Shown here: piece by piece, positions 1-64,000 of the stretch
How positions within the stretch are numbered: position 1 is the stretch's first letter
How the letters are laid out: every line of letters starts with the position of its first letter
Assembly (NCBI RefSeq): GCF_000420085.1
Contig: NZ_ATUG01000001.1
Location: forward strand, 1,116,001 to 1,180,000
Reading direction: 5' to 3'
From: Desulfospira joergensenii DSM 10085
GTDB taxonomy: Bacteria > Desulfobacterota > Desulfobacteria > Desulfobacterales > Desulfobacteraceae
Length of the DNA stretch: 64,000 nucleotides
The notes under the pieces: generated by a model
The model's database searches: none
Told to the model about the DNA's origin: nothing
The model's input: the letters and a program-made list of their open reading frames with translations, nothing else
Made by a program: the position numbers and the translations under genes

Positions 1-2
1 AT

Positions 3-332
3 AACCTTAGCCTGTATAATGGTGATCTTACCGGCCAGCTGCCCAGTGAAGATGAAAGCCAGGAAACTGACACATACACCCTCTCTCTTACCTATAACCC
101 CAGGAAAATACGCACCTCCCAGCTCATGAGGGGGAATTTTGCCATTGCCGCCAGGAATGAAGACGATGAATGGGTCAATGCTGTTGACCTGAACACCGGC
201 GGGACCAAAACCTTTAAACGCGGCCCCTGGAAATCCGGATATGCAGTGGGGACCTACGGTGTTGATCCCAGCACCAAAACGGTCTGGGCCGTTCTCAACC
301 ATGAAGGCGATTTTGTTGCCAAATTGATCTAA
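3..332 (+). CDS. C-terminal part of an unknown protein, cut by the window start
   Basis: The frame is open from the first bases of the window to a TAA at 330-332, so about 109 residues of a longer protein are visible and the start is outside. The visible part is rich in Thr, Asn, Asp and aromatic residues and ends in short beta-like segments (GYAVGTYGVDPSTKTVWAVL). That would suit an extracellular or periplasmic beta-rich protein. I do not recognise the family. It ends 34 bases before a PEP-CTERM protein gene on the same strand, so the two may be co-transcribed. Confidence 0.6.
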   Translation, partial: NLSLYNGDLTGQLPSEDESQETDTYTLSLTYNPRKIRTSQLMRGNFAIAARNEDDEWVNAVDLNTGGTKTFKRGPWKSGYAVGTYGVDPSTKTVWAVLNHEGDFVAKLI

Positions 333-365
333 TATTTCAAATTCAAAATAATAGGAAAATAAAAA

Positions 366-956
366 ATGAAAAAAACAATTTTATTATTCGCTTTTCTGAG
401 CTGTGTCATGATTCTGAGCCCCCTGGCAAACGCGACCACTTTAACATTTGACGACCTGTCCACTGATTCTGGTTCTGAGGTTGCTAACCCGTATATGGAA
501 AGTGATTTTGTTCTCACGGCAGATGAGAACGGCATCTTCTACTCATGGGGGTCTTTGTCCGATGATTACACAGGATCTGCTGCTATTTACAACGATTCCT
601 ATACCGATACGATTCTGACAGCTGAGGATGGTTCCTTGTTCAATCTGACATCCATCGACCTTTCAGAATTATGGAACTATGAGTATGGAGATGATGACGT
701 TTTCGATCTCATTGTCACAGGAACTTATACCGACGGGACGAATATCTCGGCTTACATTGCTCTGGATCTGGATTTTGGGTATGAGACCATTGCCTTTGAC
801 GAAACCTTTTCTTTTCTTACTTCTGTGACTTTCAGTTCAGGATATTACCAAATCGATAATATTGAAGCCTCCACGGTACCGGAACCCGCTTCCATGATGC
901 TTCTTGGGTCGGGCCTTCTGGTCGCTGCCGCGATTTCAAGGCGAAGAACGTCATAA
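366..956 (+). CDS. PEP-CTERM surface/exopolysaccharide-associated protein
   Basis: This is a 196-aa secreted protein. The N-terminus is a classical signal peptide (MKKTILLFAFLSCVM, then an ANA-type cleavage site near residue 24). The middle is acidic and rich in Thr, Ser and Asp. The C-terminus has the full PEP-CTERM sorting signal: VPEPAS, a hydrophobic segment (MMLLGSGLLVAAAI) and a basic RRR tail. In known systems this tail is cut and anchored by an exosortase, linked to exopolysaccharide production. No exosortase gene is in the window, so it must lie elsewhere. An AGGA ribosome site precedes the ATG. The function of the mature domain cannot be read from the sequence. Confidence 0.85.
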   Translation: MKKTILLFAFLSCVMILSPLANATTLTFDDLSTDSGSEVANPYMESDFVLTADENGIFYSWGSLSDDYTGSAAIYNDSYTDTILTAEDGSLFNLTSIDLSELWNYEYGDDDVFDLIVTGTYTDGTNISAYIALDLDFGYETIAFDETFSFLTSVTFSSGYYQIDNIEASTVPEPASMMLLGSGLLVAAAISRRRTS

Positions 957-974
957 TCTCCATTTTGAACAGAA

Positions 975-1012
975 TCATTCAGTTGCAGGATACCGACCCT
1001 GCAACTGAATGA
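975..1012. terminator. Perfect 15-bp hairpin after the PEP-CTERM gene
   Basis: Arms 975-989 and 998-1012 are perfect inverted repeats around an 8-base loop, starting 19 bases after the PEP-CTERM stop codon. No clear U-tract follows on either strand. It is a probable transcript-end or mRNA-protecting hairpin rather than a textbook intrinsic terminator. Confidence 0.5.
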
Positions 1013-1102
1013 AACCTATATATAAAAAATCGCTTCCTTAATTCCATTTTCGGTTGCCTCCGCTGATTGGCCTGCAAAATAGTCTACCTTCCTGAAAAGC
1101 CG

Positions 1103-1296
1103 CTAACATTTCACTTCTTTTTTATTAAGTTTTTTCAGCTCCACCCAGGCCTCCAGACGCTGCTTCACCGCATTTTCATATCCCCGGTCAGTGGAAATGA
1201 TAAAACCGGTTGTCTGAAAAAGGAATAGGGAAGGTTGGACCGGGGCACATACCCGCCCTTTTGGTCATTGGCATACTTATCCCTCCAGTTGTAGCC
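1103..1296 (-). pseudogene. Decayed fragment of the rarA 3' end
   Basis: On the minus strand this stretch encodes STDRGYENAVKQRLEAWVEL, matching the C-terminus of the intact RarA at 5202-6530 (PTDRGYENTVKQRLEAWLEL). Further upstream, in another frame, it encodes DKYANDQKGGYVPRSNLP, aligning with RYAHDHKDGFIPQSYLP of the same protein. The two parts are in different frames, so the copy is broken, and nothing corresponding to the ATPase domains is present. The fragment lies just before the MoxR operon and the intact rarA lies just after it. The rest of 957-1406 shows no gene I can support. Confidence 0.7.
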
Positions 1297-1406
1297 GGGA
1301 TCATTAATTATTTCTTTTCCCGGCTGCCGGTTTATGGGATAATGGAAGATCCGAAAGGATCTATAATTAGAACTTTTTCATTTGGTTCCCATCAAAAGGA
1401 TCGCCC

Positions 1407-2327
1407 ATGATGACACCGGAATTTGAAAAAATCGTCTCCCAGGTGGGCAGTGTGGTTCTGGGAAAAGAGCCCCAGATTCGTCTGGCCCTGACCTGTTTAT
1501 TCGCCCGGGGCCATTTGCTCATCGAGGATTTTCCCGGTATCGGCAAAACCACCCTGGCCAAGGTGCTGGCCAAGTGTATGGGGCTCAAATTCCAGCGTAT
1601 GCAGTTCACCTCTGACCTGCTTCCCGGAGATATCTTAGGTCTGTCCGTATTTGACCAGCATTCGGCCAGTTTCAGTTTCCACCCGGGTCCCATCTTCACC
1701 CAGGTATTCCTGGCCGATGAGATCAACCGGGCCACCCCCAAAAGCCAGAGCGCCCTGCTGGAGGCCATGGAAGAAGAGCAGGTCACCATTGAGGGGGAGA
1801 CCCGGCGCCTGGAATCCCCGTTTTTTGTCATTGCCACCCAGAATCCCCTGGAGCAGGCCGGCACTTTTCCCCTGCCCGAATCCCAGATGGACCGGTTTCT
1901 CATGCGGATCCGCCTGGGCTACCCGGACCGGAAAGCTGAAAAAAGCATATTAAAAGGCATCGGTGCTGACCGGGTCATGGCGGCCCTGGACTGCTGTATG
2001 GAAAAAAGGGATGTCCTGAAAATCCAGGACCGGGTGGACCGGATCCATGTATCAGATCTTTTCCTGGACTATCTCCAGGATATCCTGGATTTTACCCGGA
2101 ACTCCGGGAATTTCCAGATCGGCCTCTCCCCCCGGGCCGGCCTGGCCCTGTCCCGGGCGGCCCGGGCCTGGGCCTGCCTTAACGGCCGGGATCATACCCT
2201 TCCCGAAGACCTCCAGGAAGTACTGCCCTGGGTGGCAGGCCACCGGCTCAGGGCCGGGGAAACCTATGAAGAGATTCCCGAAGACAGGCTTCTGGAACTG
2301 TTCACGGAACTGCCGGTTCCCATTTAG
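1407..2327 (+). CDS. MoxR-family AAA+ ATPase
   Basis: This 306-aa protein belongs to the MoxR family, chaperone-like ATPases that usually act with DUF58 and transglutaminase-like partners. Walker A is at about 42-49 (FPGIGKTT), Walker B at about 100-107 (VFLADEIN), and the sensor region reads IATQNPLEQAGTFPLPESQ with the arginine finger region after it. A C-terminal AAA lid follows. The ATG at 1407 has an AAGGA ribosome site six bases upstream; an in-frame ATG follows at once at 1410. The gene starts a three-gene operon with DUF58 (39 bases on) and a transglutaminase-like gene, the usual arrangement of the family. The substrate is unknown. Confidence 0.92.
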   Translation: MMTPEFEKIVSQVGSVVLGKEPQIRLALTCLFARGHLLIEDFPGIGKTTLAKVLAKCMGLKFQRMQFTSDLLPGDILGLSVFDQHSASFSFHPGPIFTQVFLADEINRATPKSQSALLEAMEEEQVTIEGETRRLESPFFVIATQNPLEQAGTFPLPESQMDRFLMRIRLGYPDRKAEKSILKGIGADRVMAALDCCMEKRDVLKIQDRVDRIHVSDLFLDYLQDILDFTRNSGNFQIGLSPRAGLALSRAARAWACLNGRDHTLPEDLQEVLPWVAGHRLRAGETYEEIPEDRLLELFTELPVPI

Positions 2328-2365
2328 TCCCCCTGCCCTTCCCCGGGGACCCGGAAACCCTATCC

Positions 2366-3268
2366 ATGAAAGTAACCCAAAAACATCTCTCAATCCTTCC
2401 CACCCAGCATGGAATTCTTTTCCTGGCCATCCTGGGGGCCATGCTGGCAGGCTCTGTCAACTACAACAACAATGCCGGTTTTATCCTGGTCTTTCTCCTG
2501 GGCGGCATGGCCCTGATCTCCCTGTTTTACTCGTTTAAAAATCTGATGGGCCTTGAAATCACCTTTGTGTCGGCACCGCCGGTGTTTGCCGGTCAAAAGG
2601 CCGTCTTCCACATCCGGATCCATTCAAAGGAAAGGGACCGGTTTTCCCTGGAATCTTATTTCCCCGGGAATCCGGGTATGGATGAGCCCCAAACCATAGA
2701 ACGGCAGATGAATAGCCTCTTTCAAGTCGAGATCCCGGCCCCGGCCCGGGGTCGGGTCTCCCCCCGGGTCCTGGCCTTGAATTCGGTTTACCCCTTTGGA
2801 CTTTTTTGCATCCGGGCGAGAATCCCCCTGAAGATGAGCTGCCTGGTCTATCCTTCCCCCCTGCCGGGCCGGATCCGGGCCTCGGGAGGCGGAAACGGTT
2901 TTGAAGGAGATATGGATACCCGCCGGCAGGGGCCCGACGATTTCCAGGGTCTGACGCCTTACCAGCCCGGACATGAAGTGGGGCGGATGGCTTGGAAAGC
3001 GGTTTCCCGGGGACAGGGATTGTTCATCAAAGATTTCACGACCAAGGCAGACCGGTTCCAGATCCTGGATTTCCATGCTGTCCCGGTAAAGGATATTGAG
3101 TTCAGGCTCTCCCTCCTCTGCCACATGGTTCTTACGTCTGACCGGAACCGGGAGATCTTTGGCCTGAAACTGCCGGGTAAATTCATCCGGCCTTCCGGGG
3201 GAAGCCCCCATACAAAAACCTGCCTCAGGGCCCTTGCCCTGTTCGGCCGGGAAGGGGAGAGGCCGTGA
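2366..3268 (+). CDS. DUF58 domain membrane protein
   Basis: This 300-aa protein has two N-terminal membrane segments (about 17-35 and 40-60) and a soluble region carrying the DUF58 signature near residues 198-211 (YQPGHEVGRMAWKA). DUF58 proteins accompany MoxR ATPases and have a von Willebrand A-like fold. The likely job is as the membrane partner of the MoxR protein, in envelope maturation or a stress response. Its stop overlaps the next gene's GTG start by four bases (GTGA), showing translational coupling. No strong ribosome site is visible before the chosen ATG. Confidence 0.88.
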   Translation: MKVTQKHLSILPTQHGILFLAILGAMLAGSVNYNNNAGFILVFLLGGMALISLFYSFKNLMGLEITFVSAPPVFAGQKAVFHIRIHSKERDRFSLESYFPGNPGMDEPQTIERQMNSLFQVEIPAPARGRVSPRVLALNSVYPFGLFCIRARIPLKMSCLVYPSPLPGRIRASGGGNGFEGDMDTRRQGPDDFQGLTPYQPGHEVGRMAWKAVSRGQGLFIKDFTTKADRFQILDFHAVPVKDIEFRLSLLCHMVLTSDRNREIFGLKLPGKFIRPSGGSPHTKTCLRALALFGREGERP

Positions 3269-5184
3269 AAGAGGAGAACAGACATGTGGTTCCCATCATC
3301 CTGGCCCTGGTGATTGCCATCGCCCCCCATACCCCGGGGCTGCCCCTCTGGATCAATGCCTGGTGTCTGATCATGTGGGGATATATGCTGGTCCGGCTGA
3401 AAACCGGGTGGCCCCTGCCCGGGGGGATTTTCAGGCACTTCCTTGCCTTTGCCGGTCTGGCCGGCCTGATCCTCACCTATAAAACCCGCCTGGACTCGAA
3501 CACCTTTGTGGGACTCATGGCAGTCATGGCTGCGGTCAAGCCCTTTGAGACCGCCACCCACCGCCATAGGATGATCACCATCCTGCTCACCTACTTCATC
3601 ATCATCACCAGTCTGTTTCAATCCGACTCCCTCTGGATCCTGCTCTATATGTTCTTTTCCGTCCTGGTGACCACCATTTCCCTGATCCGGATCAACGATC
3701 TTACGGGCCGGTTCCGAGCAAGCCTTGCCCTGGCCTGCCGGATCATGGGCCAGGCCCTGCCCCTGGTGATTCTTCTCTTTTTCCTTTTTCCCCGACTCCA
3801 GGACGGAGTGTTCGGAATGAAGGATATCCGGAGGGGAAGGACCGGTTTTTCGGAGAGACTCACCCCCGGCAGTGTCTCCGGTCTGGCCAGGGACAATTCC
3901 ACTGCATTCCGGGTCCAATTTAAAACCCTTCCGGCCGGGGGCCTTTACTGGCGGGGGATCGTATTTGAACAATTCAACGGAAAATCATGGCTACCTGCGG
4001 AGCAGCAGGGGGTTCCGGCAAAGGCCAGCCCCGGATCCAAGGAACTTTTTCCCCACACCATTATCCTGGAACCCCATCACAGCCGTTGGCTGTTCGGACT
4101 GGATGTTCCGGTTCAGGTCCAGGGAAATGCCCTTATCACCCAATCCCATACCCTGAGATCCCGGTGGAAAATCCGCAGAAAAACAACCTACCGGGTGATT
4201 TCCAGGCCGGGCCCTGTTCCGGACCCGGGCCGGGTCCCATTGATTTCCATCGACCCGGACAGCAATCCCGGAACCCGGCGCCTGGCCAGAGACCTTGCTA
4301 TGGGCGCCCCGGGGGTTGAGGAAAAAATCCAGAGGATCCTGGACTTTTTCAAGACAAACGGTTTTATCTATACCCTGTCCCCGGGCAGGATCGATGCAGA
4401 CTCCCTGGACCATTTTCTCCTGGAAAACAAAAAAGGATACTGCGAACATTATGCCTCGGCCTTTGCTTTTATGATGAATGTGCTCGGGGTTCCGGCCCGG
4501 GTGGTGGGCGGATACCTGGGGGGAGAACTCAACCCCTATGCCAATCATCTCATCGTCCGCCAGTCTTCCGCCCATGCATGGGCCGAGGTCTTTGTGCCGG
4601 ACAGAGGATGGATCCGGATCGATCCCACCCTTTCCGTATCACCGGAACGGATCTTTCAGAACCCGGACGGCAGCCCGGCCCGAACTTCCCTGGATCGGAT
4701 CTCAATTTTTAAAAAACTGGAATATTTGATGGAGAGTATCAACCTCAGGTGGGAGGCCTGGTTCACGGGATTTTCCCATGAGGCCCAGAAGGCCCTTCTC
4801 CAGCGGCTGGGGATCCTCACTCCCTTGAGTCCAGCCAAAACCATGGCCCTGTTTCTGGGGGGCACCGGTCTTGTCCTGGTTTTGTTTTTTCTCTTTCTAA
4901 GACGGATCCACGGTTCTTCTTTTTCTTCCCGGGATCCGGTGAAAAAGGCCTATCTTGAATTCTGCCGGCGCCTGGCCCGGGCAGGGCTGCCCCCCAAAGC
5001 TCAGGGCCAGGGGGCTGTGGATTATGCCTCCAGAATCTGCCGGGAACGGCCGGATCTGAAATTTGAGGTGGAAAGGATTTCAGATCTTTACGTCCGGATC
5101 CGGTTCCATCGGAACAGCCCGGAAGAGTTGAAATTCGTCCTGAAAAAAAGGATAAAAGAATTTAAGCCGAGGCCGGATGGATAA
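3265..5184 (+). CDS. Transglutaminase-like membrane protein (TgpA type, DUF3488/DUF4129)
   Basis: This 639-aa protein has an N-terminal block of several membrane helices (about 1-170), a periplasmic transglutaminase-like domain, one further membrane helix near 528-548 and a cytoplasmic DUF4129-like tail. The cysteine-protease-type triad is complete: Cys393 (GYCEHYASAF), His437 (AHAWAEV) and Asp453 (RIDPT). The start is GTG at 3265, overlapping DUF58 by four bases. Such proteins follow MoxR and DUF58 genes in many bacteria; the Pseudomonas relative TgpA is essential, with an unclear substrate. The role here is inferred only from family and operon. Confidence 0.9.
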   Translation: MKEENRHVVPIILALVIAIAPHTPGLPLWINAWCLIMWGYMLVRLKTGWPLPGGIFRHFLAFAGLAGLILTYKTRLDSNTFVGLMAVMAAVKPFETATHRHRMITILLTYFIIITSLFQSDSLWILLYMFFSVLVTTISLIRINDLTGRFRASLALACRIMGQALPLVILLFFLFPRLQDGVFGMKDIRRGRTGFSERLTPGSVSGLARDNSTAFRVQFKTLPAGGLYWRGIVFEQFNGKSWLPAEQQGVPAKASPGSKELFPHTIILEPHHSRWLFGLDVPVQVQGNALITQSHTLRSRWKIRRKTTYRVISRPGPVPDPGRVPLISIDPDSNPGTRRLARDLAMGAPGVEEKIQRILDFFKTNGFIYTLSPGRIDADSLDHFLLENKKGYCEHYASAFAFMMNVLGVPARVVGGYLGGELNPYANHLIVRQSSAHAWAEVFVPDRGWIRIDPTLSVSPERIFQNPDGSPARTSLDRISIFKKLEYLMESINLRWEAWFTGFSHEAQKALLQRLGILTPLSPAKTMALFLGGTGLVLVLFFLFLRRIHGSSFSSRDPVKKAYLEFCRRLARAGLPPKAQGQGAVDYASRICRERPDLKFEVERISDLYVRIRFHRNSPEELKFVLKKRIKEFKPRPDG

Positions 5185-5209
5185 GAAGGGAAAACTCTTC
5201 TTTATTTTC
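5183..5209. terminator. Weak hairpin between convergent genes
   Basis: AAGAAG (5183-5188) pairs with CTTCTT (5197-5202), followed on plus by TATTTTCC. It lies exactly between the stop codons of the convergent tgpA-like and rarA genes. The stem is short, so terminator function is only possible. Confidence 0.35.
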
Positions 5210-6530
5210 CCGGCTTTCCTTTTTTTAATTCCAGCCAGGCTTCCAGCCTCTGTTTAACCGTATTTTCATATCCCCGGTCCGTGGGAAAATAAAACCGGGT
5301 TCCCTCCAGATTGTCGGGAAGATAGGACTGGGGGATAAAGCCGTCTTTATGGTCATGGGCGTAGCGGTACCCTTTACCATAGTTCATCTTCTTCATCAGA
5401 CCTGTGGGGGCGTTACGGATATGGAGGGGAACCGGGGCATATCCTTTGTCTTCAACCGTCTGCCTCACCTGCTTCTGGGCGGCATATACGGAGTTGCTCT
5501 TGGGGGCCGTGGCCAGGTATACGGCGGCCTGGAACAGGGAACCGTCCCCTTCGGGCCGGCCCAGGATGCGGAAGGATTCCCCGGCATTCAAGGCCATGGT
5601 CAGGGCACCGGGATCGGCCAGGCCAATGTCTTCGGTGGCGAACCGGATCATGCGCCGGATCATGTAATAGGGATCTTCCCCGGCGGCCAGCATGCGTTCC
5701 ATCCAGTACATGGCCGCGTCCGGATCAGAGCCCCGCATGCTCTTGATGAATGCGGAGATCAGATTATAATGTTCTTCCCCGGCCTTGTCATAGAGCAGGG
5801 ATTTTTTCTCCACAGCCGTTTCAACGTCGGCGGAGGAGATGGTCTCCTGGCCCTGGAAGTGGATGGCCGCCGTTTCAAGATTGGTCAGGGCGGTCCTGGC
5901 ATCTCCGTCCGACACCCGGGCAATGTGTTCCAGGGCCTCTTGGGAAAAAAACTCTTCCGAGATCCCCAGCCCTTTTTCCGGATCTGCTGCGGCTCTTTCC
6001 AGGATCTTTATGATATCATCGGATTCAAGGCTTTTCAGGGCAAAAACCCGGCACCGGGACACCAGGGCCGGGATCACCTCAAAGGAGGGATTTTCAGTGG
6101 TGGCGCCCACCAGGGTGATCAGGCCGGTTTCCACGTGATGGAGAAAGGCATCCTGCTGGGCCTTGTTGAACCTGTGGATCTCATCCACAAAAAGAAGGGT
6201 GCGGCGCTTGTAGAGCCGCCGGACCTCCCCGGCCTTTTCAATGATCCGGCGCACTTCCTTGACCCCGGACAGGACCGCAGAGATTCTGATAAAATCGCAT
6301 TGGGTTTCATTGGCAATGATCCCGGCCAGGGTGGTCTTGCCGCATCCGGGAGGTCCCCAGAGAATCATGGAAAAGACCCGGTCATGGGCAATGGCCTGGT
6401 GCAGAAGACTTCCCTCCCGGGTAATATGCTCCTGGCCGATGAGTTGGGAAAGACTCTGGGGCCGCATCCGGTCCGCCAGGGGGCCGGATCCCTCCATATC
6501 TTCCCGGGTATTTGATTCAAAGAGATCCAT
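5202..6530 (-). CDS. rarA: Replication-associated recombination protein A (RarA/MgsA)
   Basis: This 442-aa AAA+ ATPase of the RarA/WRNIP1 family is related to the clamp-loader group and acts at stalled replication forks. It has Walker A (GPPGCGKTT), Walker B (LLFVDEIHRF), sensor 1 (GATTENPSF) and the family C-terminus (NAPTGLMKKMNYGKGYRYAHDH). Length is normal. Its ATG overlaps the stop of der by one base (TAATG), so it is translated as the second gene of a der-rarA pair. A decayed copy of its 3' end lies at 1103-1296. Confidence 0.95.
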   Translation of the reverse strand: MDLFESNTREDMEGSGPLADRMRPQSLSQLIGQEHITREGSLLHQAIAHDRVFSMILWGPPGCGKTTLAGIIANETQCDFIRISAVLSGVKEVRRIIEKAGEVRRLYKRRTLLFVDEIHRFNKAQQDAFLHHVETGLITLVGATTENPSFEVIPALVSRCRVFALKSLESDDIIKILERAAADPEKGLGISEEFFSQEALEHIARVSDGDARTALTNLETAAIHFQGQETISSADVETAVEKKSLLYDKAGEEHYNLISAFIKSMRGSDPDAAMYWMERMLAAGEDPYYMIRRMIRFATEDIGLADPGALTMALNAGESFRILGRPEGDGSLFQAAVYLATAPKSNSVYAAQKQVRQTVEDKGYAPVPLHIRNAPTGLMKKMNYGKGYRYAHDHKDGFIPQSYLPDNLEGTRFYFPTDRGYENTVKQRLEAWLELKKGKPGK

Positions 6531-7990
6531 TACCCTGCCTGGTTTTTATCCCTTTGTCTTTTTTTCCGGCTCTGTTCCTTGCGAAGCTTCTGCCGTTTGG
6601 ACGTGATCCGGCTCTTTTTCTTTCGAATCCGCTCGGTTTCTTTTGTCTTGCCGGAAAAATCGATTTTTCCGGTTTTTTCCCTGAAATAGAGACGGATGGG
6701 TGTCAGACTCAAAGGGATCATCTGACGGAGCTGGTTCTTCAGATACCGTTGATAGGAAAAATGAACCGCATTGGGATAGTTGACAAAACAGACAAAACAG
6801 GGGGGCTTGGCAGCCACCTGGGTGGCGTAGAAAAATTTCAGCCGCCTGCCCTTGTGAAGGGAGGGCTCCTCCCGGTATACGGCATCCTCAATGATCCGGT
6901 TCAGGGTCCCGGTGTTGATCCTGTGGCAGTATTCTCCATAGACCTTTGCCGCCAATCCCAGGATCTTATGGCAGCGCTGGCCGGTCAGGGCCGAAACGGT
7001 CAGAGCCGGAGCATAGGATAAAAACTTGGACATGTACCGGAGGTCCTTTAAAAATTCTTTCTCGCTTTTTTCCTCCTTGTCCACCAGATCCCATTTGTTC
7101 AGGATAAAAACGGCACCGCACCCCCGCTTCTCCGCATACCCGGCAATGGTGATATCCTGGTCCGTGATCCCCTCTTCGCAGTCAATGAGGATGAGGGCCA
7201 CATCACAGTCATCCAGGGATTTTAGGGATTTTAGGATGGAAAATTTTTCCAGCTTCTCCCTGACTTTTCCCTTTCTCCGGATCCCGGCCGTATCCACAAG
7301 GACAAACTCCTGATTTTTATGGACCACACTGAGTTCTATGGCATCCCGGGTGGTGCCGGCTTTCTCGTTGACCACCACCCGTTTTTCCCCGAACAGCCGA
7401 TTGGCCAGGGAAGACTTGCCCACATTGGGCCGGCCCACAATGGCCACCCGGATGGGGGCGGTTTCATCCTCTTCAATTTCTCCGGGTTCGGGAAAATCCC
7501 TGACCAGATCATCCAGAAACTCCCCCACGCCGATGCCGTGCTCGGCGGACACCTGGTAAAAACGGTCAATCCCAAGGGCGTAAAATTCCCCCAGTTCATC
7601 CTCCTGACGGTGGCTTTCGATCTTGTTGATCAGGTAGAATACGGGCTTTTCTGTTTTCCGCAGGAGATCGGCCAGGTCCCGGTCATAGGGGGAAAGCCCT
7701 GCCCGGCCGTCCATGATAAAGACCAGGAAATCGGCCTGGTCCACGGCAGCGGTAAGCTGCTCCTTGATCTGGGAGGCAAAATAATCGTCATCCTCGCTCA
7801 GGAAGCCGCCCGTGTCGATAATGGTAAATTCCCTGTCCTCCCAGAGGGCATCCCCGTAGTGGCGGTCCCGGGTCACCCCGGGCAGATCGTCCACAAGGGC
7901 CTGCCGGGACCGGACGATCCTGTTGAACAGGGTTGATTTTCCCACGTTGGGCCGGCCGAGAAGGGCCACAACCGGTTTCATATTTTTCAC
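6530..7990 (-). CDS. der: Ribosome assembly GTPase Der (EngA)
   Basis: Der has two tandem GTPase domains and a KH-like domain and is needed for 50S ribosome maturation. Both G1 loops are visible (GRPNVGKSTLFN and GRPNVGKSSLANR), both G3 motifs (DTGG and DTAG), and NKWD in the second domain. The first domain has NKIE where NKxD is usual. The protein is 486 aa, with a strongly basic tail (RKKKSRITSKRQKLRKEQSR) longer than the usual Der C-terminus. The ATG has a strong GGAGGTG site six bases upstream. It is the first gene of the der-rarA pair. Confidence 0.96.
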   Translation of the reverse strand: MKNMKPVVALLGRPNVGKSTLFNRIVRSRQALVDDLPGVTRDRHYGDALWEDREFTIIDTGGFLSEDDDYFASQIKEQLTAAVDQADFLVFIMDGRAGLSPYDRDLADLLRKTEKPVFYLINKIESHRQEDELGEFYALGIDRFYQVSAEHGIGVGEFLDDLVRDFPEPGEIEEDETAPIRVAIVGRPNVGKSSLANRLFGEKRVVVNEKAGTTRDAIELSVVHKNQEFVLVDTAGIRRKGKVREKLEKFSILKSLKSLDDCDVALILIDCEEGITDQDITIAGYAEKRGCGAVFILNKWDLVDKEEKSEKEFLKDLRYMSKFLSYAPALTVSALTGQRCHKILGLAAKVYGEYCHRINTGTLNRIIEDAVYREEPSLHKGRRLKFFYATQVAAKPPCFVCFVNYPNAVHFSYQRYLKNQLRQMIPLSLTPIRLYFREKTGKIDFSGKTKETERIRKKKSRITSKRQKLRKEQSRKKRQRDKNQAG

Positions 7991-8121
7991 CTCCGAAAGA
8001 CTAGGAACAATTTAAATTTAAAGTGTGACAGTATACATCATTCCGCTGTTTTTATAAACATGGAGGTTACACATAAACAAACGATAGAAGTCTTGAAATC
8101 TTCCAAAACGCTTTACCGGGC

Positions 8122-9186
8122 TTATTTTGTCCAGGAAAACATCCAGGAACCCAGGCTTAAGAACACCAGACTCATGAGGATCATGAGAAAAAGTTCATGG
8201 GATACCTGGGAAAGATCTGCACCGTCGTTGATCACCCGTCTTGCAGCCTTTAGAAAATGGGTCAGGGGCAGGAAAGAAGAGATTGTTTTTATCCAGTCCG
8301 ACGAGCCTTCAATGGAAAACCAGACTTCCGACAAAAACATCATGGGCCAGCAGATAAAGTTGATCACCCCGGAGGTCAGTTCCTCGTTGGTGCCCCGGGA
8401 GGCCAGGATCAGACCAAATGATACCAGGCAGAGGGTGCCGGCCAGAAACACCAAAAAAGCATCCAAATAGGATCCCCTGACCTGGAATGAAAAGATCAGG
8501 TCACAGCCGGCCCAGACCAGGGCCGACGATCCCATGAGAATCACCACCCGGGAAAGGAGCTGGGCGGTCAGATACTCGAACGATGTGACCGGGGTAGCCT
8601 TGAGGCGTTTGAGCACCCCGCTTCTCCGGTACCTGACAATCACATACCCCACCCCGAAAAAGGCGGAGAACATGATGTTCATGCCCAGGATTCCGGGGAA
8701 CAGCCAGTCGATATACCGGACCTGATCTCCCTGGATCTCCTGCCGGATGACCTTTCCAGCAAATTGGGATTCCGGCACCATGGCCTCTTTGACCACCTTT
8801 TCCATGAGCCGTCCCCTGGGGGAGGAGTCGCTGATCCAGTATTGAACCGCCCTGCCCCCGTTTTTCAAAAGGATATCTACCTTATGATGGACAAGCCTGT
8901 CCATGGCCGTTTCCCGGGAATCAAAGGGGATGAGCTTTACAAAGGAATAGGTTTTGAGTTTTTCCGGGATATCAAGGGACTCCATCCAGGCCGGGGCGCT
9001 GTTGGCCGGGCCGGAAACCGGGAATACCCCGGCCTTGAACTCCTGGCCGGAGTCGGCCCCGAACAGAAGACCGAATCCGGCCACAATCAGAAAAGGAAAC
9101 AGAATATTCCAGCCGAACCCGGCCCGGTCCCGGAAAAATTCATAGTTCCTGGCCAGAAAAAGGACCCACATTCTTTTCATTCCCAT
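8122..9186 (-). CDS. ABC-2 type transporter permease
   Basis: This 354-aa membrane protein has one N-terminal membrane helix (about 24-42), a periplasmic loop of roughly 130 residues and a C-terminal block of five or so helices. This is the ABC-2 exporter topology (NatB/YhfA-like and drug-export families). The sequence VRYRRSGVLKRLKATPVTSFEYLTAQLL is the typical coupling-helix region of ABC-2 permeases. It starts four bases after the ATPase gene and forms an operon with it. The cargo is unknown. Confidence 0.9.
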   Translation of the reverse strand: MGMKRMWVLFLARNYEFFRDRAGFGWNILFPFLIVAGFGLLFGADSGQEFKAGVFPVSGPANSAPAWMESLDIPEKLKTYSFVKLIPFDSRETAMDRLVHHKVDILLKNGGRAVQYWISDSSPRGRLMEKVVKEAMVPESQFAGKVIRQEIQGDQVRYIDWLFPGILGMNIMFSAFFGVGYVIVRYRRSGVLKRLKATPVTSFEYLTAQLLSRVVILMGSSALVWAGCDLIFSFQVRGSYLDAFLVFLAGTLCLVSFGLILASRGTNEELTSGVINFICWPMMFLSEVWFSIEGSSDWIKTISSFLPLTHFLKAARRVINDGADLSQVSHELFLMILMSLVFLSLGSWMFSWTK

Positions 9187-9190
9187 CTGC

Positions 9191-9922
9191 CTATTCCCTC
9201 AGGTTCTTTCCGGTCAGTTTCAAAAATACGCATTCCAGGTTCTGATCTTTGGCTTCCATTCCTGAGCAGTGACTATCAATCAACTCACGGGGAGATCCGG
9301 TTTCGATGATCTTCCCCCTGTCCATGATGGCCAGCATATCACACAGAACCTGGGCTTCTTCCATGTAATGGGTGGTCAGGACAATGGTCCTGCCCCGGGC
9401 TTTGATATCCTTGATGATCTGCCAGACATGCTGCCTGGCCTGGGGATCAAGGCCGGTGGAAGGTTCGTCCAGGAAAATCAGATCCGGATCGTTGATCAGG
9501 GCCAGTCCCAGGAGCAGGCGCTGGCGCTGGCCCCCGGAGATCCTGTTGTTCAGCTTTTTTTTGATATTTTCCAGCATGCACATGGACAGGATCCGGTCTA
9601 TGGGCAGGTGGCGATTATAAAATGCGGCAAAGGTCTTCAGGGTTTCCTCAACGGTGAGATATGCCAGCAGTTCAGTGTGCTGGAACTGGATCCCGACTTC
9701 CTGGTTAAAAGAAGTTCCCCGGTCTCCTCCCCTGTAAAGGATCCGGCCCGAATCCGGATCCAGGATATTCTCCATGATTTCCACGGTGGTGGTCTTCCCG
9801 GCCCCGTTGGGTCCGAGAAGCCCGAAACAGGTTCCCTCTTCAATGGCCAGACAGAGATCGTCAACTGCTATTGTGCCGTTGTATGCCTTGTTCAGGTTCT
9901 CCACTTCAATGATATTTTTCAT
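9191..9922 (-). CDS. ABC transporter ATP-binding protein (ABC-2 exporter)
   Basis: This is the ATPase subunit for the adjacent permease. Motifs in order: Walker A GPNGAGKTT, Q-loop region, signature ISGGQRQRL, Walker B LIFLDEPSTGLD and H-loop LTTHYMEEA. The C-terminus LECVFLKLTGKNLRE is typical of drug/exporter-type subunits. I place the start at the ATG at 9922 (MKNIIEVENL, 243 aa), with GGAAGG about ten bases upstream. An ATG at 9940 is also possible. The frame stays open to 10054, but that extension crosses a terminator hairpin and is hydrophobic and unlike the family. Confidence 0.9.
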   Translation of the reverse strand: MKNIIEVENLNKAYNGTIAVDDLCLAIEEGTCFGLLGPNGAGKTTTVEIMENILDPDSGRILYRGGDRGTSFNQEVGIQFQHTELLAYLTVEETLKTFAAFYNRHLPIDRILSMCMLENIKKKLNNRISGGQRQRLLLGLALINDPDLIFLDEPSTGLDPQARQHVWQIIKDIKARGRTIVLTTHYMEEAQVLCDMLAIMDRGKIIETGSPRELIDSHCSGMEAKDQNLECVFLKLTGKNLRE

Positions 9923-10000
9923 TTTGCCTGAGCCTTCCATAATTACCTGATACTGAAACGCAAATATCAAGTTTAATTTTTTATTACAAATGAATTTTTT

Positions 10001-10052
10001 GAAAAATAAAAAGCCTTTGAATTGCAGCCCCATAATGGGCCTGTTCAAAGGC
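10001..10052 (-). terminator. Intrinsic terminator of the coiled-coil gene
   Basis: GCCTTTGAA (10013-10021) pairs with TTCAAAGGC (10044-10052), with an inner GCCC/GGGC pairing. On the minus strand it is followed by TTTTTATTTTTC. It ends the transcript of the gene at 10117-10422 and separates it from the ABC transporter genes. Confidence 0.8.
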
Positions 10053-10116
10053 AATAAAGTCCATATTGTTTCTGGGCAAGGGGAAGGAATGGATAAAAAA
10101 AGATCCCGGTCCAGTC

Positions 10117-10422
10117 TCAGGCGTAAAGGTCAATTCCTAGGGCCTGACTTTTTCTCCTGAACTCTTTCTCGATCCGGTCTTTCTCCTGGGCGTACTCCCT
10201 TTCAAGCTTCCGGGTTTCATTGTCGTAGGTCTGTTCCAGTTTTGATTTTTTCTGGGCGTAGGCCTGCTTGAGGGAGTCCTCTTTCTGGGAAACGGTTACT
10301 TTGTCATCAACAGGCTTTTGACTTTGGGAGGAATCATCGTTATTCAGCTGAACTTCAGGTAAAACAGCCGGCTGGACCCTGTATCCGGTAAAATTGCTTA
10401 AATTGGATATTGCGGTCAGCAT
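10117..10422 (-). CDS. Small charged coiled-coil protein, unknown function
   Basis: This 101-aa protein is not one I recognise. The first 25 residues are mildly hydrophobic with no clear signal peptide. Residues about 45-95 are a highly charged helix (KLEQTYDNETRKLEREYAQE) with strong coiled-coil character. The ATG follows AAGAGGT at good spacing. It stands alone, with its own near-consensus promoter, a ~105-base structured leader and a clean terminator, so it is a real, independently controlled gene. Association with flagellar or envelope functions cannot be judged from the sequence. Confidence 0.75.
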   Translation of the reverse strand: MLTAISNLSNFTGYRVQPAVLPEVQLNNDDSSQSQKPVDDKVTVSQKEDSLKQAYAQKKSKLEQTYDNETRKLEREYAQEKDRIEKEFRRKSQALGIDLYA

Positions 10423-10527
10423 TTTATTTACCTCTTTTTACCCGGACAGCTCCGGGCTGCTGTTCTTCCGGCCTCGGATCGGGTGCCACACCCTTCGGGC
10501 ATGGTTTTGATCCGTCACCGGATCTGT
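10423..10527 (-). promoter_or_regulatory. Structured 5' leader, candidate cis-regulatory RNA
   Basis: From the predicted transcription start near 10527 to the ATG the leader folds strongly. It has GATCCG-GTGA-CGGATC with a GNRA-type tetraloop (10509-10524), then an 8-bp stem with a GAA loop (10486-10504), then a second GATCCG (10475-10480) that could pair with CGGATC instead. Last is CCCGGA-GCTG-TCCGGG (10441-10456), which overlaps an alternative ACAGC/GCTGT stem. Mutually exclusive pairings are the hallmark of switching leaders. It matches no riboswitch class I can name. Confidence 0.5.
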
Positions 10528-10533
10528 GTATAA

Positions 10534-10562
10534 ACTATACGTATGAATAGAGATTCTGTCAA
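10534..10562 (-). promoter_or_regulatory. Sigma-70 promoter of the coiled-coil gene
   Basis: A perfect -35 TTGACA (10557-10562), 17-base spacer and -10 TATAGT (10534-10539) on the minus strand. Predicted start is near 10527, directly at the first leader hairpin. Confidence 0.75.
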
Positions 10563-10651
10563 TTACTTTGATCAAAAAAGGCGGCCTGTCCGCTCGTTTT
10601 TTCCGGCTGGATTTTTCCTATTGACTCAGGTGCCGGACTCAAGATTATGCT

Positions 10652-11215
10652 CTATGACCAGGGCAGCCAGGGCAGTCCTTCCCGCAACCCCTGGCGCATG
10701 CGTTCAGCAGAGCCCTGCCGATACCCGTACACCCGCATGCCGAAGATATTGATCATGAGACTGGTTGCACGCTTCCGGCTCAAAGGCTGGCCGAATTCCT
10801 TTTCAAGATAACTCTCATAAAGAGCTTCGATCTCACCAAGCTTTTCAGATGCCAGAACATGGAGCCGGTTACCTGCGGCAGCCAGTTCCAACTGGGTTTT
10901 GACCAGAAAACAACTGCAGTAATCTTTTTTGGCAGATTCCTGAATATTTTTTTCCAGAATCATTAGAATACCTTCCCCAACACTAGGCGCCGCTTCCAGC
11001 GTGCTGGATATCAAGGCAAGACTTTTCCGGCCATAGGCCTCCAGGGCTTCCCGGAACAGGTCCTCTTTACTGCCAAAGGCATGATAAATGGATCCGGGAT
11101 TGAGACCTGTGATTTTCACCACCTGCTGCATGGATGAAAAACTGAAGCCGTTCTTCCAGAAAAGCTGAATGGACTTATCAATGACCTCATTTCTATCAAA
11201 TAGGGATTTTGCCAT
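10652..11215 (-). CDS. TetR-family transcriptional regulator
   Basis: This 187-aa regulator has an N-terminal TetR helix-turn-helix (about 8-55; SMQQVVKITGLNPGSIYHAFGSKEDLF) and an all-helical ligand domain. It contains a CSC motif (KKDYCSCFLVKTQLELA) in the region where NemR/AcuR-like members carry a conserved block. It is divergent from the selenoprotein gene, and two matching palindromes lie in the shared promoter region. It probably represses itself and the redox protein and is released by an oxidant or electrophile. That is inference from context; the pair of nearby cysteines makes direct thiol sensing possible. The ATG has GAGG seven bases upstream. Confidence 0.9.
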   Translation of the reverse strand: MAKSLFDRNEVIDKSIQLFWKNGFSFSSMQQVVKITGLNPGSIYHAFGSKEDLFREALEAYGRKSLALISSTLEAAPSVGEGILMILEKNIQESAKKDYCSCFLVKTQLELAAAGNRLHVLASEKLGEIEALYESYLEKEFGQPLSRKRATSLMINIFGMRVYGYRQGSAERMRQGLREGLPWLPWS

Positions 11216-11256
11216 AACCGGTCCTCGTTTGTATTTGAATCCTTGGATTTTAAGAT

Positions 11257-11284
11257 AGAGTATACATCATTTCCATGATTTACA
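11257..11284 (-). promoter_or_regulatory. Promoter of the TetR gene
   Basis: On minus, TATACT (-10, 11257-11262) is preceded by TTTGTA (-35) at 16 bases. Operator 1 lies immediately upstream of this -35. Confidence 0.5.
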
Positions 11285-11288
11285 AATT

Positions 11289-11310
11289 ATTTTGAGCGAT
11301 TGTTCAAAAT
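11289..11310. promoter_or_regulatory. TetR operator 1
   Basis: ATTTTGAG-N6-TTCAAAAT, one mismatch from a perfect palindrome. It has the same half-sites and spacing as operator 2 and lies just upstream of the -35 boxes of both divergent promoters. Confidence 0.75.
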
Positions 11311-11314
11311 ATCA

Positions 11315-11342
11315 TTGACAATATGCAAGGCGGTTTTATTTT
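11315..11342 (+). promoter_or_regulatory. Sigma-70 promoter of the selenoprotein gene
   Basis: TTGACA (11315-11320), 16-base spacer, TATTTT (11337-11342). Operator 2 overlaps the -10 box and start site, a position suited to repression. Confidence 0.65.
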
Positions 11343-11359
11343 GAACGTATATTCAAAAT
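11338..11359. promoter_or_regulatory. TetR operator 2
   Basis: ATTTTGAA-N6-TTCAAAAT, a perfect 8+8 palindrome whose centre is 49 bases from that of operator 1. It covers the -10 region of the selenoprotein promoter. Confidence 0.8.
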
Positions 11360-11411
11360 CATGTTTTCACCCATACCCATTTCAACCGGTTTCCATTTTA
11401 AGGAGAATAAT

Positions 11412-12059
11412 ATGTCACTTGAAGAACAACTGACTGCCATAAAGAAAAAGACCATTGCCACAAGACCGCCGGAGCTGGTCTCCATAATGCTTGAGGAGGC
11501 TGCAAACCTTGTAAAATCAGGTATCGCTGACAAAGTGATAAAAGCGGGTGAGCCCCTTCCTGAGTTTACCCTGCCCGATGAAAAAGGCAATCTGGTCCGC
11601 TCAGCGAACCTGCTGGCACAGGGGCCGCTGGCCATCAATTTTTACCGGGGTATCTGGTGACCTTATTGCAATATAGAGCTGGCAGCTCTGCAAGAAATTT
11701 CTGTACAGATCCGGGACATGGGCGGATTTTTAATCTCCATTTCCCCCCAACTGGGAAAATACACCAAACAGATAGTAAAGAAAAACAGCCTCACCTTTCC
11801 CGTACTTGCGGATAAAGACAACGCCTATGCAAAGAAATTGAATCTGGACTTTATCCTCCCGGAGAAATTGAAAGAAGTCTACAAAACCTTGGGTATTGAT
11901 CTTGAGCGGTTCAACGGCAACGCTTCCTGGGAGCTTCCCATGGCCGCAAGATTCATTATTGACCGAAACGGGATTATCAGACACAGGAAAGTGAACCCGG
12001 ACCACACGGTCAGGCCGGAACCGGGTGAGATCATTGACCTGATGAAACCCCTGATGTAA
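11412..12059 (+). CDS. Peroxiredoxin-like selenoprotein (UPYC active site, in-frame UGA)
   Basis: One reading frame of 216 codons is interrupted only by TGA at 11658-11660. Around it the protein reads FYRGIW-U-PYCNIEL. The peroxiredoxin-like (AhpC/TSA) family normally has GWCPYCN here, so UGA stands exactly where the first active-site cysteine belongs and is best read as selenocysteine (residue 83; partner Cys86). The rest is colinear with the family, including FTLPDEKGNL before and WELPMAARFIIDRNGIIRHRKVNPDH after. The ATG at 11412 follows AGGAG; an in-frame ATG at 11361 lacks such a site. Naive annotation would split the gene in two. It probably reduces peroxides or disulfides under TetR control. 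Confidence 0.88.
11675..11689 (+). promoter_or_regulatory. Candidate bacterial SECIS hairpin
   Basis: AGAGCT (11675-11680), loop GGC, AGCTCT (11684-11689), inside the coding sequence. The loop begins 20 bases after the UGA, within the usual distance of bacterial SECIS elements. The loop contains GG, as in known SelB-binding loops. Confidence 0.65.
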
Positions 12060-12222
12060 CGAAGATTGATCTCACTTGACACGGCAGAGGCCAGATACGG
12101 CTGATACAATCAGATTTGACATCATTCCGAATGTGGTCACTCCCCTGTACATCATCGGACAAAGAGCTTTCATCTCCAAGCCACGGGGACCCTGCTGCGC
12201 CGGAACTGGTGCATAAAAGCAA

Positions 12223-12253
12223 AAAGGCTTTCAGCGAAACGCTGAAAGCCTTT
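12223..12253 (-). terminator. Terminator of the tRNA genes (possibly bidirectional)
   Basis: A perfect 14-bp stem (12223-12236 with 12240-12253) and an AAA/TTT loop. On minus it is followed by TTTTTGCTTTT, a good U-tract downstream of tRNA-Glu. On plus the tail is poorer (TTTGTCGTTT), but it could also end the selenoprotein transcript. Confidence 0.85.
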
Positions 12254-12263
12254 GTCGTTTAAA

Positions 12264-12341
12264 TGGCGTCCCCAAGGGGATTCGAACCCCTGTCGCCGGC
12301 GTGAAAGGCCGGTGTCCTGGACCGGGCTAGACGATGGGGAC
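12264..12341 (-). tRNA. tRNA-Glu (UUC)
   Basis: The 78-base minus-strand sequence folds as a tRNA: GTCCCC acceptor, anticodon stem CCGGC with loop CTTTCAC (anticodon TTC), T arm with GGTTCGAATCC, and an encoded CCA end. It closely resembles bacterial tRNA-Glu. Second gene of a two-tRNA transcript. Confidence 0.97.
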
Positions 12342-12366
12342 GCGTGGGTTTTTCAGATCTTCTGGC

Positions 12367-12442
12367 TGGTGGGCCGTGCTGGGCTCGAACCAGCGACTCT
12401 CTGCTTAAAAGGCAGATACTCTACCGACTGAGTTAACGGCCC
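12367..12442 (-). tRNA. tRNA-Lys (UUU)
   Basis: A 76-base tRNA on minus: GGGCCGT acceptor, D arm CTCAGTCGGTAGAG, anticodon loop CTTTTAA (anticodon TTT), T arm GGTTCGAGCCC and encoded CCA. First gene of the pair, 25 bases before tRNA-Glu. Confidence 0.97.
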
Positions 12443-12469
12443 GCAGATGGTTCCGAAAAACAGAGGCAC

Positions 12470-12496
12470 TTTATAGGTTTGGGATGGTTTTGTCAA
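12470..12496 (-). promoter_or_regulatory. Promoter of the tRNA pair
   Basis: TTGACA (12491-12496) and TATAAA (12470-12475) with 15 bases between on minus, about 20 bases upstream of tRNA-Lys. The spacer is short, but both boxes are near consensus. Confidence 0.6.
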
Positions 12497-12662
12497 CACC
12501 TTTTTATTTTTTACAGGCATTCCCATTCATGAACTCCTGAACAGGATGCAGGGCGAAACTATTGCCGGGTTCCCTGCCCTGTTATTGGGAAAATTATACC
12601 GGGCACGGGTCCGCCGATGTCCCTGAAACGCTAAATTTTCCTTAAAACATCCGCTATTCAGC

Positions 12663-12679
12663 TTGGTACGCTCCTTGCT
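12663..12679 (+). promoter_or_regulatory. Sigma-54 promoter of flagellin 1
   Basis: TTGGTACGCTCCTTGCT fits the -24/-12 consensus with GG and GC exactly 12 bases apart. Predicted start is near 12690, only about six bases before the flagellin ATG. The same element type precedes flagellin 3 and flgN. Confidence 0.6.
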
Positions 12680-12695
12680 ATGTAAGGCATATATT

Positions 12696-15600
12696 ATGGT
12701 TTTAAGTATCAAAAGCAATACGGGTGCGGAGACGGCTGTCCGCCATCTGGGTAAAAACGACGGGCGCCTTTCCGCCTCCCTGGAAAGGCTGTCCAGCGGC
12801 CTGAGGGTGAACAAGGCAGCCGATGACAGCTCCGGAATGCTGATAGCCGATTCCTTAAATTCCCAGGCCAGGGGACTGGGGCAGGCCATCCGGAATGCCA
12901 ATGATGCCATCTCCATTGTCCAGATTGCCGACGCAGCCCTGGAAGAATCCGTCAATATTTTGAACACCATCAAGACCAAGAGCATCCAGGCGGCCCAGGA
13001 CGGCCAGACTACAGAGTCCAGGGCAGCCATCCAGGCGGATATTGACAAGCTCATGGAAGAGCTGGATACCATTGCCAAGACCACCTCTTTTAATGGCCAA
13101 AAACTGCTTTCCGGCAACTTCACCAACAAGGCATTCCAGATCGGGGCCTACTCCAATGAGGTGGTCAATCTTTCCATAGATGGGTCATCTTCCGGAAAAA
13201 TAGGCCATATCAACACTGGGGAACTGGAAATTACCGGAAATAAGGAAGGCCTTGCCGCTTTGAGTATCCAGAACAGATATACTGGGCAGCATTATGAGAT
13301 CACGCCGGTTGAGATGCTCTTTGACAATGACCCGGAACACGGCCTGGGTGCCCTTGCCGATGCCGTCAACCAGATATCCGATTTGACCGGCATCCGGGTT
13401 TCGGCCCGTGTGGCTTCAGGCACAGACACGGGAGTCCAGGCAGGAACCACGGATGAAGCCTTTTCCATCAACAATGTAAAAATCGGCAAAATCACGGTCA
13501 TGGAAAACGATGGGGACGGCGCCCTGGTCAAGGCCATCAACCAGAGGACGGCCCAGCACGGGGTGGTTGCTTCGGTGGACCCGGCAGGCAGGCTCTCCTT
13601 GACCGCAACCGACGGCAGGGGCATCCTCGTCGAGCCCGGCCCGGACCTGGAAATAGAGGGCAGAGATATCTTCGGAGGAAAAGACCTGAGTACTTTCGGG
13701 GTTCTGGACATCCAGGGCAGTGCCGCTTCTCCTTTGGATATCCGGGATCTGAGCAAGGGAGATCCCATCGGAGTGGCCGATGCCGGCCTGGAAATCAAAG
13801 GAGATACCCTGACCGGGCAGGACGCTCTTGTAAAGGCCGGTTCGATTCTGGCTGCCCAGTCCATTCTCGCCTCCTCCTGGACAATGAACCAGAACATCTC
13901 CGGGGACCAGCTTCAAGAAGATATTTTCATCGAGGAGACCACCCGTTTACTTCCGGGGACCATCCTCGGCAAGGACTCTGTTGTGCTGACCCCGGATGAC
14001 CTGCCCGTTACCCTGAGTGTAAACTCTGAAGGAACGACCTTCACTGAGAGTCTGGTTAAAACAGGCTCCATCCTTGCCAAAGACAGCATCCTGGGCCCGG
14101 GCACCCAGATCCCTGCCGGCAATATCGTGAGCGCAGGCACCCTGTACAAAGGAGATGTACTGATTGACGCCACCCTGGCCACCACGGCGTCAAGCATGGT
14201 CAAACAGGACTCTGTTCTTGCGGCCGGATCCGTGATCGCCTCGGGCAGCACCCTGACCGGAACTGCCCAGATCAATGCAGTCGGCCCCCTGAACGGAAGC
14301 GCACTGATCTCCTCGAACTCTGTTCTCAGGGCCGGATCTGTCATTGCTTCCGGGACCACCCTGGGCGGAAATGCGGTTGTGGCAGGGATTGCCAACACCA
14401 CTGGGGTCTATTCCCTGACCGCCGGCTCCACTCTGGCAGCCAACTCCGAGATTGCCTCGGGTACGATTCTGGGGGGAGATGCGTGGTGCAACCAGGTACC
14501 CAACATATCCAGTTCCTACGACCTTACGGCCAATTCCATTCTCCAGACCGGTTCTGTCCTGACCTCGGGAGCTGTCCTGAGCAGAACCGCTGTCATTGCC
14601 GACACCGGCCCTATCCCGGCCGGATTCAACCTGATTGCCGGATCGATTCTGAGAGCCGGGTCCTCCATAGGGGCCGGAACGACCCTCGCGGACACGGCCG
14701 TAATCTCCACTACCGGGCCGACCACTGGGAACTATATTGTGGAGAGCGGATCTACCCTGACTGCAGGCACTGTTTTCGGGGACGGCTCAATCCTCAACGG
14801 AACCGCAACAATCAACCAGATCACCGCGACCGGCAACCCCGGAGATGACATCACCCTGGCGGCAGGCACGGTTTTAGCTGCCGGGACCTATATCGAATCC
14901 GGCAATTCAATATCCACAACCAGCGGCGTGCTCAACGGCCCCCTTTTCCTTGCGGGGAGCAAAACCACGACCGGAGTCAACACCTTTTTTCTTACCTCCG
15001 GCTCAATTGCTGCGGGCTCTGTTCTGGCCAACGGCTCTGTTGCAGGAACCCCAGCCTTTTCTCTCCAAACGGCAATGAATCCCACGGCCCTGACCACCCT
15101 GAGGGCGGGAAGTGTTCTCGGTAACAACACCAGCCTTGTCGCAGGATCCGTGATCGGCCCAGACAGCGCATCCCTTTCCGCTGACCTGACCCTGACCAAT
15201 CCCATGACCCTGACCATGGGATCGTCAATGGCCGACAACTCCAGGCTTTTCCAGGGCTCGACAGTCGGGCCCGGCGGGGTGTCGCTCTTCTCTTCTCTCA
15301 CGCTGACCGGAGTGACCATGACCCTGCCTCCGGGCTGCACCATTGCGGCAGGCAGCCGTCTCAACCAGGGATCGATTGTCGGGGCCGAGGGGCTGCGCCT
15401 GTCAGCGGTCATGGGCCTGACCGCGGACATGGATCTTCAAGCAGGATCTCAGATCAACACCTCATCCTCCTTCAATACAGGCTCACTGATCGGACCTGAA
15501 GATGTGATTCTGATTGCAAACCTTACCGTCAATAGCCCCATGAACCTGGCCGCAGGATCTTCCATTGCCGGACTCAGCACCCTGGAACAGAGCAGCCTGG

Positions 15601-16715
15601 TTTCGAGCGATAAAATCACCCTGGCCTCGGCCATGACTCTGGATCAGGATATGACGCTTGCAGCAGGATCCAGTATGGGGAAAGGCACAGCCATCCAGTA
15701 TGGCTCTTACCTGTGGGCCGACGCCACCCTGCTCTCAGACATGACCCTGAAAGAATCGGTCACCCTGGCCAGTGATATGGAACTCAATTCCGATCTGATC
15801 CTGGGGACGGGTTCCTCCCTTGGAGACAATTCCCTGATCTTCCAGGGATCCTCAATCTACTTGCCCCTGGAATTATTAGAGACCATAAGATTGGCGGATC
15901 CCCTTGTCCTGGATCCTGGATCAAAGTTCTCCAATGATTCAGAAACCCTTATTGTTTCAGGCACAACCGTAGGAGGAGAGGCTTCATTCGCTGAGGTTTT
16001 GGAGGTTCAAAATGATTTTATCCTGCCCGGTGAATCCATCTTAAAAAAGACTTCCATGCTCAAAAACGGATCTGATATCGGGGGAGACATCCGAACCCTC
16101 AACCGGGAAACCGTTCTCCTGCCCATGGCTATAGGTAAGGGTTCTGTACTGGCCGAGGGAAGCCTGCTCTCAAAAGGGACCCTCCTGGCCAATGATATTA
16201 CCGGGACAGACGGCAGTTTCTACCCGGAGGGCTCGTCTCTGGATGAAGATATTTTTATTCAGGAGACGGAATTATCCAATACCATGATATTGATGACGGG
16301 CTCTGAAATCGCAGAAGGCAGCCTTCTAAAGGCCAACTCCATCCAGAGGCATACCAGTACCCGGGTAACAAACACCCAATTGTCAACCCTTGCCGATATC
16401 CAGGTCCTGTCCGGAGAAGAGGCTCAACTGGCCATCGGACTGGCAGATGAAGCACTCAAGGATATTGACAGGATCCGGGCAAGTCTTGGATCTGTCCAGA
16501 ACCAGTTGACCTCCACCATCGCAGGAATCAGCACAACCCGGGTGAACGTCCGCGCCTCGGCTTCCGCCATCCGGGATGTTGATCTGTCCGAGGAGGTCCA
16601 GAACTTAAAAAAACTGGAGATCCTGGCCCAGGCCGGAAGATTTGCCCTGTCCGCCACCCCTTCCCGAACCTCTCACCTCCTGAGCCTGATTACCGAGCTT
16701 GATCAGAACGGATGA
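12696..16715 (+). CDS. fliC: Giant flagellin 1 (divergent paralog)
   Basis: This 1339-aa flagellin has an N-terminal D0/D1 region to about 170 (SLERLSSGLRVNKAADDSSGM), a flagellin-type domain to about 370, and a huge insert of roughly 380-1215 made of hexapeptide-like units such as AGSVIASGTTL. The D1/D0 C-terminus follows (ISTTRVNVRASASAIRDVDL). The ends differ from flagellins 2 and 3: it starts MVLSIKSNTG rather than MALRINTNVS and ends SLITELDQNG rather than NVLSLLQ. It also has two cysteines in the insert (DAWCNQ, PPGCTI). It is probably a minor filament subunit or located at a special place in the filament. The ATG at 12696 matches family starts; AAGG lies eight bases upstream. Usual flagellins are 270-550 aa. 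Confidence 0.92.
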   Translation: MVLSIKSNTGAETAVRHLGKNDGRLSASLERLSSGLRVNKAADDSSGMLIADSLNSQARGLGQAIRNANDAISIVQIADAALEESVNILNTIKTKSIQAAQDGQTTESRAAIQADIDKLMEELDTIAKTTSFNGQKLLSGNFTNKAFQIGAYSNEVVNLSIDGSSSGKIGHINTGELEITGNKEGLAALSIQNRYTGQHYEITPVEMLFDNDPEHGLGALADAVNQISDLTGIRVSARVASGTDTGVQAGTTDEAFSINNVKIGKITVMENDGDGALVKAINQRTAQHGVVASVDPAGRLSLTATDGRGILVEPGPDLEIEGRDIFGGKDLSTFGVLDIQGSAASPLDIRDLSKGDPIGVADAGLEIKGDTLTGQDALVKAGSILAAQSILASSWTMNQNISGDQLQEDIFIEETTRLLPGTILGKDSVVLTPDDLPVTLSVNSEGTTFTESLVKTGSILAKDSILGPGTQIPAGNIVSAGTLYKGDVLIDATLATTASSMVKQDSVLAAGSVIASGSTLTGTAQINAVGPLNGSALISSNSVLRAGSVIASGTTLGGNAVVAGIANTTGVYSLTAGSTLAANSEIASGTILGGDAWCNQVPNISSSYDLTANSILQTGSVLTSGAVLSRTAVIADTGPIPAGFNLIAGSILRAGSSIGAGTTLADTAVISTTGPTTGNYIVESGSTLTAGTVFGDGSILNGTATINQITATGNPGDDITLAAGTVLAAGTYIESGNSISTTSGVLNGPLFLAGSKTTTGVNTFFLTSGSIAAGSVLANGSVAGTPAFSLQTAMNPTALTTLRAGSVLGNNTSLVAGSVIGPDSASLSADLTLTNPMTLTMGSSMADNSRLFQGSTVGPGGVSLFSSLTLTGVTMTLPPGCTIAAGSRLNQGSIVGAEGLRLSAVMGLTADMDLQAGSQINTSSSFNTGSLIGPEDVILIANLTVNSPMNLAAGSSIAGLSTLEQSSLVSSDKITLASAMTLDQDMTLAAGSSMGKGTAIQYGSYLWADATLLSDMTLKESVTLASDMELNSDLILGTGSSLGDNSLIFQGSSIYLPLELLETIRLADPLVLDPGSKFSNDSETLIVSGTTVGGEASFAEVLEVQNDFILPGESILKKTSMLKNGSDIGGDIRTLNRETVLLPMAIGKGSVLAEGSLLSKGTLLANDITGTDGSFYPEGSSLDEDIFIQETELSNTMILMTGSEIAEGSLLKANSIQRHTSTRVTNTQLSTLADIQVLSGEEAQLAIGLADEALKDIDRIRASLGSVQNQLTSTIAGISTTRVNVRASASAIRDVDLSEEVQNLKKLEILAQAGRFALSATPSRTSHLLSLITELDQNG

Positions 16716-16814
16716 TAAGGTCTGTTTTATGTTGATCATACCGCCAAATAAACCTATATTGAATCAGAATTACTTGCTGGTTTACCTGAAATTCCCGGAG
16801 GAGAGGCTGCCCGG

Positions 16815-17987
16815 ATGAAAGCGACCAAAAAAATACTCTGGCTGATTCAATCCAACCAGCTAACCCCGACCATTATATCTTTCCTGGAAACATTCCAAAT
16901 AAGAATCCAGCAGTATATTGACCTAATATTCATCGTTCCAGAGTCGTCTTCAGATATTCTTCCCAAATTAAAATCGTTAACCCCCCAATCGTTTAAGACA
17001 ACAACAAAAACAGCTGCAAACCCACACCAGGCATTTTCAGTCAAACGGGAAGCTTTGAGTGAAGGATATTTTTCAGACGGTCTTTCCGTGGCAGACACCC
17101 TGCTCCTGGATGATCTGGGGGGAGGCAACGCCATGCAGACCACCCTTGAGCTAATCCCGCCGGAGCAGACCTGCGGACTCATCCTTCAGATACCAACCCC
17201 CCTGGGATCCTCTGATATGGAAGAGCGGGTATTTCATTCGGCAACTCTCTGGGCCAGGCAGCACGGAATTGTCTCGATTGGGTATGAGCTTTTACCCCTT
17301 GATATAAAATGGACCCTCTCCCCCTCCCTGCCGGATGGTGTCATCACAAGATGTCCCGAAAGCCGTGCGCATATGAAAAACCATCTTGGCCATAACCACA
17401 TCTGGCAGATTCCATTATACGAGGCAGCCATCTTTTCTCCCGTGGCCACAGGCTTTCATCTTAACGGGGTAAAGGCAAGCTACCACTACCGGAACCAGCT
17501 TTCCATCCCGGCCGATCGGACCGTTCTATACCTCCCCCATAATGTGGCCATGATCTATGAATATAAAAAACTGCTTCAGACTCTCGTACCTTTCGGAAAA
17601 AGGCTCCATCTCATGTTCAGTGTGGGGAAAGATCAGGTAAGGGGCAGCTACACTCATAAGCAGACAATTGAATTAATCTATGAGGAAGATCTCAAACAGA
17701 TTGCCTCCTATTCATTCCACGATTTAAACAATCCCTGGGAAATGATGATGGCTGACGCTGTTGTGGCCTGTTCCGCCTGCATCAGTACCCTGGTGGGAGA
17801 AAAAGAACTTTCCTGCATCATCTTTGACCCGGAACTCCCAGAGGCATCAAGGGGAAATAAAAAAAGAGTCCGCTGTTCCAAAAAGCTTTTGGATATGATT
17901 GAAGCACTGATAGACAGTCACAAACAAAAAATCGAACTAGCAGATATCATGATGCTGCTTGCCCGAACAGGAAAAACAAATGCCTGA
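16815..17987 (+). CDS. Putative glycosyltransferase-like protein of the flagellin island
   Basis: This 390-aa soluble protein has no signal peptide. I do not recognise it with certainty. The C-terminal half (ADAVVACSACISTLVGEKELSCIIFDPE) resembles the nucleotide-sugar end of GT-B type enzymes or CDP-glycerol-transferase-like proteins, and YLPHNVAMIYEYKK begins what looks like the second Rossmann domain. It follows flagellin 1 on the same strand and overlaps the next glycosyltransferase-like gene by eight bases. A role in flagellin or surface glycan modification is inferred from position. Confidence 0.6.
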   Translation: MKATKKILWLIQSNQLTPTIISFLETFQIRIQQYIDLIFIVPESSSDILPKLKSLTPQSFKTTTKTAANPHQAFSVKREALSEGYFSDGLSVADTLLLDDLGGGNAMQTTLELIPPEQTCGLILQIPTPLGSSDMEERVFHSATLWARQHGIVSIGYELLPLDIKWTLSPSLPDGVITRCPESRAHMKNHLGHNHIWQIPLYEAAIFSPVATGFHLNGVKASYHYRNQLSIPADRTVLYLPHNVAMIYEYKKLLQTLVPFGKRLHLMFSVGKDQVRGSYTHKQTIELIYEEDLKQIASYSFHDLNNPWEMMMADAVVACSACISTLVGEKELSCIIFDPELPEASRGNKKRVRCSKKLLDMIEALIDSHKQKIELADIMMLLARTGKTNA

Positions 17988-20067
17988 TTTCTGGAAAAAC
18001 AGAAAAGCGCTGGTTTATATTGCACTATCCCATCATACCCGTTTTCTTTCCCCTGTTATGGACAGGCTCGCTAAACAAGGTGCTGACATCCAATATGTAG
18101 TTGGCCAGGCTGAACGATCCCAAGAAATCACAGCTATAAACCTGGGGCTGAATTATACACATGTATTTGATTGTGTATCAGATAAAGACCATACAGACGT
18201 TCAAGACAATTATCTTCGTCTTAAAAAAACATTTGTAAAAACGCTGAGTTCCGGCCATCTGTTTAACGCAGTGCCTGTTACCGTTATCGATAAAACCTTA
18301 TACGCCACCGCCGTCGAATATATCGGATTTCGAAATTTGATTCAGAAAACAAAGCCTGACATCTGCTTTGCCCTTCACGAACTTAATCGCTGGGGAAAGA
18401 TGTTTGCATTCTGGGCCAAAAAATTCAATATACCGGTGCTTACCTTTCAAGAGGGGCTTTACTACGGTCTTGATTTCGGGCTTAAAGGCCATGTACAGAA
18501 CTCAACTCTCAACCTTGTCTGGGGAAATAGAATAAAAAAAAAATTGGTGGATTATGAGGCCCCTGAAGAGAAGATCCTGCCTGTCGGCAATACCCATCTG
18601 GCCAATGAAATCGCACATCAGAAAAAAAACAATATCCGAGACAAAAAAAGAGTGCAATACAATTGTACGGATTCTTTTGTCATACTTATTTTGCTTTCAG
18701 GGAGGCTGCCTATACCGCAGGAATTGATCCCTTTATTTGACTCCATGGTTAATACCGACCGAAACCGTCTTTTTCTAAAATTTCACCCAGTTGCAAGCCA
18801 GGCGCAAATCAACTCCTGGTTATCATCGATCCCCAAAGAACATCTCAAAAGGACAAATTGTTTTCACAATGACGAAAACACCTATGACCTGATATCCATG
18901 AGCGACCTGTGCGTTATGACTCGGCCAAGTACAACAGGGCTTGAAGCCCTCTCTTTTGGCAAGCCGCTTGTCCAGCTCGAATTAAACATGGAGTATAAAT
19001 CCCCCTATTCTTTCTCAAATTTAAAGGTTGCCGTCCAAATGACGCCTTCGGAATTGGGAGATGCCATTTTAAAAAATATGGATTTTAATACACTCTCTAA
19101 AACAGAGGACATAGACAACTATCTGAATAATGAATTATCATGCCGCACGGATGCCGTTGATGCCGTGGCGGATGTTGCGCAAAAAGCGGTCTCTGCCAAC
19201 CAGATCCAGGGTTCCCCGCCAATTAAAATCTTAACTAAAACAGATAAAGACTGGTCCATAATTGCAGCCTTGACAGACAATCCAGATCATTTGCTGATGC
19301 AGCTTGAGGCTATTGCAGTACATTCAAAAAATGCAGGTGCATATGAAGTCATTTTAATTGAACCAAAGAACATACCCAAAGCATGTTCGGATATTTTAAA
19401 TACTTTAGAGGGGAATGTCACCTGCCTGAGAATTACAGATGACCAGCCCCTTCCGGAGATGATGAACACCGCCTCCAAAATTGCTGCCGGGAAAAGGCTT
19501 ATTTTTATGGAAAAAGGAATCATTCCTCTATCGAACTGGCTTATCTCAATTAAAAAGAGTATGCAAAAATATGGGAACTCAAAAATTTTTGGAGCCAAAA
19601 TCATTGACTCGAAGGGCAGTTTATTACACGCAGGACTCGTACTGGATAAGAACCACACGCCTGTATCCGCTTACAGGCATTTAGCAGCCACCTTCCCTGT
19701 TGCAAATAAAGAGCGCCCTTTCCAGATTCTTGATCATTTCCTATGTAGCGATAAAAAATTCTTTCATCAAAACGGAGGTTTTTCAGAAATATCGGGCCGT
19801 TTTTTCATGATGGATCTCTGCCTTAAAATAAATGAAAAATACCCGAGCAAAAGAAACTGTATTTATCTTCCCAATGTAGATATGGTATCCATAAATACAA
19901 AAAAAGAAAGATTCAACCCAGATGATTCAATTTATTTTTTCGGAAAATGGAACGGGGTGCTTTGGGAAAACCAGGATGCACTATACAAAACGGATAATAT
20001 TTCACAGCCGGAGCTCAATGCCGCATATATTTCACACTCCATGTCAAGTGCGAACTTAATTGAGTAA
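17980..20067 (+). CDS. Two-domain glycosyltransferase-like protein
   Basis: This 695-aa protein starts at the ATG at 17980 (MPDFWKNRKALVYI), with AGG nine bases upstream, and overlaps the previous stop. Residues 1-400 resemble GT-B/2-epimerase-like enzymes: a Rossmann start (LVYIALSHHTRF), AFWAKKFNIPVLTFQEGLYYG, and RPSTTGLEALSFGKPLVQLEL at the sugar-nucleotide site. Residues about 420-690 look like a GT2-type domain (DWSIIAALTDNPDHLLMQLEA, then DLCLKINEKYPSKRNCIYLP) but lack a clear DxD. This could be a bifunctional transferase or a catalytic domain with an inactive partner. It is part of the flagellin modification island. Confidence 0.6.
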   Translation: MPDFWKNRKALVYIALSHHTRFLSPVMDRLAKQGADIQYVVGQAERSQEITAINLGLNYTHVFDCVSDKDHTDVQDNYLRLKKTFVKTLSSGHLFNAVPVTVIDKTLYATAVEYIGFRNLIQKTKPDICFALHELNRWGKMFAFWAKKFNIPVLTFQEGLYYGLDFGLKGHVQNSTLNLVWGNRIKKKLVDYEAPEEKILPVGNTHLANEIAHQKKNNIRDKKRVQYNCTDSFVILILLSGRLPIPQELIPLFDSMVNTDRNRLFLKFHPVASQAQINSWLSSIPKEHLKRTNCFHNDENTYDLISMSDLCVMTRPSTTGLEALSFGKPLVQLELNMEYKSPYSFSNLKVAVQMTPSELGDAILKNMDFNTLSKTEDIDNYLNNELSCRTDAVDAVADVAQKAVSANQIQGSPPIKILTKTDKDWSIIAALTDNPDHLLMQLEAIAVHSKNAGAYEVILIEPKNIPKACSDILNTLEGNVTCLRITDDQPLPEMMNTASKIAAGKRLIFMEKGIIPLSNWLISIKKSMQKYGNSKIFGAKIIDSKGSLLHAGLVLDKNHTPVSAYRHLAATFPVANKERPFQILDHFLCSDKKFFHQNGGFSEISGRFFMMDLCLKINEKYPSKRNCIYLPNVDMVSINTKKERFNPDDSIYFFGKWNGVLWENQDALYKTDNISQPELNAAYISHSMSSANLIE

Positions 20068-21087
<1,020 letters not shown>

Positions 21088-21380
21088 TTGAGGCATCTAA
21101 TGCGTATTCCCACCGAATCATCACACGGCTATTTAGGAACGAGTCAAAAAATTCATAATCACTCTTGGATATTAAAATTCAATGCTTGTCAAAAGAACCT
21201 GTTAATAGAGGAAGCCGCCAATCCAGAACTGACCACAACCTAAAATTTTAATAAGCAGCAACCGATACTTATTAGTACTATGGCTGCTTGAATCTCTTTT
21301 CAAGTTAAACTTAGAAGACGATGGTTATTTTTAAAATGATCTGTTTAGATTTAAAAAAGACTAAAAAAGGGGCATGATGT
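21088..21380. other. Gene-free gap between pseB and the methyltransferase gene
   Basis: No coding region is supported. It is AT-rich and holds one long-range inverted repeat (AAGCAGC ... GCTGCTT, about 21254-21290). A promoter for the following genes is likely here, but I could not fix one. Confidence 0.3.
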
Positions 21381-22370
21381 ATGGCAAATCAACTGGAATC
21401 AGGCCAAGATAAGAAGCAAAGTTTAATGGATGTAATGTTGTCAGATTTAAAGGCAGCCCCTAAAATATATCAGCCCACAAATTTCTGGTCCTCATTACTC
21501 GCCCAGGTCATTACAAATATCAGACAATTTGGCATTGAATCCTTCAGAAAAGAGGATGTGAGAACCCATTTTGTCCCCCATTACAGAAAAGAAGAAGAAC
21601 AGTACTTTGTTTCAGCCATGGACGACTACCGGATTTTTCTTGCTGCAGACCAGGATGTTGAACCTAGGTTGAGCCATATCAGTGAAAGCAAAGTGGGCAA
21701 TCCCACGCAGCACTACTTATTCGGTAAAAACTGGTATAGCCGCTCAATGCTGAACTATTTGAGAGGATTGACCTTTCTGAAAAAAAACGTGGACACCTCA
21801 TCCATCCGGAGAGTACTTGAAATCGGCGGAGGGTACGGGACTTTGGGAGAAGTTTTTTTAAAGAGCAATTTTGAGCGCTACTGCTATATCGATATTGATA
21901 TCCCGCCAACCGCATATATTGCGACACGATATCTGCAGGAGGTGTTTGGAAAAAGGCATACCCTTGAATATTCACTAACCCGGGGAAATGAACGCATTGA
22001 AATAGATGAAATTGAGAAATCTTATAAAAGCGCAGTTCTTATGCCCTGGCAGATCCCTTGCCTAAGAGGAAAAGTTGATCTTTTTGTCAATTTTTTCTCT
22101 TTTCAGGAAATGGAACCGGCCGTTGTGGAAAACTATGCCAAGTTCGTGGATAAATGCAGACCGGATTATCTGCTTTTAAGAAACCAGAGAGGAGGACAAA
22201 AACTGGCAGAAAAACCGGGGAAGGTCGGTGTCATCAAACAGACAACCCGGGAAGATTACATCCGGTTCTTCCCCAACTATGAATGTCTTGCAATTGACTC
22301 AAAAATATTTGGCTGCATAAAAGAAGAATTTAAATCCGAGGTTATGGTATTCAAACGAAAGAGCAGATGA
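21381..22370 (+). CDS. Putative sugar O-methyltransferase (NanM-like)
   Basis: This 329-aa protein has a class I SAM-binding motif in the middle (VLEIGGGYGTLGEVF, about 148-162), a conserved N-terminal region (PTNFWSSLLAQVI) and a long HYLFGKNWYSRSMLNYLRGL block. This architecture resembles the putative sugar O-methyltransferase family found beside nonulosonate genes. It probably methylates the flagellar sugar or its precursor. Its TGA overlaps the ATG of the next gene (ATGA), tying it to the NeuB-like synthase in one operon. Substrate and position of methylation are unknown. Confidence 0.72.
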   Translation: MANQLESGQDKKQSLMDVMLSDLKAAPKIYQPTNFWSSLLAQVITNIRQFGIESFRKEDVRTHFVPHYRKEEEQYFVSAMDDYRIFLAADQDVEPRLSHISESKVGNPTQHYLFGKNWYSRSMLNYLRGLTFLKKNVDTSSIRRVLEIGGGYGTLGEVFLKSNFERYCYIDIDIPPTAYIATRYLQEVFGKRHTLEYSLTRGNERIEIDEIEKSYKSAVLMPWQIPCLRGKVDLFVNFFSFQEMEPAVVENYAKFVDKCRPDYLLLRNQRGGQKLAEKPGKVGVIKQTTREDYIRFFPNYECLAIDSKIFGCIKEEFKSEVMVFKRKSR

Positions 22371-23245
22371 AAATGGCTGTTACATTTATTTCAGAAATAT
22401 CCAGTAATCATCATCAGGATTTAAACCGCTGCTTTGAATTCATTGATACCTCTGCGGAAATTGGATGTTCAGCCGTAAAGTTCCAGTTATTTAAAATCGA
22501 GAAGCTCTTTTCCAAAGAAATCCTGGCAAAGAGTGAAACGCACCGGGCCAGAAAGGAATGGGAACTTCCGGTCTCCTTTCTTCCCCATCTTGCAAAACGA
22601 TGCCATGACAGAAAGATCCAGTTCGGATGCACCCCTTTTTATCTGGAAGCTGTGGATGAACTTCTGCCGCACACAGATTTTTTTAAAATTGCCTCCTATG
22701 AACTTCTGTGGGAAGACCTGTTGAAAAAATGTGCAGAAACCGAAAAACCCATTATCTTATCAACCGGTATGGCAACAATGGACGAAATAAAATCCTCTGC
22801 AGATGTTCTCTGCCAGAATGGATGTAGCAACCTTACGGTTCTTCACTGCGTTTCCAGTTATCCGACTCCGAAATCAGACTGCAACCTTGCGGCCATTGAA
22901 ACCCTCCGTTCGGCCCTTCAACCCGTACTTTCCACAATAAAATACTCTGTGGGATGGTCTGATCACAGTGTAAGCCCGGGGGTACTGTTCCGGGCCGTAC
23001 ACAGGTGGAAAGCCAGGACAATTGAGTTTCATTTGGATCTTGAAGGAAAAGGCGCCGAGTACAAATCACGGCATTGCTGGCTGCCGGATCAAATACGCTA
23101 CGTAATTGATGAGACCAGGGGCGGTATTATTGCTGATGGGAATGGGCAAAAAGAGCCTGCCGCGTCAGAACTTTCCGATAGGGAATGGAGGGCTGATCCG
23201 GAAGACGGGCTGCGCCCGTTGAAACACATACGAAAGAATTTTTAG
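22367..23245 (+). CDS. NeuB/PseI-type nonulosonate synthase, short form without SAF domain
   Basis: NeuB-family enzymes condense a six-carbon amino sugar with phosphoenolpyruvate to give a nine-carbon acid. The barrel motifs are recognisable: ISSNHHQDL, AVKFQLFK, GCTPFYLEAVD, KIASYEL, STGMATMDEI, LHCVSSYPTP and GWSDHSVSPG. The protein is 292 aa, about 50 shorter than usual, and ends after the barrel, so the C-terminal antifreeze-like SAF domain that normally closes the partner's active site is missing. The usual IEKHFTLD block is IEFHLDLEGKG here. It is in a tight cluster with spsF- and pseG-like genes. Confidence 0.85.
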   Translation: MKMAVTFISEISSNHHQDLNRCFEFIDTSAEIGCSAVKFQLFKIEKLFSKEILAKSETHRARKEWELPVSFLPHLAKRCHDRKIQFGCTPFYLEAVDELLPHTDFFKIASYELLWEDLLKKCAETEKPIILSTGMATMDEIKSSADVLCQNGCSNLTVLHCVSSYPTPKSDCNLAAIETLRSALQPVLSTIKYSVGWSDHSVSPGVLFRAVHRWKARTIEFHLDLEGKGAEYKSRHCWLPDQIRYVIDETRGGIIADGNGQKEPAASELSDREWRADPEDGLRPLKHIRKNF

Positions 23246-23248
23246 AAA

Positions 23249-24085
23249 ATGAAACAAAAAGCAATCGCCATCATCCAGGCGAGAATGTCATCAAGCAGGC
23301 TTCCGGGGAAAGTGCTGAAGCCCCTGGCCGGAAAACCTGTAATCTGGCATATTTATAACAGGGCTTCACGATGTAAACTGGTCGACAAAGTAATTGTCGC
23401 CACTTCAGACGAACCTTCTGATACCCCCCTTGCAGATTTCTGCAATGCCAATGGCATGAATGTGTACAGGGGCAGTCTGGACAACGTGCTTTCCCGTTAT
23501 ACAGAAATTCTCAGCAACGAAGAATACCTTTACTATGTCAGAATCACGGGTGACTGCCCCTTAATCCATCCCCAGTTCATCGATAACCAGATCATGGCTC
23601 TCTTAAAATTCAACGGAGACCTGACCTGGTGCGAAAATCTGGGCACGGCATTCGGAGGCCAGGGAGTCCATTCCGCCAGATCCCTTTTTTACATCGCCGA
23701 TAGGTCTAATAATCCTCTGGACCTTGAGCATGTGGGTTCTGTTTTCATGTCAGATCACCCTGAAATGCTCCGGATCGTTGAGATAACGCCGCCCCCTACA
23801 CACTTTGTCTCAGATAAATTAAGGTTAACTGTTGATGAGGAAAATGATTTTTTGATGTTCTCTAAATTGTATGATCATCTGTGGCCGCAAAACAAGTGGA
23901 TTGAACTGGATGATGCAATTGAATTTCTAAAAAAAAGAGAGGATATAGCCTCGATCAATCAGACCGTAGAACATAAACTGCTGAATATAGAACTCCAGGA
24001 AAAATTCAAAAAATGGCAGGCCATAAAAAAGGCAGGCCTGTGGGAATATAAACAAATCATACCTGACATTTTATCCCTTACCTGA
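23249..24085 (+). CDS. spsF: SpsF-type cytidylyltransferase (CMP-sugar activation)
   Basis: This 278-aa nucleotidyltransferase of the SpsF family (COG1861 type) has the N-terminal loop IIQARMSSSRLPGKVLKPLAGKPV and the metal-site region YYVRITGDCPLIHP. These enzymes activate nonulosonic acids with CTP as the last step before transfer. It lies four bases after the synthase and six bases before the PseG-like gene. The C-terminal 40 residues are a helical extension. It may be the CMP-sugar synthetase supplying the Maf transferase at 38036-40909. Confidence 0.85.
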   Translation: MKQKAIAIIQARMSSSRLPGKVLKPLAGKPVIWHIYNRASRCKLVDKVIVATSDEPSDTPLADFCNANGMNVYRGSLDNVLSRYTEILSNEEYLYYVRITGDCPLIHPQFIDNQIMALLKFNGDLTWCENLGTAFGGQGVHSARSLFYIADRSNNPLDLEHVGSVFMSDHPEMLRIVEITPPPTHFVSDKLRLTVDEENDFLMFSKLYDHLWPQNKWIELDDAIEFLKKREDIASINQTVEHKLLNIELQEKFKKWQAIKKAGLWEYKQIIPDILSLT

Positions 24086-24090
24086 ACCCC

Positions 24091-25116
24091 ATGAATAATA
24101 AAACAATCCTAATACGCTGTGATGCATCCCATGAAGTGGGGTTTGGACATATGATGAGATGCCTTGCCCTGGCCGAAGAACTCCGGGGCAATCAGGGATG
24201 CAAGGTCGTTTTTGCCATGAGATCGGCTGAAATCGGTTTCCAGGAAGTCCGTGAACATGGATATGCCGTCATGACTCCCGGGGCTGCAGAAAATTTTAAC
24301 TACCACCAGTGGATGAAGGGTATCATTCAGGAAACCAAAGCGGATGCCGTTGTTCTCGATGTCAGGGACGATCTGCCCAGCGACGTATTAAAAGACTTAA
24401 GGTCCGGCAGGATCTTAATCGTCACCATCGATGATCCGAGCGACAGAAGGCTTGATGCTGATCTGGCTTTTTATCCTCCGGTTCCCCAGTTAAGGGAGAT
24501 GAACTGGGACGGTTTTAAAGGGGTCCTGTACGCTGGCTGGGAATGGGTGATTTTGCGAAAAGAGTTCACCAAAACCAGCAAAAGAATAAAAAATAAAAGG
24601 CCTGTGATTCTGGTGACAATGGGAGGAAGTGATCCGGAGGGACTGACCCTGAAGGCGGTTGCCGCACTTGATATGGTCCAGCAGAATTTTGACGCCATTG
24701 TCATTTTAGGAAAGGGCTTTCAACATCACGAAGAACTCCATGAACTGCTGTTAAAGACCAAGCAATGCTTTCGGATTCAAAACGATGTCCAGAATATGGC
24801 TGAAATTATGGCCGGATCAGATCTGGCAGTGATTTCTTTTGGCACAACGGCATATGAACTCTCGGCAATGGGGGTTCCTGCAATTTATCTTTGCTTAACC
24901 GGCGATCATTCACAATCAGCATCCATTTTTGTGAACAAGGGAATAGCATTGAATATGGGAGTCCATGATTCGGTTTCAAAAATGGAACTCGCCAATACAA
25001 TTTCCAGGTATTTGAGCGATGAGCACCGGCGTATAAAAATGGCAGAGCAGTTTAAAAAAATACCCAAAATGGATGGCGCGCGCCGGATCGCAGCATTGAT
25101 TTCGGAAAGGATTTGA
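24091..25116 (+). CDS. pseG: PseG-like UDP-sugar hydrolase
   Basis: PseG removes UDP from UDP-2,4-diacetamido-2,4,6-trideoxy-altrose to release the six-carbon sugar used by the synthase. The 341-aa protein has the catalytic-His motif GFGHMMRCLALAEEL, a GT-B-like fold (VILVTMGGSDPEGLTLKAV) and the C-terminal site ISFGTTAYELSAMGVPAI. Length and motifs are normal for the PseG/SpsG family. It supports a UDP-linked (pseudaminic-type) route, in agreement with pseB. It is in the operon after spsF. Confidence 0.88.
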   Translation: MNNKTILIRCDASHEVGFGHMMRCLALAEELRGNQGCKVVFAMRSAEIGFQEVREHGYAVMTPGAAENFNYHQWMKGIIQETKADAVVLDVRDDLPSDVLKDLRSGRILIVTIDDPSDRRLDADLAFYPPVPQLREMNWDGFKGVLYAGWEWVILRKEFTKTSKRIKNKRPVILVTMGGSDPEGLTLKAVAALDMVQQNFDAIVILGKGFQHHEELHELLLKTKQCFRIQNDVQNMAEIMAGSDLAVISFGTTAYELSAMGVPAIYLCLTGDHSQSASIFVNKGIALNMGVHDSVSKMELANTISRYLSDEHRRIKMAEQFKKIPKMDGARRIAALISERI

Positions 25117-25117
25117 A

Positions 25118-25207
25118 ATGTCTAAAAAAAAGCAATACCAGACGCATAAGGTTATTCTTCTGGATTCAATAGATACAAAAGCGGTGGATCATTATGGATA
25201 CGTGTAA
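25118..25207 (+). CDS. Possible 29-aa peptide overlapping the next gene
   Basis: ATG at 25118 follows AAGGA at six bases and runs 29 codons (MSKKKQYQTHKVILLDSIDT...). It overlaps the start of the pyruvyltransferase-like gene by 14 bases. It may be a coupling leader peptide or the truncated start of a lost gene. I have no family evidence. Confidence 0.3.
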   Translation: MSKKKQYQTHKVILLDSIDTKAVDHYGYV

Positions 25208-26411
25208 AACAATTTTATTTGCCGGTGCCTACGGAATCGAAAATGCAGGTGATGATCTGCCGCTGATTGTAATGTGCGAACAATTAAGGAAACAACATCC
25301 GCATATCTGTTTTAATTTTCATGTTCTTTCCCGTCATCCCAATTCATGGGAAGAAAAAACCTATGGCGTAAAGATGATAAAAAATATTGAATATGAGAAT
25401 CGGGATCAGGCCATGGGAAAATGGTTCAACGGACTGAATCCGGATGATAATCATGAACCCATCTGCCGCATCAGACAGGAAATAAAAAAGGCCGACATCC
25501 TGATTCTGGGTGCCGGGAACTGGTTGATTGATCTATCCATTGATATTTTCAGGGGCCCTATCCCACTGCTTGCCCTATATGTCTTCCTGGCAAAAGTCTA
25601 TCATAAACCTGTCATGCTTTACGGCATGAGTGCAGGTCCTCTCAGAACAGAATGGGGACGGGAACTAACCGGTTGGATTATTGACAACGCAGATATCGTG
25701 ACTGTCAGAGACAAGGATTCAAAACATCTGCTTGAAGACATAAGTCATTCTCCCAAAACCACTCATCTTCTCCCGGATTCAACCATTGGGGCGCAGCCGT
25801 GTGATCCGGTCATTATTGAAAAGATTCTTGATAAAGAAGGCATCCGGTTTGACGGGGACAAAGACAAAATTGCCATCGGAATGAGGAATTTAGACGGACT
25901 CCTGCCATCTGAAGAGACCGGAAGTTTCATGGATGAGTTGGCGGGTTGCCTGAATGCTCACAAAGATCAGGCAAGCTATATATTTATCCCGCAGTCGACA
26001 TATGAATTTGACGATGATCGCAAGACAGCCAAAAAATTTTCAGAACTGCTGGATGAAGATGTTCAGTTTTATATCATACAGAATCGTTATGATCCCCGGG
26101 AGTTGATCGGCCTCTACGGAATCTGTGATCTTACCTTGTCAATCCGCCTGCACTCGGCTGTATTTAGCGCCATCGCAGGAACCCCTGTCATCGCAGTCAA
26201 TTACCTGCCCAAAGTAGCAGGCTTCATGGACAGCATCAAGCTCAGCGATTTTTGCGTTAACACGGATGAATTCCGGAAGGAAAGCATATTAAGACTGATT
26301 AAAAAAATCAGGGCGGAAAAAGATCTTTTATCTCGCCGCCTGAAAGTCCAAATCAAAGGCCAGAAGAAAAGAGTGACTCAGTACAGCGATTTGGTGTCAG
26401 ACTATTTTTAA
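25194..26411 (+). CDS. Polysaccharide pyruvyltransferase family protein
   Basis: This 405-aa protein of the CsaB/WcaK type usually transfers pyruvate from phosphoenolpyruvate to sugars. Visible features are the N-terminal FAGAYGIENAGDD, ADILILGAGNWLIDLSIDIF, the YGMSAGPLRTEWGRELTGWIIDNADIVTVRD block and the C-terminal SIRLHSAVFSAIAGTPVIAVNY. It is probably a modifier of the flagellar or another surface glycan. The ATG at 25194 lies inside a small upstream frame and has only a weak GGTGG site, so translation may be coupled to that frame. Confidence 0.8.
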   Translation: MDTCKTILFAGAYGIENAGDDLPLIVMCEQLRKQHPHICFNFHVLSRHPNSWEEKTYGVKMIKNIEYENRDQAMGKWFNGLNPDDNHEPICRIRQEIKKADILILGAGNWLIDLSIDIFRGPIPLLALYVFLAKVYHKPVMLYGMSAGPLRTEWGRELTGWIIDNADIVTVRDKDSKHLLEDISHSPKTTHLLPDSTIGAQPCDPVIIEKILDKEGIRFDGDKDKIAIGMRNLDGLLPSEETGSFMDELAGCLNAHKDQASYIFIPQSTYEFDDDRKTAKKFSELLDEDVQFYIIQNRYDPRELIGLYGICDLTLSIRLHSAVFSAIAGTPVIAVNYLPKVAGFMDSIKLSDFCVNTDEFRKESILRLIKKIRAEKDLLSRRLKVQIKGQKKRVTQYSDLVSDYF

Positions 26412-26612
26412 GTGAAAAACCTGTATGAGTATTAAAATGAAATGGGGGAAATTATTGGCGCTACAGATAAGATGAAACAAATTACTCTTGATTATGTTCA
26501 AAGGGGTATAAAAGGTGGTTGACAAGATTGCTTGTCATCGAAACCCGAAGATTGCATAAAGAGCTATGAGGATAAACCGTTTGTCTAAAATATCTGTCGG
26601 ATGGAGGAATTA
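26412..26612. other. Intergenic stretch before the GH57 gene
   Basis: About 200 AT-rich bases without a supported gene. A TTGACA at about 26519 has no matching -10 at normal spacing, so no promoter is claimed. Confidence 0.25.
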
Positions 26613-28619
26613 ATGCAATCACTTTCTTTGTATGCTTTTTTTCATATCAATATTTGTTTTTCATCCATAGAAGTTGAACAAAGGAAAGAAGTCATAAGAA
26701 AGTGTTACTGGCCGCTTTTAAGATTAGCCCGGAAACTTGTTTTGCCCATTGGAATCGAACTGACAGGGTACACCTTGGAATCAATTGCAGAAATAGACTC
26801 TTCATGGGTGGATGAACTGCGAAATTTGATAAATGAAGGCGTTTGCGAGTTTATTGGCAGTGGGTACTCCCAAATCATTGGCCCTCTTGTGCCAGCTCAA
26901 GTCAATATAAAGAACTTAAGTATTGGCAATGACATATATAAAAAAATTTTAGGAACACACCCGACTGTAGCTCTTGTAAATGAACAAGCCTACTCTTCTG
27001 GTTTAATCCGACATTATCTGGACGCCGGATACAGAGCAATTGTTATGGAATGGGATAATCCTGCCCGTTCCAATCCTGAATGGGACCCTGACTGGCGATA
27101 TTATCCCCAATATGCATGCGACCAACATGGAAACAGGATCGCGTTGATATGGAACAACTCCATCTCTTTCCAGAAATTTCAAAGATATTCTCACAATGAA
27201 ATAGAATTGAATGAATATCTTAAATATCTTGCGACACATTTTTCAGATACCAGAAGAGTGTTTCCCTTATATGGGAATGATGTGGAAATCTTTGATTTCA
27301 GGCCCGGGCGTTTTCAGACCGAGGCGTTTCTGGGGGATATGAGTGAATGGGCAAGAATTGAAAATTTATTTAAAAAACTTGCTGACGACAGCCGGTTCGA
27401 ATTGATATTCCCAAGCGATGTATTGAAAATGTTAAAACACGCAAACGGGGGGAACTCCCTTCATCTTGAATCATCAGAATGCCCGACCCCGGTAAAGAAG
27501 CAGGGAAAATACAATATCACCCGCTGGGCCGTGACCGGCAGGGATGACTTGAGAATCAATACAACATGCTGGCGGATTTACAACGCTCTGGGGAAAAAAT
27601 CCCAGGCATCTATGAACGACTGGAAAGAGTTATGTTACCTGTGGAGCAGTGATTTTAGGACTCATATCACCCGGAAACGATGGGAAGCTTATTGTAAACG
27701 GTTGAAGGCTTTTGAAAAAAAATTCAAATCTAAAAAGACAGAACCGCCTCCAAGTGACTTCAGTCATTCCAACGAATTGCAATCCCCGAGCCTGAACACA
27801 GGAAAAATTGATCAACAGGGAAAATATTTAACCATTGAGACCGATTCCATCCGCATCCGTTTGAACTGCCGCCGGGGTCTGGCCATTGACAGTCTCTGGT
27901 TTAAAAATGTTTCCCAAAATCCCCTGATCGGGACCCTTCCGCACGGTTATTACGATGATATTTCCCTTGGGGCGGATTTTTATTCCGGCCACCTTATCTT
28001 TGAGACTCCTGGAAAACCCAAGGTAACGGACCTCAATCCTGTCAAGCCTTTGGTTTATGATACGGATGACGGCGCATCTATCGTCGTTTCCGTGAGAGTG
28101 CCGACGATAATGGGTGATGTCCATAAGCTTTACTCAATTTCAAAGAAAAAATCTGAGGTTAAATTGAGCTATCAGCTTGACTGGGATGACATCCCGATCG
28201 GTTCGTTGCGACTTGGACATATCACTCTGATTCCCTCTTCTTTTGATCGACATTCATTATTCTACAGGTCACATAACGGCGGGATGCAGCCAGAGACCTT
28301 TCCCCTAAAAGACCCTTTTGATCACGGATCAACCGTATCGTTCTTGGTTTCAGGGGCCAGTGCCGTGGGGATGACCGAAAAAAACATTGAAATTGGAGAC
28401 AACGGACTTTTTCTATCGCTCAGGGTTGATAAAGCCGCAGAGGCCCCAATCGGGATGTTAACCTATCGTATCGCCAAAGATAACTATTTTTACCGGTTGG
28501 CTCTTTCCATTTCTGAGATGGATGATACAAGCCGACTCAAATCACCCTGTGAAATGATAAACCCGACTATCCTGAGTCTGACATTATTTTCAGAGGCTTT
28601 TAATGTTAAAAGAGGATAG
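26613..28619 (+). CDS. GH57-like glycoside hydrolase/transferase family protein
   Basis: This 668-aa protein has an N-terminal GH57/38-type (beta/alpha)7 barrel: YAFFHINICFSSIE, PIGIELTGYTLESIAEI, CEFIGSGYSQIIGPLVP and VNEQAYSSGLIRHYLDAGYRAIVMEWDNP. A beta-rich C-terminal domain from about 400 looks like the sandwich of carbohydrate-active enzymes. Classical GH57 members act on alpha-glucans. Inside a glycosylation island it is more likely to trim or rearrange a surface glycan. I chose the ATG at 26613 because GGAGGA stands at correct spacing; the ATG at 26601 would place that site inside the gene. Confidence 0.72.
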   Translation: MQSLSLYAFFHINICFSSIEVEQRKEVIRKCYWPLLRLARKLVLPIGIELTGYTLESIAEIDSSWVDELRNLINEGVCEFIGSGYSQIIGPLVPAQVNIKNLSIGNDIYKKILGTHPTVALVNEQAYSSGLIRHYLDAGYRAIVMEWDNPARSNPEWDPDWRYYPQYACDQHGNRIALIWNNSISFQKFQRYSHNEIELNEYLKYLATHFSDTRRVFPLYGNDVEIFDFRPGRFQTEAFLGDMSEWARIENLFKKLADDSRFELIFPSDVLKMLKHANGGNSLHLESSECPTPVKKQGKYNITRWAVTGRDDLRINTTCWRIYNALGKKSQASMNDWKELCYLWSSDFRTHITRKRWEAYCKRLKAFEKKFKSKKTEPPPSDFSHSNELQSPSLNTGKIDQQGKYLTIETDSIRIRLNCRRGLAIDSLWFKNVSQNPLIGTLPHGYYDDISLGADFYSGHLIFETPGKPKVTDLNPVKPLVYDTDDGASIVVSVRVPTIMGDVHKLYSISKKKSEVKLSYQLDWDDIPIGSLRLGHITLIPSSFDRHSLFYRSHNGGMQPETFPLKDPFDHGSTVSFLVSGASAVGMTEKNIEIGDNGLFLSLRVDKAAEAPIGMLTYRIAKDNYFYRLALSISEMDDTSRLKSPCEMINPTILSLTLFSEAFNVKRG

Positions 28620-28722
28620 GCACCATTTTTACGCAAATCAAAAGAGAGCTTTTAAGTCTGGCGAGAGATAAAATACATACAGGCTTTTTTCTTTTATAAG
28701 ATCCTTATAAACGGAGCTATTT

Positions 28723-30012
28723 ATGAAAATTTCTATTTTTACAGTAGGCTATAAAAGTGATGAAATCTGGAAACATCAATTCCCATTAGGTGTTGGTTAT
28801 CTATCCGCCCATTTAAAAAAAGTGTTTCAAGATGAAGTCGACATCAGAATGATGGCAAAAGAAGAGGAGATTTATGAACACCATCCGGATCTGCTAATGC
28901 TAAGTTCCACAACCCAGGTAATAGATATTGCAGAAAGAATAGCACAGAAGGTAAAGGAAAAGCTGTCCATTCCGGTAATCCTCGGAGGGACTCATATCAG
29001 CGCCGCCCCTCAAACGCTTATGGATTCCGTTGATATCGGGGTTATGTGTGAGGGTGAATTTATCGCGGAAAATCTGGTAAGGATCTATATGAACGACGGG
29101 GAATACCGCCACGACAACCTGACCGGAGTTAAAGGGATCTGCTATCACCATATCAATCAAATCCTGGTAAATGAGAAGCAACCCTATATCAAGGATATTG
29201 ACGCTCTGTCGTTCCCTGACAGAAATATTGGAAAGAAAGCAAGAAATGTATACCTGTATACCTCCCGGGGGTGCCCGTATAAATGCATATTTTGTGCATC
29301 CCAGAACATGTGGGGAAATGTCAGATTTCACTCTGCCGAAAGAGTGATCAGCGAAATCGAGTTTTTGGTAGATGAGTATCAGGCTCAAAGCATCCTCATT
29401 CTTGATGACCTCTTCTTTGCGAATAAAAAAAGGTTTTATGCAATTGCCGAAGCTGTTGTGAACAGGAAAATAAACGAAAAGATAAAATTTGAAGCCTTTA
29501 TTCGATCGAACCTGGTAAGCGAAGAACTTATAAAAAAAGCCAAGGGAATGGGGATCAACACTCTAAAATTCGGTGCTGAAACCGGTTCCGACTCGTTGTT
29601 GAAAAAATTAAAAGGGGACCTGATTTCCGTGAAAGATCACCAGAAACTTATAGACCTGTGCAGCAAATATCATATAGAATGCTATGCGCCATTTATTTTC
29701 GGAACCCCGGGTGAAACAAAGGCCGATATTCTGATGACAAGAGATTTTATTTTAAAAAATAAAGGCCAGCTAACCGTTCATGGATTTTACCATATGACAC
29801 CCTATCCCGGCACATCTTTATGGCAGTACGCTCAAGAACAAATGCTTTTACCCGATAAAATAGATTGGAAAGATATGACCATGGATTTTTTGAATGATAA
29901 ATTTGATTGGGATAAGATCATATATTTAAATGAAAAATGCATCCCCCTATATGAATTTAAAGAAATGATTGACCAACTGAAAATTGATCTGGAGTTTCGA
30001 TCCAAAGAATAG
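28723..30012 (+). CDS. B12-binding-domain radical SAM protein
   Basis: This 429-aa protein has an N-terminal cobalamin-binding-like Rossmann domain (VGYLSAHLKKVF; PVILGGTHISAAP; DIGVMCEGE) and a radical SAM core with the cluster motif CPYKCIFC (TSRGCPYKCIFCAS). Further core strands include LKFGAETGSDSLLKKL and PFIFGTPGETKADI. Members often methylate unactivated carbons or rearrange carbon skeletons. In this operon it may build an unusual sugar or acyl group. The neighbours are the GH57 protein upstream and a zinc-ribbon methyltransferase eight bases downstream. The substrate is unknown. Confidence 0.88.
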   Translation: MKISIFTVGYKSDEIWKHQFPLGVGYLSAHLKKVFQDEVDIRMMAKEEEIYEHHPDLLMLSSTTQVIDIAERIAQKVKEKLSIPVILGGTHISAAPQTLMDSVDIGVMCEGEFIAENLVRIYMNDGEYRHDNLTGVKGICYHHINQILVNEKQPYIKDIDALSFPDRNIGKKARNVYLYTSRGCPYKCIFCASQNMWGNVRFHSAERVISEIEFLVDEYQAQSILILDDLFFANKKRFYAIAEAVVNRKINEKIKFEAFIRSNLVSEELIKKAKGMGINTLKFGAETGSDSLLKKLKGDLISVKDHQKLIDLCSKYHIECYAPFIFGTPGETKADILMTRDFILKNKGQLTVHGFYHMTPYPGTSLWQYAQEQMLLPDKIDWKDMTMDFLNDKFDWDKIIYLNEKCIPLYEFKEMIDQLKIDLEFRSKE

Positions 30013-30020
30013 AGACTTTT

Positions 30021-31166
30021 ATGGATAAAATGATTGAAGAATGTTGCATATGCGGGGGGCAGGATTTTAAACTAATTTTCCGGGAGACCAAAAAAATTTC
30101 CGGGGGAACCTATGTTTTCAATAATGTGATCTGCATGTACTGCGGTCTGATCTTTATCAATCCCCGGGTAGGAATATTTCATCATGCAGACTATTACAAA
30201 CATAAAGGAATTTTTCATTTAGAGGGTGAAAAAGGAAGGTTTCATAAAATCAATTTGAATCGAATCGAGTTTATCAATAAATATAAAAATAGGTTTAAAA
30301 AACATACCTTGCTGGATGTCGGCTGTTCCTCCGGGGAGTTCTTAACCATCGCAAATCAGTTTGGATGGGAGGTTGAGGGCATTGAGGTAACCGATTTTTA
30401 CAATTCCTCGCTACAGAGAAAAGGGTTTGTTGTTTATAATCAGCCGTTAAAATTTTTACCGAAACACAAGAGATACAGCCTGATTGCATATTGCGCTGTC
30501 TTAGAGCATCTGGAAAATCCGATTGAAGAAATGCAGTCTGCCTGTGATCATCTAACAGAAGACGGTCTGCTCTTTATTGAAGTACCGAATGCTGAATTTC
30601 CCACAGATTATTTCTATACGCCCGAGCATATCTTCAATTACACTATTCCCAGTATGGATAATCTGCTGGCCAAAGTGGGGATGGAGATTAAAGAAGTCAA
30701 TGAGAACACCAGAGGCAAATATGTGCTCCAGGTATTGGCCAAAAAAAGCAGCCGTAAAAGACCCGTAAGCAAGATAAGTGCTCAATATCTGGAATCCCTG
30801 ATAAAATCCTCAGAAAAAAATTCCGCTGACCAGAACCAAATGAAAGAAAAAATCATCTGCAGGCTGGAAACTATTTTTGAAAAAAATAAGGGGAAAAGTA
30901 TTTTCCTCTACGGAGCCGGCCAGCATGCGAACGATTTACTGGGACTGCATCCCCGGACATTAGACCGGATTGAAGGCTTCTTTGATTCTGATCCTAAAAG
31001 TATCGATAAAACCCTGTTTGGAAAACCCATCTACCATAAAACAAACTTGAGAGAAATATCCCCTGATGTGATTATTATATCCTCTTTTGCGTTTGAAGAT
31101 GAGATCTACAACAACTTAAAAGAAATATATGACATCGATAAGGTATTTAAATTATATGAAAATTGA
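30021..31166 (+). CDS. Zinc-ribbon class I methyltransferase (sugar C-methyltransferase-like)
   Basis: This 381-aa protein has an N-terminal zinc ribbon (CCICGG ... CMYCGLIFINPR), a SAM-binding domain (LLDVGCSSGEFLTIA, about 97-111; YCAVLEHLENP) and a C-terminal Rossmann-like region (FLYGAGQHANDLL) as in NDP-sugar C-methyltransferases. It belongs to the same family as the protein at 36875-37927. It overlaps the start of the transketolase gene by 11 bases, so it is in the same operon. It probably methylates a sugar or its acyl substituent. Confidence 0.8.
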   Translation: MDKMIEECCICGGQDFKLIFRETKKISGGTYVFNNVICMYCGLIFINPRVGIFHHADYYKHKGIFHLEGEKGRFHKINLNRIEFINKYKNRFKKHTLLDVGCSSGEFLTIANQFGWEVEGIEVTDFYNSSLQRKGFVVYNQPLKFLPKHKRYSLIAYCAVLEHLENPIEEMQSACDHLTEDGLLFIEVPNAEFPTDYFYTPEHIFNYTIPSMDNLLAKVGMEIKEVNENTRGKYVLQVLAKKSSRKRPVSKISAQYLESLIKSSEKNSADQNQMKEKIICRLETIFEKNKGKSIFLYGAGQHANDLLGLHPRTLDRIEGFFDSDPKSIDKTLFGKPIYHKTNLREISPDVIIISSFAFEDEIYNNLKEIYDIDKVFKLYEN

Positions 31167-31974
31167 TCTTTTAAAAAAAAAGTCAGCACAGATCAGGAAG
31201 GATCTGCTACAGATGGTCTGTGCCGCCGGAACAGGCCATCCCGGCGGAAGCCTGTCCATTACCGATCTGCTTGTATATTTATACTACCATGAAATGAATT
31301 ATGACCCCGGACAACCCCAGTGGGAAGAGCGTGACCGCCTGATTTTGTCAAAAGGCCACTCCGCCCCTGCCCTGTTTGCCATATTGATCGATCTGGGGGT
31401 TGTTTCTAAAAAAAAGTTTCATACATTGAGAAAAATAGGCTCCGACCTGCAGGGACATCCTGTTTTGGGAAAAACTCCTGGTGTGGACATGACGGCAGGC
31501 TCTCTTGGAATGGGGCTGTCTGCCGGAGTAGGGATGGCTTTGAGTGCCAGATACACGGGGATGAGTTATAAAACGTATACCATACTCGGTGACGGAGAGT
31601 TGAATGAGGGACAGGTATGGGAAGCGGCCATGTCAGCCGCACACCATAAGCTGGATAACCTGATTGCCATTGTAGACTATAATAAACTTCAGATTATGGG
31701 AAGCAACGACGAGGTTATGGGATTGAACAGTCTGGCCGCCAAATGGTCCTCTTTTAACTGGAATGTTGTTTCCTGTGATGGGCATAATTTTATTTCCATG
31801 GAGACTGCGTTTACTGAAATTAAAAATATAAAAAACAAGCCAAGCGTCATCATTGCGGACACCATAAAGGGAAAAGGCGTTTCATATATGGAAAATCAGG
31901 CGAATTGGCATGGAAGCAATGTGCCCAGCCAGGAAGAACTGCAAAGGGCAATAAAGGATATTGACGGCCAATGA
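31156..31974 (+). CDS. Transketolase, N-terminal (thiamine diphosphate) subunit
   Basis: Split transketolases carry the two halves on separate genes. This 272-aa half has GTGHPGGSLSITDLLVYLYY and the thiamine diphosphate motif GDGELNEGQVWEAAMSAAHHKLDNLIAIVDYNKLQ. I start it at the ATG at 31156 (MKIDLLKKKSAQIRKDLL), which matches the family; a TTG/ATG further upstream is inside the previous gene. It overlaps the C-terminal subunit by four bases (ATGA). Within a glycan island it probably moves a two-carbon unit to form a special sugar precursor rather than serving central metabolism. Confidence 0.92.
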   Translation: MKIDLLKKKSAQIRKDLLQMVCAAGTGHPGGSLSITDLLVYLYYHEMNYDPGQPQWEERDRLILSKGHSAPALFAILIDLGVVSKKKFHTLRKIGSDLQGHPVLGKTPGVDMTAGSLGMGLSAGVGMALSARYTGMSYKTYTILGDGELNEGQVWEAAMSAAHHKLDNLIAIVDYNKLQIMGSNDEVMGLNSLAAKWSSFNWNVVSCDGHNFISMETAFTEIKNIKNKPSVIIADTIKGKGVSYMENQANWHGSNVPSQEELQRAIKDIDGQ

Positions 31975-32891
31975 TGTCGACAAGAGAAAGCTTCGGAATC
32001 GAATTGGTAAACTGCGGCAAAAATGATAATAACTTTGTTGTTTTTGACGCGGATGTGGCCGGTGCAACCTGCACCGATCTTTTTGCTAAAAAATTTCCAA
32101 AAAGATTCTTCCAGTTTGGTGTTGCCGAACAGAACATGGTCGGAGCGGCTGCGGGTTTTGCATCCACAGGCATCCCTGTTGTTGCAGCGACCTTTGGAGT
32201 CTTCCTGAGCATGAGGGCGATTGAGCAGTACAGGACCCTTATCGCTTACAGCAATCTTCCCGTTGTTCTTATCGGGAGCCACTCCGGTGCGGACGCAGGA
32301 CCTGACGGTGTTACCCATCAGGCCATTGAAGATATAGCCATTTTTAGATCCATACCCAATACAATTGTTTTGCAGCCTGCGGATGAAAGGGAGATGAAAT
32401 ATTTACTGGCAGAGGCCATTTCCTTAAAAAAACCTGTTTATATGAGAACGATCCGTTCAAAAACAGAAACCCTCTCCGGCAGGAACAGCAGAATCGGCCA
32501 GGGGCAAGTGCTGAAAAAAGGCAAAGATTTAACCATTGTTGCCAGTGGGATCATGGTCCAAAGAGCCATGGAGGCAGCCAATATTCTGGGCAAAAAAAAT
32601 ATCGATATTGAGGTGATTAATATCTCTACCATTAAACCCATTGACAAGGAATTAATTCTTGCTTCGATTAAAAAAACTAACCGGGTAATCACTGCGGAAG
32701 ATCATAATGTAATCAATGGGCTTGGAGCCGCCGTTTCTGAAACTGTTACAAGCCAATACCCGGTTAAGCAATACAGGATCGGTATTAATGACAGATTTAC
32801 GGAATCAGGGGATCCAAATGACCTGGCCGCCAAGTATGAACTGGATGTAAAGGCGATTGTTTCAATGATCAATCAAATGGTTAAGGAGTAA
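31971..32891 (+). CDS. Transketolase, C-terminal (pyrimidine-binding) subunit
   Basis: This 306-aa partner of the preceding gene has the pyrimidine-binding domain (FFQFGVAEQNMVGAAAGFASTG, with the conserved Glu) and the C-terminal domain (VINISTIKPIDKELILASIKKTNRVITAEDHNVINGLG). GPDGVTHQAIEDIA is the usual active-site loop. Together the two form one complete transketolase. It is followed two bases on by an SDR gene, a spacing typical of one operon. Confidence 0.92.
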   Translation: MMSTRESFGIELVNCGKNDNNFVVFDADVAGATCTDLFAKKFPKRFFQFGVAEQNMVGAAAGFASTGIPVVAATFGVFLSMRAIEQYRTLIAYSNLPVVLIGSHSGADAGPDGVTHQAIEDIAIFRSIPNTIVLQPADEREMKYLLAEAISLKKPVYMRTIRSKTETLSGRNSRIGQGQVLKKGKDLTIVASGIMVQRAMEAANILGKKNIDIEVINISTIKPIDKELILASIKKTNRVITAEDHNVINGLGAAVSETVTSQYPVKQYRIGINDRFTESGDPNDLAAKYELDVKAIVSMINQMVKE

Positions 32892-32893
32892 TC

Positions 32894-33643
32894 ATGGGCG
32901 TAAAAGAAAGAGTTGCATTAATTACAGGGGCATCAAGGGGTATTGGAAGAGGCCTTGCTGTTGGATTTGCCAGGGCAGGCGCCCAAGTTGTTGTCAATTA
33001 TCGGAAATCCAGAGAAGAGGCAGACAAAACGGTTAATCAAATCATTGACCAGGGCGGTCGGGCGATGGCCATCCAGGCGGACGTGTCTGAACGCAAGGAT
33101 GTCGTCAGGATGAAAAATGAGATTATGCATAATTTGGGTCGCCTGGATATTCTGGTCAACAATGCAGGGATGAACCGGCAGAATTTTTTCTGGGATATCA
33201 CCGATGAGGAATGGGATCTTCTGATGAAGGTGAATTTAAAATCCGTATTCATCTGCGCCCAGGAGTTTATGCCTGTTATGGCGGAAAACAACTGGGGAAG
33301 AATCATTAATATTGCCTCTGTTTCAGGGCAGTACGGCGGCCCCAAGACATTGCACTATGCAACCTCAAAAGCCGGAATTATCTCTTTGACCCAAGGTCTT
33401 TCCAGATATGGAGCCAAAGATAATATCCTGGTCAATGCCATTGCCCCGGGGATCATTAAAACAGATATGACCAAAAAAGAACTTGAGGGGCCGATGGGGA
33501 AAACACTGGTGGAGGGGACCCTGGTTAAAAAACCAGGGGAAATCAATGATGTCCTCCAGGCTTGCCTTCACCTTGCATCAGATGAACAGAATTATATAAC
33601 CGGGCACACATTGAACGTGAACGGGGGGATATATTTAGGATAA
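32894..33643 (+). CDS. Short-chain dehydrogenase/reductase (FabG-like)
   Basis: This 249-aa classical SDR has the cofactor motif TGASRGIGRGLA, the NNAG motif, the catalytic Ser-Tyr-Lys (ASVSGQYGG ... YATSK) and the PG motif region (NAIAPGIIKTDM). It looks like a 3-oxoacyl-ACP reductase, but its position between transketolase and ATP-grasp genes suggests reduction of the keto product of the transketolase. Its stop shares bases with the next ATG (TAATG). Confidence 0.9.
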   Translation: MGVKERVALITGASRGIGRGLAVGFARAGAQVVVNYRKSREEADKTVNQIIDQGGRAMAIQADVSERKDVVRMKNEIMHNLGRLDILVNNAGMNRQNFFWDITDEEWDLLMKVNLKSVFICAQEFMPVMAENNWGRIINIASVSGQYGGPKTLHYATSKAGIISLTQGLSRYGAKDNILVNAIAPGIIKTDMTKKELEGPMGKTLVEGTLVKKPGEINDVLQACLHLASDEQNYITGHTLNVNGGIYLG

Positions 33644-34845
33644 TGGCTTGTGACGATAAATACCTGATCGTCTTAGGTGCAGGCCCGGACCAGGTTCCCG
33701 CCTATGTTGAGGCAAAAAAGCTGGGCATCAAAACGATTGCAGTGGATTACAACCCCAAGTCTGTGGCGTTCACGAATGCAGATATTTCCCTGATCGCCAG
33801 TGTAAAGGATAGGGAAGAGACCATAAAGGCCCTGAAAAATCTCAATCAGGAGTATTGCGGCGTACTCACCCTGGGAGTGGAAATATCCCCTGTTGTTGCC
33901 GCGATTGCAAAGGAATTCGGATTGAACGGCGTTTCAGAAAAAACCGCCTATCTAACCACAAATAAATGTGCCCGCTACGAGATGCTGGCAGATACCGGTG
34001 TATTGATTCCCAAATTTCAGATCGTGAAAGATATGGCTTCGATTGGCATGGACTACCCCTTTGTCATTAAGCCAAGCGATAATTCTGCTTCACGGGGCGT
34101 CCGGTTCATTGCAAATGAAAAGGATCTGAAATCATCCTTTGAAGATGCCAGGCGATTGTCAACAGACGGCATGGCCTTAATCGAAGAATATCTGGACGGG
34201 GCCCAGATCAGCATTGAAGGATTGATGGTCAACAACAAATTGCATTGCACCGCATATGGGGATAGAAATTATGACAGAAATCCTGATTTTTATCCTTTTT
34301 TTGTTGAAGACGGCGGAGACAGTCCTTCCAAGTATGATGAGTTCAAGGACCAGGCAATCCAAGCCTTTGAAAAAGCGGCTCAAATTCTCGGGATAGAAAA
34401 CGGCCCCACCAAAGGAGATCTGATCCTTCATGACAATAAGGTCTATGTGATAGAGGTGACTTCCCGTCTCAGCGGAGGCGGGTTCTGTACGCGGATCGTC
34501 TATAACCAGACCGGTGTCAATCTCGTCATTCCCACGATCAAGCAGGCCTGCGGTCTGCCTGTTGAAGATAAAGACTTCCTTCCTGACAGGAAAAAATATG
34601 TATCCTGCCGTTTCTTCTTTCACGAACCCGGTAAGATCGTGTCCATTCAAGGACTTGATAAAATTGAAGAGATGCCCGGGATTGTGGATTTCGTGATGCA
34701 ACGCCCCATCAAAATCGGGGATGTACTCGAGCCCGTGTCATATGCCAATCGTTTATTTTATGTAATTGCTGTTGCCGATGACAGAAAAACGGCAATAAAG
34801 TACAGTGAAGATGCCATTAACAGTGTAGAGATTACCGTTCAATAA
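33643..34845 (+). CDS. ATP-grasp ligase
   Basis: This 400-aa ATP-grasp enzyme of the PurK/CarB-like group has an N-terminal Rossmann domain (IVLGAGPDQVPAYVEAKKLG), the ATP-grasp core (PFVIKPSDNSASRGVRFI; LIEEYLDGAQISIEGLM) and the metal-binding end (KVYVIEVTSRLSGGGFCT). Such enzymes join a carboxylate to an amine or thiol through an acyl phosphate. A likely role is to attach an unusual acid, made by the preceding enzymes, to an amino sugar. That is inference. It is the last gene of the plus-strand operon. Confidence 0.87.
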   Translation: MACDDKYLIVLGAGPDQVPAYVEAKKLGIKTIAVDYNPKSVAFTNADISLIASVKDREETIKALKNLNQEYCGVLTLGVEISPVVAAIAKEFGLNGVSEKTAYLTTNKCARYEMLADTGVLIPKFQIVKDMASIGMDYPFVIKPSDNSASRGVRFIANEKDLKSSFEDARRLSTDGMALIEEYLDGAQISIEGLMVNNKLHCTAYGDRNYDRNPDFYPFFVEDGGDSPSKYDEFKDQAIQAFEKAAQILGIENGPTKGDLILHDNKVYVIEVTSRLSGGGFCTRIVYNQTGVNLVIPTIKQACGLPVEDKDFLPDRKKYVSCRFFFHEPGKIVSIQGLDKIEEMPGIVDFVMQRPIKIGDVLEPVSYANRLFYVIAVADDRKTAIKYSEDAINSVEITVQ

Positions 34846-35004
34846 AAGAATTTTAGATAATCTCTGTATCGTCACTCCCGAGGCTATCATGGCCTCAGAG
34901 CAAATAAAAGCAACTGCCAAGAAAGAGGGGGAAACTACAAGACATAGAATTCTCCATAACTGACAGGAAAAGCTCTATTGTCTGTCAAATGAAAGAGCCG
35001 TTGA

Positions 35005-35772
35005 TTACAAAGCTTCCTCTACAGAATCTGAGTTCAATTTCATTACAATTGCATGTCCGTTTAGATTATGTATGACGTATCTGTCATCAAATCCTCTGAG
35101 CTCATTAACATATTTGGTAATTCCGGAACATCCGAAAAAACCATAATCATCAAAAACCAGCAACCCTCCTACAACTAATCTACTCCAAACCCAATCAACT
35201 ATATCTCTTGCGGATTCATAAACATCGACATCTATATGACAGAAACAAAACACTTCGTTTTTGATCTTATGAGCAGTATCTTCCGGGAAAATACCCTCCA
35301 GGATCTCATAGTTATTGCAATGTAGATCTTCGGAAAGCAATTTTTTTACTATACCAACAGATGTATCTCTATGTTCCCCTCCTTTATATGAAGAATCTTT
35401 TGCCCCGGCTTTAACCACACCTTGAAATGTGTCGGCACAATATACTTTTTTATCCGGTGATAATTTTGAGGTTCTGCTGCAAAAAATTGCAGAGGTGCCT
35501 CCCCGCCATACCCCTATTTCTAAAACGTTTCCATTTAATCTTATACACTGAGAAATAAGCTGCCATAATTCATAGCATCTATATATATCAACAAGGGTGT
35601 TCCTTTTAATTTTTTCATAGAGTTCTTGAAACTCATTATCTATCAACCATGGTGAATAATGAGCCCTTGGAATCACATATCCGTATCCAGGAGTCTTTTT
35701 TCGTGGTCGTTTTAATAGGGTATGGCCAAGGCGTTTTGATACAAAATTAAGTACGTTATAGTCTATATTCAA
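35005..35772 (-). CDS. TylF/macrocin-type O-methyltransferase
   Basis: This 255-aa SAM methyltransferase of the TylF family has VLEIGVWRGGTSAIF as the SAM motif, CADTFQGV, and the acidic block CHIDVDVYESARDIVDWVWSRL followed by GGLLVFDDYGFFGCSG. TylF enzymes methylate sugar hydroxyls. The start is inferred as the TTG at 35772 (NIDYNVLNF follows), with GAGGGGGG about seven bases upstream; an upstream TTG at 35793 has no such site. It faces away from the main operon, across 159 bases without a supported gene. Confidence 0.85.
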   Translation of the reverse strand: MNIDYNVLNFVSKRLGHTLLKRPRKKTPGYGYVIPRAHYSPWLIDNEFQELYEKIKRNTLVDIYRCYELWQLISQCIRLNGNVLEIGVWRGGTSAIFCSRTSKLSPDKKVYCADTFQGVVKAGAKDSSYKGGEHRDTSVGIVKKLLSEDLHCNNYEILEGIFPEDTAHKIKNEVFCFCHIDVDVYESARDIVDWVWSRLVVGGLLVFDDYGFFGCSGITKYVNELRGFDDRYVIHNLNGHAIVMKLNSDSVEEAL

Positions 35773-35793
35773 AATCCCCCCCTCAAGTAACAA

Positions 35794-36554
35794 ATAGTTT
35801 CTATTAGAACTTATCCCCGTAGCCTATAGGCAATTCGTCTCCCACAAATTTGTTTCTGCTCCGGTCAAAGAGTCCTCCGAAAAACCCTCAAAGATGCTCC
35901 TGGGTTTCGTATAGATCGTCGCCGGGATTTCCAAAGCTGATATCGTCGTCCTCATCATTGATCCCTGCAAAGCCCCCTGGTCCTAAGTATCTGCGTAGAT
36001 ATGCCTGGTGATGCCCGGATAATGCAGGCCAAAGGGTATGTCGCCGTCCCTGATGCAAACGGAGATCATTTCCTTTTCTACGGGGTTGTTCTTCCTGCAG
36101 ATGACCTCTTCCGTATGCTTTTATCCAAAATTTCCCCAGGATCCTGCACTGCCTGGGAGAATCAAAAGGATTCCTGGCCAGATCATTGGCAGAACAATAA
36201 CCTTATTTGCCTGTTTCCCAGACATACAGCCCTCCCTTATAGTGAGAGTCGTACTTTCATTCGCAGCCAAGAAATTCAAAAAACCAAAGGCCTAAATGAA
36301 TTGAGAAACCGGGTTACCGGGTTTATCTCCGGACAATATCTTTCAGTTTGTTTCAAATTCAGAATCCGATCAGGAGGAATAGAAATGAGTTGTTTCGCTT
36401 TATCAACCGAGTAGGAACATCAAATCGACTCTGTAATAGAACGGTATGTATCACAGGTAGCAAGGGGATTCAATTAAAAGCCGTCCTCCAAATGCCTTGA
36501 GAGTATGATTGCACATTCGAGTTGTAACATGTTGAGAAGACATTCGGCATAATA
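35794..36554. other. Gene-poor, decayed junction
   Basis: No intact gene is supported. Short minus-strand frames with protein-like composition (for example SALEIPATIYTKPRSIFEGF near 35870-35930, and EEVICRKNNPVEKEMISVCI near 36040-36110) are broken by stops and look like remnants of one or more genes. The longest plus frame (36001-36414) has no recognisable family and probably is not real. With the adjacent IS3 fragment, this marks a scar inside the island. Confidence 0.4.
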
Positions 36555-36644
36555 TTAATCCGGCAAGTGAATCTCGCTCCCGCATAGCAGGACGGCATCC
36601 CTTTTGAAATCCTGATCATACTTTCTTCTTGGTTGTGAACTCAT
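36555..36644 (-). pseudogene. IS3-family transposase OrfA remnant
   Basis: After a strong GGGAGG site the minus strand reads MSSQPRRKYDQDFKRDAVLL and then stops. This is the typical beginning of IS3-family OrfA, but the helix-turn-helix that should follow is lost. No OrfB is recognisable nearby, and the insertion-sequence ends cannot be fixed. Confidence 0.6.
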
Positions 36645-36874
36645 GTTTTATCCTCCCTAATTTGCATTATAAGGGCTTAGCCGATTGTCTACAATATCGG
36701 GGGAGGATCACCTTCTCAGGGAAGATGAAAATCGAGGAAGAACACGTGGCTTAGTCAGTGGTAGAGTTGAGACCAAAAAGAAAAGTGCAAAAGATATTTA
36801 ACACTGCCTTGACGCAACCTTTATACCGATTTGGGAAACCGGTACCTGTCAGATCGGATCTGAACTACTGCAAT

Positions 36875-37927
36875 TTAATCTATCGGGGACAGCATTGATA
36901 TAACATCTTCAATCAATATCACCAACGCTGGATCAACTCCCTGATTTTGAATAAGATAATTTTTTATTTCTTTTCCGTAATGAATTGAAGACACCAGTAT
37001 TTTACCTGTATCCACCTGTGATATATCTGTTTCTTTCGGGTTGATGAGTTTTTTCCCAAAAATTTCTTTCCCTTGCTTATTGATGTCACTATCAAATATA
37101 AATCTGATTTCATCTTTGCTGAAATATGGTTTAATGAGTTGTTCAAAGTTGCCGCCCGCACCAAAAACAGAAAAACTTTTACCAAGTACGTTAAGGGTGC
37201 TTTTATACTCTTTAATACGAGTTGAAATATCTTTCTTTTTCATAGCAGTTAGCCTAATAGAATCTGTGTAAACCGGACTCTGATATACATTGGTTTCCAG
37301 TTTACTTATTTCAAATCCACAGGAATTAAGTAATAAACCGATACTGGTTGCAGAAAAAGAATGGATATGCTCGTCATTCATATCAACGGGAAAAAAAACC
37401 GAACCTGATAAAGAATTAGGCACCTCGATTATAATAGTACCCTTATCGTCCAGCCATTTAAATATTCTTTTCAATATTTCTCCTGGCTTTTGTATGTGTT
37501 CCAGAACATGAAATAACAGGACCAAATCGTAACAGGTATCCGGATTGTGTTCTTCTATGTAAGTGTTATATATTTTTGTCAGATTTTTTTTCGCATCTTT
37601 AAAATCAAGACTGGGCTCCAGTCCGATATATTTGACCTTATTTCTCTCAAGTACATAAGCCCCAAGATCACCTTCTGCACAACCTATATCAAGAATTCTA
37701 AATCCTTCTTTAATTACAGGTTTTATATAATTGTATCTATTGCCTATTTTTTCTAAATAATTAGATGCATTCCTGTTTCGACCTTCTTTAATGGAATATG
37801 AACTAGTTACATCGTAATCTAAGGAAAAATAGTGGTTACAAAAATCACAGAACAGCAAACGGCGAGATGTAAACTCTTCATATCCATTTGCGGGTGAATT
37901 ACATATTGGGCATTTATCATTGTTCAT
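36875..37927 (-). CDS. Zinc-ribbon class I methyltransferase (second family member)
   Basis: This 350-aa protein has the same architecture as the one at 30021-31166: zinc ribbon (CPICNS ... CDFCNHYFSL), SAM motif (RILDIGCAEGDLGAYV), LLFHVLEHIQKPGEI, and a C-terminal Rossmann-like region (FSVFGAGGNFEQLI). The ATG at 37927 follows AGGA at seven bases; the in-frame GTG at 37942 is less likely. It is downstream of the Maf gene on the same strand and may modify the sugar that Maf transfers. Confidence 0.8.
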   Translation of the reverse strand: MNNDKCPICNSPANGYEEFTSRRLLFCDFCNHYFSLDYDVTSSYSIKEGRNRNASNYLEKIGNRYNYIKPVIKEGFRILDIGCAEGDLGAYVLERNKVKYIGLEPSLDFKDAKKNLTKIYNTYIEEHNPDTCYDLVLLFHVLEHIQKPGEILKRIFKWLDDKGTIIIEVPNSLSGSVFFPVDMNDEHIHSFSATSIGLLLNSCGFEISKLETNVYQSPVYTDSIRLTAMKKKDISTRIKEYKSTLNVLGKSFSVFGAGGNFEQLIKPYFSKDEIRFIFDSDINKQGKEIFGKKLINPKETDISQVDTGKILVSSIHYGKEIKNYLIQNQGVDPALVILIEDVISMLSPID

Positions 37928-38035
37928 AAAGTTTTCCTGCACAGATATTAAATTCGTTGCTGTAGAAAACCGCTCAATTTGTCCCAGGTTGGATACAAAA
38001 TTCTTGAAGTGCCTCTGATTTGTAGAAAACCTTGG

Positions 38036-40909
38036 CTATCCTTTATTTAACAAATATTTATATTGCCGAAAGGATTCATGGGCGGCTTCAAGCTCACCAA
38101 GCTTCATATAACAATCTCCAATATCCTTTAAAACCTCAATTTTTTCAGGCAGGGCCATGAAATACTGTTCATAAGCAGCAATGGCTCCCCTGTAATCTTC
38201 AGCGGCCTTAAGATTGTTGCCTATGTTACACCAGTAAACCGCATAATTTCTATCCAGCTCCACGGCCTTTTTCAGAAAAGCCAACCCGGATTCGAAATTT
38301 TTTGCTTCAAAGCATAAATCTGCCATGGCTATATGAATATCCGGCGCATTGGGCCTTACAGAGCAGGCTGCCTGGTAATTCTCCAACGCGTTTTGGTAAT
38401 CTCCCTGTATTGCCAAAACCTTTCCATAAAGAAGATGAAATCCACAAACAGTATTTTCTCCCAACACTCCTGCCAGAACAGGGTCTTCTGGCATGCGGAT
38501 AGTCCAGTTTTTGATTATTTTTCTTTCAGGGGAGTCAATCTCTCCATTCGCTTTCTGGAATACCAGCTGAACTCTCTCAAAATCCGATTTTGCAATTCTT
38601 CGGACTTCTTCTGCCGCCTCATCGTTATCGGGACATGATTTGATTGCATCGAAAAGCAGCATTTCTCCAATATAGTTTCTATCCTTTGACTTTCCAGTTC
38701 TTTTCAGAATCGACATTGCCTGTTTTAAATAAAAAGTGCTCACCTCATGCATTTTTCCATGAAGCTGATCAGCATATTTTTTATCTGATTGTAAAATTTC
38801 CAGTCTCTTTTCCCAGGCTGCTGCATAATTATCCCGGTATAAATTAATCAGCCCGAGATAATAATGATAGTCAACGGTTTCACAAAACGCAGTCCTGCTT
38901 TGATCTAAAAGGGTCTCAAGCAGAATAATATTCCCAGCCTGCAAGTACAGCTCAGCCAGTTTCAAAAATATTTGTTTATCCGGAGAGTCTGCATCAAGCC
39001 GTTCCATAAACTGATTTTCTGCTTTATGATATCTGACGGTCTCATTGATCTTTTCTTTCAGCCAGGCCAGGTTCTCCATTCTGATCTTGTTGATTTTATC
39101 GACCCTCAGGACACTTCGTGAAAACCACTCAAAATACTTTTCAGGATCTCCTTCCAATGCATCAACGGCCTTTTTCTCCCTTTCATTCTGCCGAAGGCCT
39201 TCCAGGGTTATTTCGTCAAAAAGGGAAAACAGCTGCATATTATCTGCTCTCTTATGACAACGGTCCAGGTCGGAAACTTTGACTCGGAACGCCTCTGGAA
39301 ACTCTGAAAAAGAGGATACTTTGGTCCCCTTTTTTTCCATTTGCATCAATTTTTTCTGGACCGGCCCGGATATCTTTTCCGCTTTTTGAACCACCCTCTC
39401 TGCTTTATTGATTTCAACCAGAACGGATTCCAGAGCTGCTGTCAAAACCGGAGGATTCATCAAATCTTCGATTTTGACGGAGAATTCCTCTTTGCAGTAC
39501 TTGTCAATGGCCTTTACCAAGGGCATATGTTCAGCCCCCTCAATAAAAACGCCTCCCTCGGTGGCGTTGATCACACAATTTTCTGATTCCTGGATCATTT
39601 TTTCAAAGGTGCGTTGGTACCCATTCATTTGGCGGCTGGTTGGAACCTTGGCTTCCACGTTTCCCTTCACCCAGAATATGTCCTGGCCGGTTTCCAGCTG
39701 ATTTTTGACCTTTTCATTACTGGAAAGCACAACATTGTTCGAATGCCCTTTCCGATTTGAAAAGGCAAGGTCCTGCCCTATAAAGATGATGGGATCACAC
39801 CCCATCAGGTTGGCGGAAACAAAATTAAGATGGGCAACGGTTCCTGCACCTCCGATGCTGACCTTGCCTCCCATCATCCCGTTGATCCAATTCTCCAGAG
39901 CATTCCGGCTATAGGCCCAGAACACATTTTTTGCCGGGAATCGTTTGGGCACCCGATCCGTTACCCAGGTTGTACAAATCAGGTTGGTTTCTCTGCAGGC
40001 AGGATTGGCAGCAACCCCGGCAATTTTTTTCCATGTCATCCAATTATAATCAATGGAGGTAACAAAATGCGGAACAATTCCCTTGTCCAGCAATGCCGGC
40101 AAAGCCGAATCAACACTGATTATGACGGCCTTACCCTCTGCCTGACGGATCTGATCAATGTTTTTATCAAGGGACGGGCCGGCAGCGATGATGATTGCCG
40201 GCACATTCCTGAATCTGCCGTCCAGCTCCTCCAGTTTTCTGTCATGGTGCATGGAGGTCAAGTGCTTGAGCCGGTTCTCGATAAAGGTCCGACCATGAGT
40301 CAGTTTTGTGTTCCCTTCTGAATTAAAGGCAGATATATAGTCTGCCACGATAGGAGCCAGTTCTTCGTATTCCCTGTTAATCCTTGAACAACTGGTCAGG
40401 GTTAAGGTATGGATGTCTTCCAGCATCAGGGCCCTGTGGACCGGAGCCATGACTTCCGATAGATTTCCTGGCTTTTCCAGACAAATAATCAGGCGCCCGT
40501 CACTCAAGGTTTCTGCAAGATCCATAAGCTTCAGGGCATGGGCAAAGAACTCCACATTCAATTCAAATACGACCAGATACTGAATTTTCCTTCTTTTTCT
40601 CAGTAATTCCATAACCGAATACCCCAATCCCATGCCGAACATCAGGACAACACCGGTGGAATTTTCCGGGACCATGGACAGAAAAATACCGGCTTCCCGC
40701 CCAGGTTCTTTGGAGTCATGGATCAGGATGGGCTGGGCTTCCAAAAGAGTTGCCTTGAGATTCAGCCTCCCGTTTGGGGCCGTAACCACCTCTATTCCCT
40801 TACCCTCGCCATTTTCCAGGTGTCGGCATACAACCTCGAATGCCATGGGATGATTTTTTTCCAATAAAACCATGTTCTGATCAAAATAAGGGGACTTGGT
40901 TTCTAACAT
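38036..40909 (-). CDS. maf: Maf-type flagellin glycosyltransferase with TPR tail
   Basis: This 957-aa motility accessory factor contains the DUF115/MptE-like domain in the middle (about 190-430: IIIAAGPSLDKNIDQIRQ, SVDSALPALLDKGIVPHFVTSID, FIGQDLAFSNRKGHSN). Maf proteins transfer CMP-pseudaminic or legionaminic acid to serine/threonine of flagellin in the cytoplasm before export. The C-terminus (about 640-957) holds TPR-like repeats (NYQAACSVRPNAPDIHIAMA; AVYWCNIGNNLKAAEDYRGA), longer than most Maf proteins. The ATG at 40909 has GGAGA upstream; the ATG at 40933 lacks one. It is divergent from flagellin 2, a fitting place for a flagellin glycosylase. Confidence 0.9.
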   Translation of the reverse strand: MLETKSPYFDQNMVLLEKNHPMAFEVVCRHLENGEGKGIEVVTAPNGRLNLKATLLEAQPILIHDSKEPGREAGIFLSMVPENSTGVVLMFGMGLGYSVMELLRKRRKIQYLVVFELNVEFFAHALKLMDLAETLSDGRLIICLEKPGNLSEVMAPVHRALMLEDIHTLTLTSCSRINREYEELAPIVADYISAFNSEGNTKLTHGRTFIENRLKHLTSMHHDRKLEELDGRFRNVPAIIIAAGPSLDKNIDQIRQAEGKAVIISVDSALPALLDKGIVPHFVTSIDYNWMTWKKIAGVAANPACRETNLICTTWVTDRVPKRFPAKNVFWAYSRNALENWINGMMGGKVSIGGAGTVAHLNFVSANLMGCDPIIFIGQDLAFSNRKGHSNNVVLSSNEKVKNQLETGQDIFWVKGNVEAKVPTSRQMNGYQRTFEKMIQESENCVINATEGGVFIEGAEHMPLVKAIDKYCKEEFSVKIEDLMNPPVLTAALESVLVEINKAERVVQKAEKISGPVQKKLMQMEKKGTKVSSFSEFPEAFRVKVSDLDRCHKRADNMQLFSLFDEITLEGLRQNEREKKAVDALEGDPEKYFEWFSRSVLRVDKINKIRMENLAWLKEKINETVRYHKAENQFMERLDADSPDKQIFLKLAELYLQAGNIILLETLLDQSRTAFCETVDYHYYLGLINLYRDNYAAAWEKRLEILQSDKKYADQLHGKMHEVSTFYLKQAMSILKRTGKSKDRNYIGEMLLFDAIKSCPDNDEAAEEVRRIAKSDFERVQLVFQKANGEIDSPERKIIKNWTIRMPEDPVLAGVLGENTVCGFHLLYGKVLAIQGDYQNALENYQAACSVRPNAPDIHIAMADLCFEAKNFESGLAFLKKAVELDRNYAVYWCNIGNNLKAAEDYRGAIAAYEQYFMALPEKIEVLKDIGDCYMKLGELEAAHESFRQYKYLLNKG

Positions 40910-40952
40910 GGGTCTCTCCGTTCTGACTTGCATGATTGCTGTTCAACATTCT

Positions 40953-40982
40953 ACTATATCCCACGGCTCTAAAAAAAGGCAA
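40953..40982 (-). promoter_or_regulatory. Candidate sigma-70 promoter of maf
   Basis: TATAGT (40953-40958) and TTGCCT (40977-40982) with 18 bases between, on minus, upstream of the maf start. Confidence 0.5.
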
Positions 40983-40998
40983 ACCATAAATATTCTTT

Positions 40999-41025
40999 TA
41001 AAGAATCCCCTATTCAGACCGATAC
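40999..41025 (+). promoter_or_regulatory. Sigma-28 promoter of flagellin 2
   Basis: TAAA, 15 bases, then ACCGATAC against the GCCGATAA consensus. An ATTCTTT-T-AAAGAAT dyad (40992-41006) overlaps the -35, a possible extra operator. Predicted start is near 41033, giving a leader of about 150 bases. Confidence 0.72.
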
Positions 41026-41053
41026 TACTTGTTAAGCAAGATTATTCCGTTGA

Positions 41054-41171
41054 AAGGAGGTGAAACAATAAAAACGGAGGAAACTCTTTAATTTTTTGAC
41101 CCAATAAAAACAATTTAAAACGAAACAGATCCAAATGTCCGGGAAAGGATTCCCGGATACAATCTACATGG
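41054..41171 (+). promoter_or_regulatory. Flagellin 2 leader with CsrA-type sites
   Basis: The leader holds four GGA motifs: AAGGAGGTGA (41054-41063), ACGGAGG (near 41084), a perfect 8-bp hairpin with loop AGGA (41138-41157) and ATGGAGG at the ribosome site (41167-41173). A GGA loop on a stem plus a GGA at the ribosome site is the known arrangement for CsrA repression of flagellin. csrA and its antagonist fliW are encoded at 52416-53110. Confidence 0.65.
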
Positions 41172-41181
41172 AGGAATAAAC

Positions 41182-44100
41182 ATGGCTCTTAGAATCAACA
41201 CCAATGTGTCCGCATTAAATGCCCACAAAAACATGATTAAAACCGACAACGCACTTTCAACATCCCTTGAAAGGCTTTCGTCGGGTTTGAGAATCAACAA
41301 GGCGGCCGACGATGCGTCCGGCATGTCCATTGCCGATTCACTCCGCTCCCAGGGTATGGGCCTTGGCCAGGCGATCAAAAACGCAAACGACGGTATCAAT
41401 ATCGTTCAGACCGCGGATGCGGCCCTGGACGAGTCCATCAATATCGTCAACACCATTAAAACCAAATCCATCCAGGCAGCCCAGGACGGCCAGACCACCG
41501 AGTCCAGGGCCGCCATCCAGGCAGATATTGACAAGCTGATGGAAGAGCTGGACACCATTGCCAGAACCACCTCTTTCAACGGCCAGAAACTTCTGTCCGG
41601 TCAGTTCACCGACAAACGGTTCCAGATCGGGGCCTACTCCGGTGAAACCGTTAACATCTCCATTGCCTCATCCGAGTCCAACAAAATCGGTCATGTCACC
41701 ACGGGAACCCTTTCCCTGGCAGGCAACAAGGCCGGAACGGTTGAGCTTGCCATTTACAGTATGCTCCAGGATGAGAACTACCAGATCGAAGCAACCGACG
41801 TGAAGTACAACAACTCACGGGAAAACTCCATGGCTGCCGTGGCAGACGCCATCAACAAACTGACCGATGTCCTGGGCATCACAGCCCAGGCAGATGTCAA
41901 GTCCACAACGGCTTCCACCGTTGGCGCGGGCACCCTGAGCGAATTTTCCATCAACGGCATTGTCATGAACGGCGTCAATGTCAAGGATAATGATTCGGAC
42001 GGCTCCCTGGTCAAGGCCATCAACGCCAAAACCTCCCAGCACGGAGTGCTGGCCACAGTTGCCGGCGGTTTTCTGACACTGAAATCAAGTGACGGCAGGG
42101 CTATTGAGGTCAAAGCAGATGATGCGGGACTTGCTTCCGTATTCAAGGGCCAGGATATGTCCACCATCGGGGAAATCAAACTGAACCAGGCCGGTTCCAA
42201 TGACATTATCATCACCAATGTGAACGGCGGGGATGTGGTCACCCTGACCAACAAAATGGACATCGGGGCATCCGAGGAGTTCACCTCTTCTTCCATGGCA
42301 GAAGTCGGCTCAAAGCTTGCCAGGAATTCAATCCTCGGCGGCGGCTGGAACACCAACCAGGACATCGTGGCCAGCGTCGCCTTTACGGATGACATTGTCA
42401 CCACCCAGGATTCCACAGTGGCGGCCAATTCCGTTCTGGGCGCAGACTCCATCATTGAGTTCCAGGGCACCATTTTCGGGGATGTCACGGCCAAAGCCAC
42501 CACCGGCAGCACAACCGCCGTAGGCTCTGCCGGGGTTTACTCAAGCCTGAAGACAAACTCAGTGCTGGGAGCCGGTTCCGTGATCGGAAACGGCACGGCC
42601 CTTGGAGGCGAAACCGTGGTCGAAGCCACAGGAACCACCACTGCCGAAGGTGATATCAAATCCGGATCAGCCCTGGCAGCAGGCACTGTCCTGGCCAAAG
42701 ACACAATACTGGTTGGCACGGATGTGAGTATCGAACAGACCGATATCACTGTAAGCGACAGCGACATAAAGGCAGACTCCACCCTGGCGGCCGGATCCGT
42801 TCTCGGGAAATCCACCGATCTGGGCGGCAATAACGGCATTATCGTGGAAACCACCGAGGCCACCGAATCTGACAGCACACTCGGCGCCAGTGGAACCATC
42901 CTCAAGACCGGCACGATCCTGGGTAACGGCACGACAACGGCAGAAAACCAGGCAACCGAAATCCTGCAGACCGGGGAACTTACGGCCACCAGTTCACTGA
43001 TTTCCGGCACGGTTATTGGCGCTGGAACGCTTCTGAAGGCAGGAACCTATCTTTCTTCAGGCCAGATTATCACAGACGTGGACGGTACCACCACCTTTGG
43101 AGTAGTGGGAAGCGGTGTATATCTGTCACAGGACGTGGTTCTTCTTAATTCTGTAACCACATCCGGGAATGGTATTGATGCAGCTGCAAACAGCACCTTG
43201 GCCAATGGAACTACCCTGGCTTCAGGCTCCACGGTTTATGCCGATATTACCCTGGCAGCGGATCAGACCCTGTCCGGGACCACTGATATCACGGCCAAGG
43301 TAGGCACCATCCTGGCCGGAGGCACCACACTGGGTTCCGGCTCCACCATCGGCATTGACATTACCCTGAGAAGTGCGGCCACGCTATCGGCAGACGTTAC
43401 AGCCAAGCAAGGATCCATGCTGGCTGACGGGACCTCCCTGAAAGCGGACTCCCAAATCGCGGCAGACATCACCCTGAAAAACAACACGGTTACAAGCGGG
43501 GCCGGAATAGCCGCCAAGACCGGATCCAGTTATGCAGAAGGGACCATTTTTGCCGCAGGCTCGGATGTCAAGACAGAGCTGACCCTGGCCAAAGCGTCCA
43601 CCCTGACGGCAGATATGGATAACATCCAAAAAGAGATCACACTGGGCACAGGCTCCATTCTGGCGGCCACCAGTATACTCCGAGAAGGTTCCGTCTTCCA
43701 CGGCAACCTTCAGCTGACCGGAAATCTCAACGTCAAAAAAGACCAGGACTTTGGTGCAGGCTCCACAATTGAGCTGACCAGCACCTTTATCAAGGCCGGG
43801 TCCACCATTGGTGGAGATGCCCAGTTGAAACAGGATATGGACGTCATCAAGGACGCATTTACCCTGGGTATCGGCACCAGGCTGGCCAACCGATCCATGC
43901 TGAGCAACGGTTCCACCTTCGGCGGCACCGTCACCCTGAGCGATGATGAAAAGATTGCGGCAGGCACCCAGATGAAGCTTGAGAAAGGCTCCACCCTGGC
44001 GGCCGGATCCGTGATCGCGGCCGGCACCTACCTGACCACCGACATCACTGCCGATAACGGCATGGTGTATGAAGCGGGTCAGGAACTGGATGAGGCCATT

Positions 44101-44547
44101 ACTACGGGCGGCTCCAATGTGCTGGCCGAGGCCATGACCCTGAAGGGCGGCTCCGTTATTGCCGACGGCAGTAAACTTACCGCCAATGCAGGCAGCAATT
44201 CAGCTGCTGCTGAGCTGACGGATTCCGAAACCAACCGGTTCTCCGATGTGGACGTACTGACCCAGGAAAGCGCCCAGATCGCCATCGCCGTGGCCGACGC
44301 CACCTTAAAGGATCTGGACAAGATCCGGGCGGATCTGGGTTCCGTACAAAACCAGCTCAGCTCCACCATCGCCAACATTTCAACCACACGGGTGAACGTG
44401 TTCTCCGCGGAATCAACCATCAGAGACGTTGACTTCGCCGAAGAATCATCCAACTTTACCAAGATGCAGATCCTGTCACAGGCCGGCACCTTTGCCATGA
44501 GCCAGGCCAATGCCAGCTCACAGAACGTTTTGAGCCTGCTCCAGTAA
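41182..44547 (+). CDS. fliC: Giant flagellin 2
   Basis: This 1121-aa flagellin has standard ends: MALRINTNVSALNAHKNM and SLERLSSGLRINKAADDASGM at the N-terminus, ISTTRVNVFSAESTIRDVDF and ASSQNVLSLLQ at the C-terminus. After D0/D1 (to about 170) comes a flagellin-specific domain (to about 370), then an insert of about 375-1010 made of hexapeptide-like units, for example STLAAGSVIAAGTYL, interrupted by longer loops. The insert is rich in Ser and Thr, suitable for O-linked nonulosonate. It is probably the main filament subunit because it has the sigma-28 promoter and a strong ribosome site. The GC-rich terminator follows 34 bases after the stop. Confidence 0.95.
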   Translation: MALRINTNVSALNAHKNMIKTDNALSTSLERLSSGLRINKAADDASGMSIADSLRSQGMGLGQAIKNANDGINIVQTADAALDESINIVNTIKTKSIQAAQDGQTTESRAAIQADIDKLMEELDTIARTTSFNGQKLLSGQFTDKRFQIGAYSGETVNISIASSESNKIGHVTTGTLSLAGNKAGTVELAIYSMLQDENYQIEATDVKYNNSRENSMAAVADAINKLTDVLGITAQADVKSTTASTVGAGTLSEFSINGIVMNGVNVKDNDSDGSLVKAINAKTSQHGVLATVAGGFLTLKSSDGRAIEVKADDAGLASVFKGQDMSTIGEIKLNQAGSNDIIITNVNGGDVVTLTNKMDIGASEEFTSSSMAEVGSKLARNSILGGGWNTNQDIVASVAFTDDIVTTQDSTVAANSVLGADSIIEFQGTIFGDVTAKATTGSTTAVGSAGVYSSLKTNSVLGAGSVIGNGTALGGETVVEATGTTTAEGDIKSGSALAAGTVLAKDTILVGTDVSIEQTDITVSDSDIKADSTLAAGSVLGKSTDLGGNNGIIVETTEATESDSTLGASGTILKTGTILGNGTTTAENQATEILQTGELTATSSLISGTVIGAGTLLKAGTYLSSGQIITDVDGTTTFGVVGSGVYLSQDVVLLNSVTTSGNGIDAAANSTLANGTTLASGSTVYADITLAADQTLSGTTDITAKVGTILAGGTTLGSGSTIGIDITLRSAATLSADVTAKQGSMLADGTSLKADSQIAADITLKNNTVTSGAGIAAKTGSSYAEGTIFAAGSDVKTELTLAKASTLTADMDNIQKEITLGTGSILAATSILREGSVFHGNLQLTGNLNVKKDQDFGAGSTIELTSTFIKAGSTIGGDAQLKQDMDVIKDAFTLGIGTRLANRSMLSNGSTFGGTVTLSDDEKIAAGTQMKLEKGSTLAAGSVIAAGTYLTTDITADNGMVYEAGQELDEAITTGGSNVLAEAMTLKGGSVIADGSKLTANAGSNSAAAELTDSETNRFSDVDVLTQESAQIAIAVADATLKDLDKIRADLGSVQNQLSSTIANISTTRVNVFSAESTIRDVDFAEESSNFTKMQILSQAGTFAMSQANASSQNVLSLLQ

Positions 44548-44571
44548 TGCAACAGACGTAAAGATACACCC

Positions 44572-45706
44572 TTAAACCAAGGAGCGCCCCGGGAAATTTC
44601 CGGGGCGCTCTTTATTTTTCCCCATCCACTCCAGGATATAAAGATTTCCGGTAATCCGGCGGCCTTCCTCTTTTCTGATTTCTGTAGGTATGCAGGTCCT
44701 GGTTACAAAACCGCTCCGGGCAGCCTCTGACTGTACATAGAGGGGGCCGTGGCCGTACCGGCCGCTTGGGAGCAGGGAAAACCCCCGGACATCCGGGTTG
44801 TCTTCAGTGGAAAACAAAAAAAATCCCCCCTTGCCCACGGCTTCCGCCACCAGGGGGAAAAGATCCTCCAGCATGCCCAGGTATATCAGGACGTCGGCTG
44901 CCAGCACCAGATCATACCCTTGCTCCGCCCTGGCTCAGAAACTCCCGGATATCCGCCCGGAACAACCGGTAATAGACTCCTTTCTCCCGGGCCTTTTCCA
45001 GCATTTTCCCGGACAGATCCACCCCGGTCATACTGCCGGCAAGGTCCTGGAACGCCTCCCCCGCAAGTCCCGTGCCGCAGCCAAGATCCAGCAGGGCCTC
45101 AAATCTTTTTGTTTTTTCCAAAAACGAAACAAAAGCCTGCTTCAGTTTGGAAGGTACATGGCAATCCAATGTCCTGACCAGCTGATCTTCGAAATGATCC
45201 GCATAATCGTCAAACACCCCGGTCACAAATTCCCTGGGGGCCTTTTTCTGCCGGTCCATCCCTGAAAGCCCATCCAGCATGTACCGGGCATTGGCATCAT
45301 TGGGATCCAGGGCCATCAATTGCCTGTAACAGTCTGCCGCCTCCTTGACACGGCCCACCCTTTTCAGGACGGCCCCGAGGTTCTCGTCCAGGCCTATTGC
45401 CTTTTGATAGAAAACTATGGCGCGACCCGCCTGATCCTGTTTATGAAGGCATCGTCCCATATTATAGTGGAGCTGGGCAATATTCGGATTGATGGCAACG
45501 GCATGTTTAAAACCCTCCATTGCCTCATCATATTGCTTGACCTCAAGAAAGGCCAGTCCCTGGTTGTTCAGGGCGACAATATCATCAGGAAGAATAGACA
45601 GTATTTTTCTGTAAATAGAGATGGCCTCGATATAGTTGCCCGAACTCAGGAGTTCGGACGCCATGCTATACCATTGGTTCATATCCTCTTTGAAAATCTC
45701 TTCCAT
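44572..45706 (-). pseudogene. TPR-methyltransferase, broken by a frameshift
   Basis: On minus, 44912-45706 encodes TPR repeats (ALNNQGLAFLEVKQYDEAMEGFKHAVAINP) followed by a SAM methyltransferase (LLDLGCGTGLAGEAF; MTGVDLSGKML; YYRLFRADIREFL) and stops at GGARV. The rest of the domain continues in another frame (YDLVLAADVLIYLGMLEDLFP) to 44572. Removing one A near 44920 in GCAAGGG would restore one protein of about 375 aa. It could be a real recent mutation or a sequence error. Its place between two flagellin genes suggests it modified flagellin or its glycan. Confidence 0.75.
44582..44620 (+). terminator. Terminator of flagellin 2
   Basis: GAGCGCCCCGG (44582-44592) pairs with CCGGGGCGCTC (44600-44610), followed by TTTATTTTTC. 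The convergent methyltransferase frame runs through this hairpin. Confidence 0.88.
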
Positions 45707-45800
45707 CCGGAAGAATTAAGCAAGAATGTCCTTCTTGTCAATAAAGGAATCGGATCTCATTGGATTCATAATCTGCTGACAAAACACTTGTCTCAATTGA

Positions 45801-45817
45801 TTGGCATGCTTGTTGCT
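45801..45817 (+). promoter_or_regulatory. Sigma-54 promoter of flagellin 3
   Basis: TTGGCATGCTTGTTGCT matches the -24/-12 consensus, with GG and GC 12 bases apart. Predicted start near 45828 gives a leader of about 120 bases. Confidence 0.8.
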
Positions 45818-45915
45818 CTTTTCTATACCACAAAGGCAAAACAGCATAGAAAAGCGGAAATTATTTCCATATTCAGCGTCAAAACCAGGAAATACTTTCC
45901 CCGAAAAAACAGAAC

Positions 45916-45940
45916 ATGGAGGAACCATTTACACGGAGGA
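45916..45940 (+). promoter_or_regulatory. CsrA-type sites in the flagellin 3 leader
   Basis: ATGG-AGGAA-CCAT forms a small hairpin with GGA in the loop (45916-45928). A second GGA lies in the ribosome site ACGGAGG (45933-45939) just before the ATG at 45947, repeating the pattern seen before flagellin 2. Confidence 0.5.
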
Positions 45941-45946
45941 AAAACT

Positions 45947-48900
45947 ATGGCGCTTAGAATCAATACCAATGTGTCGTCATTGAATGCACACAAAAACATG
46001 GTAAAAACAGACAATCAGCTGACAACATCCCTTGAAAGGCTTGCTTCTGGCCTGAGAATCAACAAGGCTGCTGACGATGCATCCGGCATGTCCATTGCCG
46101 ATTCACTCCGTTCCCAGGGAATGGGACTTGGCCAGGCGGTAAAAAACGCAAATGACGGAATCAACATCGTTCAAACGGCAGATGCGGCCCTGGAAGAATC
46201 CATCAATATTGTCAATACAATTAAAACCAAGGCCATCCAGGCAGCCCAGGACGGGCAGACCACAGAGTCCAGGGCCGCCATCCAGGCGGATATAGACAAG
46301 CTGATGGAAGAACTGGACATCATTGCAAAGACCACCTCTTTTAACGGCCAGAAACTCTTGTCCGGGCAGTTCACCGATAAAAAATTCCAGATCGGGGCCT
46401 ATTCCGGGGAAACCGTAAATATTTCCATTGCCTCATCCGAATCCACCAAGATCGGGCATGTAACCACAGGACTCTTCTCCCTTAAAGATGATGAGCCCGG
46501 AATCGTGGAGATTGCCATTTACAGCACACTCCAGGATAAAAATTTCCAGCTCCAGGCAACAGAAATCGCCTACAGCAATTCCAGGGAAAACAGCATGGCC
46601 GCCGTGGCCGATTCCATTAACAAGCTTTCCGACGTTTTGGGCATTTCCGCCCAAGCCATCGTTAAATCCACCACTTCATCCACCATTGGGGAAGGAGAAT
46701 TAGGCGAGTTCTACATCAACAAAGTAGCAATGAATGGGGTCAAAGTCGCCAAAAACGACACCACCGGCTCCCTGGTCAAGGCCATCAACAACAAGACTTC
46801 CCAGCACGGTGTCAGAGCCACCGTGGATGCAGCCGGGTATCTTACCCTCACTTCAACCGACGGCCGGGCCATTGAAGTCAAGACGGATGACGAAGGACTG
46901 GCATCTGTCTTCAAGGGCGATGATTTATCCACCGTTGGAAATATCCTGCTGACCCAGGCCGGCTCCAATGACATTGTCATCACCAATGTGGACGGGGGAG
47001 AGGTGGTTTCCCTGACCAATAAGATGGATATCCGGACATCTGAGGAGTTCTCCTTGCCGACGACAGCGGCCATCGGATCAAAAATTGCCAAGAATTCAAT
47101 CATCGGCGCTGGTTGGAAGACCAGCCAGGATATCAGTACCAGTGCATCCTTCACCGATGATATCGTGACCACCCTGGACTCGTCTCTGACAAAAGGATCC
47201 ACACTGGGATCCGGATCGGTCATCTCATTCCAGGGAACCATCTTCGGACAGGTCGTCATCTCCGGTGATACCGGCAGCAGCACCGTTGGCGGCACTACGG
47301 CAGCCTATTCCACCCTGACCAGCGGATCAGTCCTGGCAAAAGGCTCGGAAATCGGAACCGGGATTACCCTGGGAGGCGAATCGGTTATTGAAGAGACAGC
47401 CGCCACCACGGCCGACAGCACCATAAAGACGGGCTCAAACCTGGCTGCCGGATCTGTTCTTGCCTCCAATACCGTCCTCACCGCCAGCACCGTCACCATC
47501 GAACAGACCAAGGCCACGGTGGGAAGCAGCTTTCTGGCATCAGGCTCCACCCTGACCGCCGGGACAATCATCGGGAAATCAACCGACCTTGGCAACAGCA
47601 GATTTATTGTCGAGGCTTCCGAAGAAACCACATCCTCCAGCACCCTGGCCAACGGCTCCATACTCAAGGTCGGAACCGTGCTTGGAAACGGGACAACGGT
47701 AAACGATGAAACCACCATCTTCCAGACCGGAGAGGTAACGGCCAACAGCACATTTCCTTCGGGCAGTACCCTTGCCGGGCACTCCCTTCTCAAGGCAGGA
47801 TCATATATTCCCGCAGGCCTCACGGTCGTGGACGTCAACGGAGATTCCTACGGAGCCTCCGGAGTATACCTGTCCAATGACGTGGTGCTTAAGAGTGCGA
47901 CCAACGGAAGCGGAGTCGTTGTCACGGCTGGAAGCACCCTGGCCAACGGCACGATACTCGGTTCAGGAACCACCCTCCACGCGGAGGATATTACCCTAGC
48001 CGTTGAAAATGTTCTGTCCGGGGGAAATCTGGATGCCAAAGTCGGGACCTCTCTGGCCGGGGGGACCATTCTTGCTTCCGGTTCCCAGATGGGTGTGGAG
48101 ATTACCCTGAGGAGTACGGCAACATTGTCAGAGAGCATAACCGCTGCCAAGGATAAATCTGTACTGGCCGCCGGGACCTCCTTAAGTTCAGGATCCCAGG
48201 TTTCTGCAGACCTTACATTGAAGACCGGATCCACCATTGGCGGAGATCTCATTGCCGAGACCGGATCCAGTTTTGCAGAGGGGAGTATTCTAAAACAAGG
48301 TTCGCTGATCCACACGGACCTGACCCTGAAAGAGTCCTCCACCCTTACCACGGATATGGCCAGCATTCCCAAGGAGATCAGACTGGGTGCCGGCACCATC
48401 CTGGGCTCGGGCAGCATCCTTCTGGAAGGCTCTGCCTTTGACGGGCTGTTACGGCTGGACGGCGACGTCAACCTCAAGAAGGACCAGGGAGTAAACGCCG
48501 ACAGCACCATTGAAACAGATACCTCCTTTATAAAAGCAGGCTCTGAAATCGGTGGTTTTGCCACGGCCAAACAGGATATGGACGTCATCATGGGTGAATT
48601 TGTCATGGGGGCAGGGACCAAACTGGCCCTGGGCTCCATGCTGACCAACGGATCCACCATCGGGGGAACCATCACCCTGGATCAGGATGAGACCGTGGCG
48701 GCCGGCACACTGATGCTCCTGGAAAGAGGATCTATCCTTGCCCACGGCAGCCTCATCACCGCCGGGACATACCTGACCTCTGATATTACGGCGGACGACG
48801 GCAAGGTATACCCGGCCGGCAAAACCCTTGAAAGCGACATTACCACCGCCGGAATCAATGTCCTTAACGACCCGCTGACCCTGCAGGAGGGCTCGGTTAT

Positions 48901-49288
48901 TGCGGCAGGGAGTACCATAGCGGCCAATGCAGGGGTAAACGGTGCTGAAACCGTACTCACCGATTCTTCAACGAGCCGGCTCTCAGACGTAAGCGTTCTG
49001 ACCCAGGATGGTGCCCAGATTGCCATTGCCGTGGCTGACGCCACCCTGAAAGACCTGGACAAAGTCAGGGCGGACCTGGGATCTGTGCAGAACCAGCTCA
49101 ACTCCACCATTGCCAATATTTCAACCACAAGGGTGAACGTTCTTTCCGCAGAATCCACCATCCGGGACGTTGACTTTGCCGATGAATCTGCCAATTTTAC
49201 CAAACTGCAGATCCTTGCCCAGGCTGGAACTTTTGCTATGAGTCAGGCCAATGCCAGCTCGCAGAACGTCCTAAGTCTGCTTCAATAA
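45947..49288 (+). CDS. fliC: Giant flagellin 3
   Basis: This 1113-aa flagellin is closely related to flagellin 2 along its whole length. The N-terminus is MALRINTNVSSLNAHKNM and the C-terminus ends SSQNVLSLLQ. The insert of about 380-995 has hexapeptide-like units (SNLAAGSVLASNTVL; GTSLAGGTILASGSQM) interrupted by the same loops as flagellin 2. The frame is open upstream to 45320, but the ATG at 45947 is the family start and has GGAGG. It differs in promoter type (sigma-54 rather than sigma-28), so it may be used earlier or in a different part of the filament. Confidence 0.95.
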   Translation: MALRINTNVSSLNAHKNMVKTDNQLTTSLERLASGLRINKAADDASGMSIADSLRSQGMGLGQAVKNANDGINIVQTADAALEESINIVNTIKTKAIQAAQDGQTTESRAAIQADIDKLMEELDIIAKTTSFNGQKLLSGQFTDKKFQIGAYSGETVNISIASSESTKIGHVTTGLFSLKDDEPGIVEIAIYSTLQDKNFQLQATEIAYSNSRENSMAAVADSINKLSDVLGISAQAIVKSTTSSTIGEGELGEFYINKVAMNGVKVAKNDTTGSLVKAINNKTSQHGVRATVDAAGYLTLTSTDGRAIEVKTDDEGLASVFKGDDLSTVGNILLTQAGSNDIVITNVDGGEVVSLTNKMDIRTSEEFSLPTTAAIGSKIAKNSIIGAGWKTSQDISTSASFTDDIVTTLDSSLTKGSTLGSGSVISFQGTIFGQVVISGDTGSSTVGGTTAAYSTLTSGSVLAKGSEIGTGITLGGESVIEETAATTADSTIKTGSNLAAGSVLASNTVLTASTVTIEQTKATVGSSFLASGSTLTAGTIIGKSTDLGNSRFIVEASEETTSSSTLANGSILKVGTVLGNGTTVNDETTIFQTGEVTANSTFPSGSTLAGHSLLKAGSYIPAGLTVVDVNGDSYGASGVYLSNDVVLKSATNGSGVVVTAGSTLANGTILGSGTTLHAEDITLAVENVLSGGNLDAKVGTSLAGGTILASGSQMGVEITLRSTATLSESITAAKDKSVLAAGTSLSSGSQVSADLTLKTGSTIGGDLIAETGSSFAEGSILKQGSLIHTDLTLKESSTLTTDMASIPKEIRLGAGTILGSGSILLEGSAFDGLLRLDGDVNLKKDQGVNADSTIETDTSFIKAGSEIGGFATAKQDMDVIMGEFVMGAGTKLALGSMLTNGSTIGGTITLDQDETVAAGTLMLLERGSILAHGSLITAGTYLTSDITADDGKVYPAGKTLESDITTAGINVLNDPLTLQEGSVIAAGSTIAANAGVNGAETVLTDSSTSRLSDVSVLTQDGAQIAIAVADATLKDLDKVRADLGSVQNQLNSTIANISTTRVNVLSAESTIRDVDFADESANFTKLQILAQAGTFAMSQANASSQNVLSLLQ

Positions 49289-49300
49289 GCCATTTACCTA

Positions 49301-49331
49301 AAGCCCCGGAATTAGTCCGGGGCTTTTTTTT
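49301..49331 (+). terminator. Terminator of flagellin 3
   Basis: AAGCCCCGGA (49301-49310), loop ATTAG, TCCGGGGCTT (49316-49325), followed by a run of T. Confidence 0.92.
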
Positions 49332-49352
49332 CTCATGTTTTTTGGGATTCGG

Positions 49353-49360
49353 TCCGATAA
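49353..49360 (+). promoter_or_regulatory. Possible sigma-28 -10 box before fliD
   Basis: TCCGATAA matches seven of eight bases of the sigma-28 -10 consensus, but there is no convincing TAAA 15 bases upstream. It is a candidate only for the fliD-fliS-flaG transcript. Confidence 0.35.
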
Positions 49361-49417
49361 TAGATATAAATTGATGGACTATGCAATGAGTCCATAACAG
49401 AAAGACGGAGAAACAAC

Positions 49418-51118
49418 ATGGCAGGATCAATCACTACTTTGGGAATCGGGTCGGGACTTGATCTCCAGAATATCCTGGACCAGCTCAAAGAAGTAGAAAA
49501 AGCCCCCATCACCGCCAAGGAAACGGAAAAAAGCGAGCTTCAGAAAAAGACAAATGCATATAGCAGTGTAAATTCCAAACTCTTTTCCATGAAATCCAAG
49601 ACCCTTTCCCTTTCCCTTGAGTCTGATTTCCTGAACAATAAAACTTCGGTATCCGACGAAGACATACTTACGGCAACGGCCAATAACGGTATTAAATCTT
49701 CTTCCCACTCCATTGAGGTAATTCAGAAAGCCCAGTACAGTTCCTGGCAGACGAAAGCCGGGGCAGCAAGCAGGGATTCGGCGTTCTTTCCCGGCCTTAT
49801 AACCGGCATTGAATCAAAGGACGAGGCCTTCATCACCGAAGACGGAACCATGATCATGAAGTACGGGGCTCCGGATGAAGAGAAAGAAATCGGCATCCAC
49901 CTGGAGCCGGGCATGAGCCTCACCGATATTGTCGGCGCCGTCAACGCCTCGTCAGCCAACAAAGATGAGGATGGGAACCCCCTTATCATGGCCTCCCTTG
50001 GAATCAGGGAAGACGGAGAAAAGGATCATTACTATATCCGTCTGGCATCGGCATCTGGCGGCGATTCCTTAGATTCCCAGATCAGCGTGACCGGAGCCGA
50101 CTTTGCCATTGCCGATACCACGGTTGCCATGGGGCTGGCCGGCTCTGACAGTCTTATGTTCCTGAGCGTGGCCCCCGGCACTACCTATGAACAGTTTGCC
50201 ACAGCCGTCAACAATGCAGAGGACAATCCGGGAATTACGGCAAGCGTCGTAGATACCGGAGACTCGGAAGCGCCTTTCCGGCTGACCCTTACGGCAAAAG
50301 AAACCGGAGAGGACAACAGAATCGGGCTTTCAGAGAACCTAACCAACGCCATGACCCAGACCACAGGGGTGGACGAGTCCCTGAACGCCGTCTTCAAGGT
50401 GAACGGTGTCGAATATCAGCGCCAGAAAAATGACGGTATTGATGACGTAATTTCCGGCGTCACGCTGAGCCTCAAGAAAGCTGGGGAAACCTCTTTGGGA
50501 ATTCAAAAGGACCTGGACTCGGTAAAGGAAAACATCATCGCCCTGGTTGACGGATTCAACGATCTGATTTCCGAGATCAAGGGATCTGACGAGGATGACG
50601 AAGACACCGAATCTGATGAGTCTGAATCAATCCTGGCAGATTCCTATGAAATGAAAACCATTTTATCCCGGCTCCAGGCCCTGATCACCACCAATGTGAC
50701 AACCGATTCTCCATACTCAAGCCTGATTGACCTGGGCCTGGAACTCAATAAAGACGGGACCATGAACCTGGATGAGACCGTTCTCGAACAGGCCATCCAG
50801 TCCGATCCGGAAGGAATCCAGGCCCTGTTCATCGGAGATGTAGACGCCGGTATCGCCGGCCTGGGAGATATCATCGACGACGGAATCACAGCCATGGTCA
50901 GTTCCACGGGTCTGGTTTCAACCGAAATCGATGAAGCCGAGACCCGGATGGACAACCTGGAAAGGGATATTGAGGCGGCTACGGAAAGACTTGACAAACG
51001 GTATGAAACACTGACCGCAGAGTTTGTGAGACTGGACTCTTTGATCAGTTCCCTTAACAGCCAGGCAGATGCAATGAACAGCATCATTGAGTCTTTTACA
51101 AGCGCGGCAGATAAATAA
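49418..51118 (+). CDS. fliD: Flagellar filament cap protein FliD
   Basis: FliD forms the cap at the filament tip that folds incoming flagellin. The 566-aa protein has the typical N-terminus (TTLGIGSGLDLQNILDQLKEVEK), a central FliD_C-type region (LNAVFKVNGVEYQRQKNDGIDDVISGVTLSLK) and a C-terminal coiled coil (ERDIEAATERLDKRYETLTAEFVRLDSLISSLN). It is only slightly longer than common FliD, unlike the flagellins and junction proteins here. GGAG precedes the ATG. First gene of fliD-fliS-fliT-like-flaG. Confidence 0.95.
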   Translation: MAGSITTLGIGSGLDLQNILDQLKEVEKAPITAKETEKSELQKKTNAYSSVNSKLFSMKSKTLSLSLESDFLNNKTSVSDEDILTATANNGIKSSSHSIEVIQKAQYSSWQTKAGAASRDSAFFPGLITGIESKDEAFITEDGTMIMKYGAPDEEKEIGIHLEPGMSLTDIVGAVNASSANKDEDGNPLIMASLGIREDGEKDHYYIRLASASGGDSLDSQISVTGADFAIADTTVAMGLAGSDSLMFLSVAPGTTYEQFATAVNNAEDNPGITASVVDTGDSEAPFRLTLTAKETGEDNRIGLSENLTNAMTQTTGVDESLNAVFKVNGVEYQRQKNDGIDDVISGVTLSLKKAGETSLGIQKDLDSVKENIIALVDGFNDLISEIKGSDEDDEDTESDESESILADSYEMKTILSRLQALITTNVTTDSPYSSLIDLGLELNKDGTMNLDETVLEQAIQSDPEGIQALFIGDVDAGIAGLGDIIDDGITAMVSSTGLVSTEIDEAETRMDNLERDIEAATERLDKRYETLTAEFVRLDSLISSLNSQADAMNSIIESFTSAADK

Positions 51119-51142
51119 ACAAAGGTTTTCGGAGGAAGATAA

Positions 51143-51601
51143 ATGGCGGCAACAGCCGGAATCAATAAGTATCTGAACAATCATTATGAAGGCATGAGCC
51201 CGGAACAGCTTATTCTCCTGCTTTTCAAGGCAGCCCTGGACCGGATACAGAAGGCCAGGGAAGGGATTGAAGAAAAAGACCTCCGGAAAAGAGGGGAAAA
51301 CCTGAGCAAAGCCATAGCCATCGTCTCCGAGTTGAACGCCTCGGTGGATTCTACCATGGACGATGAAAATACCCAGTTTTTAAGAGGGCTTTATGCCGCC
51401 ATTCTGACGGAACTGCCCAAGGTATCCATCACAAACGACACAAAAATCCTGGACCGGGCCCATGGATATCTTTCAAAGCTCAAGGAAATCTGGGAAAATG
51501 AGGTGATGGGGAAAAACGGACCGCCCGCCCCCCGGAAAAATCTGGCAAAGGCATACCCGGGCGTTGCACCAACAACAAACTTTAGTTCAATCTCCGTTTG
51601 A
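51143..51601 (+). CDS. fliS: Flagellin export chaperone FliS
   Basis: FliS binds the C-terminal D0 of flagellin in the cytoplasm and keeps it unfolded until export. The 152-aa protein has the family features: KYLNNHYEGMSPEQLILLLFKAALDRI and VSELNASVDSTM. It has a C-terminal tail of about 20 residues beyond usual FliS. GGAGG precedes the ATG, 24 bases after fliD. With three flagellins over 1100 aa, it must handle unusually large clients. Confidence 0.93.
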   Translation: MAATAGINKYLNNHYEGMSPEQLILLLFKAALDRIQKAREGIEEKDLRKRGENLSKAIAIVSELNASVDSTMDDENTQFLRGLYAAILTELPKVSITNDTKILDRAHGYLSKLKEIWENEVMGKNGPPAPRKNLAKAYPGVAPTTNFSSISV

Positions 51602-51625
51602 CTAATGAACCAAGGGGATTTATAT

Positions 51626-52027
51626 ATGAGCCAGGAATTTCATGAAGTAGAGAATGCCCTGAAGCGGCTGGAAAAAATTCAGGCGGAACATATTGAGTCA
51701 TTCCAGATCCAGCTTCTGCCGGACCTTGAAGCCCAGACGGCAAAAAGAAGGGAGGCTTTTGACAACCTGATCTGTTGTCTGGAAAAATTTTTCACCCGGA
51801 CCGGACAGGATGATGAAGAGCAGACAGCCTCCATGGTGCTGATCTTTAAAAAACAATTAAAAGGGCTGCAGCGTCAGAATCTCACGCTGAAAGAAAAAGT
51901 TGAGGCATACAGGGAGGATCTTAGGGCTCGGATGAAACACCTAGCAAAAGGCAGGAAGGTTATTGACTCCTATCGACCGCCGTCCTCCTTTTCAAACAGA
52001 CCCAGGGCCATTAGTTTAACAAATTAA
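51626..52027 (+). CDS. FliT-like small helical protein
   Basis: This 133-aa all-helical protein lies between fliS and flaG, where FliT-type chaperones for FliD are often found. The sequence (EVENALKRLEKIQAEHIESF; LKGLQRQNLTLKEKVEAYRE) is compatible with FliT or FlgN-like chaperones, but identity is too weak to name. I chose the ATG at 51626, with AAGGGG eight bases upstream, over the ATG at 51605. Confidence 0.6.
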   Translation: MSQEFHEVENALKRLEKIQAEHIESFQIQLLPDLEAQTAKRREAFDNLICCLEKFFTRTGQDDEEQTASMVLIFKKQLKGLQRQNLTLKEKVEAYREDLRARMKHLAKGRKVIDSYRPPSSFSNRPRAISLTN

Positions 52028-52039
52028 TAAGGGGGTAAA

Positions 52040-52411
52040 ATGGATATCAAGACCATCAACCCGGTCAGTGGTGCAGGAAAAATGGCAGACACTGCCCTGC
52101 CCCAGACGGCCATACCCAAAAATGATGCGGAAACCGACTATACGGCAAAAAAAGACCGTAAACCAAATGAGAGGGGTTTATCTTTTCAGGATGCAAAAGA
52201 TATCGCTGAAGGGATGAATGGACTCATGGATGTGCTCAATCACACCAGCATCGGATTTTCGATCCGGGAAGAACTCAATCATCAGATTGTGGTGGAAATC
52301 AAGGACAGGGAAACCGACGAATTGATCCGGCAGATCCCTGCAGAAGAGCTGCTGGCAATCAAAGAAAAAATGGAAGAGGTCACCGGGCTTATCTTCGACC
52401 AGAAAGCGTAA
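52040..52411 (+). CDS. flaG: FlaG family protein
   Basis: This 123-aa protein has the FlaG domain in its C-terminal half (LNHTSIGFSIREELNHQIVVEIKDRETDELIRQIPAEELLAI). FlaG is involved in filament length control in some bacteria, such as Campylobacter and Pseudomonas. AAGGGGG precedes the ATG. Last plus-strand gene of the fliD operon; it converges on fliW with four bases between. Confidence 0.9.
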   Translation: MDIKTINPVSGAGKMADTALPQTAIPKNDAETDYTAKKDRKPNERGLSFQDAKDIAEGMNGLMDVLNHTSIGFSIREELNHQIVVEIKDRETDELIRQIPAEELLAIKEKMEEVTGLIFDQKA

Positions 52412-52415
52412 AAAA

Positions 52416-52862
52416 TCACTCTGATTTTTCCGGCTCCAGAATATCGTATTGACAGGGATAATCGGATTCTGAGATCACCACCTGGACCGCTTGGTTATTT
52501 TTGGAGTTAATGACCAGGGGTCCCATAAGATTTGCCGTGATCTGCCTATCTTCTTCCCGCTCTAAGATATTCACCACCACGTAAACAAGGATGTCTTTCT
52601 TTTTTATTCCCCCCCACCCAAGGTCCTGGATGATCTTTTCCAGGTCAATGGTGTAATCCGGTTTGAAAATTTTGGGATCCATGATCACAAGGGCAAGGTT
52701 GGGGGCTTCAACGGACTGGAACCAGCAGAACGGAGCTGTTTTCGGATCTTCGAGCATGACAAACTTTTCAAAACCGGGGAATCCCGGCAATCCCTCCGGC
52801 ATGGACAGAATCTTATTTTCATCAATTTGAATCTCGCCAAATTTTCTGGTACCTATCTTCAA
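52416..52862 (-). CDS. fliW: Flagellar assembly factor FliW
   Basis: FliW binds CsrA or free flagellin in exclusive fashion; when flagellin builds up FliW is taken away and CsrA represses flagellin translation. The 148-aa protein has the family motifs GLPGFPGFEKFVMLED, PFCWFQSVEAPNLALVI and the C-terminal NLMGPLVINSKNNQAVQVV. It follows csrA by five bases, as in many organisms that use this switch. Its operon begins with flgN, tying the switch to hook completion genes. Confidence 0.95.
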   Translation of the reverse strand: MKIGTRKFGEIQIDENKILSMPEGLPGFPGFEKFVMLEDPKTAPFCWFQSVEAPNLALVIMDPKIFKPDYTIDLEKIIQDLGWGGIKKKDILVYVVVNILEREEDRQITANLMGPLVINSKNNQAVQVVISESDYPCQYDILEPEKSE

Positions 52863-52867
52863 CTTTT

Positions 52868-53110
52868 CTACTCCTTGAAAAATTTTTTCTTGATCAATGC
52901 GGCGGCCTGGGTGATATCGCCCAACTCTTTTTCAGCAGATTCAATATTCCCCTTCTGTATCTGTTCAAAGATTTCCATTCTCAGTATGGTGATCTCCCTG
53001 GGGGCTTCAATGCCAATTTTCACGCTATTGCCTTCAACGCTGAGAACACTGACGACAACTTCGTCTCCGATCTTGATTTTTTCGTTTTCTTTCCGGGTTA
53101 AAACAAGCAT
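52868..53110 (-). CDS. csrA: Translational regulator CsrA
   Basis: This 80-aa RNA-binding protein starts MLVLTRKENEKIKIGDEVVV, with the conserved EAPREITILRMEIFEQIQ block. The C-terminal extension of about 15 residues is of the kind found in FliW-controlled CsrA proteins. Likely targets include the flagellin 2 and 3 leaders, where GGA hairpins and GGA ribosome sites occur. It lies between flgL and fliW in one operon. Confidence 0.96.
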   Translation of the reverse strand: MLVLTRKENEKIKIGDEVVVSVLSVEGNSVKIGIEAPREITILRMEIFEQIQKGNIESAEKELGDITQAAALIKKKFFKE

Positions 53111-53123
53111 ATCATCCCTATTC

Positions 53124-56100
53124 CTAGGTTAAATAATCGACAAGGCTTATGTTCATCACCTTTGTAGTGGATGCCAGGGCCGCCTGGTAGGCGGTTTGGA
53201 TATTCATAAGGTTCATGATCGACTCAATCGCATCTGCATCCTCTATATTTGATCTGCGTTCCGTCAGATTTAAGCTGACCTCGCCTGCAATGGTTTCCCT
53301 CACCTGGAGGCGGCTGTATTTCATTCCCATGTCAACAATTTTTGAGGTCATGTTGTCAAAGCTGGTTTCCAACCGTCCAATACTTCTTTCAATACCATCC
53401 CTGTCATTTTCAGACAAGTACTCTTTCAGATCAATCAGGGTATTGAATATGCCCCAGTTCACCTCCCTGCTGCTTTCCATGGAAGTATACACATCATCTT
53501 CAAGGGAATCAAAGCCAAGAACGCTTCCAATGCTCTGCCCGGTCCCTCCCAGGGATGTGGGCCCATTGTCCCCGGAGTGCCACTGAAGCCGGAACTCTTC
53601 CAGTTCATGTCCGTTTTCCTTGATAGTGAATTTCCGGGTCACATCGTCCCAGGCCACAGTATAATCGATCCGGTTGCCCTTGGCAAGGGACTCCGCCTCC
53701 ATGGCCTTCTCTATCTCCTTGGCCAGCTGCTCGTGGCTGGTATAGGTCTTCTGGGCAATGCTGGCCGTCAGATTGCTGCTCGTCAGATAAACATCATCGT
53801 TGGCAATTTCGACAAAATCAATCTTGTCGTTTGTCCCGTCAATGGTGATATTGACAATCTCCTGATCACTGATGGAAAATTTTGCCGTATCATCACTGGC
53901 CTTGGAAAATCCAAGCTGTTCCGCAGCATTGGACTGGGTATATCCTCCGCTGTACCAGAGCATTTTAAAGGAACTGATATCTGCGCTTCTCCCTTTTTTA
54001 AACACAAATTCCTGTTCTGTCGCATCATACTCCACCACGTAATCTACATTGTTAAAGGAAGCTTCCGTCATCTCGGTTTGAATGGCCAGAGCCACATGGT
54101 TCAGATCCGTGTAGTCCCCTTCTGGAATTTCAATACTGGCCGTGACCGTATTGCCGTCTGCATCGGTTTCGGCAAACTCGATCCACTTATTGCCGACATC
54201 GATGGTCATGACCACAGGATTTGTGCTGCTGTCATAGGAAAGGTTCTGGGTATAATCCGCATCCGGATTAAAGCCCAGGGACTTGGCAATGGTGTCACTT
54301 TCATTCCCCCCGCTTTCCCAGAGCAGGCTGAGATCCGAAATATTGCCGGAAACATCCTGGATATTGAAACGGTTGGTCCCGGCATTATACGTCACAGAGT
54401 AATCTGCCGGAGGCGCATTGGTGGATGCCGCATCCATGGCTGCCTCCACGGCAGCGGCAAAACTTGTGGCATTCCTATAGGTCCCCGGGGCAATTGTGGC
54501 TGTGACCGCAACTCCGGCCGTTGCCAGGAGGTCAAACTCCTCAAAACTGAAGGTATTGTTTGATGTGTCAAGGACAATGGTCCGATCCAGGGCCGTATCA
54601 CTGGACGGGTAAACCGTGGAGTCATCCACTGAATTATACCCCAGGGTGGACGCCGCATTGCTCAGGCTCCACTGGAGATGGAACTCATCCAGTTTTCCTC
54701 CCTGCTCTTGGATCATAAACCGGCTCGTCACCGGGTCATAGGACACGTCGTACTCGACATTATTAGGCCCTGCGGTGCTGGCGGCTTCCATCTTGTTTTC
54801 AATGGCCTTGGCCAGGGCGTCCATATCCGTATAGGTAATGTCAGCACCTGTGGTATTCAAATCAATGGCAAGGGGGGTGGTTCCGCCGGTAGAGTTGACC
54901 TCCGTGAAAAAAATCTGGTCGTTTGTCCCGTCGACAAAGACAAGATCGGTAATATACACGGCCTGGTTATCAGACACGGCAGGCGCCTGGATGACGTTGT
55001 CGGCGTTGAAACCGATTTCGTGTCCCGTGCTCTGGTCCCCCTGGGCAGGGATAATCTCAAAGGAGATATAATCCCCCACATTATCCACGGGTGCGTCCAG
55101 TTTGATGGTGATATCCGGGAACCCGGATTCATCCAGGTCAATTTCAATTGAATCGGCAGTTCCGCTGATGATTTCCGGCGTGATGGTATATCCGGGATTG
55201 TTCACGATCTTCCAGGTATCATCTCCCTGCCAGACCAGGGTAAACGGCTCTGTTCCCGCAGGTTCGGGGGTGCCGATGGTCAGCACATCGATGTCGACAC
55301 TAATGGATACATCATCGGGATCAATGGTGTCGCTGGTCTGGATGTAGTTGATATAGGCCTCTCCCCCTGTTTCCCACTGGAACTCGGTCCTCAGGTAGGA
55401 CCCGTATGACCCGTCCTCCCGGATGGAGTACCTCTGGGTATCCATATCGTACTCCACCATATAAGTGGCGCCGTACCCCTCTTCTGCCGAAGCCTTGTTG
55501 AGTGCATTTCTCACGGCAATGCCAAGCGCTTCCCTGGTGTACAACCCGTCAGGGATGACTGCGGTCAGGACCTTTTCAGAAGCGGACCCGTGCCCGTTAT
55601 CCTCGGTAAAGACAATGGTATTGTTGGTCGCGTTGATTTCCACCGCATCATCCCAGAAGGTTTCCTGTCCGTCCCGGCCCACCTGGACCTGGGAGTTCTT
55701 GTCCGTCCGGATTTCAAAGGGGGTGTTGTTGCCCAGATAGATCACCCGATCCGGATCACTTGCGGTATCATATTCAAAGGGAATGGTATTGGTCTCGGTT
55801 CCCCCAAATATATAGTTGCCGTTCACCTGGGTGTTGGCCAGGGAGACGATCTGCTCGACGATGCTGTCGATCCGCTCGACTGCGTCTTTTCGTTCATCAT
55901 CTGTCACTGAATCATTGGCCAGGCGGATGGCTTCTGACTTGGCTTCCAGAATCAGGTTATTGAGACTGGTCAGGGCATTCTCCCCGCTCTTTAGCCAGGA
56001 TTTTCCCATGATCACGTTCTTTTCGATCTGCTCCAGGTTGCCGATGGAATTTTTCAGGGACAAGACCTGGCTGAGACCCAGGGGATCATCAGAGATCTCG

Positions 56101-56210
56101 TTGATCTGCTTCTGGGTACTGACCACCTCGTTGGCATTCTTGAGACTTTCGGTCAAATTGCCGAGCCGGTAGGTGGCGGTGTAATAGGTGTTGATATTGG
56201 GCACCCTCAT
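53124..56210 (-). CDS. flgL: Giant hook-filament junction protein FlgL
   Basis: FlgL (HAP3) joins FlgK to the filament. Here it is 1028 aa, about three times the usual 300-400. The N-terminal D0/D1 (TYYTATYRLGNLTESLKNANEVVSTQKQINEISDDPLGLSQ) and C-terminal D1/D0 (SNIEDADAIESIMNLMNIQTAYQAALASTTKVMNISLVDYL) are normal. Between them lie about five copies of a ~100-aa module at roughly 192-290, 425-525, 545-648, 668-770 and 792-900. Each begins like INATNNTIVFTE or IDGTNDKIDFVE and ends like EEFRLQWHSG followed by LGF. The modules must project from the junction surface. Confidence 0.95.
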   Translation of the reverse strand: MRVPNINTYYTATYRLGNLTESLKNANEVVSTQKQINEISDDPLGLSQVLSLKNSIGNLEQIEKNVIMGKSWLKSGENALTSLNNLILEAKSEAIRLANDSVTDDERKDAVERIDSIVEQIVSLANTQVNGNYIFGGTETNTIPFEYDTASDPDRVIYLGNNTPFEIRTDKNSQVQVGRDGQETFWDDAVEINATNNTIVFTEDNGHGSASEKVLTAVIPDGLYTREALGIAVRNALNKASAEEGYGATYMVEYDMDTQRYSIREDGSYGSYLRTEFQWETGGEAYINYIQTSDTIDPDDVSISVDIDVLTIGTPEPAGTEPFTLVWQGDDTWKIVNNPGYTITPEIISGTADSIEIDLDESGFPDITIKLDAPVDNVGDYISFEIIPAQGDQSTGHEIGFNADNVIQAPAVSDNQAVYITDLVFVDGTNDQIFFTEVNSTGGTTPLAIDLNTTGADITYTDMDALAKAIENKMEAASTAGPNNVEYDVSYDPVTSRFMIQEQGGKLDEFHLQWSLSNAASTLGYNSVDDSTVYPSSDTALDRTIVLDTSNNTFSFEEFDLLATAGVAVTATIAPGTYRNATSFAAAVEAAMDAASTNAPPADYSVTYNAGTNRFNIQDVSGNISDLSLLWESGGNESDTIAKSLGFNPDADYTQNLSYDSSTNPVVMTIDVGNKWIEFAETDADGNTVTASIEIPEGDYTDLNHVALAIQTEMTEASFNNVDYVVEYDATEQEFVFKKGRSADISSFKMLWYSGGYTQSNAAEQLGFSKASDDTAKFSISDQEIVNITIDGTNDKIDFVEIANDDVYLTSSNLTASIAQKTYTSHEQLAKEIEKAMEAESLAKGNRIDYTVAWDDVTRKFTIKENGHELEEFRLQWHSGDNGPTSLGGTGQSIGSVLGFDSLEDDVYTSMESSREVNWGIFNTLIDLKEYLSENDRDGIERSIGRLETSFDNMTSKIVDMGMKYSRLQVRETIAGEVSLNLTERRSNIEDADAIESIMNLMNIQTAYQAALASTTKVMNISLVDYLT

Positions 56211-56224
56211 CTTGTCTTCTCCTC

Positions 56225-59200
56225 TTACCTCATGCTAATCAATGTGTTCAGCATCTCATCGGATACGGTGAGCAATTTGGAAGCTGCGGAAAACGCATGC
56301 TGGTATCTGATGAGCTTGATCATCTCTTCGTCCAGGGAAACCGCAGACACGGAATCCCTTTGCTCGGTTATGTTGTTGACCATGGTATCGGCAAATGATT
56401 TTGCGTTTTTGATACTCCTGGACTCGATCCCCAGGGAGCTGATAATGGTGTTGAAATAGTTGTCCAGGGAGGCTGTCGTGGTATTTGACTGGGCCTCCCG
56501 GCCCCGGGTGTAACTCCATATTTTCATGGTCTTGTCCTGGAACTGGACATCTGCGATACCCAATGCATTGGCATTATCCCCCTTGCTGATCTCTCCGGTG
56601 CTGCTGTCGATTGAGGCCGCTGCCACAAATTTGGTATCTGCCAGTATCTCATTGATGCCCATGGAGATGGCGTCGATCCCTGTAAAAAAGGTATTGATCC
56701 CGGCGGCCGCGGCCAGGCCTGAACAGGAAGAGGCATCATCTGAAAAAGCATACCCGATATCCGAGGTATTGCGCTGATTCAAATCAAATTCCACATAACC
56801 GTTGCCGGTAACCGCCTCTTCAAAATCGATGCGCATATCTGCCAGTCCGTCTCCGTTAAAGTCAATGGCAAACCCGTCATCATCCCCTCCTTCCGGTATG
56901 ATCTGGAGCACTCCTCCGGTGGGGTCTTTCAAGACACCCCAGACTCCGGAACCGGACCGTTCAAACCTTAAATCCGATGCCGCAAAATCAATGGCACTCC
57001 AGTCCGTGACGGTCACGGTGACATTATCCTCGGAAAACCCTTCCGTTCCCGAATATTCCATATTCTGAACCGTATAATAATTTTCCGATGCTTCAAATTT
57101 CAGATGGTTGTCCTGGGTGACCGAGGCTTTCATGCCCCCGCCGACTCGATTGAACTGCTCCGCAAAGGAGTCCAGGGTCCAGTGCCAGTCGGCCATGGTC
57201 TCCCCCGTGGGCTCGCCGGCCTCGTTCTGGGAAATAGGAACCCCAGTGTCATCGGTGGTAATGGTGAACACATCTCCGTCGAACAGGGTCCCGTCATAAA
57301 AGTTCAGGCTCATGCCATCCACCTCCACTTCCACCGGTGCCAGGGGGGTATAGGGAGGATCATGCCCCTCAATGGTAAAGGTGCCTGTCGTTACACTATT
57401 GGACCATTGGATGACCAGGGGCTCGTCCCCTTCCTCCGGCACTGTCCCGACCTTTCCCCCCGAGATCACCTTGAACTGGTAAAGCTCGTTAATGCTGTTG
57501 GCCTGGCCCGTAATTCTGAAATCCAGGGGATCGGGGACACCGGATGTATCCGTATTCAGGGTCAGGGTGTTTCCGGCGACCAGGCTTCCCTTGCCGATAT
57601 CAAAGGTCAGCATGGTCACCCCGTTTTCGACAATGGAGGCCTGGCCCTCATCTTCAATCTTGATCAGGCCGGAAACGCCGGTCCTGACCCCGTTGCTGTC
57701 CAGCCGTTCCCACATGATGATTCCCTCATCATCGTACAGGGAGGAGGTGGTGGAGTTTCTGTAGGTCTTTGTGGGATCTGCATCCAGGGTATCGTTTTCC
57801 GGCTGGTTGCTCCCGGTACCTGTTCCCGTCCTGATATTCAGCTTGGCGTTGTTTCCCCCGGAATCTGAAAAATTTTCGATCTTAATGGGGTCATCCAAGC
57901 CCGTATTCTTGATGACGGACACGGAACTGCCCGTTCGGACCACGTTATAGTTGGCATCAATACCGGCGGTGATCAGGTCGGCGGTGATTTCAGCTTCCAG
58001 TAAAGCTGCGAGCTGAAGATCCGAGGTGCCTGCACCGGCCGTGGTGTCAAATGAGATATTGGCCCCGTCCAGGTCAAAAGAAATGGTTTCTCCGCCGGCA
58101 GAGGAGAATCCGGAAAATCCCCCTTCCCCGCCCAGGGTCAGAATGGAACTGCCCAGGATGGCCTTGTTTGTGCTGAAAAGCCCGCCGGAACCGGCACCGG
58201 AAACATTGGACTGAATGATCATTCCCGCTTCCACCACCGTGGTTACCGTACCTGTGATCACGGAGCTTTTCAACCCGGCAGCAGCCGTACTCTCCTCAAT
58301 GGTCACTCCGGTTCCGTTGCCGGAAAAATTCATATTGTCTACGGATAAAGCAATGCCGTCGTACCGGACCGTGTCCGAGGCATCCACCACATTGTTGAAC
58401 CGCAGTTCGGTGTTTGCCGCGGCCGAGGTGGTAGTGCTGCCACCCAGAGCTGTGACATTGACTATGGCGTCATCTCCGGTGTCTCCGGAACCGCTTCTCA
58501 AACGGATGCCGGAACCGTCCAGGGTCCTCAGGAGAATCGAATTGGAGGAGGTATCCCGTTCAACTGTGAAAGTACTCGGTTCCAGGGTTGTGGACAGGGC
58601 GTCATAAAAAGCCTGGACCATGGTTTCCTGGTCAGTCACGTCCACACCGCTCAGGTCGATTTCGACCTGGGTTGTGCTGGCGGCAGCGGTACCGCTCCCT
58701 GCCAGGCTTGAATCCACCGTAAAGGTGACCGTATCCCCGGAATCAAAATTACTAAACCCGTCCAGGCGGATGCCGGTATTGTCCTGGACTTCAAAATCCT
58801 GAATTCCCAACGTCCTGCCGGCGCTGGAATGCAGGGTAAACCCGTCAAGGTAAAGGTCGTCGTCCTCATTGATCAGGTTAACGGATTCCACACCGGCGAT
58901 CAGGGAATCTTCAAACTGCTCGTTTAGAGTACCGGCGGAAGAATCACGGATAAAACTCTGGTTTTGAATGATACCGTCCACATACAGTGAATACTTAACC
59001 TCATCCCCGTCCTGAATCCCACCGTTATCCACCAGTTGAAAGGTTGCAGAGGTCTCAGATGCATAGGCGCTGACCCCCTCTATCTTGTTTAGCTCTTCAG
59101 CAACAGATGCCGCTGACCTCCGGGCATCTCCGCCCGCATCTTTTACCTCAATCTTGCTGGTGCCGTCCGGGCCGTTGTAAATCATCAGGGTCTGGTCGGC

Positions 59201-60490
59201 AATGGCCCGGTCAAGGGTGGTTGCCACACCCGATGTCGATCCCCATACCGTGGCAAGTCCGTCCCCGTCAGACTCTGCCACCTCCATGTCTCCCAGAACC
59301 GCCTCATCCACCACGGTCAATTTGTATTTGGACTGTACCGCTCCCGGGGCGGTTCCCTGCCAATTGGTGATATTTGCCTGGGAGATGCCCATGTCCATCA
59401 TGATTTTTCGGTATGCGGTTTCCGCGTCTGTCCGGTCCTCGGTCCACATGGTAAAGTCCTGGGTAAAATCGATCTTGTCCCCGAACTCAAAACTGGTCAG
59501 CCATCCGCTCTCATTGGTGGAATAGGTTCCTGTCATCGGTTCACCGAAGTACTCCAGGCCGGCTCCCCGGGAGTGCTGATAGTTGATGGCCCAGATCATC
59601 TCCCGGGCCAGTTCGTTTACCTCTGCCTGGTACTTTGGAATCACCTCGTCCCTCATCACAAGAAGTCCGCCGATCCGGCCGCTGCTTATCTTATCCGTGA
59701 TAGCCTGGCCCGTGCCCGAGGAGCCCAGCCAGATAACATCTTCTCCGGACATTCCCAGTTCATAGGTATCCACCCCGTTGACCAGGGGAAATCCATTGGC
59801 CCCGTTGATGATCAATGATCCGTTGCCCTGCTCGATGATATCAATATCAATCAATTTCCCCAGCTCATCCACCAGGGCGTTTCTCTGGTCTCTCTGGTCA
59901 TTGGCCGTGCGGAAGGCTTCCGCGGAAACCACTTCCCCGTTCAGGTCGGCGATCTTTTTGATAAGGGCATTAACCTGTCCCACAGAGGAATTGATATCGG
60001 CGTTGATATCTGTCAACAGGTCATCCATGTCCAGAACCGTGGATTCAAACCGGGAGGCAAGCTTGGCACCGCTTTCAAAAATCGTCACCCGCTCGGAAGA
60101 TCCTTTGGCATTGTTTGAAAGCTTATGCCAGGAATTCCAGAATTCCGTTAAGACGGTGGTCAGGCTGGTTTGGGAGTTTTCATCAAAAAAACCCTCCAGA
60201 ACCCGCATATAAGACTCCTGTTCTTCCAAAGAAGTCTGGGTGGACATCTCCTTGGTCAACCGCTCTTCCAGCAGCTTATCCACACTCTGCTCGACCTGGT
60301 TCATGTCGACCCCGGTACCGAAGAGGAATCCGGCATATTGTGAAGGTGTCCGGCTGATGTGGTCTGCATTCTGGACCGAATAATTGGGGTTGTTGACGTT
60401 GGCGATGTTCTGTCCGGTAATATTCAACCCGTACTGCTGGGCGGCCAGAGCTGTTTTGGCGATGCTGAGGGTAGAGGATAATCCTGACAT
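56225..60490 (-). CDS. flgK: Giant hook-associated protein FlgK
   Basis: FlgK (HAP1) is the first junction layer on the hook. Usual length is 450-700 aa; this one is 1421. The N-terminus has the rod/hook-type motif (LSIAKTALAAQQYGLNITGQNIANVNNPNYS) and FlgK regions (FFDENSQTSLTTVLTEFWNSWHKLSNN; DLNGEVVSAEAFRTANDQRDQRNALVDEL). The C-terminus ends QHAFSAASKLLTVSDEMLNTLISM. The middle (about 380-1290) is a large Ser-, Thr-, Gly- and Asp-rich beta-type insert with segments such as SSAGRTLGIQDFEVQDNTGI and LRFNNVVDASDTVRYDG. AAGGTG precedes the ATG, and flgN ends two bases upstream. Confidence 0.95.
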   Translation of the reverse strand: MSGLSSTLSIAKTALAAQQYGLNITGQNIANVNNPNYSVQNADHISRTPSQYAGFLFGTGVDMNQVEQSVDKLLEERLTKEMSTQTSLEEQESYMRVLEGFFDENSQTSLTTVLTEFWNSWHKLSNNAKGSSERVTIFESGAKLASRFESTVLDMDDLLTDINADINSSVGQVNALIKKIADLNGEVVSAEAFRTANDQRDQRNALVDELGKLIDIDIIEQGNGSLIINGANGFPLVNGVDTYELGMSGEDVIWLGSSGTGQAITDKISSGRIGGLLVMRDEVIPKYQAEVNELAREMIWAINYQHSRGAGLEYFGEPMTGTYSTNESGWLTSFEFGDKIDFTQDFTMWTEDRTDAETAYRKIMMDMGISQANITNWQGTAPGAVQSKYKLTVVDEAVLGDMEVAESDGDGLATVWGSTSGVATTLDRAIADQTLMIYNGPDGTSKIEVKDAGGDARRSAASVAEELNKIEGVSAYASETSATFQLVDNGGIQDGDEVKYSLYVDGIIQNQSFIRDSSAGTLNEQFEDSLIAGVESVNLINEDDDLYLDGFTLHSSAGRTLGIQDFEVQDNTGIRLDGFSNFDSGDTVTFTVDSSLAGSGTAAASTTQVEIDLSGVDVTDQETMVQAFYDALSTTLEPSTFTVERDTSSNSILLRTLDGSGIRLRSGSGDTGDDAIVNVTALGGSTTTSAAANTELRFNNVVDASDTVRYDGIALSVDNMNFSGNGTGVTIEESTAAAGLKSSVITGTVTTVVEAGMIIQSNVSGAGSGGLFSTNKAILGSSILTLGGEGGFSGFSSAGGETISFDLDGANISFDTTAGAGTSDLQLAALLEAEITADLITAGIDANYNVVRTGSSVSVIKNTGLDDPIKIENFSDSGGNNAKLNIRTGTGTGSNQPENDTLDADPTKTYRNSTTSSLYDDEGIIMWERLDSNGVRTGVSGLIKIEDEGQASIVENGVTMLTFDIGKGSLVAGNTLTLNTDTSGVPDPLDFRITGQANSINELYQFKVISGGKVGTVPEEGDEPLVIQWSNSVTTGTFTIEGHDPPYTPLAPVEVEVDGMSLNFYDGTLFDGDVFTITTDDTGVPISQNEAGEPTGETMADWHWTLDSFAEQFNRVGGGMKASVTQDNHLKFEASENYYTVQNMEYSGTEGFSEDNVTVTVTDWSAIDFAASDLRFERSGSGVWGVLKDPTGGVLQIIPEGGDDDGFAIDFNGDGLADMRIDFEEAVTGNGYVEFDLNQRNTSDIGYAFSDDASSCSGLAAAAGINTFFTGIDAISMGINEILADTKFVAAASIDSSTGEISKGDNANALGIADVQFQDKTMKIWSYTRGREAQSNTTTASLDNYFNTIISSLGIESRSIKNAKSFADTMVNNITEQRDSVSAVSLDEEMIKLIRYQHAFSAASKLLTVSDEMLNTLISMR

Positions 60491-60492
60491 GG

Positions 60493-60981
60493 CTACACCT
60501 TTGTTTGGATAAGCGGGGGCTGATCTTTGGGCCTTGAAATGGTGCCTTGGTTCCCGTATTGATCCTTGTTTTTCAGGTTCACCACAGTTGAAAAAATACC
60601 GTCAATCACGGACAGATACTCCGTAATATACTTTTTATTTTCCCTGGCCAGGCGGGTGATCTCTTTTTTACAGGTATCAACGGCAAGGCCCAGGGTTTTG
60701 AGTCTGGACTTTTCCGCTATTTTCAGGGGAAGATTCTTCACTATTTTAGACGTGGAAAGACCTTTTCCGCCGCCGGTATCCGGTGACAAGGACCGAATTC
60801 TCTCCCGGATCTTCTCAATGGCCTCCAGCAATTCCCTTTTCCGGTCAACAGATGCCCACAACCCGTCGATATCCATATCGATAACATAGGCTTTTTCCTG
60901 CTCGATTACGCTCTGTAAGGTTTGATATAACCCCAGTTCCTCCTCAAAAAGGTCTGAAATTGTCCCGGCAATTTTTTCCAT
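60493..60981 (-). CDS. flgN: FlgK/FlgL export chaperone FlgN
   Basis: This 162-aa helical protein has a FlgN-type pattern: ISDLFEEELGLYQTLQSVIEQEKAYVIDMDIDGLW followed by a helix of charged residues and TLGLAVDTCKKEITRLARENKKYITEYL. FlgN keeps FlgK and FlgL unfolded for export. Its place directly before flgK agrees. AGGAGG stands six bases before the ATG. First gene of the flgN-flgK-flgL-csrA-fliW operon, behind a sigma-54 promoter. Confidence 0.85.
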   Translation of the reverse strand: MEKIAGTISDLFEEELGLYQTLQSVIEQEKAYVIDMDIDGLWASVDRKRELLEAIEKIRERIRSLSPDTGGGKGLSTSKIVKNLPLKIAEKSRLKTLGLAVDTCKKEITRLARENKKYITEYLSVIDGIFSTVVNLKNKDQYGNQGTISRPKDQPPLIQTKV

Positions 60982-61098
60982 GTCCTGCCTCCTAACCCAA
61001 ATATGGTTTCAATCGGAACTCAGACCGGTTCTTACATCCGATCAATGGGGAAATTTTTTCCCCTATTCCGATTCCAACGCCCTTATTTAGCTATAGAT

Positions 61099-61115
61099 AG
61101 CAACTAATATGCCAT
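61099..61115 (-). promoter_or_regulatory. Sigma-54 promoter of the flgN-flgK-flgL-csrA-fliW operon
   Basis: On minus, TGGCATATTAGTTGCTA has GG and GC 12 bases apart. Predicted start near 61089 gives a leader of about 108 bases, with a 7-bp GGGGAAA/TTTCCCC hairpin at 61047-61063. Confidence 0.75.
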
Positions 61116-61149
61116 GGAAAAAACTTAAGACTGGAAAGAAGAAGAAAGC

Positions 61150-61464
61150 CTATATTGTGTTTTTAAGCTGGTTGTAAAGAAAGTTCTTCAGGCCGGTGGT
61201 CTGATTGGCCTTGGACAACTCGTCGGTGAGGTATTGATCGTACATGGAAGTATAAATGGATGAAGAATTGGATTCGCCGAACAGGGCATCCCCCTCAAGG
61301 GTATCCCGCATGGATTCCATGATTTTCTTCAGGAAAATGGCCTCAAACCCCTCGCAGGCCTCTTTCAGCTCCTGATCCTCTTTGGGATCAAGTTTTTTCC
61401 CCTGTATGGCCTCAGCATCCGAAGAAAACAGATTCTGCCGAACCAAATCAATCTTTCCGGTCAT
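61150..61464 (-). CDS. flgJ: Rod-binding protein FlgJ (short form)
   Basis: This 104-aa protein carries only the N-terminal rod-binding domain of FlgJ (KEACEGFEAIFLKKIMESMRDTL ... YTSMYDQYLTDELSKA). The muramidase domain of enterobacterial FlgJ is absent, as is common in deltaproteobacteria. I take the ATG at 61464; a GTG at 61476 is in frame, but neither start has an ideally spaced ribosome site. Last gene of the flgA-H-I-J run; the gap to flgI is filled by a repeat element. Confidence 0.88.
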   Translation of the reverse strand: MTGKIDLVRQNLFSSDAEAIQGKKLDPKEDQELKEACEGFEAIFLKKIMESMRDTLEGDALFGESNSSSIYTSMYDQYLTDELSKANQTTGLKNFLYNQLKNTI

Positions 61465-61476
61465 CTCCCCCCCCAC

Positions 61477-61598
61477 GTATGGACGAAAGTTTGCCCAGAT
61501 GCAAGACGCAAGAAATTTTGAAACCGGAGCGTACTGTGGTACGTGAGGATTTCAAAATTTTGAAGCAACGCCGCAGATGGGCAAAGTTTCGTTCATAC
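61477..61598. repeat. 122-bp interrupted palindrome filling the flgJ-flgI gap
   Basis: The outer arms (about 61477-61496 and 61579-61598) match at 18 of 20 positions. Inner arms GAAATTTTGAAA and TTTCAAAATTTT pair again around a GTAC-TGTG-GTAC core. The whole element can fold into one long hairpin. It starts one base after the GTG alternative start of flgJ and ends two bases before the flgI stop, as an inserted, non-coding element would. It resembles REP/MITE-like palindromes scattered in deltaproteobacterial genomes (recollection, not checked). Confidence 0.75.
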
Positions 61599-61599
61599 A

Positions 61600-62646
61600 T
61601 TATATAATCTCGATTTCGGCCTGCAGTGCCCCGGCCGCCTTAATGCTCTGAAGAATACTGATCAGATCCCTGGGCTCCACACCAAGGGAGTTCAAGCCCC
61701 TGACAAGCTCACCGATGGTGGATGTCCCCGGAAGATTCATGACCTTTTCTTTTTTCTCGGTTCCGTCTTCCTGGTTAATGGTCACGGCAAGGTCCCCGTG
61801 GGCAATGGCCACACTGGAAATGGTAACATCGCTGCCGATGACCACGGTACCGGTTTTTTCATTGATCACCACCTTGGCAATGGTGTCCGGGATCACGGAC
61901 AGTCTCTCAATATCGGCGATGAATTCAGCCACGTTTTTCTTCCACATGGTTTCAGGGACCTTGAGGTGAATGGCGCTGGCATCAACGGTCTTGGCGATAT
62001 CCTGTCCCAGGGCCGAATTAATGGTATCGGACATCCGGCGGGCCGTTGTAAAATCCGGCCGGAACAGGGAAAGCACGAGGTTTTTCTTGCCGTCCAGCTT
62101 GAAAGGAATCTCCCGTTCAATCGAGGCTCCGTTGATGCCCCTGGCCACCAGGAGATGACTGTCCCGGTCTCCGGTTCCTGCCGGAATAGCCAGAGTGACC
62201 GGGCCCTGGGCAAGGGCATAAACCTGGCCGTCCACTCCTTTGAGGGGAGTCAGCAGCAGGATTCCCCCTTTCAGGCTTTTGGCGTCTCCCAGGGAAGATA
62301 CGGTGATATCGATATTATCCCCGATTCTGGCAAAGGGAGGGATGCTGGCCGTAACCATGGCCGCAGCCACATTCTTTACCTTGAGCGCGGACTGGTCAAC
62401 ATAGATATTCATCTTTTCCATCATATTGGCCAGGGCCTGGCGGGTAAAACTGACCTTGTCCTTATCCCCGGTACCGTTCAGCCCCACCACAAGTCCGTAT
62501 CCGGAAAGCTGGTTGGACCGGATCCCCTTAATGGCGGCCAGGTCCTTGATCCGGGCGGCCGACGCCCCCTGAACACAGAACAGCAGCACCATGTACACCC
62601 AAAAAATTATAAACCCTGTCCGTCTTATGCCGTATTCATCCTTCAT
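61600..62646 (-). CDS. flgI: Flagellar P-ring protein FlgI
   Basis: FlgI forms the periplasmic P ring around the rod. The 348-aa precursor has a signal peptide (FIIFWVYMVLLFCVQGASA, cleavage before ARIKDL) and classical FlgI motifs: GIRSNQLSGYGLVVGLNGTGD, NMMEKMNIYVD, KVKNVAAAMVTASIPPFARIG and TISSVAIAHGDLAVTI. Length is normal. Confidence 0.97.
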   Translation of the reverse strand: MKDEYGIRRTGFIIFWVYMVLLFCVQGASAARIKDLAAIKGIRSNQLSGYGLVVGLNGTGDKDKVSFTRQALANMMEKMNIYVDQSALKVKNVAAAMVTASIPPFARIGDNIDITVSSLGDAKSLKGGILLLTPLKGVDGQVYALAQGPVTLAIPAGTGDRDSHLLVARGINGASIEREIPFKLDGKKNLVLSLFRPDFTTARRMSDTINSALGQDIAKTVDASAIHLKVPETMWKKNVAEFIADIERLSVIPDTIAKVVINEKTGTVVIGSDVTISSVAIAHGDLAVTINQEDGTEKKEKVMNLPGTSTIGELVRGLNSLGVEPRDLISILQSIKAAGALQAEIEII

Positions 62647-62694
62647 CCTTGATCCTTTATCCTTCAGCCTTTAGTCTTTACCCTTCAGCCCAAT

Positions 62695-63414
62695 CTACCA
62701 TGGCCAGAGATTATCGATCAACCGGCTTCCCCAGCCCGGGGTCTGCTTGTCGGCCAGAGCCCCCTTGCCGTAATATTCGATGCGGGAATCGGCAAGAAAG
62801 GTAGACTCCACCCGATTGGTGTTCGAGATATCCTGGGGACGGACAACCCCGGAAACCACGATATACTGGACCTCGTGATCCACCTTCATGGCCCGCCGGC
62901 CGAATATACTCAAATTGCCGTTGGGCAGGACTTCGATTACCCGGGCAGCAATGGACGCCGTGACCTGGCCGCTCCTGTCACTCTTTCCCTCTCCTTCAAA
63001 TGTATTGGAGAAATCCGTACTGACCAGGTTGTCGGTCCCGCGCCCTCCCAGGTTGGTGGTCTTCCCGAGAAAATTCAGGGTGGGAACCCCGATGCCCATG
63101 GCCGTCTTTCTGCTGGACTCGGTATTCACATCCATCTGGGAGCTGGAATTTTCAACAATGTCCACGATCACCGTATCCCCCACATAATTGGCCTTTGTAT
63201 CCTCAAACATGGAGGGCTTTGTCCCGCTCCACAGGGAGCCCTCGGAAGGATGATCAACTCCATAGTCCGGCAGAAGGGCAGGTTCTGCGCTTCCGCCGGG
63301 GGGAAGAACCAAAGGAGCCTGGTCGGTATCGGATCCCAGGATACATCCGGAGATGAGCATCATCGCCGGCATGAGCAGTCCCATTAAATATTTTTTTTTA
63401 AGATCCATGTCCAC
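62695..63414 (-). CDS. flgH: Flagellar L-ring lipoprotein FlgH
   Basis: FlgH forms the outer-membrane L ring. The 239-aa precursor has a lipoprotein signal peptide with lipobox LISGC, then SLWSGTKPSMFEDTKANYVGDTVIVDIVENSSS, and the family C-terminus (IVVSGVVRPQDISNTNRVESTFLADSRIEYYGKG). Its presence with FlgI shows a diderm flagellum. It lies five bases after flgA and 48 bases before flgI. Confidence 0.96.
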   Translation of the reverse strand: MDMDLKKKYLMGLLMPAMMLISGCILGSDTDQAPLVLPPGGSAEPALLPDYGVDHPSEGSLWSGTKPSMFEDTKANYVGDTVIVDIVENSSSQMDVNTESSRKTAMGIGVPTLNFLGKTTNLGGRGTDNLVSTDFSNTFEGEGKSDRSGQVTASIAARVIEVLPNGNLSIFGRRAMKVDHEVQYIVVSGVVRPQDISNTNRVESTFLADSRIEYYGKGALADKQTPGWGSRLIDNLWPW

Positions 63415-63419
63415 CTCTT

Positions 63420-64000
63420 CTAGTACACAACCTCAACGGTTGAGTCATTCCTGACAAATCCCCGGATCGTTTTTCCGGAGGTGACGTTCTCCACAAGGAC
63501 CAGTTCGTCTGCATACCCGTCCTCCTGGGTCACTCCGGTTGTCATGATGCACAAATTGTCTTTTTGGGCCACAAGGGTCACGATATCCCCTTTTTCCACC
63601 AGAGGCGTTTTCCTGAGATCCGACGAATCAACGGGAGTGCCCTTCTGGATTGAGGTTTTCAATTTTTTCCCCACCACATTACCGGGAGATCTCAGGGCAT
63701 TGCCTCTTATATTAAAAAGATTGATCCTCTCCAGGGACAGGTCCCCGCTGGAAAGGATACTCCCCTTTTCCAGATTTCTGGATGCGCAGACAATTCTTTC
63801 ATATTCAGACACAATTCCGGTGACCCGAAGCCGGTCCTGCTGTCTGCCGTCCACCATGACATCCAATGACAGGGAAAGCCTGCCGTGCCTGTCAACGGGG
63901 TCATCGGCGGAAACCACGAGTTCTATCTCTCCGCAGGGATAGGGGGCAAGCCCCCTGATCTTTATCTTCTCAATTTCCAGATTCCGGTTCCCGAACCGGT
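63420..64000 (-). CDS. flgA: P-ring chaperone FlgA, 5' end outside the window
   Basis: FlgA is the periplasmic chaperone for FlgI. The frame is open from the stop at 63420 to the window end, about 193 codons, so the start lies beyond. The SAF-like domain (ASRNLEKGSILSSGDLSLERINLFNI; VGKKLKTSIQKGTPVDSSDLRKTPLVEKGDIVTLV) and the C-terminus (NVTSGKTIRGFVRNDSTVEVVY) are typical. The upstream part GLAPYPCGEIELVVSADD is in the same frame. Confidence 0.93.
   Translation of the reverse strand, partial: RFGNRNLEIEKIKIRGLAPYPCGEIELVVSADDPVDRHGRLSLSLDVMVDGRQQDRLRVTGIVSEYERIVCASRNLEKGSILSSGDLSLERINLFNIRGNALRSPGNVVGKKLKTSIQKGTPVDSSDLRKTPLVEKGDIVTLVAQKDNLCIMTTGVTQEDGYADELVLVENVTSGKTIRGFVRNDSTVEVVY

Follow-up and report, generated by a model that had tools for sequence, protein, structure and literature searches.

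A probable TetR-controlled selenoprotein of peroxiredoxin fold with a UPYC site in Desulfospira joergensenii DSM 10085

The window analysed here, a stretch of 64,000 nucleotides from the anaerobic bacterium Desulfospira joergensenii DSM 10085, carries a peroxiredoxin-like gene in which a single in-frame UGA almost certainly encodes selenocysteine, as judged by comparison of its relatives. We consider it probable that the product is a selenoprotein of peroxiredoxin fold in which a SelB-inserted Sec83 acts as the nucleophile and Cys86 resolves it, and that a TetR-family regulator represses the gene via two palindromes.

The gene (11412..12059, plus strand) encodes 215 residues via one UGA. Re-reading of the frame, from the ATG at 11412 to the TAA at 12057-12059, reproduced exactly the start, the end and the single TGA (codon 83, 11658..11660) given in an earlier note on this DNA. 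The ATG is preceded by a ribosome-binding-like AAGGAG (11400-11405), and genes for tRNA-Lys and tRNA-Glu lie 3' of the gene on the opposite strand. The active-site stretch around codon 83 reads FYRGIW-U-PYCNIEL, in which the TGC codon at 11667..11669 specifies the partner Cys86, the sole Cys of the protein and invariant across all compared sequences. The Pfam domains AhpC-TSA (2.2e-21) and Redoxin (8e-19) span the TGA and cover residues 44-199, in line with the earlier statement that frame and family similarity continue past it. AhpC-TSA (PF00578) scores 76.5 bits (cut-off 26) and the UxxC motif is UPYC, so that both features of Prx-like UxxC selenoproteins are present. Standard-code ORF calling cut the gene into ORFs of 99 and 113 residues, much as the earlier note had foreseen in saying that standard callers would miss or split it; annotation of this redox protein, which is widespread in Desulfobacterota, can thus easily lose the half with the active site. 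A mechanical scan of the window for further Sec genes gave no second convincing candidate. Downstream, at 12663-16715, the window also contains a 1350-residue ORF whose ends are flagellin-like and whose long centre is repetitive.

Relatives were searched among 98 related genomes and then among 395 genomes across the phylum. Most near-full-length homologues in the former set contain one TGA, as do 27 of the 28 matches with E < 1e-60 in the latter, the window being counted among them. The aligned codon-83 column holds TGA in 42 compared genes and Cys in 81, which bears out the expectation that relatives would have Cys at this very place. The TGA-bearing genes, spread across Desulfobacterota, have the motif RG-x-W-U-[PR]-[YF]-C, with Cys86 kept throughout; the nearest relative, from Desulfosediminicola flagellatus (66% identity), has the TGA likewise. 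Homologues of the Cys type occur in Burkholderiaceae, rhizobia, Roseobacteraceae and Flavobacteriaceae. When 91 sequences were placed on a tree, five changes of the Sec/Cys label were required, at least two of them forced by well-supported branches, compared to about 31 for shuffled labels. Sec and Cys have thus probably been exchanged more than once within the family, the direction and number of exchanges being uncertain on a tree with long branches. The matched Sec and Cys branches suit the study of this exchange and of the gain and loss of SECIS elements.

Two further sets of sequences came to light in this search. One homologue (L136, G003:C378, minus strand, 3993-4625) has TAA in place of the Sec codon, and its hairpin is mismatched. 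A new code at this codon was rejected, because the tRNA-Sec of G003, like that of the host genome, has the anticodon UCA, and the gene is probably decayed or affected by a sequence error. In addition, a separate and distant Prx-like family (L028, L029 and L030 of G071, G022 and G008) has the motif FYRGHWUPFC with an in-frame TGA, and its members are about 250-400 residues long with an extra C-terminal part.

The bacterial SECIS element (11666..11693, plus strand) consists of an upper hairpin, TAGAGCT-GGC-AGCTCTG (11674-11690), on a short lower stem of the TTGC/GCAA type. Its GGC loop (11681-11683) lies exactly 20 nt past the UGA on a 7-bp stem, with a minimum free energy (MFE) of -8.4 kcal/mol. 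The published bacterial model requires a G among the first two bases of the loop, a loop of 3-9 nt, a stem of 4-16 bp, a distance of 16-37 nt after the UGA and an MFE of at most -7.5 kcal/mol (PMC13188914), and the host hairpin agrees with it on every point. The GG-loop hairpin described in the earlier note also proved real by comparison: a hairpin in the same register, with a stem of 4 bp or more and a G at the same loop positions, is found in 32 of 44 Sec-type genes (L136 with its TAA and the divergent L178 being counted in the 44) but in none of 83 Cys genes. Synonymous recoding of the 44 genes gave a mean of 2.2 such hairpins and a maximum of 8 over 300 trials, and only 0.5% of the synonymous recodings of the host gene have a stem of six or more pairs in the host register. 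By this measure on coding sequences, the conservation of the hairpin is greater than the protein sequence forces. A looser hairpin model fitted 42 of the 44 Sec-type genes, against a null of 18.9, and 18 of the 83 Cys genes. By energy, the host hairpin does not stand out from dinucleotide shuffles (z from -0.64 to 0.25), and Sec and Cys genes could not be told apart by mean MFE, whereas the position-specific test distinguished them; an Rfam search of the region returned no SECIS-type family. In several genes without the main register (L157, L162, L164 and L167, GAGCTGCGGTCATTGCAGC), a hairpin with a GGUC loop could form at a shifted position, a hint that the SECIS element is actively kept and not just passed on by descent.

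The host genome (6.1 Mb in six contigs) encodes the complete selenocysteine machinery, with matches to SelA (1.8e-156) and SelB (3.6e-101), a tRNA-Sec (selC) of 76 bits, and two SelD genes above the cut-off; all four genes that the earlier note had named as a check are therefore present, and the objection that the machinery might be missing falls away. The contamination estimate of 5.9% is of no concern here, since selA, selB and selC lie on the contig that bears the window. Each selD copy (G000:C2:1827537-1828460 and G000:C2:846647-847576) has one in-frame TGA, so that both selenophosphate synthetases seem to be selenoproteins themselves. In the SelD that was inspected, the TGA falls within GAG-U-ASKLPP near the protein start, which we take to be the usual Sec/Cys place of SelD.

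A dead or split gene, with the TGA as a genuine stop or a sequencing error, would find a parallel in decayed copies among the relatives, namely the G003 gene with its TAA and a G016 copy that lacks its N-terminal half. It is nevertheless extremely improbable, as the same TGA recurs in over 40 genes from many families, the protein is conserved on both sides of it and the SECIS element is retained. We rejected an ordinary stop or sequencing error on the conservation of both TGA and SECIS.

AlphaFold2 predicted the structure of the protein with a mean pLDDT of 95.2 and a pTM of 0.91, with a thioredoxin-like fold of the AhpC/TSA type and a helix (residues 84-102) that starts directly after residue 83. 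Structural similarity search against the PDB revealed the peroxiredoxins Bcp/PrxQ and AhpE as the top matches, with ResA thiol-disulfide oxidoreductases also scoring high. In peroxiredoxins, the N-terminal Cys of the motif is lost (TxxC) and an Arg occupies the cis-Pro place (PMC2757866). Sequence alignments placed U83 of the host on the Thr/Ser column, C86 on that of the peroxidatic Cys and R79 on that of Pro, giving RxxxUxxC instead of PxxxTxxC. At column 178, which we read from the alignment as the probable cis-Pro column, the residues are P, V, S, A or T and never Arg; the host has Ala, and most of the family has the Pro of thioredoxins. Given the Arg at 79, the Sec or Cys at the Thr column and the lack of a cis-Pro Arg, the predicted model and the alignments indicate a peroxiredoxin fold with a thioredoxin-like site. 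The earlier claim that Sec replaces the catalytic Cys holds in so far as Sec stands in place of the N-terminal Cys of a thioredoxin-like CxxC, but Cys86 still stands where classical peroxiredoxins have their peroxidatic Cys. Sec83 and Cys86 are the only selenol and thiol residues of the protein; a selenenylsulfide cycle between them is the simplest inference, and the protein is more probably a redox enzyme working through Sec83 and Cys86 than a classical peroxiredoxin.

Upstream of the Sec gene, a divergent gene (10652..11215, minus strand) encodes a TetR-family regulator of 187 residues with a TetR_N domain (PF00440, 5e-11) and a conserved YCSCFL motif. The intergenic region contains two operator-like palindromes of 24 nt, 49 nt apart, at 11287..11310 (TTGAGCGATTGTTCAA, core at 11292-11307) and 11336..11359 (TTGAACGTATATTCAA, core at 11341-11356), which share the core TTGARC-N4-RTTCAA. 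They flank the TTGACA box of a promoter-like element on the plus strand (11315..11342; TTGACA, 16 nt, TATTTT), and the second overlaps its -10-like part. A TetR_N domain with palindromic sites at the target promoter makes up a candidate repressor-operator unit. Across the host genome, an operator search yielded 12 matches; only the Sec-gene promoter has a pair, the others being single and mostly intragenic.

Paired palindromes occur in four genomes, that of the window and three others, where they lie upstream of the Sec gene of Desulfosediminicola, a prx remnant of G016 and a LUD-domain gene of G032. In each case a TTGACA-like box accompanies the pair, and the window and Desulfosediminicola have CATTGACAAT in common. 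The three other genomes have an orthologue of the regulator (66-73%), which in Desulfosediminicola is not adjacent to the Sec gene; no orthologue was detected in four further genomes tested, G003, G060, G072 and G074, and most Sec relatives have no such TetR gene alongside. The earlier guess of TetR control thus gains from palindrome pairs that are conserved before the Sec gene of another genus and beside TetR orthologues, and comparison gives good support for such control in this branch, not in the whole family. YCSCFL is kept in the orthologues that were read (window, G016 and G032) and could serve as a thiol sensor. The G016 remnant (L147, G016:C1, minus strand, about 4300-4740) retains residues 108-214 only, with both palindromes upstream, and this genome has an intact Cys paralogue elsewhere. 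In G032, the LUD-domain gene (L146:12505-12999) is divergent from the TetR orthologue and bears the same operator pair, making it a possible second target of the regulator.

Altogether, we propose that SelB and the UCA-bearing Sec-tRNA, guided by the hairpin 20 nt downstream, would insert selenocysteine at UGA codon 83. In the predicted structure, the first active-site helix begins at the selenolate, as it does at the nucleophilic Cys of thioredoxins, and from there the selenolate may attack an oxidised or electrophilic substrate such as a hydroperoxide, a disulfide or thiosulfinate, or a thiol adduct. Cys86, the only other thiol, would resolve the intermediate as a selenenylsulfide, and a cellular thiol donor would re-reduce the enzyme. 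The divergent TetR protein would repress the gene through the two palindromes and release them in the presence of an inducer, possibly via its conserved CxC.

What the enzyme acts on may be read in different ways. As a classical peroxidase, Sec83 would directly reduce H2O2 or organic hydroperoxides and the TetR protein would respond to peroxide. The fold and the Pfam families agree with this, Prx-like and AhpD-like selenoprotein neighbours have been reported (PMC2398784), and a CMD/AhpD-type gene lies just upstream at two of the Cys loci inspected (L063 by Pfam, L103 by eye). However, the protein has neither the PxxxTxxC motif nor the catalytic Arg of peroxiredoxins, and we regard this reading as rather doubtful. 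Somewhat better placed, if still short of an even chance, is a thiol-disulfide oxidoreductase or thiol-adduct reductase that works in electrophile or disulfide stress with no real peroxidase activity. The thioredoxin-like UPYC site and the ResA/DsbE-like matches point in this direction, as do the neighbours of the Sec gene in two relatives. In G060, an operon continues within about 20-30 nt of the Sec gene with a Flavodoxin_2 (flavodoxin-fold reductase) gene, a KefC-type exchanger (Na_H_Exchanger + TrkA_N) and a second Flavodoxin_2 gene, and DSBA and HxlR genes lie on its upstream side; in Desulfosediminicola, a glyoxalase-family gene and one for glutamate-cysteine ligase lie downstream. This mix is like two gene sets of Pseudomonas, tetR-dsbA and ahpD-oye-kefF-kefC, which confer resistance to allicin (PMC7119367). 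Against this reading, the stress-linked neighbours come from these two genomes only, other Sec relatives having unrelated ones and the host gene having tRNA genes after it instead of stress genes, and the cis-Pro of thioredoxins is Ala in the host protein.

The neighbourhoods suggest electrophile or disulfide stress over plain peroxide; the high-reactivity peroxide or electrophile defence named in the earlier note stays conjectural, with electrophile or disulfide stress favoured by the neighbours in some relatives only. A more specific and unlikely version is a selenium-based electrophile response, in which the CxC of the TetR protein would sense thiol-reactive compounds and induce a selenol reductase of Prx fold whose substrates are thiol adducts or disulfides and not peroxide. 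If true, this activity would be one not yet assigned to any Prx-like selenoprotein.

Prx-like UxxC selenoproteins have been known since about 2005, from the Sargasso Sea survey and later work (PMC1088965, PMC2398784), and a predicted class with PF00578 and UxxC appears in lists of selenoproteins (PMC9312934, PMC13188914). By domain and motif, the Sec83-Cys86 protein described here belongs to this class and is less novel than the earlier note implied. To this the present analysis adds a SECIS test across the subfamily, a reading of the site from structure and the pair of TetR operators. As the class has no assigned substrate, the operator pair and the electrophile-type neighbours provide a testable lead on the timing and target of the enzyme.

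Compared to the Prx-like UxxC selenoproteins ("Prx-like thiol:disulfide oxidoreductase", PF00578, UxxC/UxxU; Prx-like 1 of the GOS survey), the host protein shares the Pfam domain, Sec as the first residue of UxxC and a bacterial SECIS; publications define the class by no more than domain and motif, and it is on these grounds that the host, a member of a 215-residue RGxWUPYC subfamily, is likened to it. The Cys homologues of the host are annotated as "peroxiredoxin-like family protein", the name under which a cd02970 (PRX_like2) protein with UxxS is also listed as a selenoprotein (PMC13188914), and PRX_like2 proteins have a thioredoxin-type CxxC (PMC3514251). This likeness is one of annotation name, and the second residue is Ser in the listed protein but Cys in the host. 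Bcp/PrxQ and AhpE share the fold (TM-score about 0.8-0.9 by target length) but have PxxxTxxC and the peroxiredoxin Arg, compared to RxxxUxxC and no such Arg in the host. The ResA/DsbE-type thiol-disulfide oxidoreductases match in fold and in a CxxC-type site at a helix start, whereas the host protein has no evident signal peptide and possesses extra N-terminal helices, an AhpC-TSA domain and Sec in the site.
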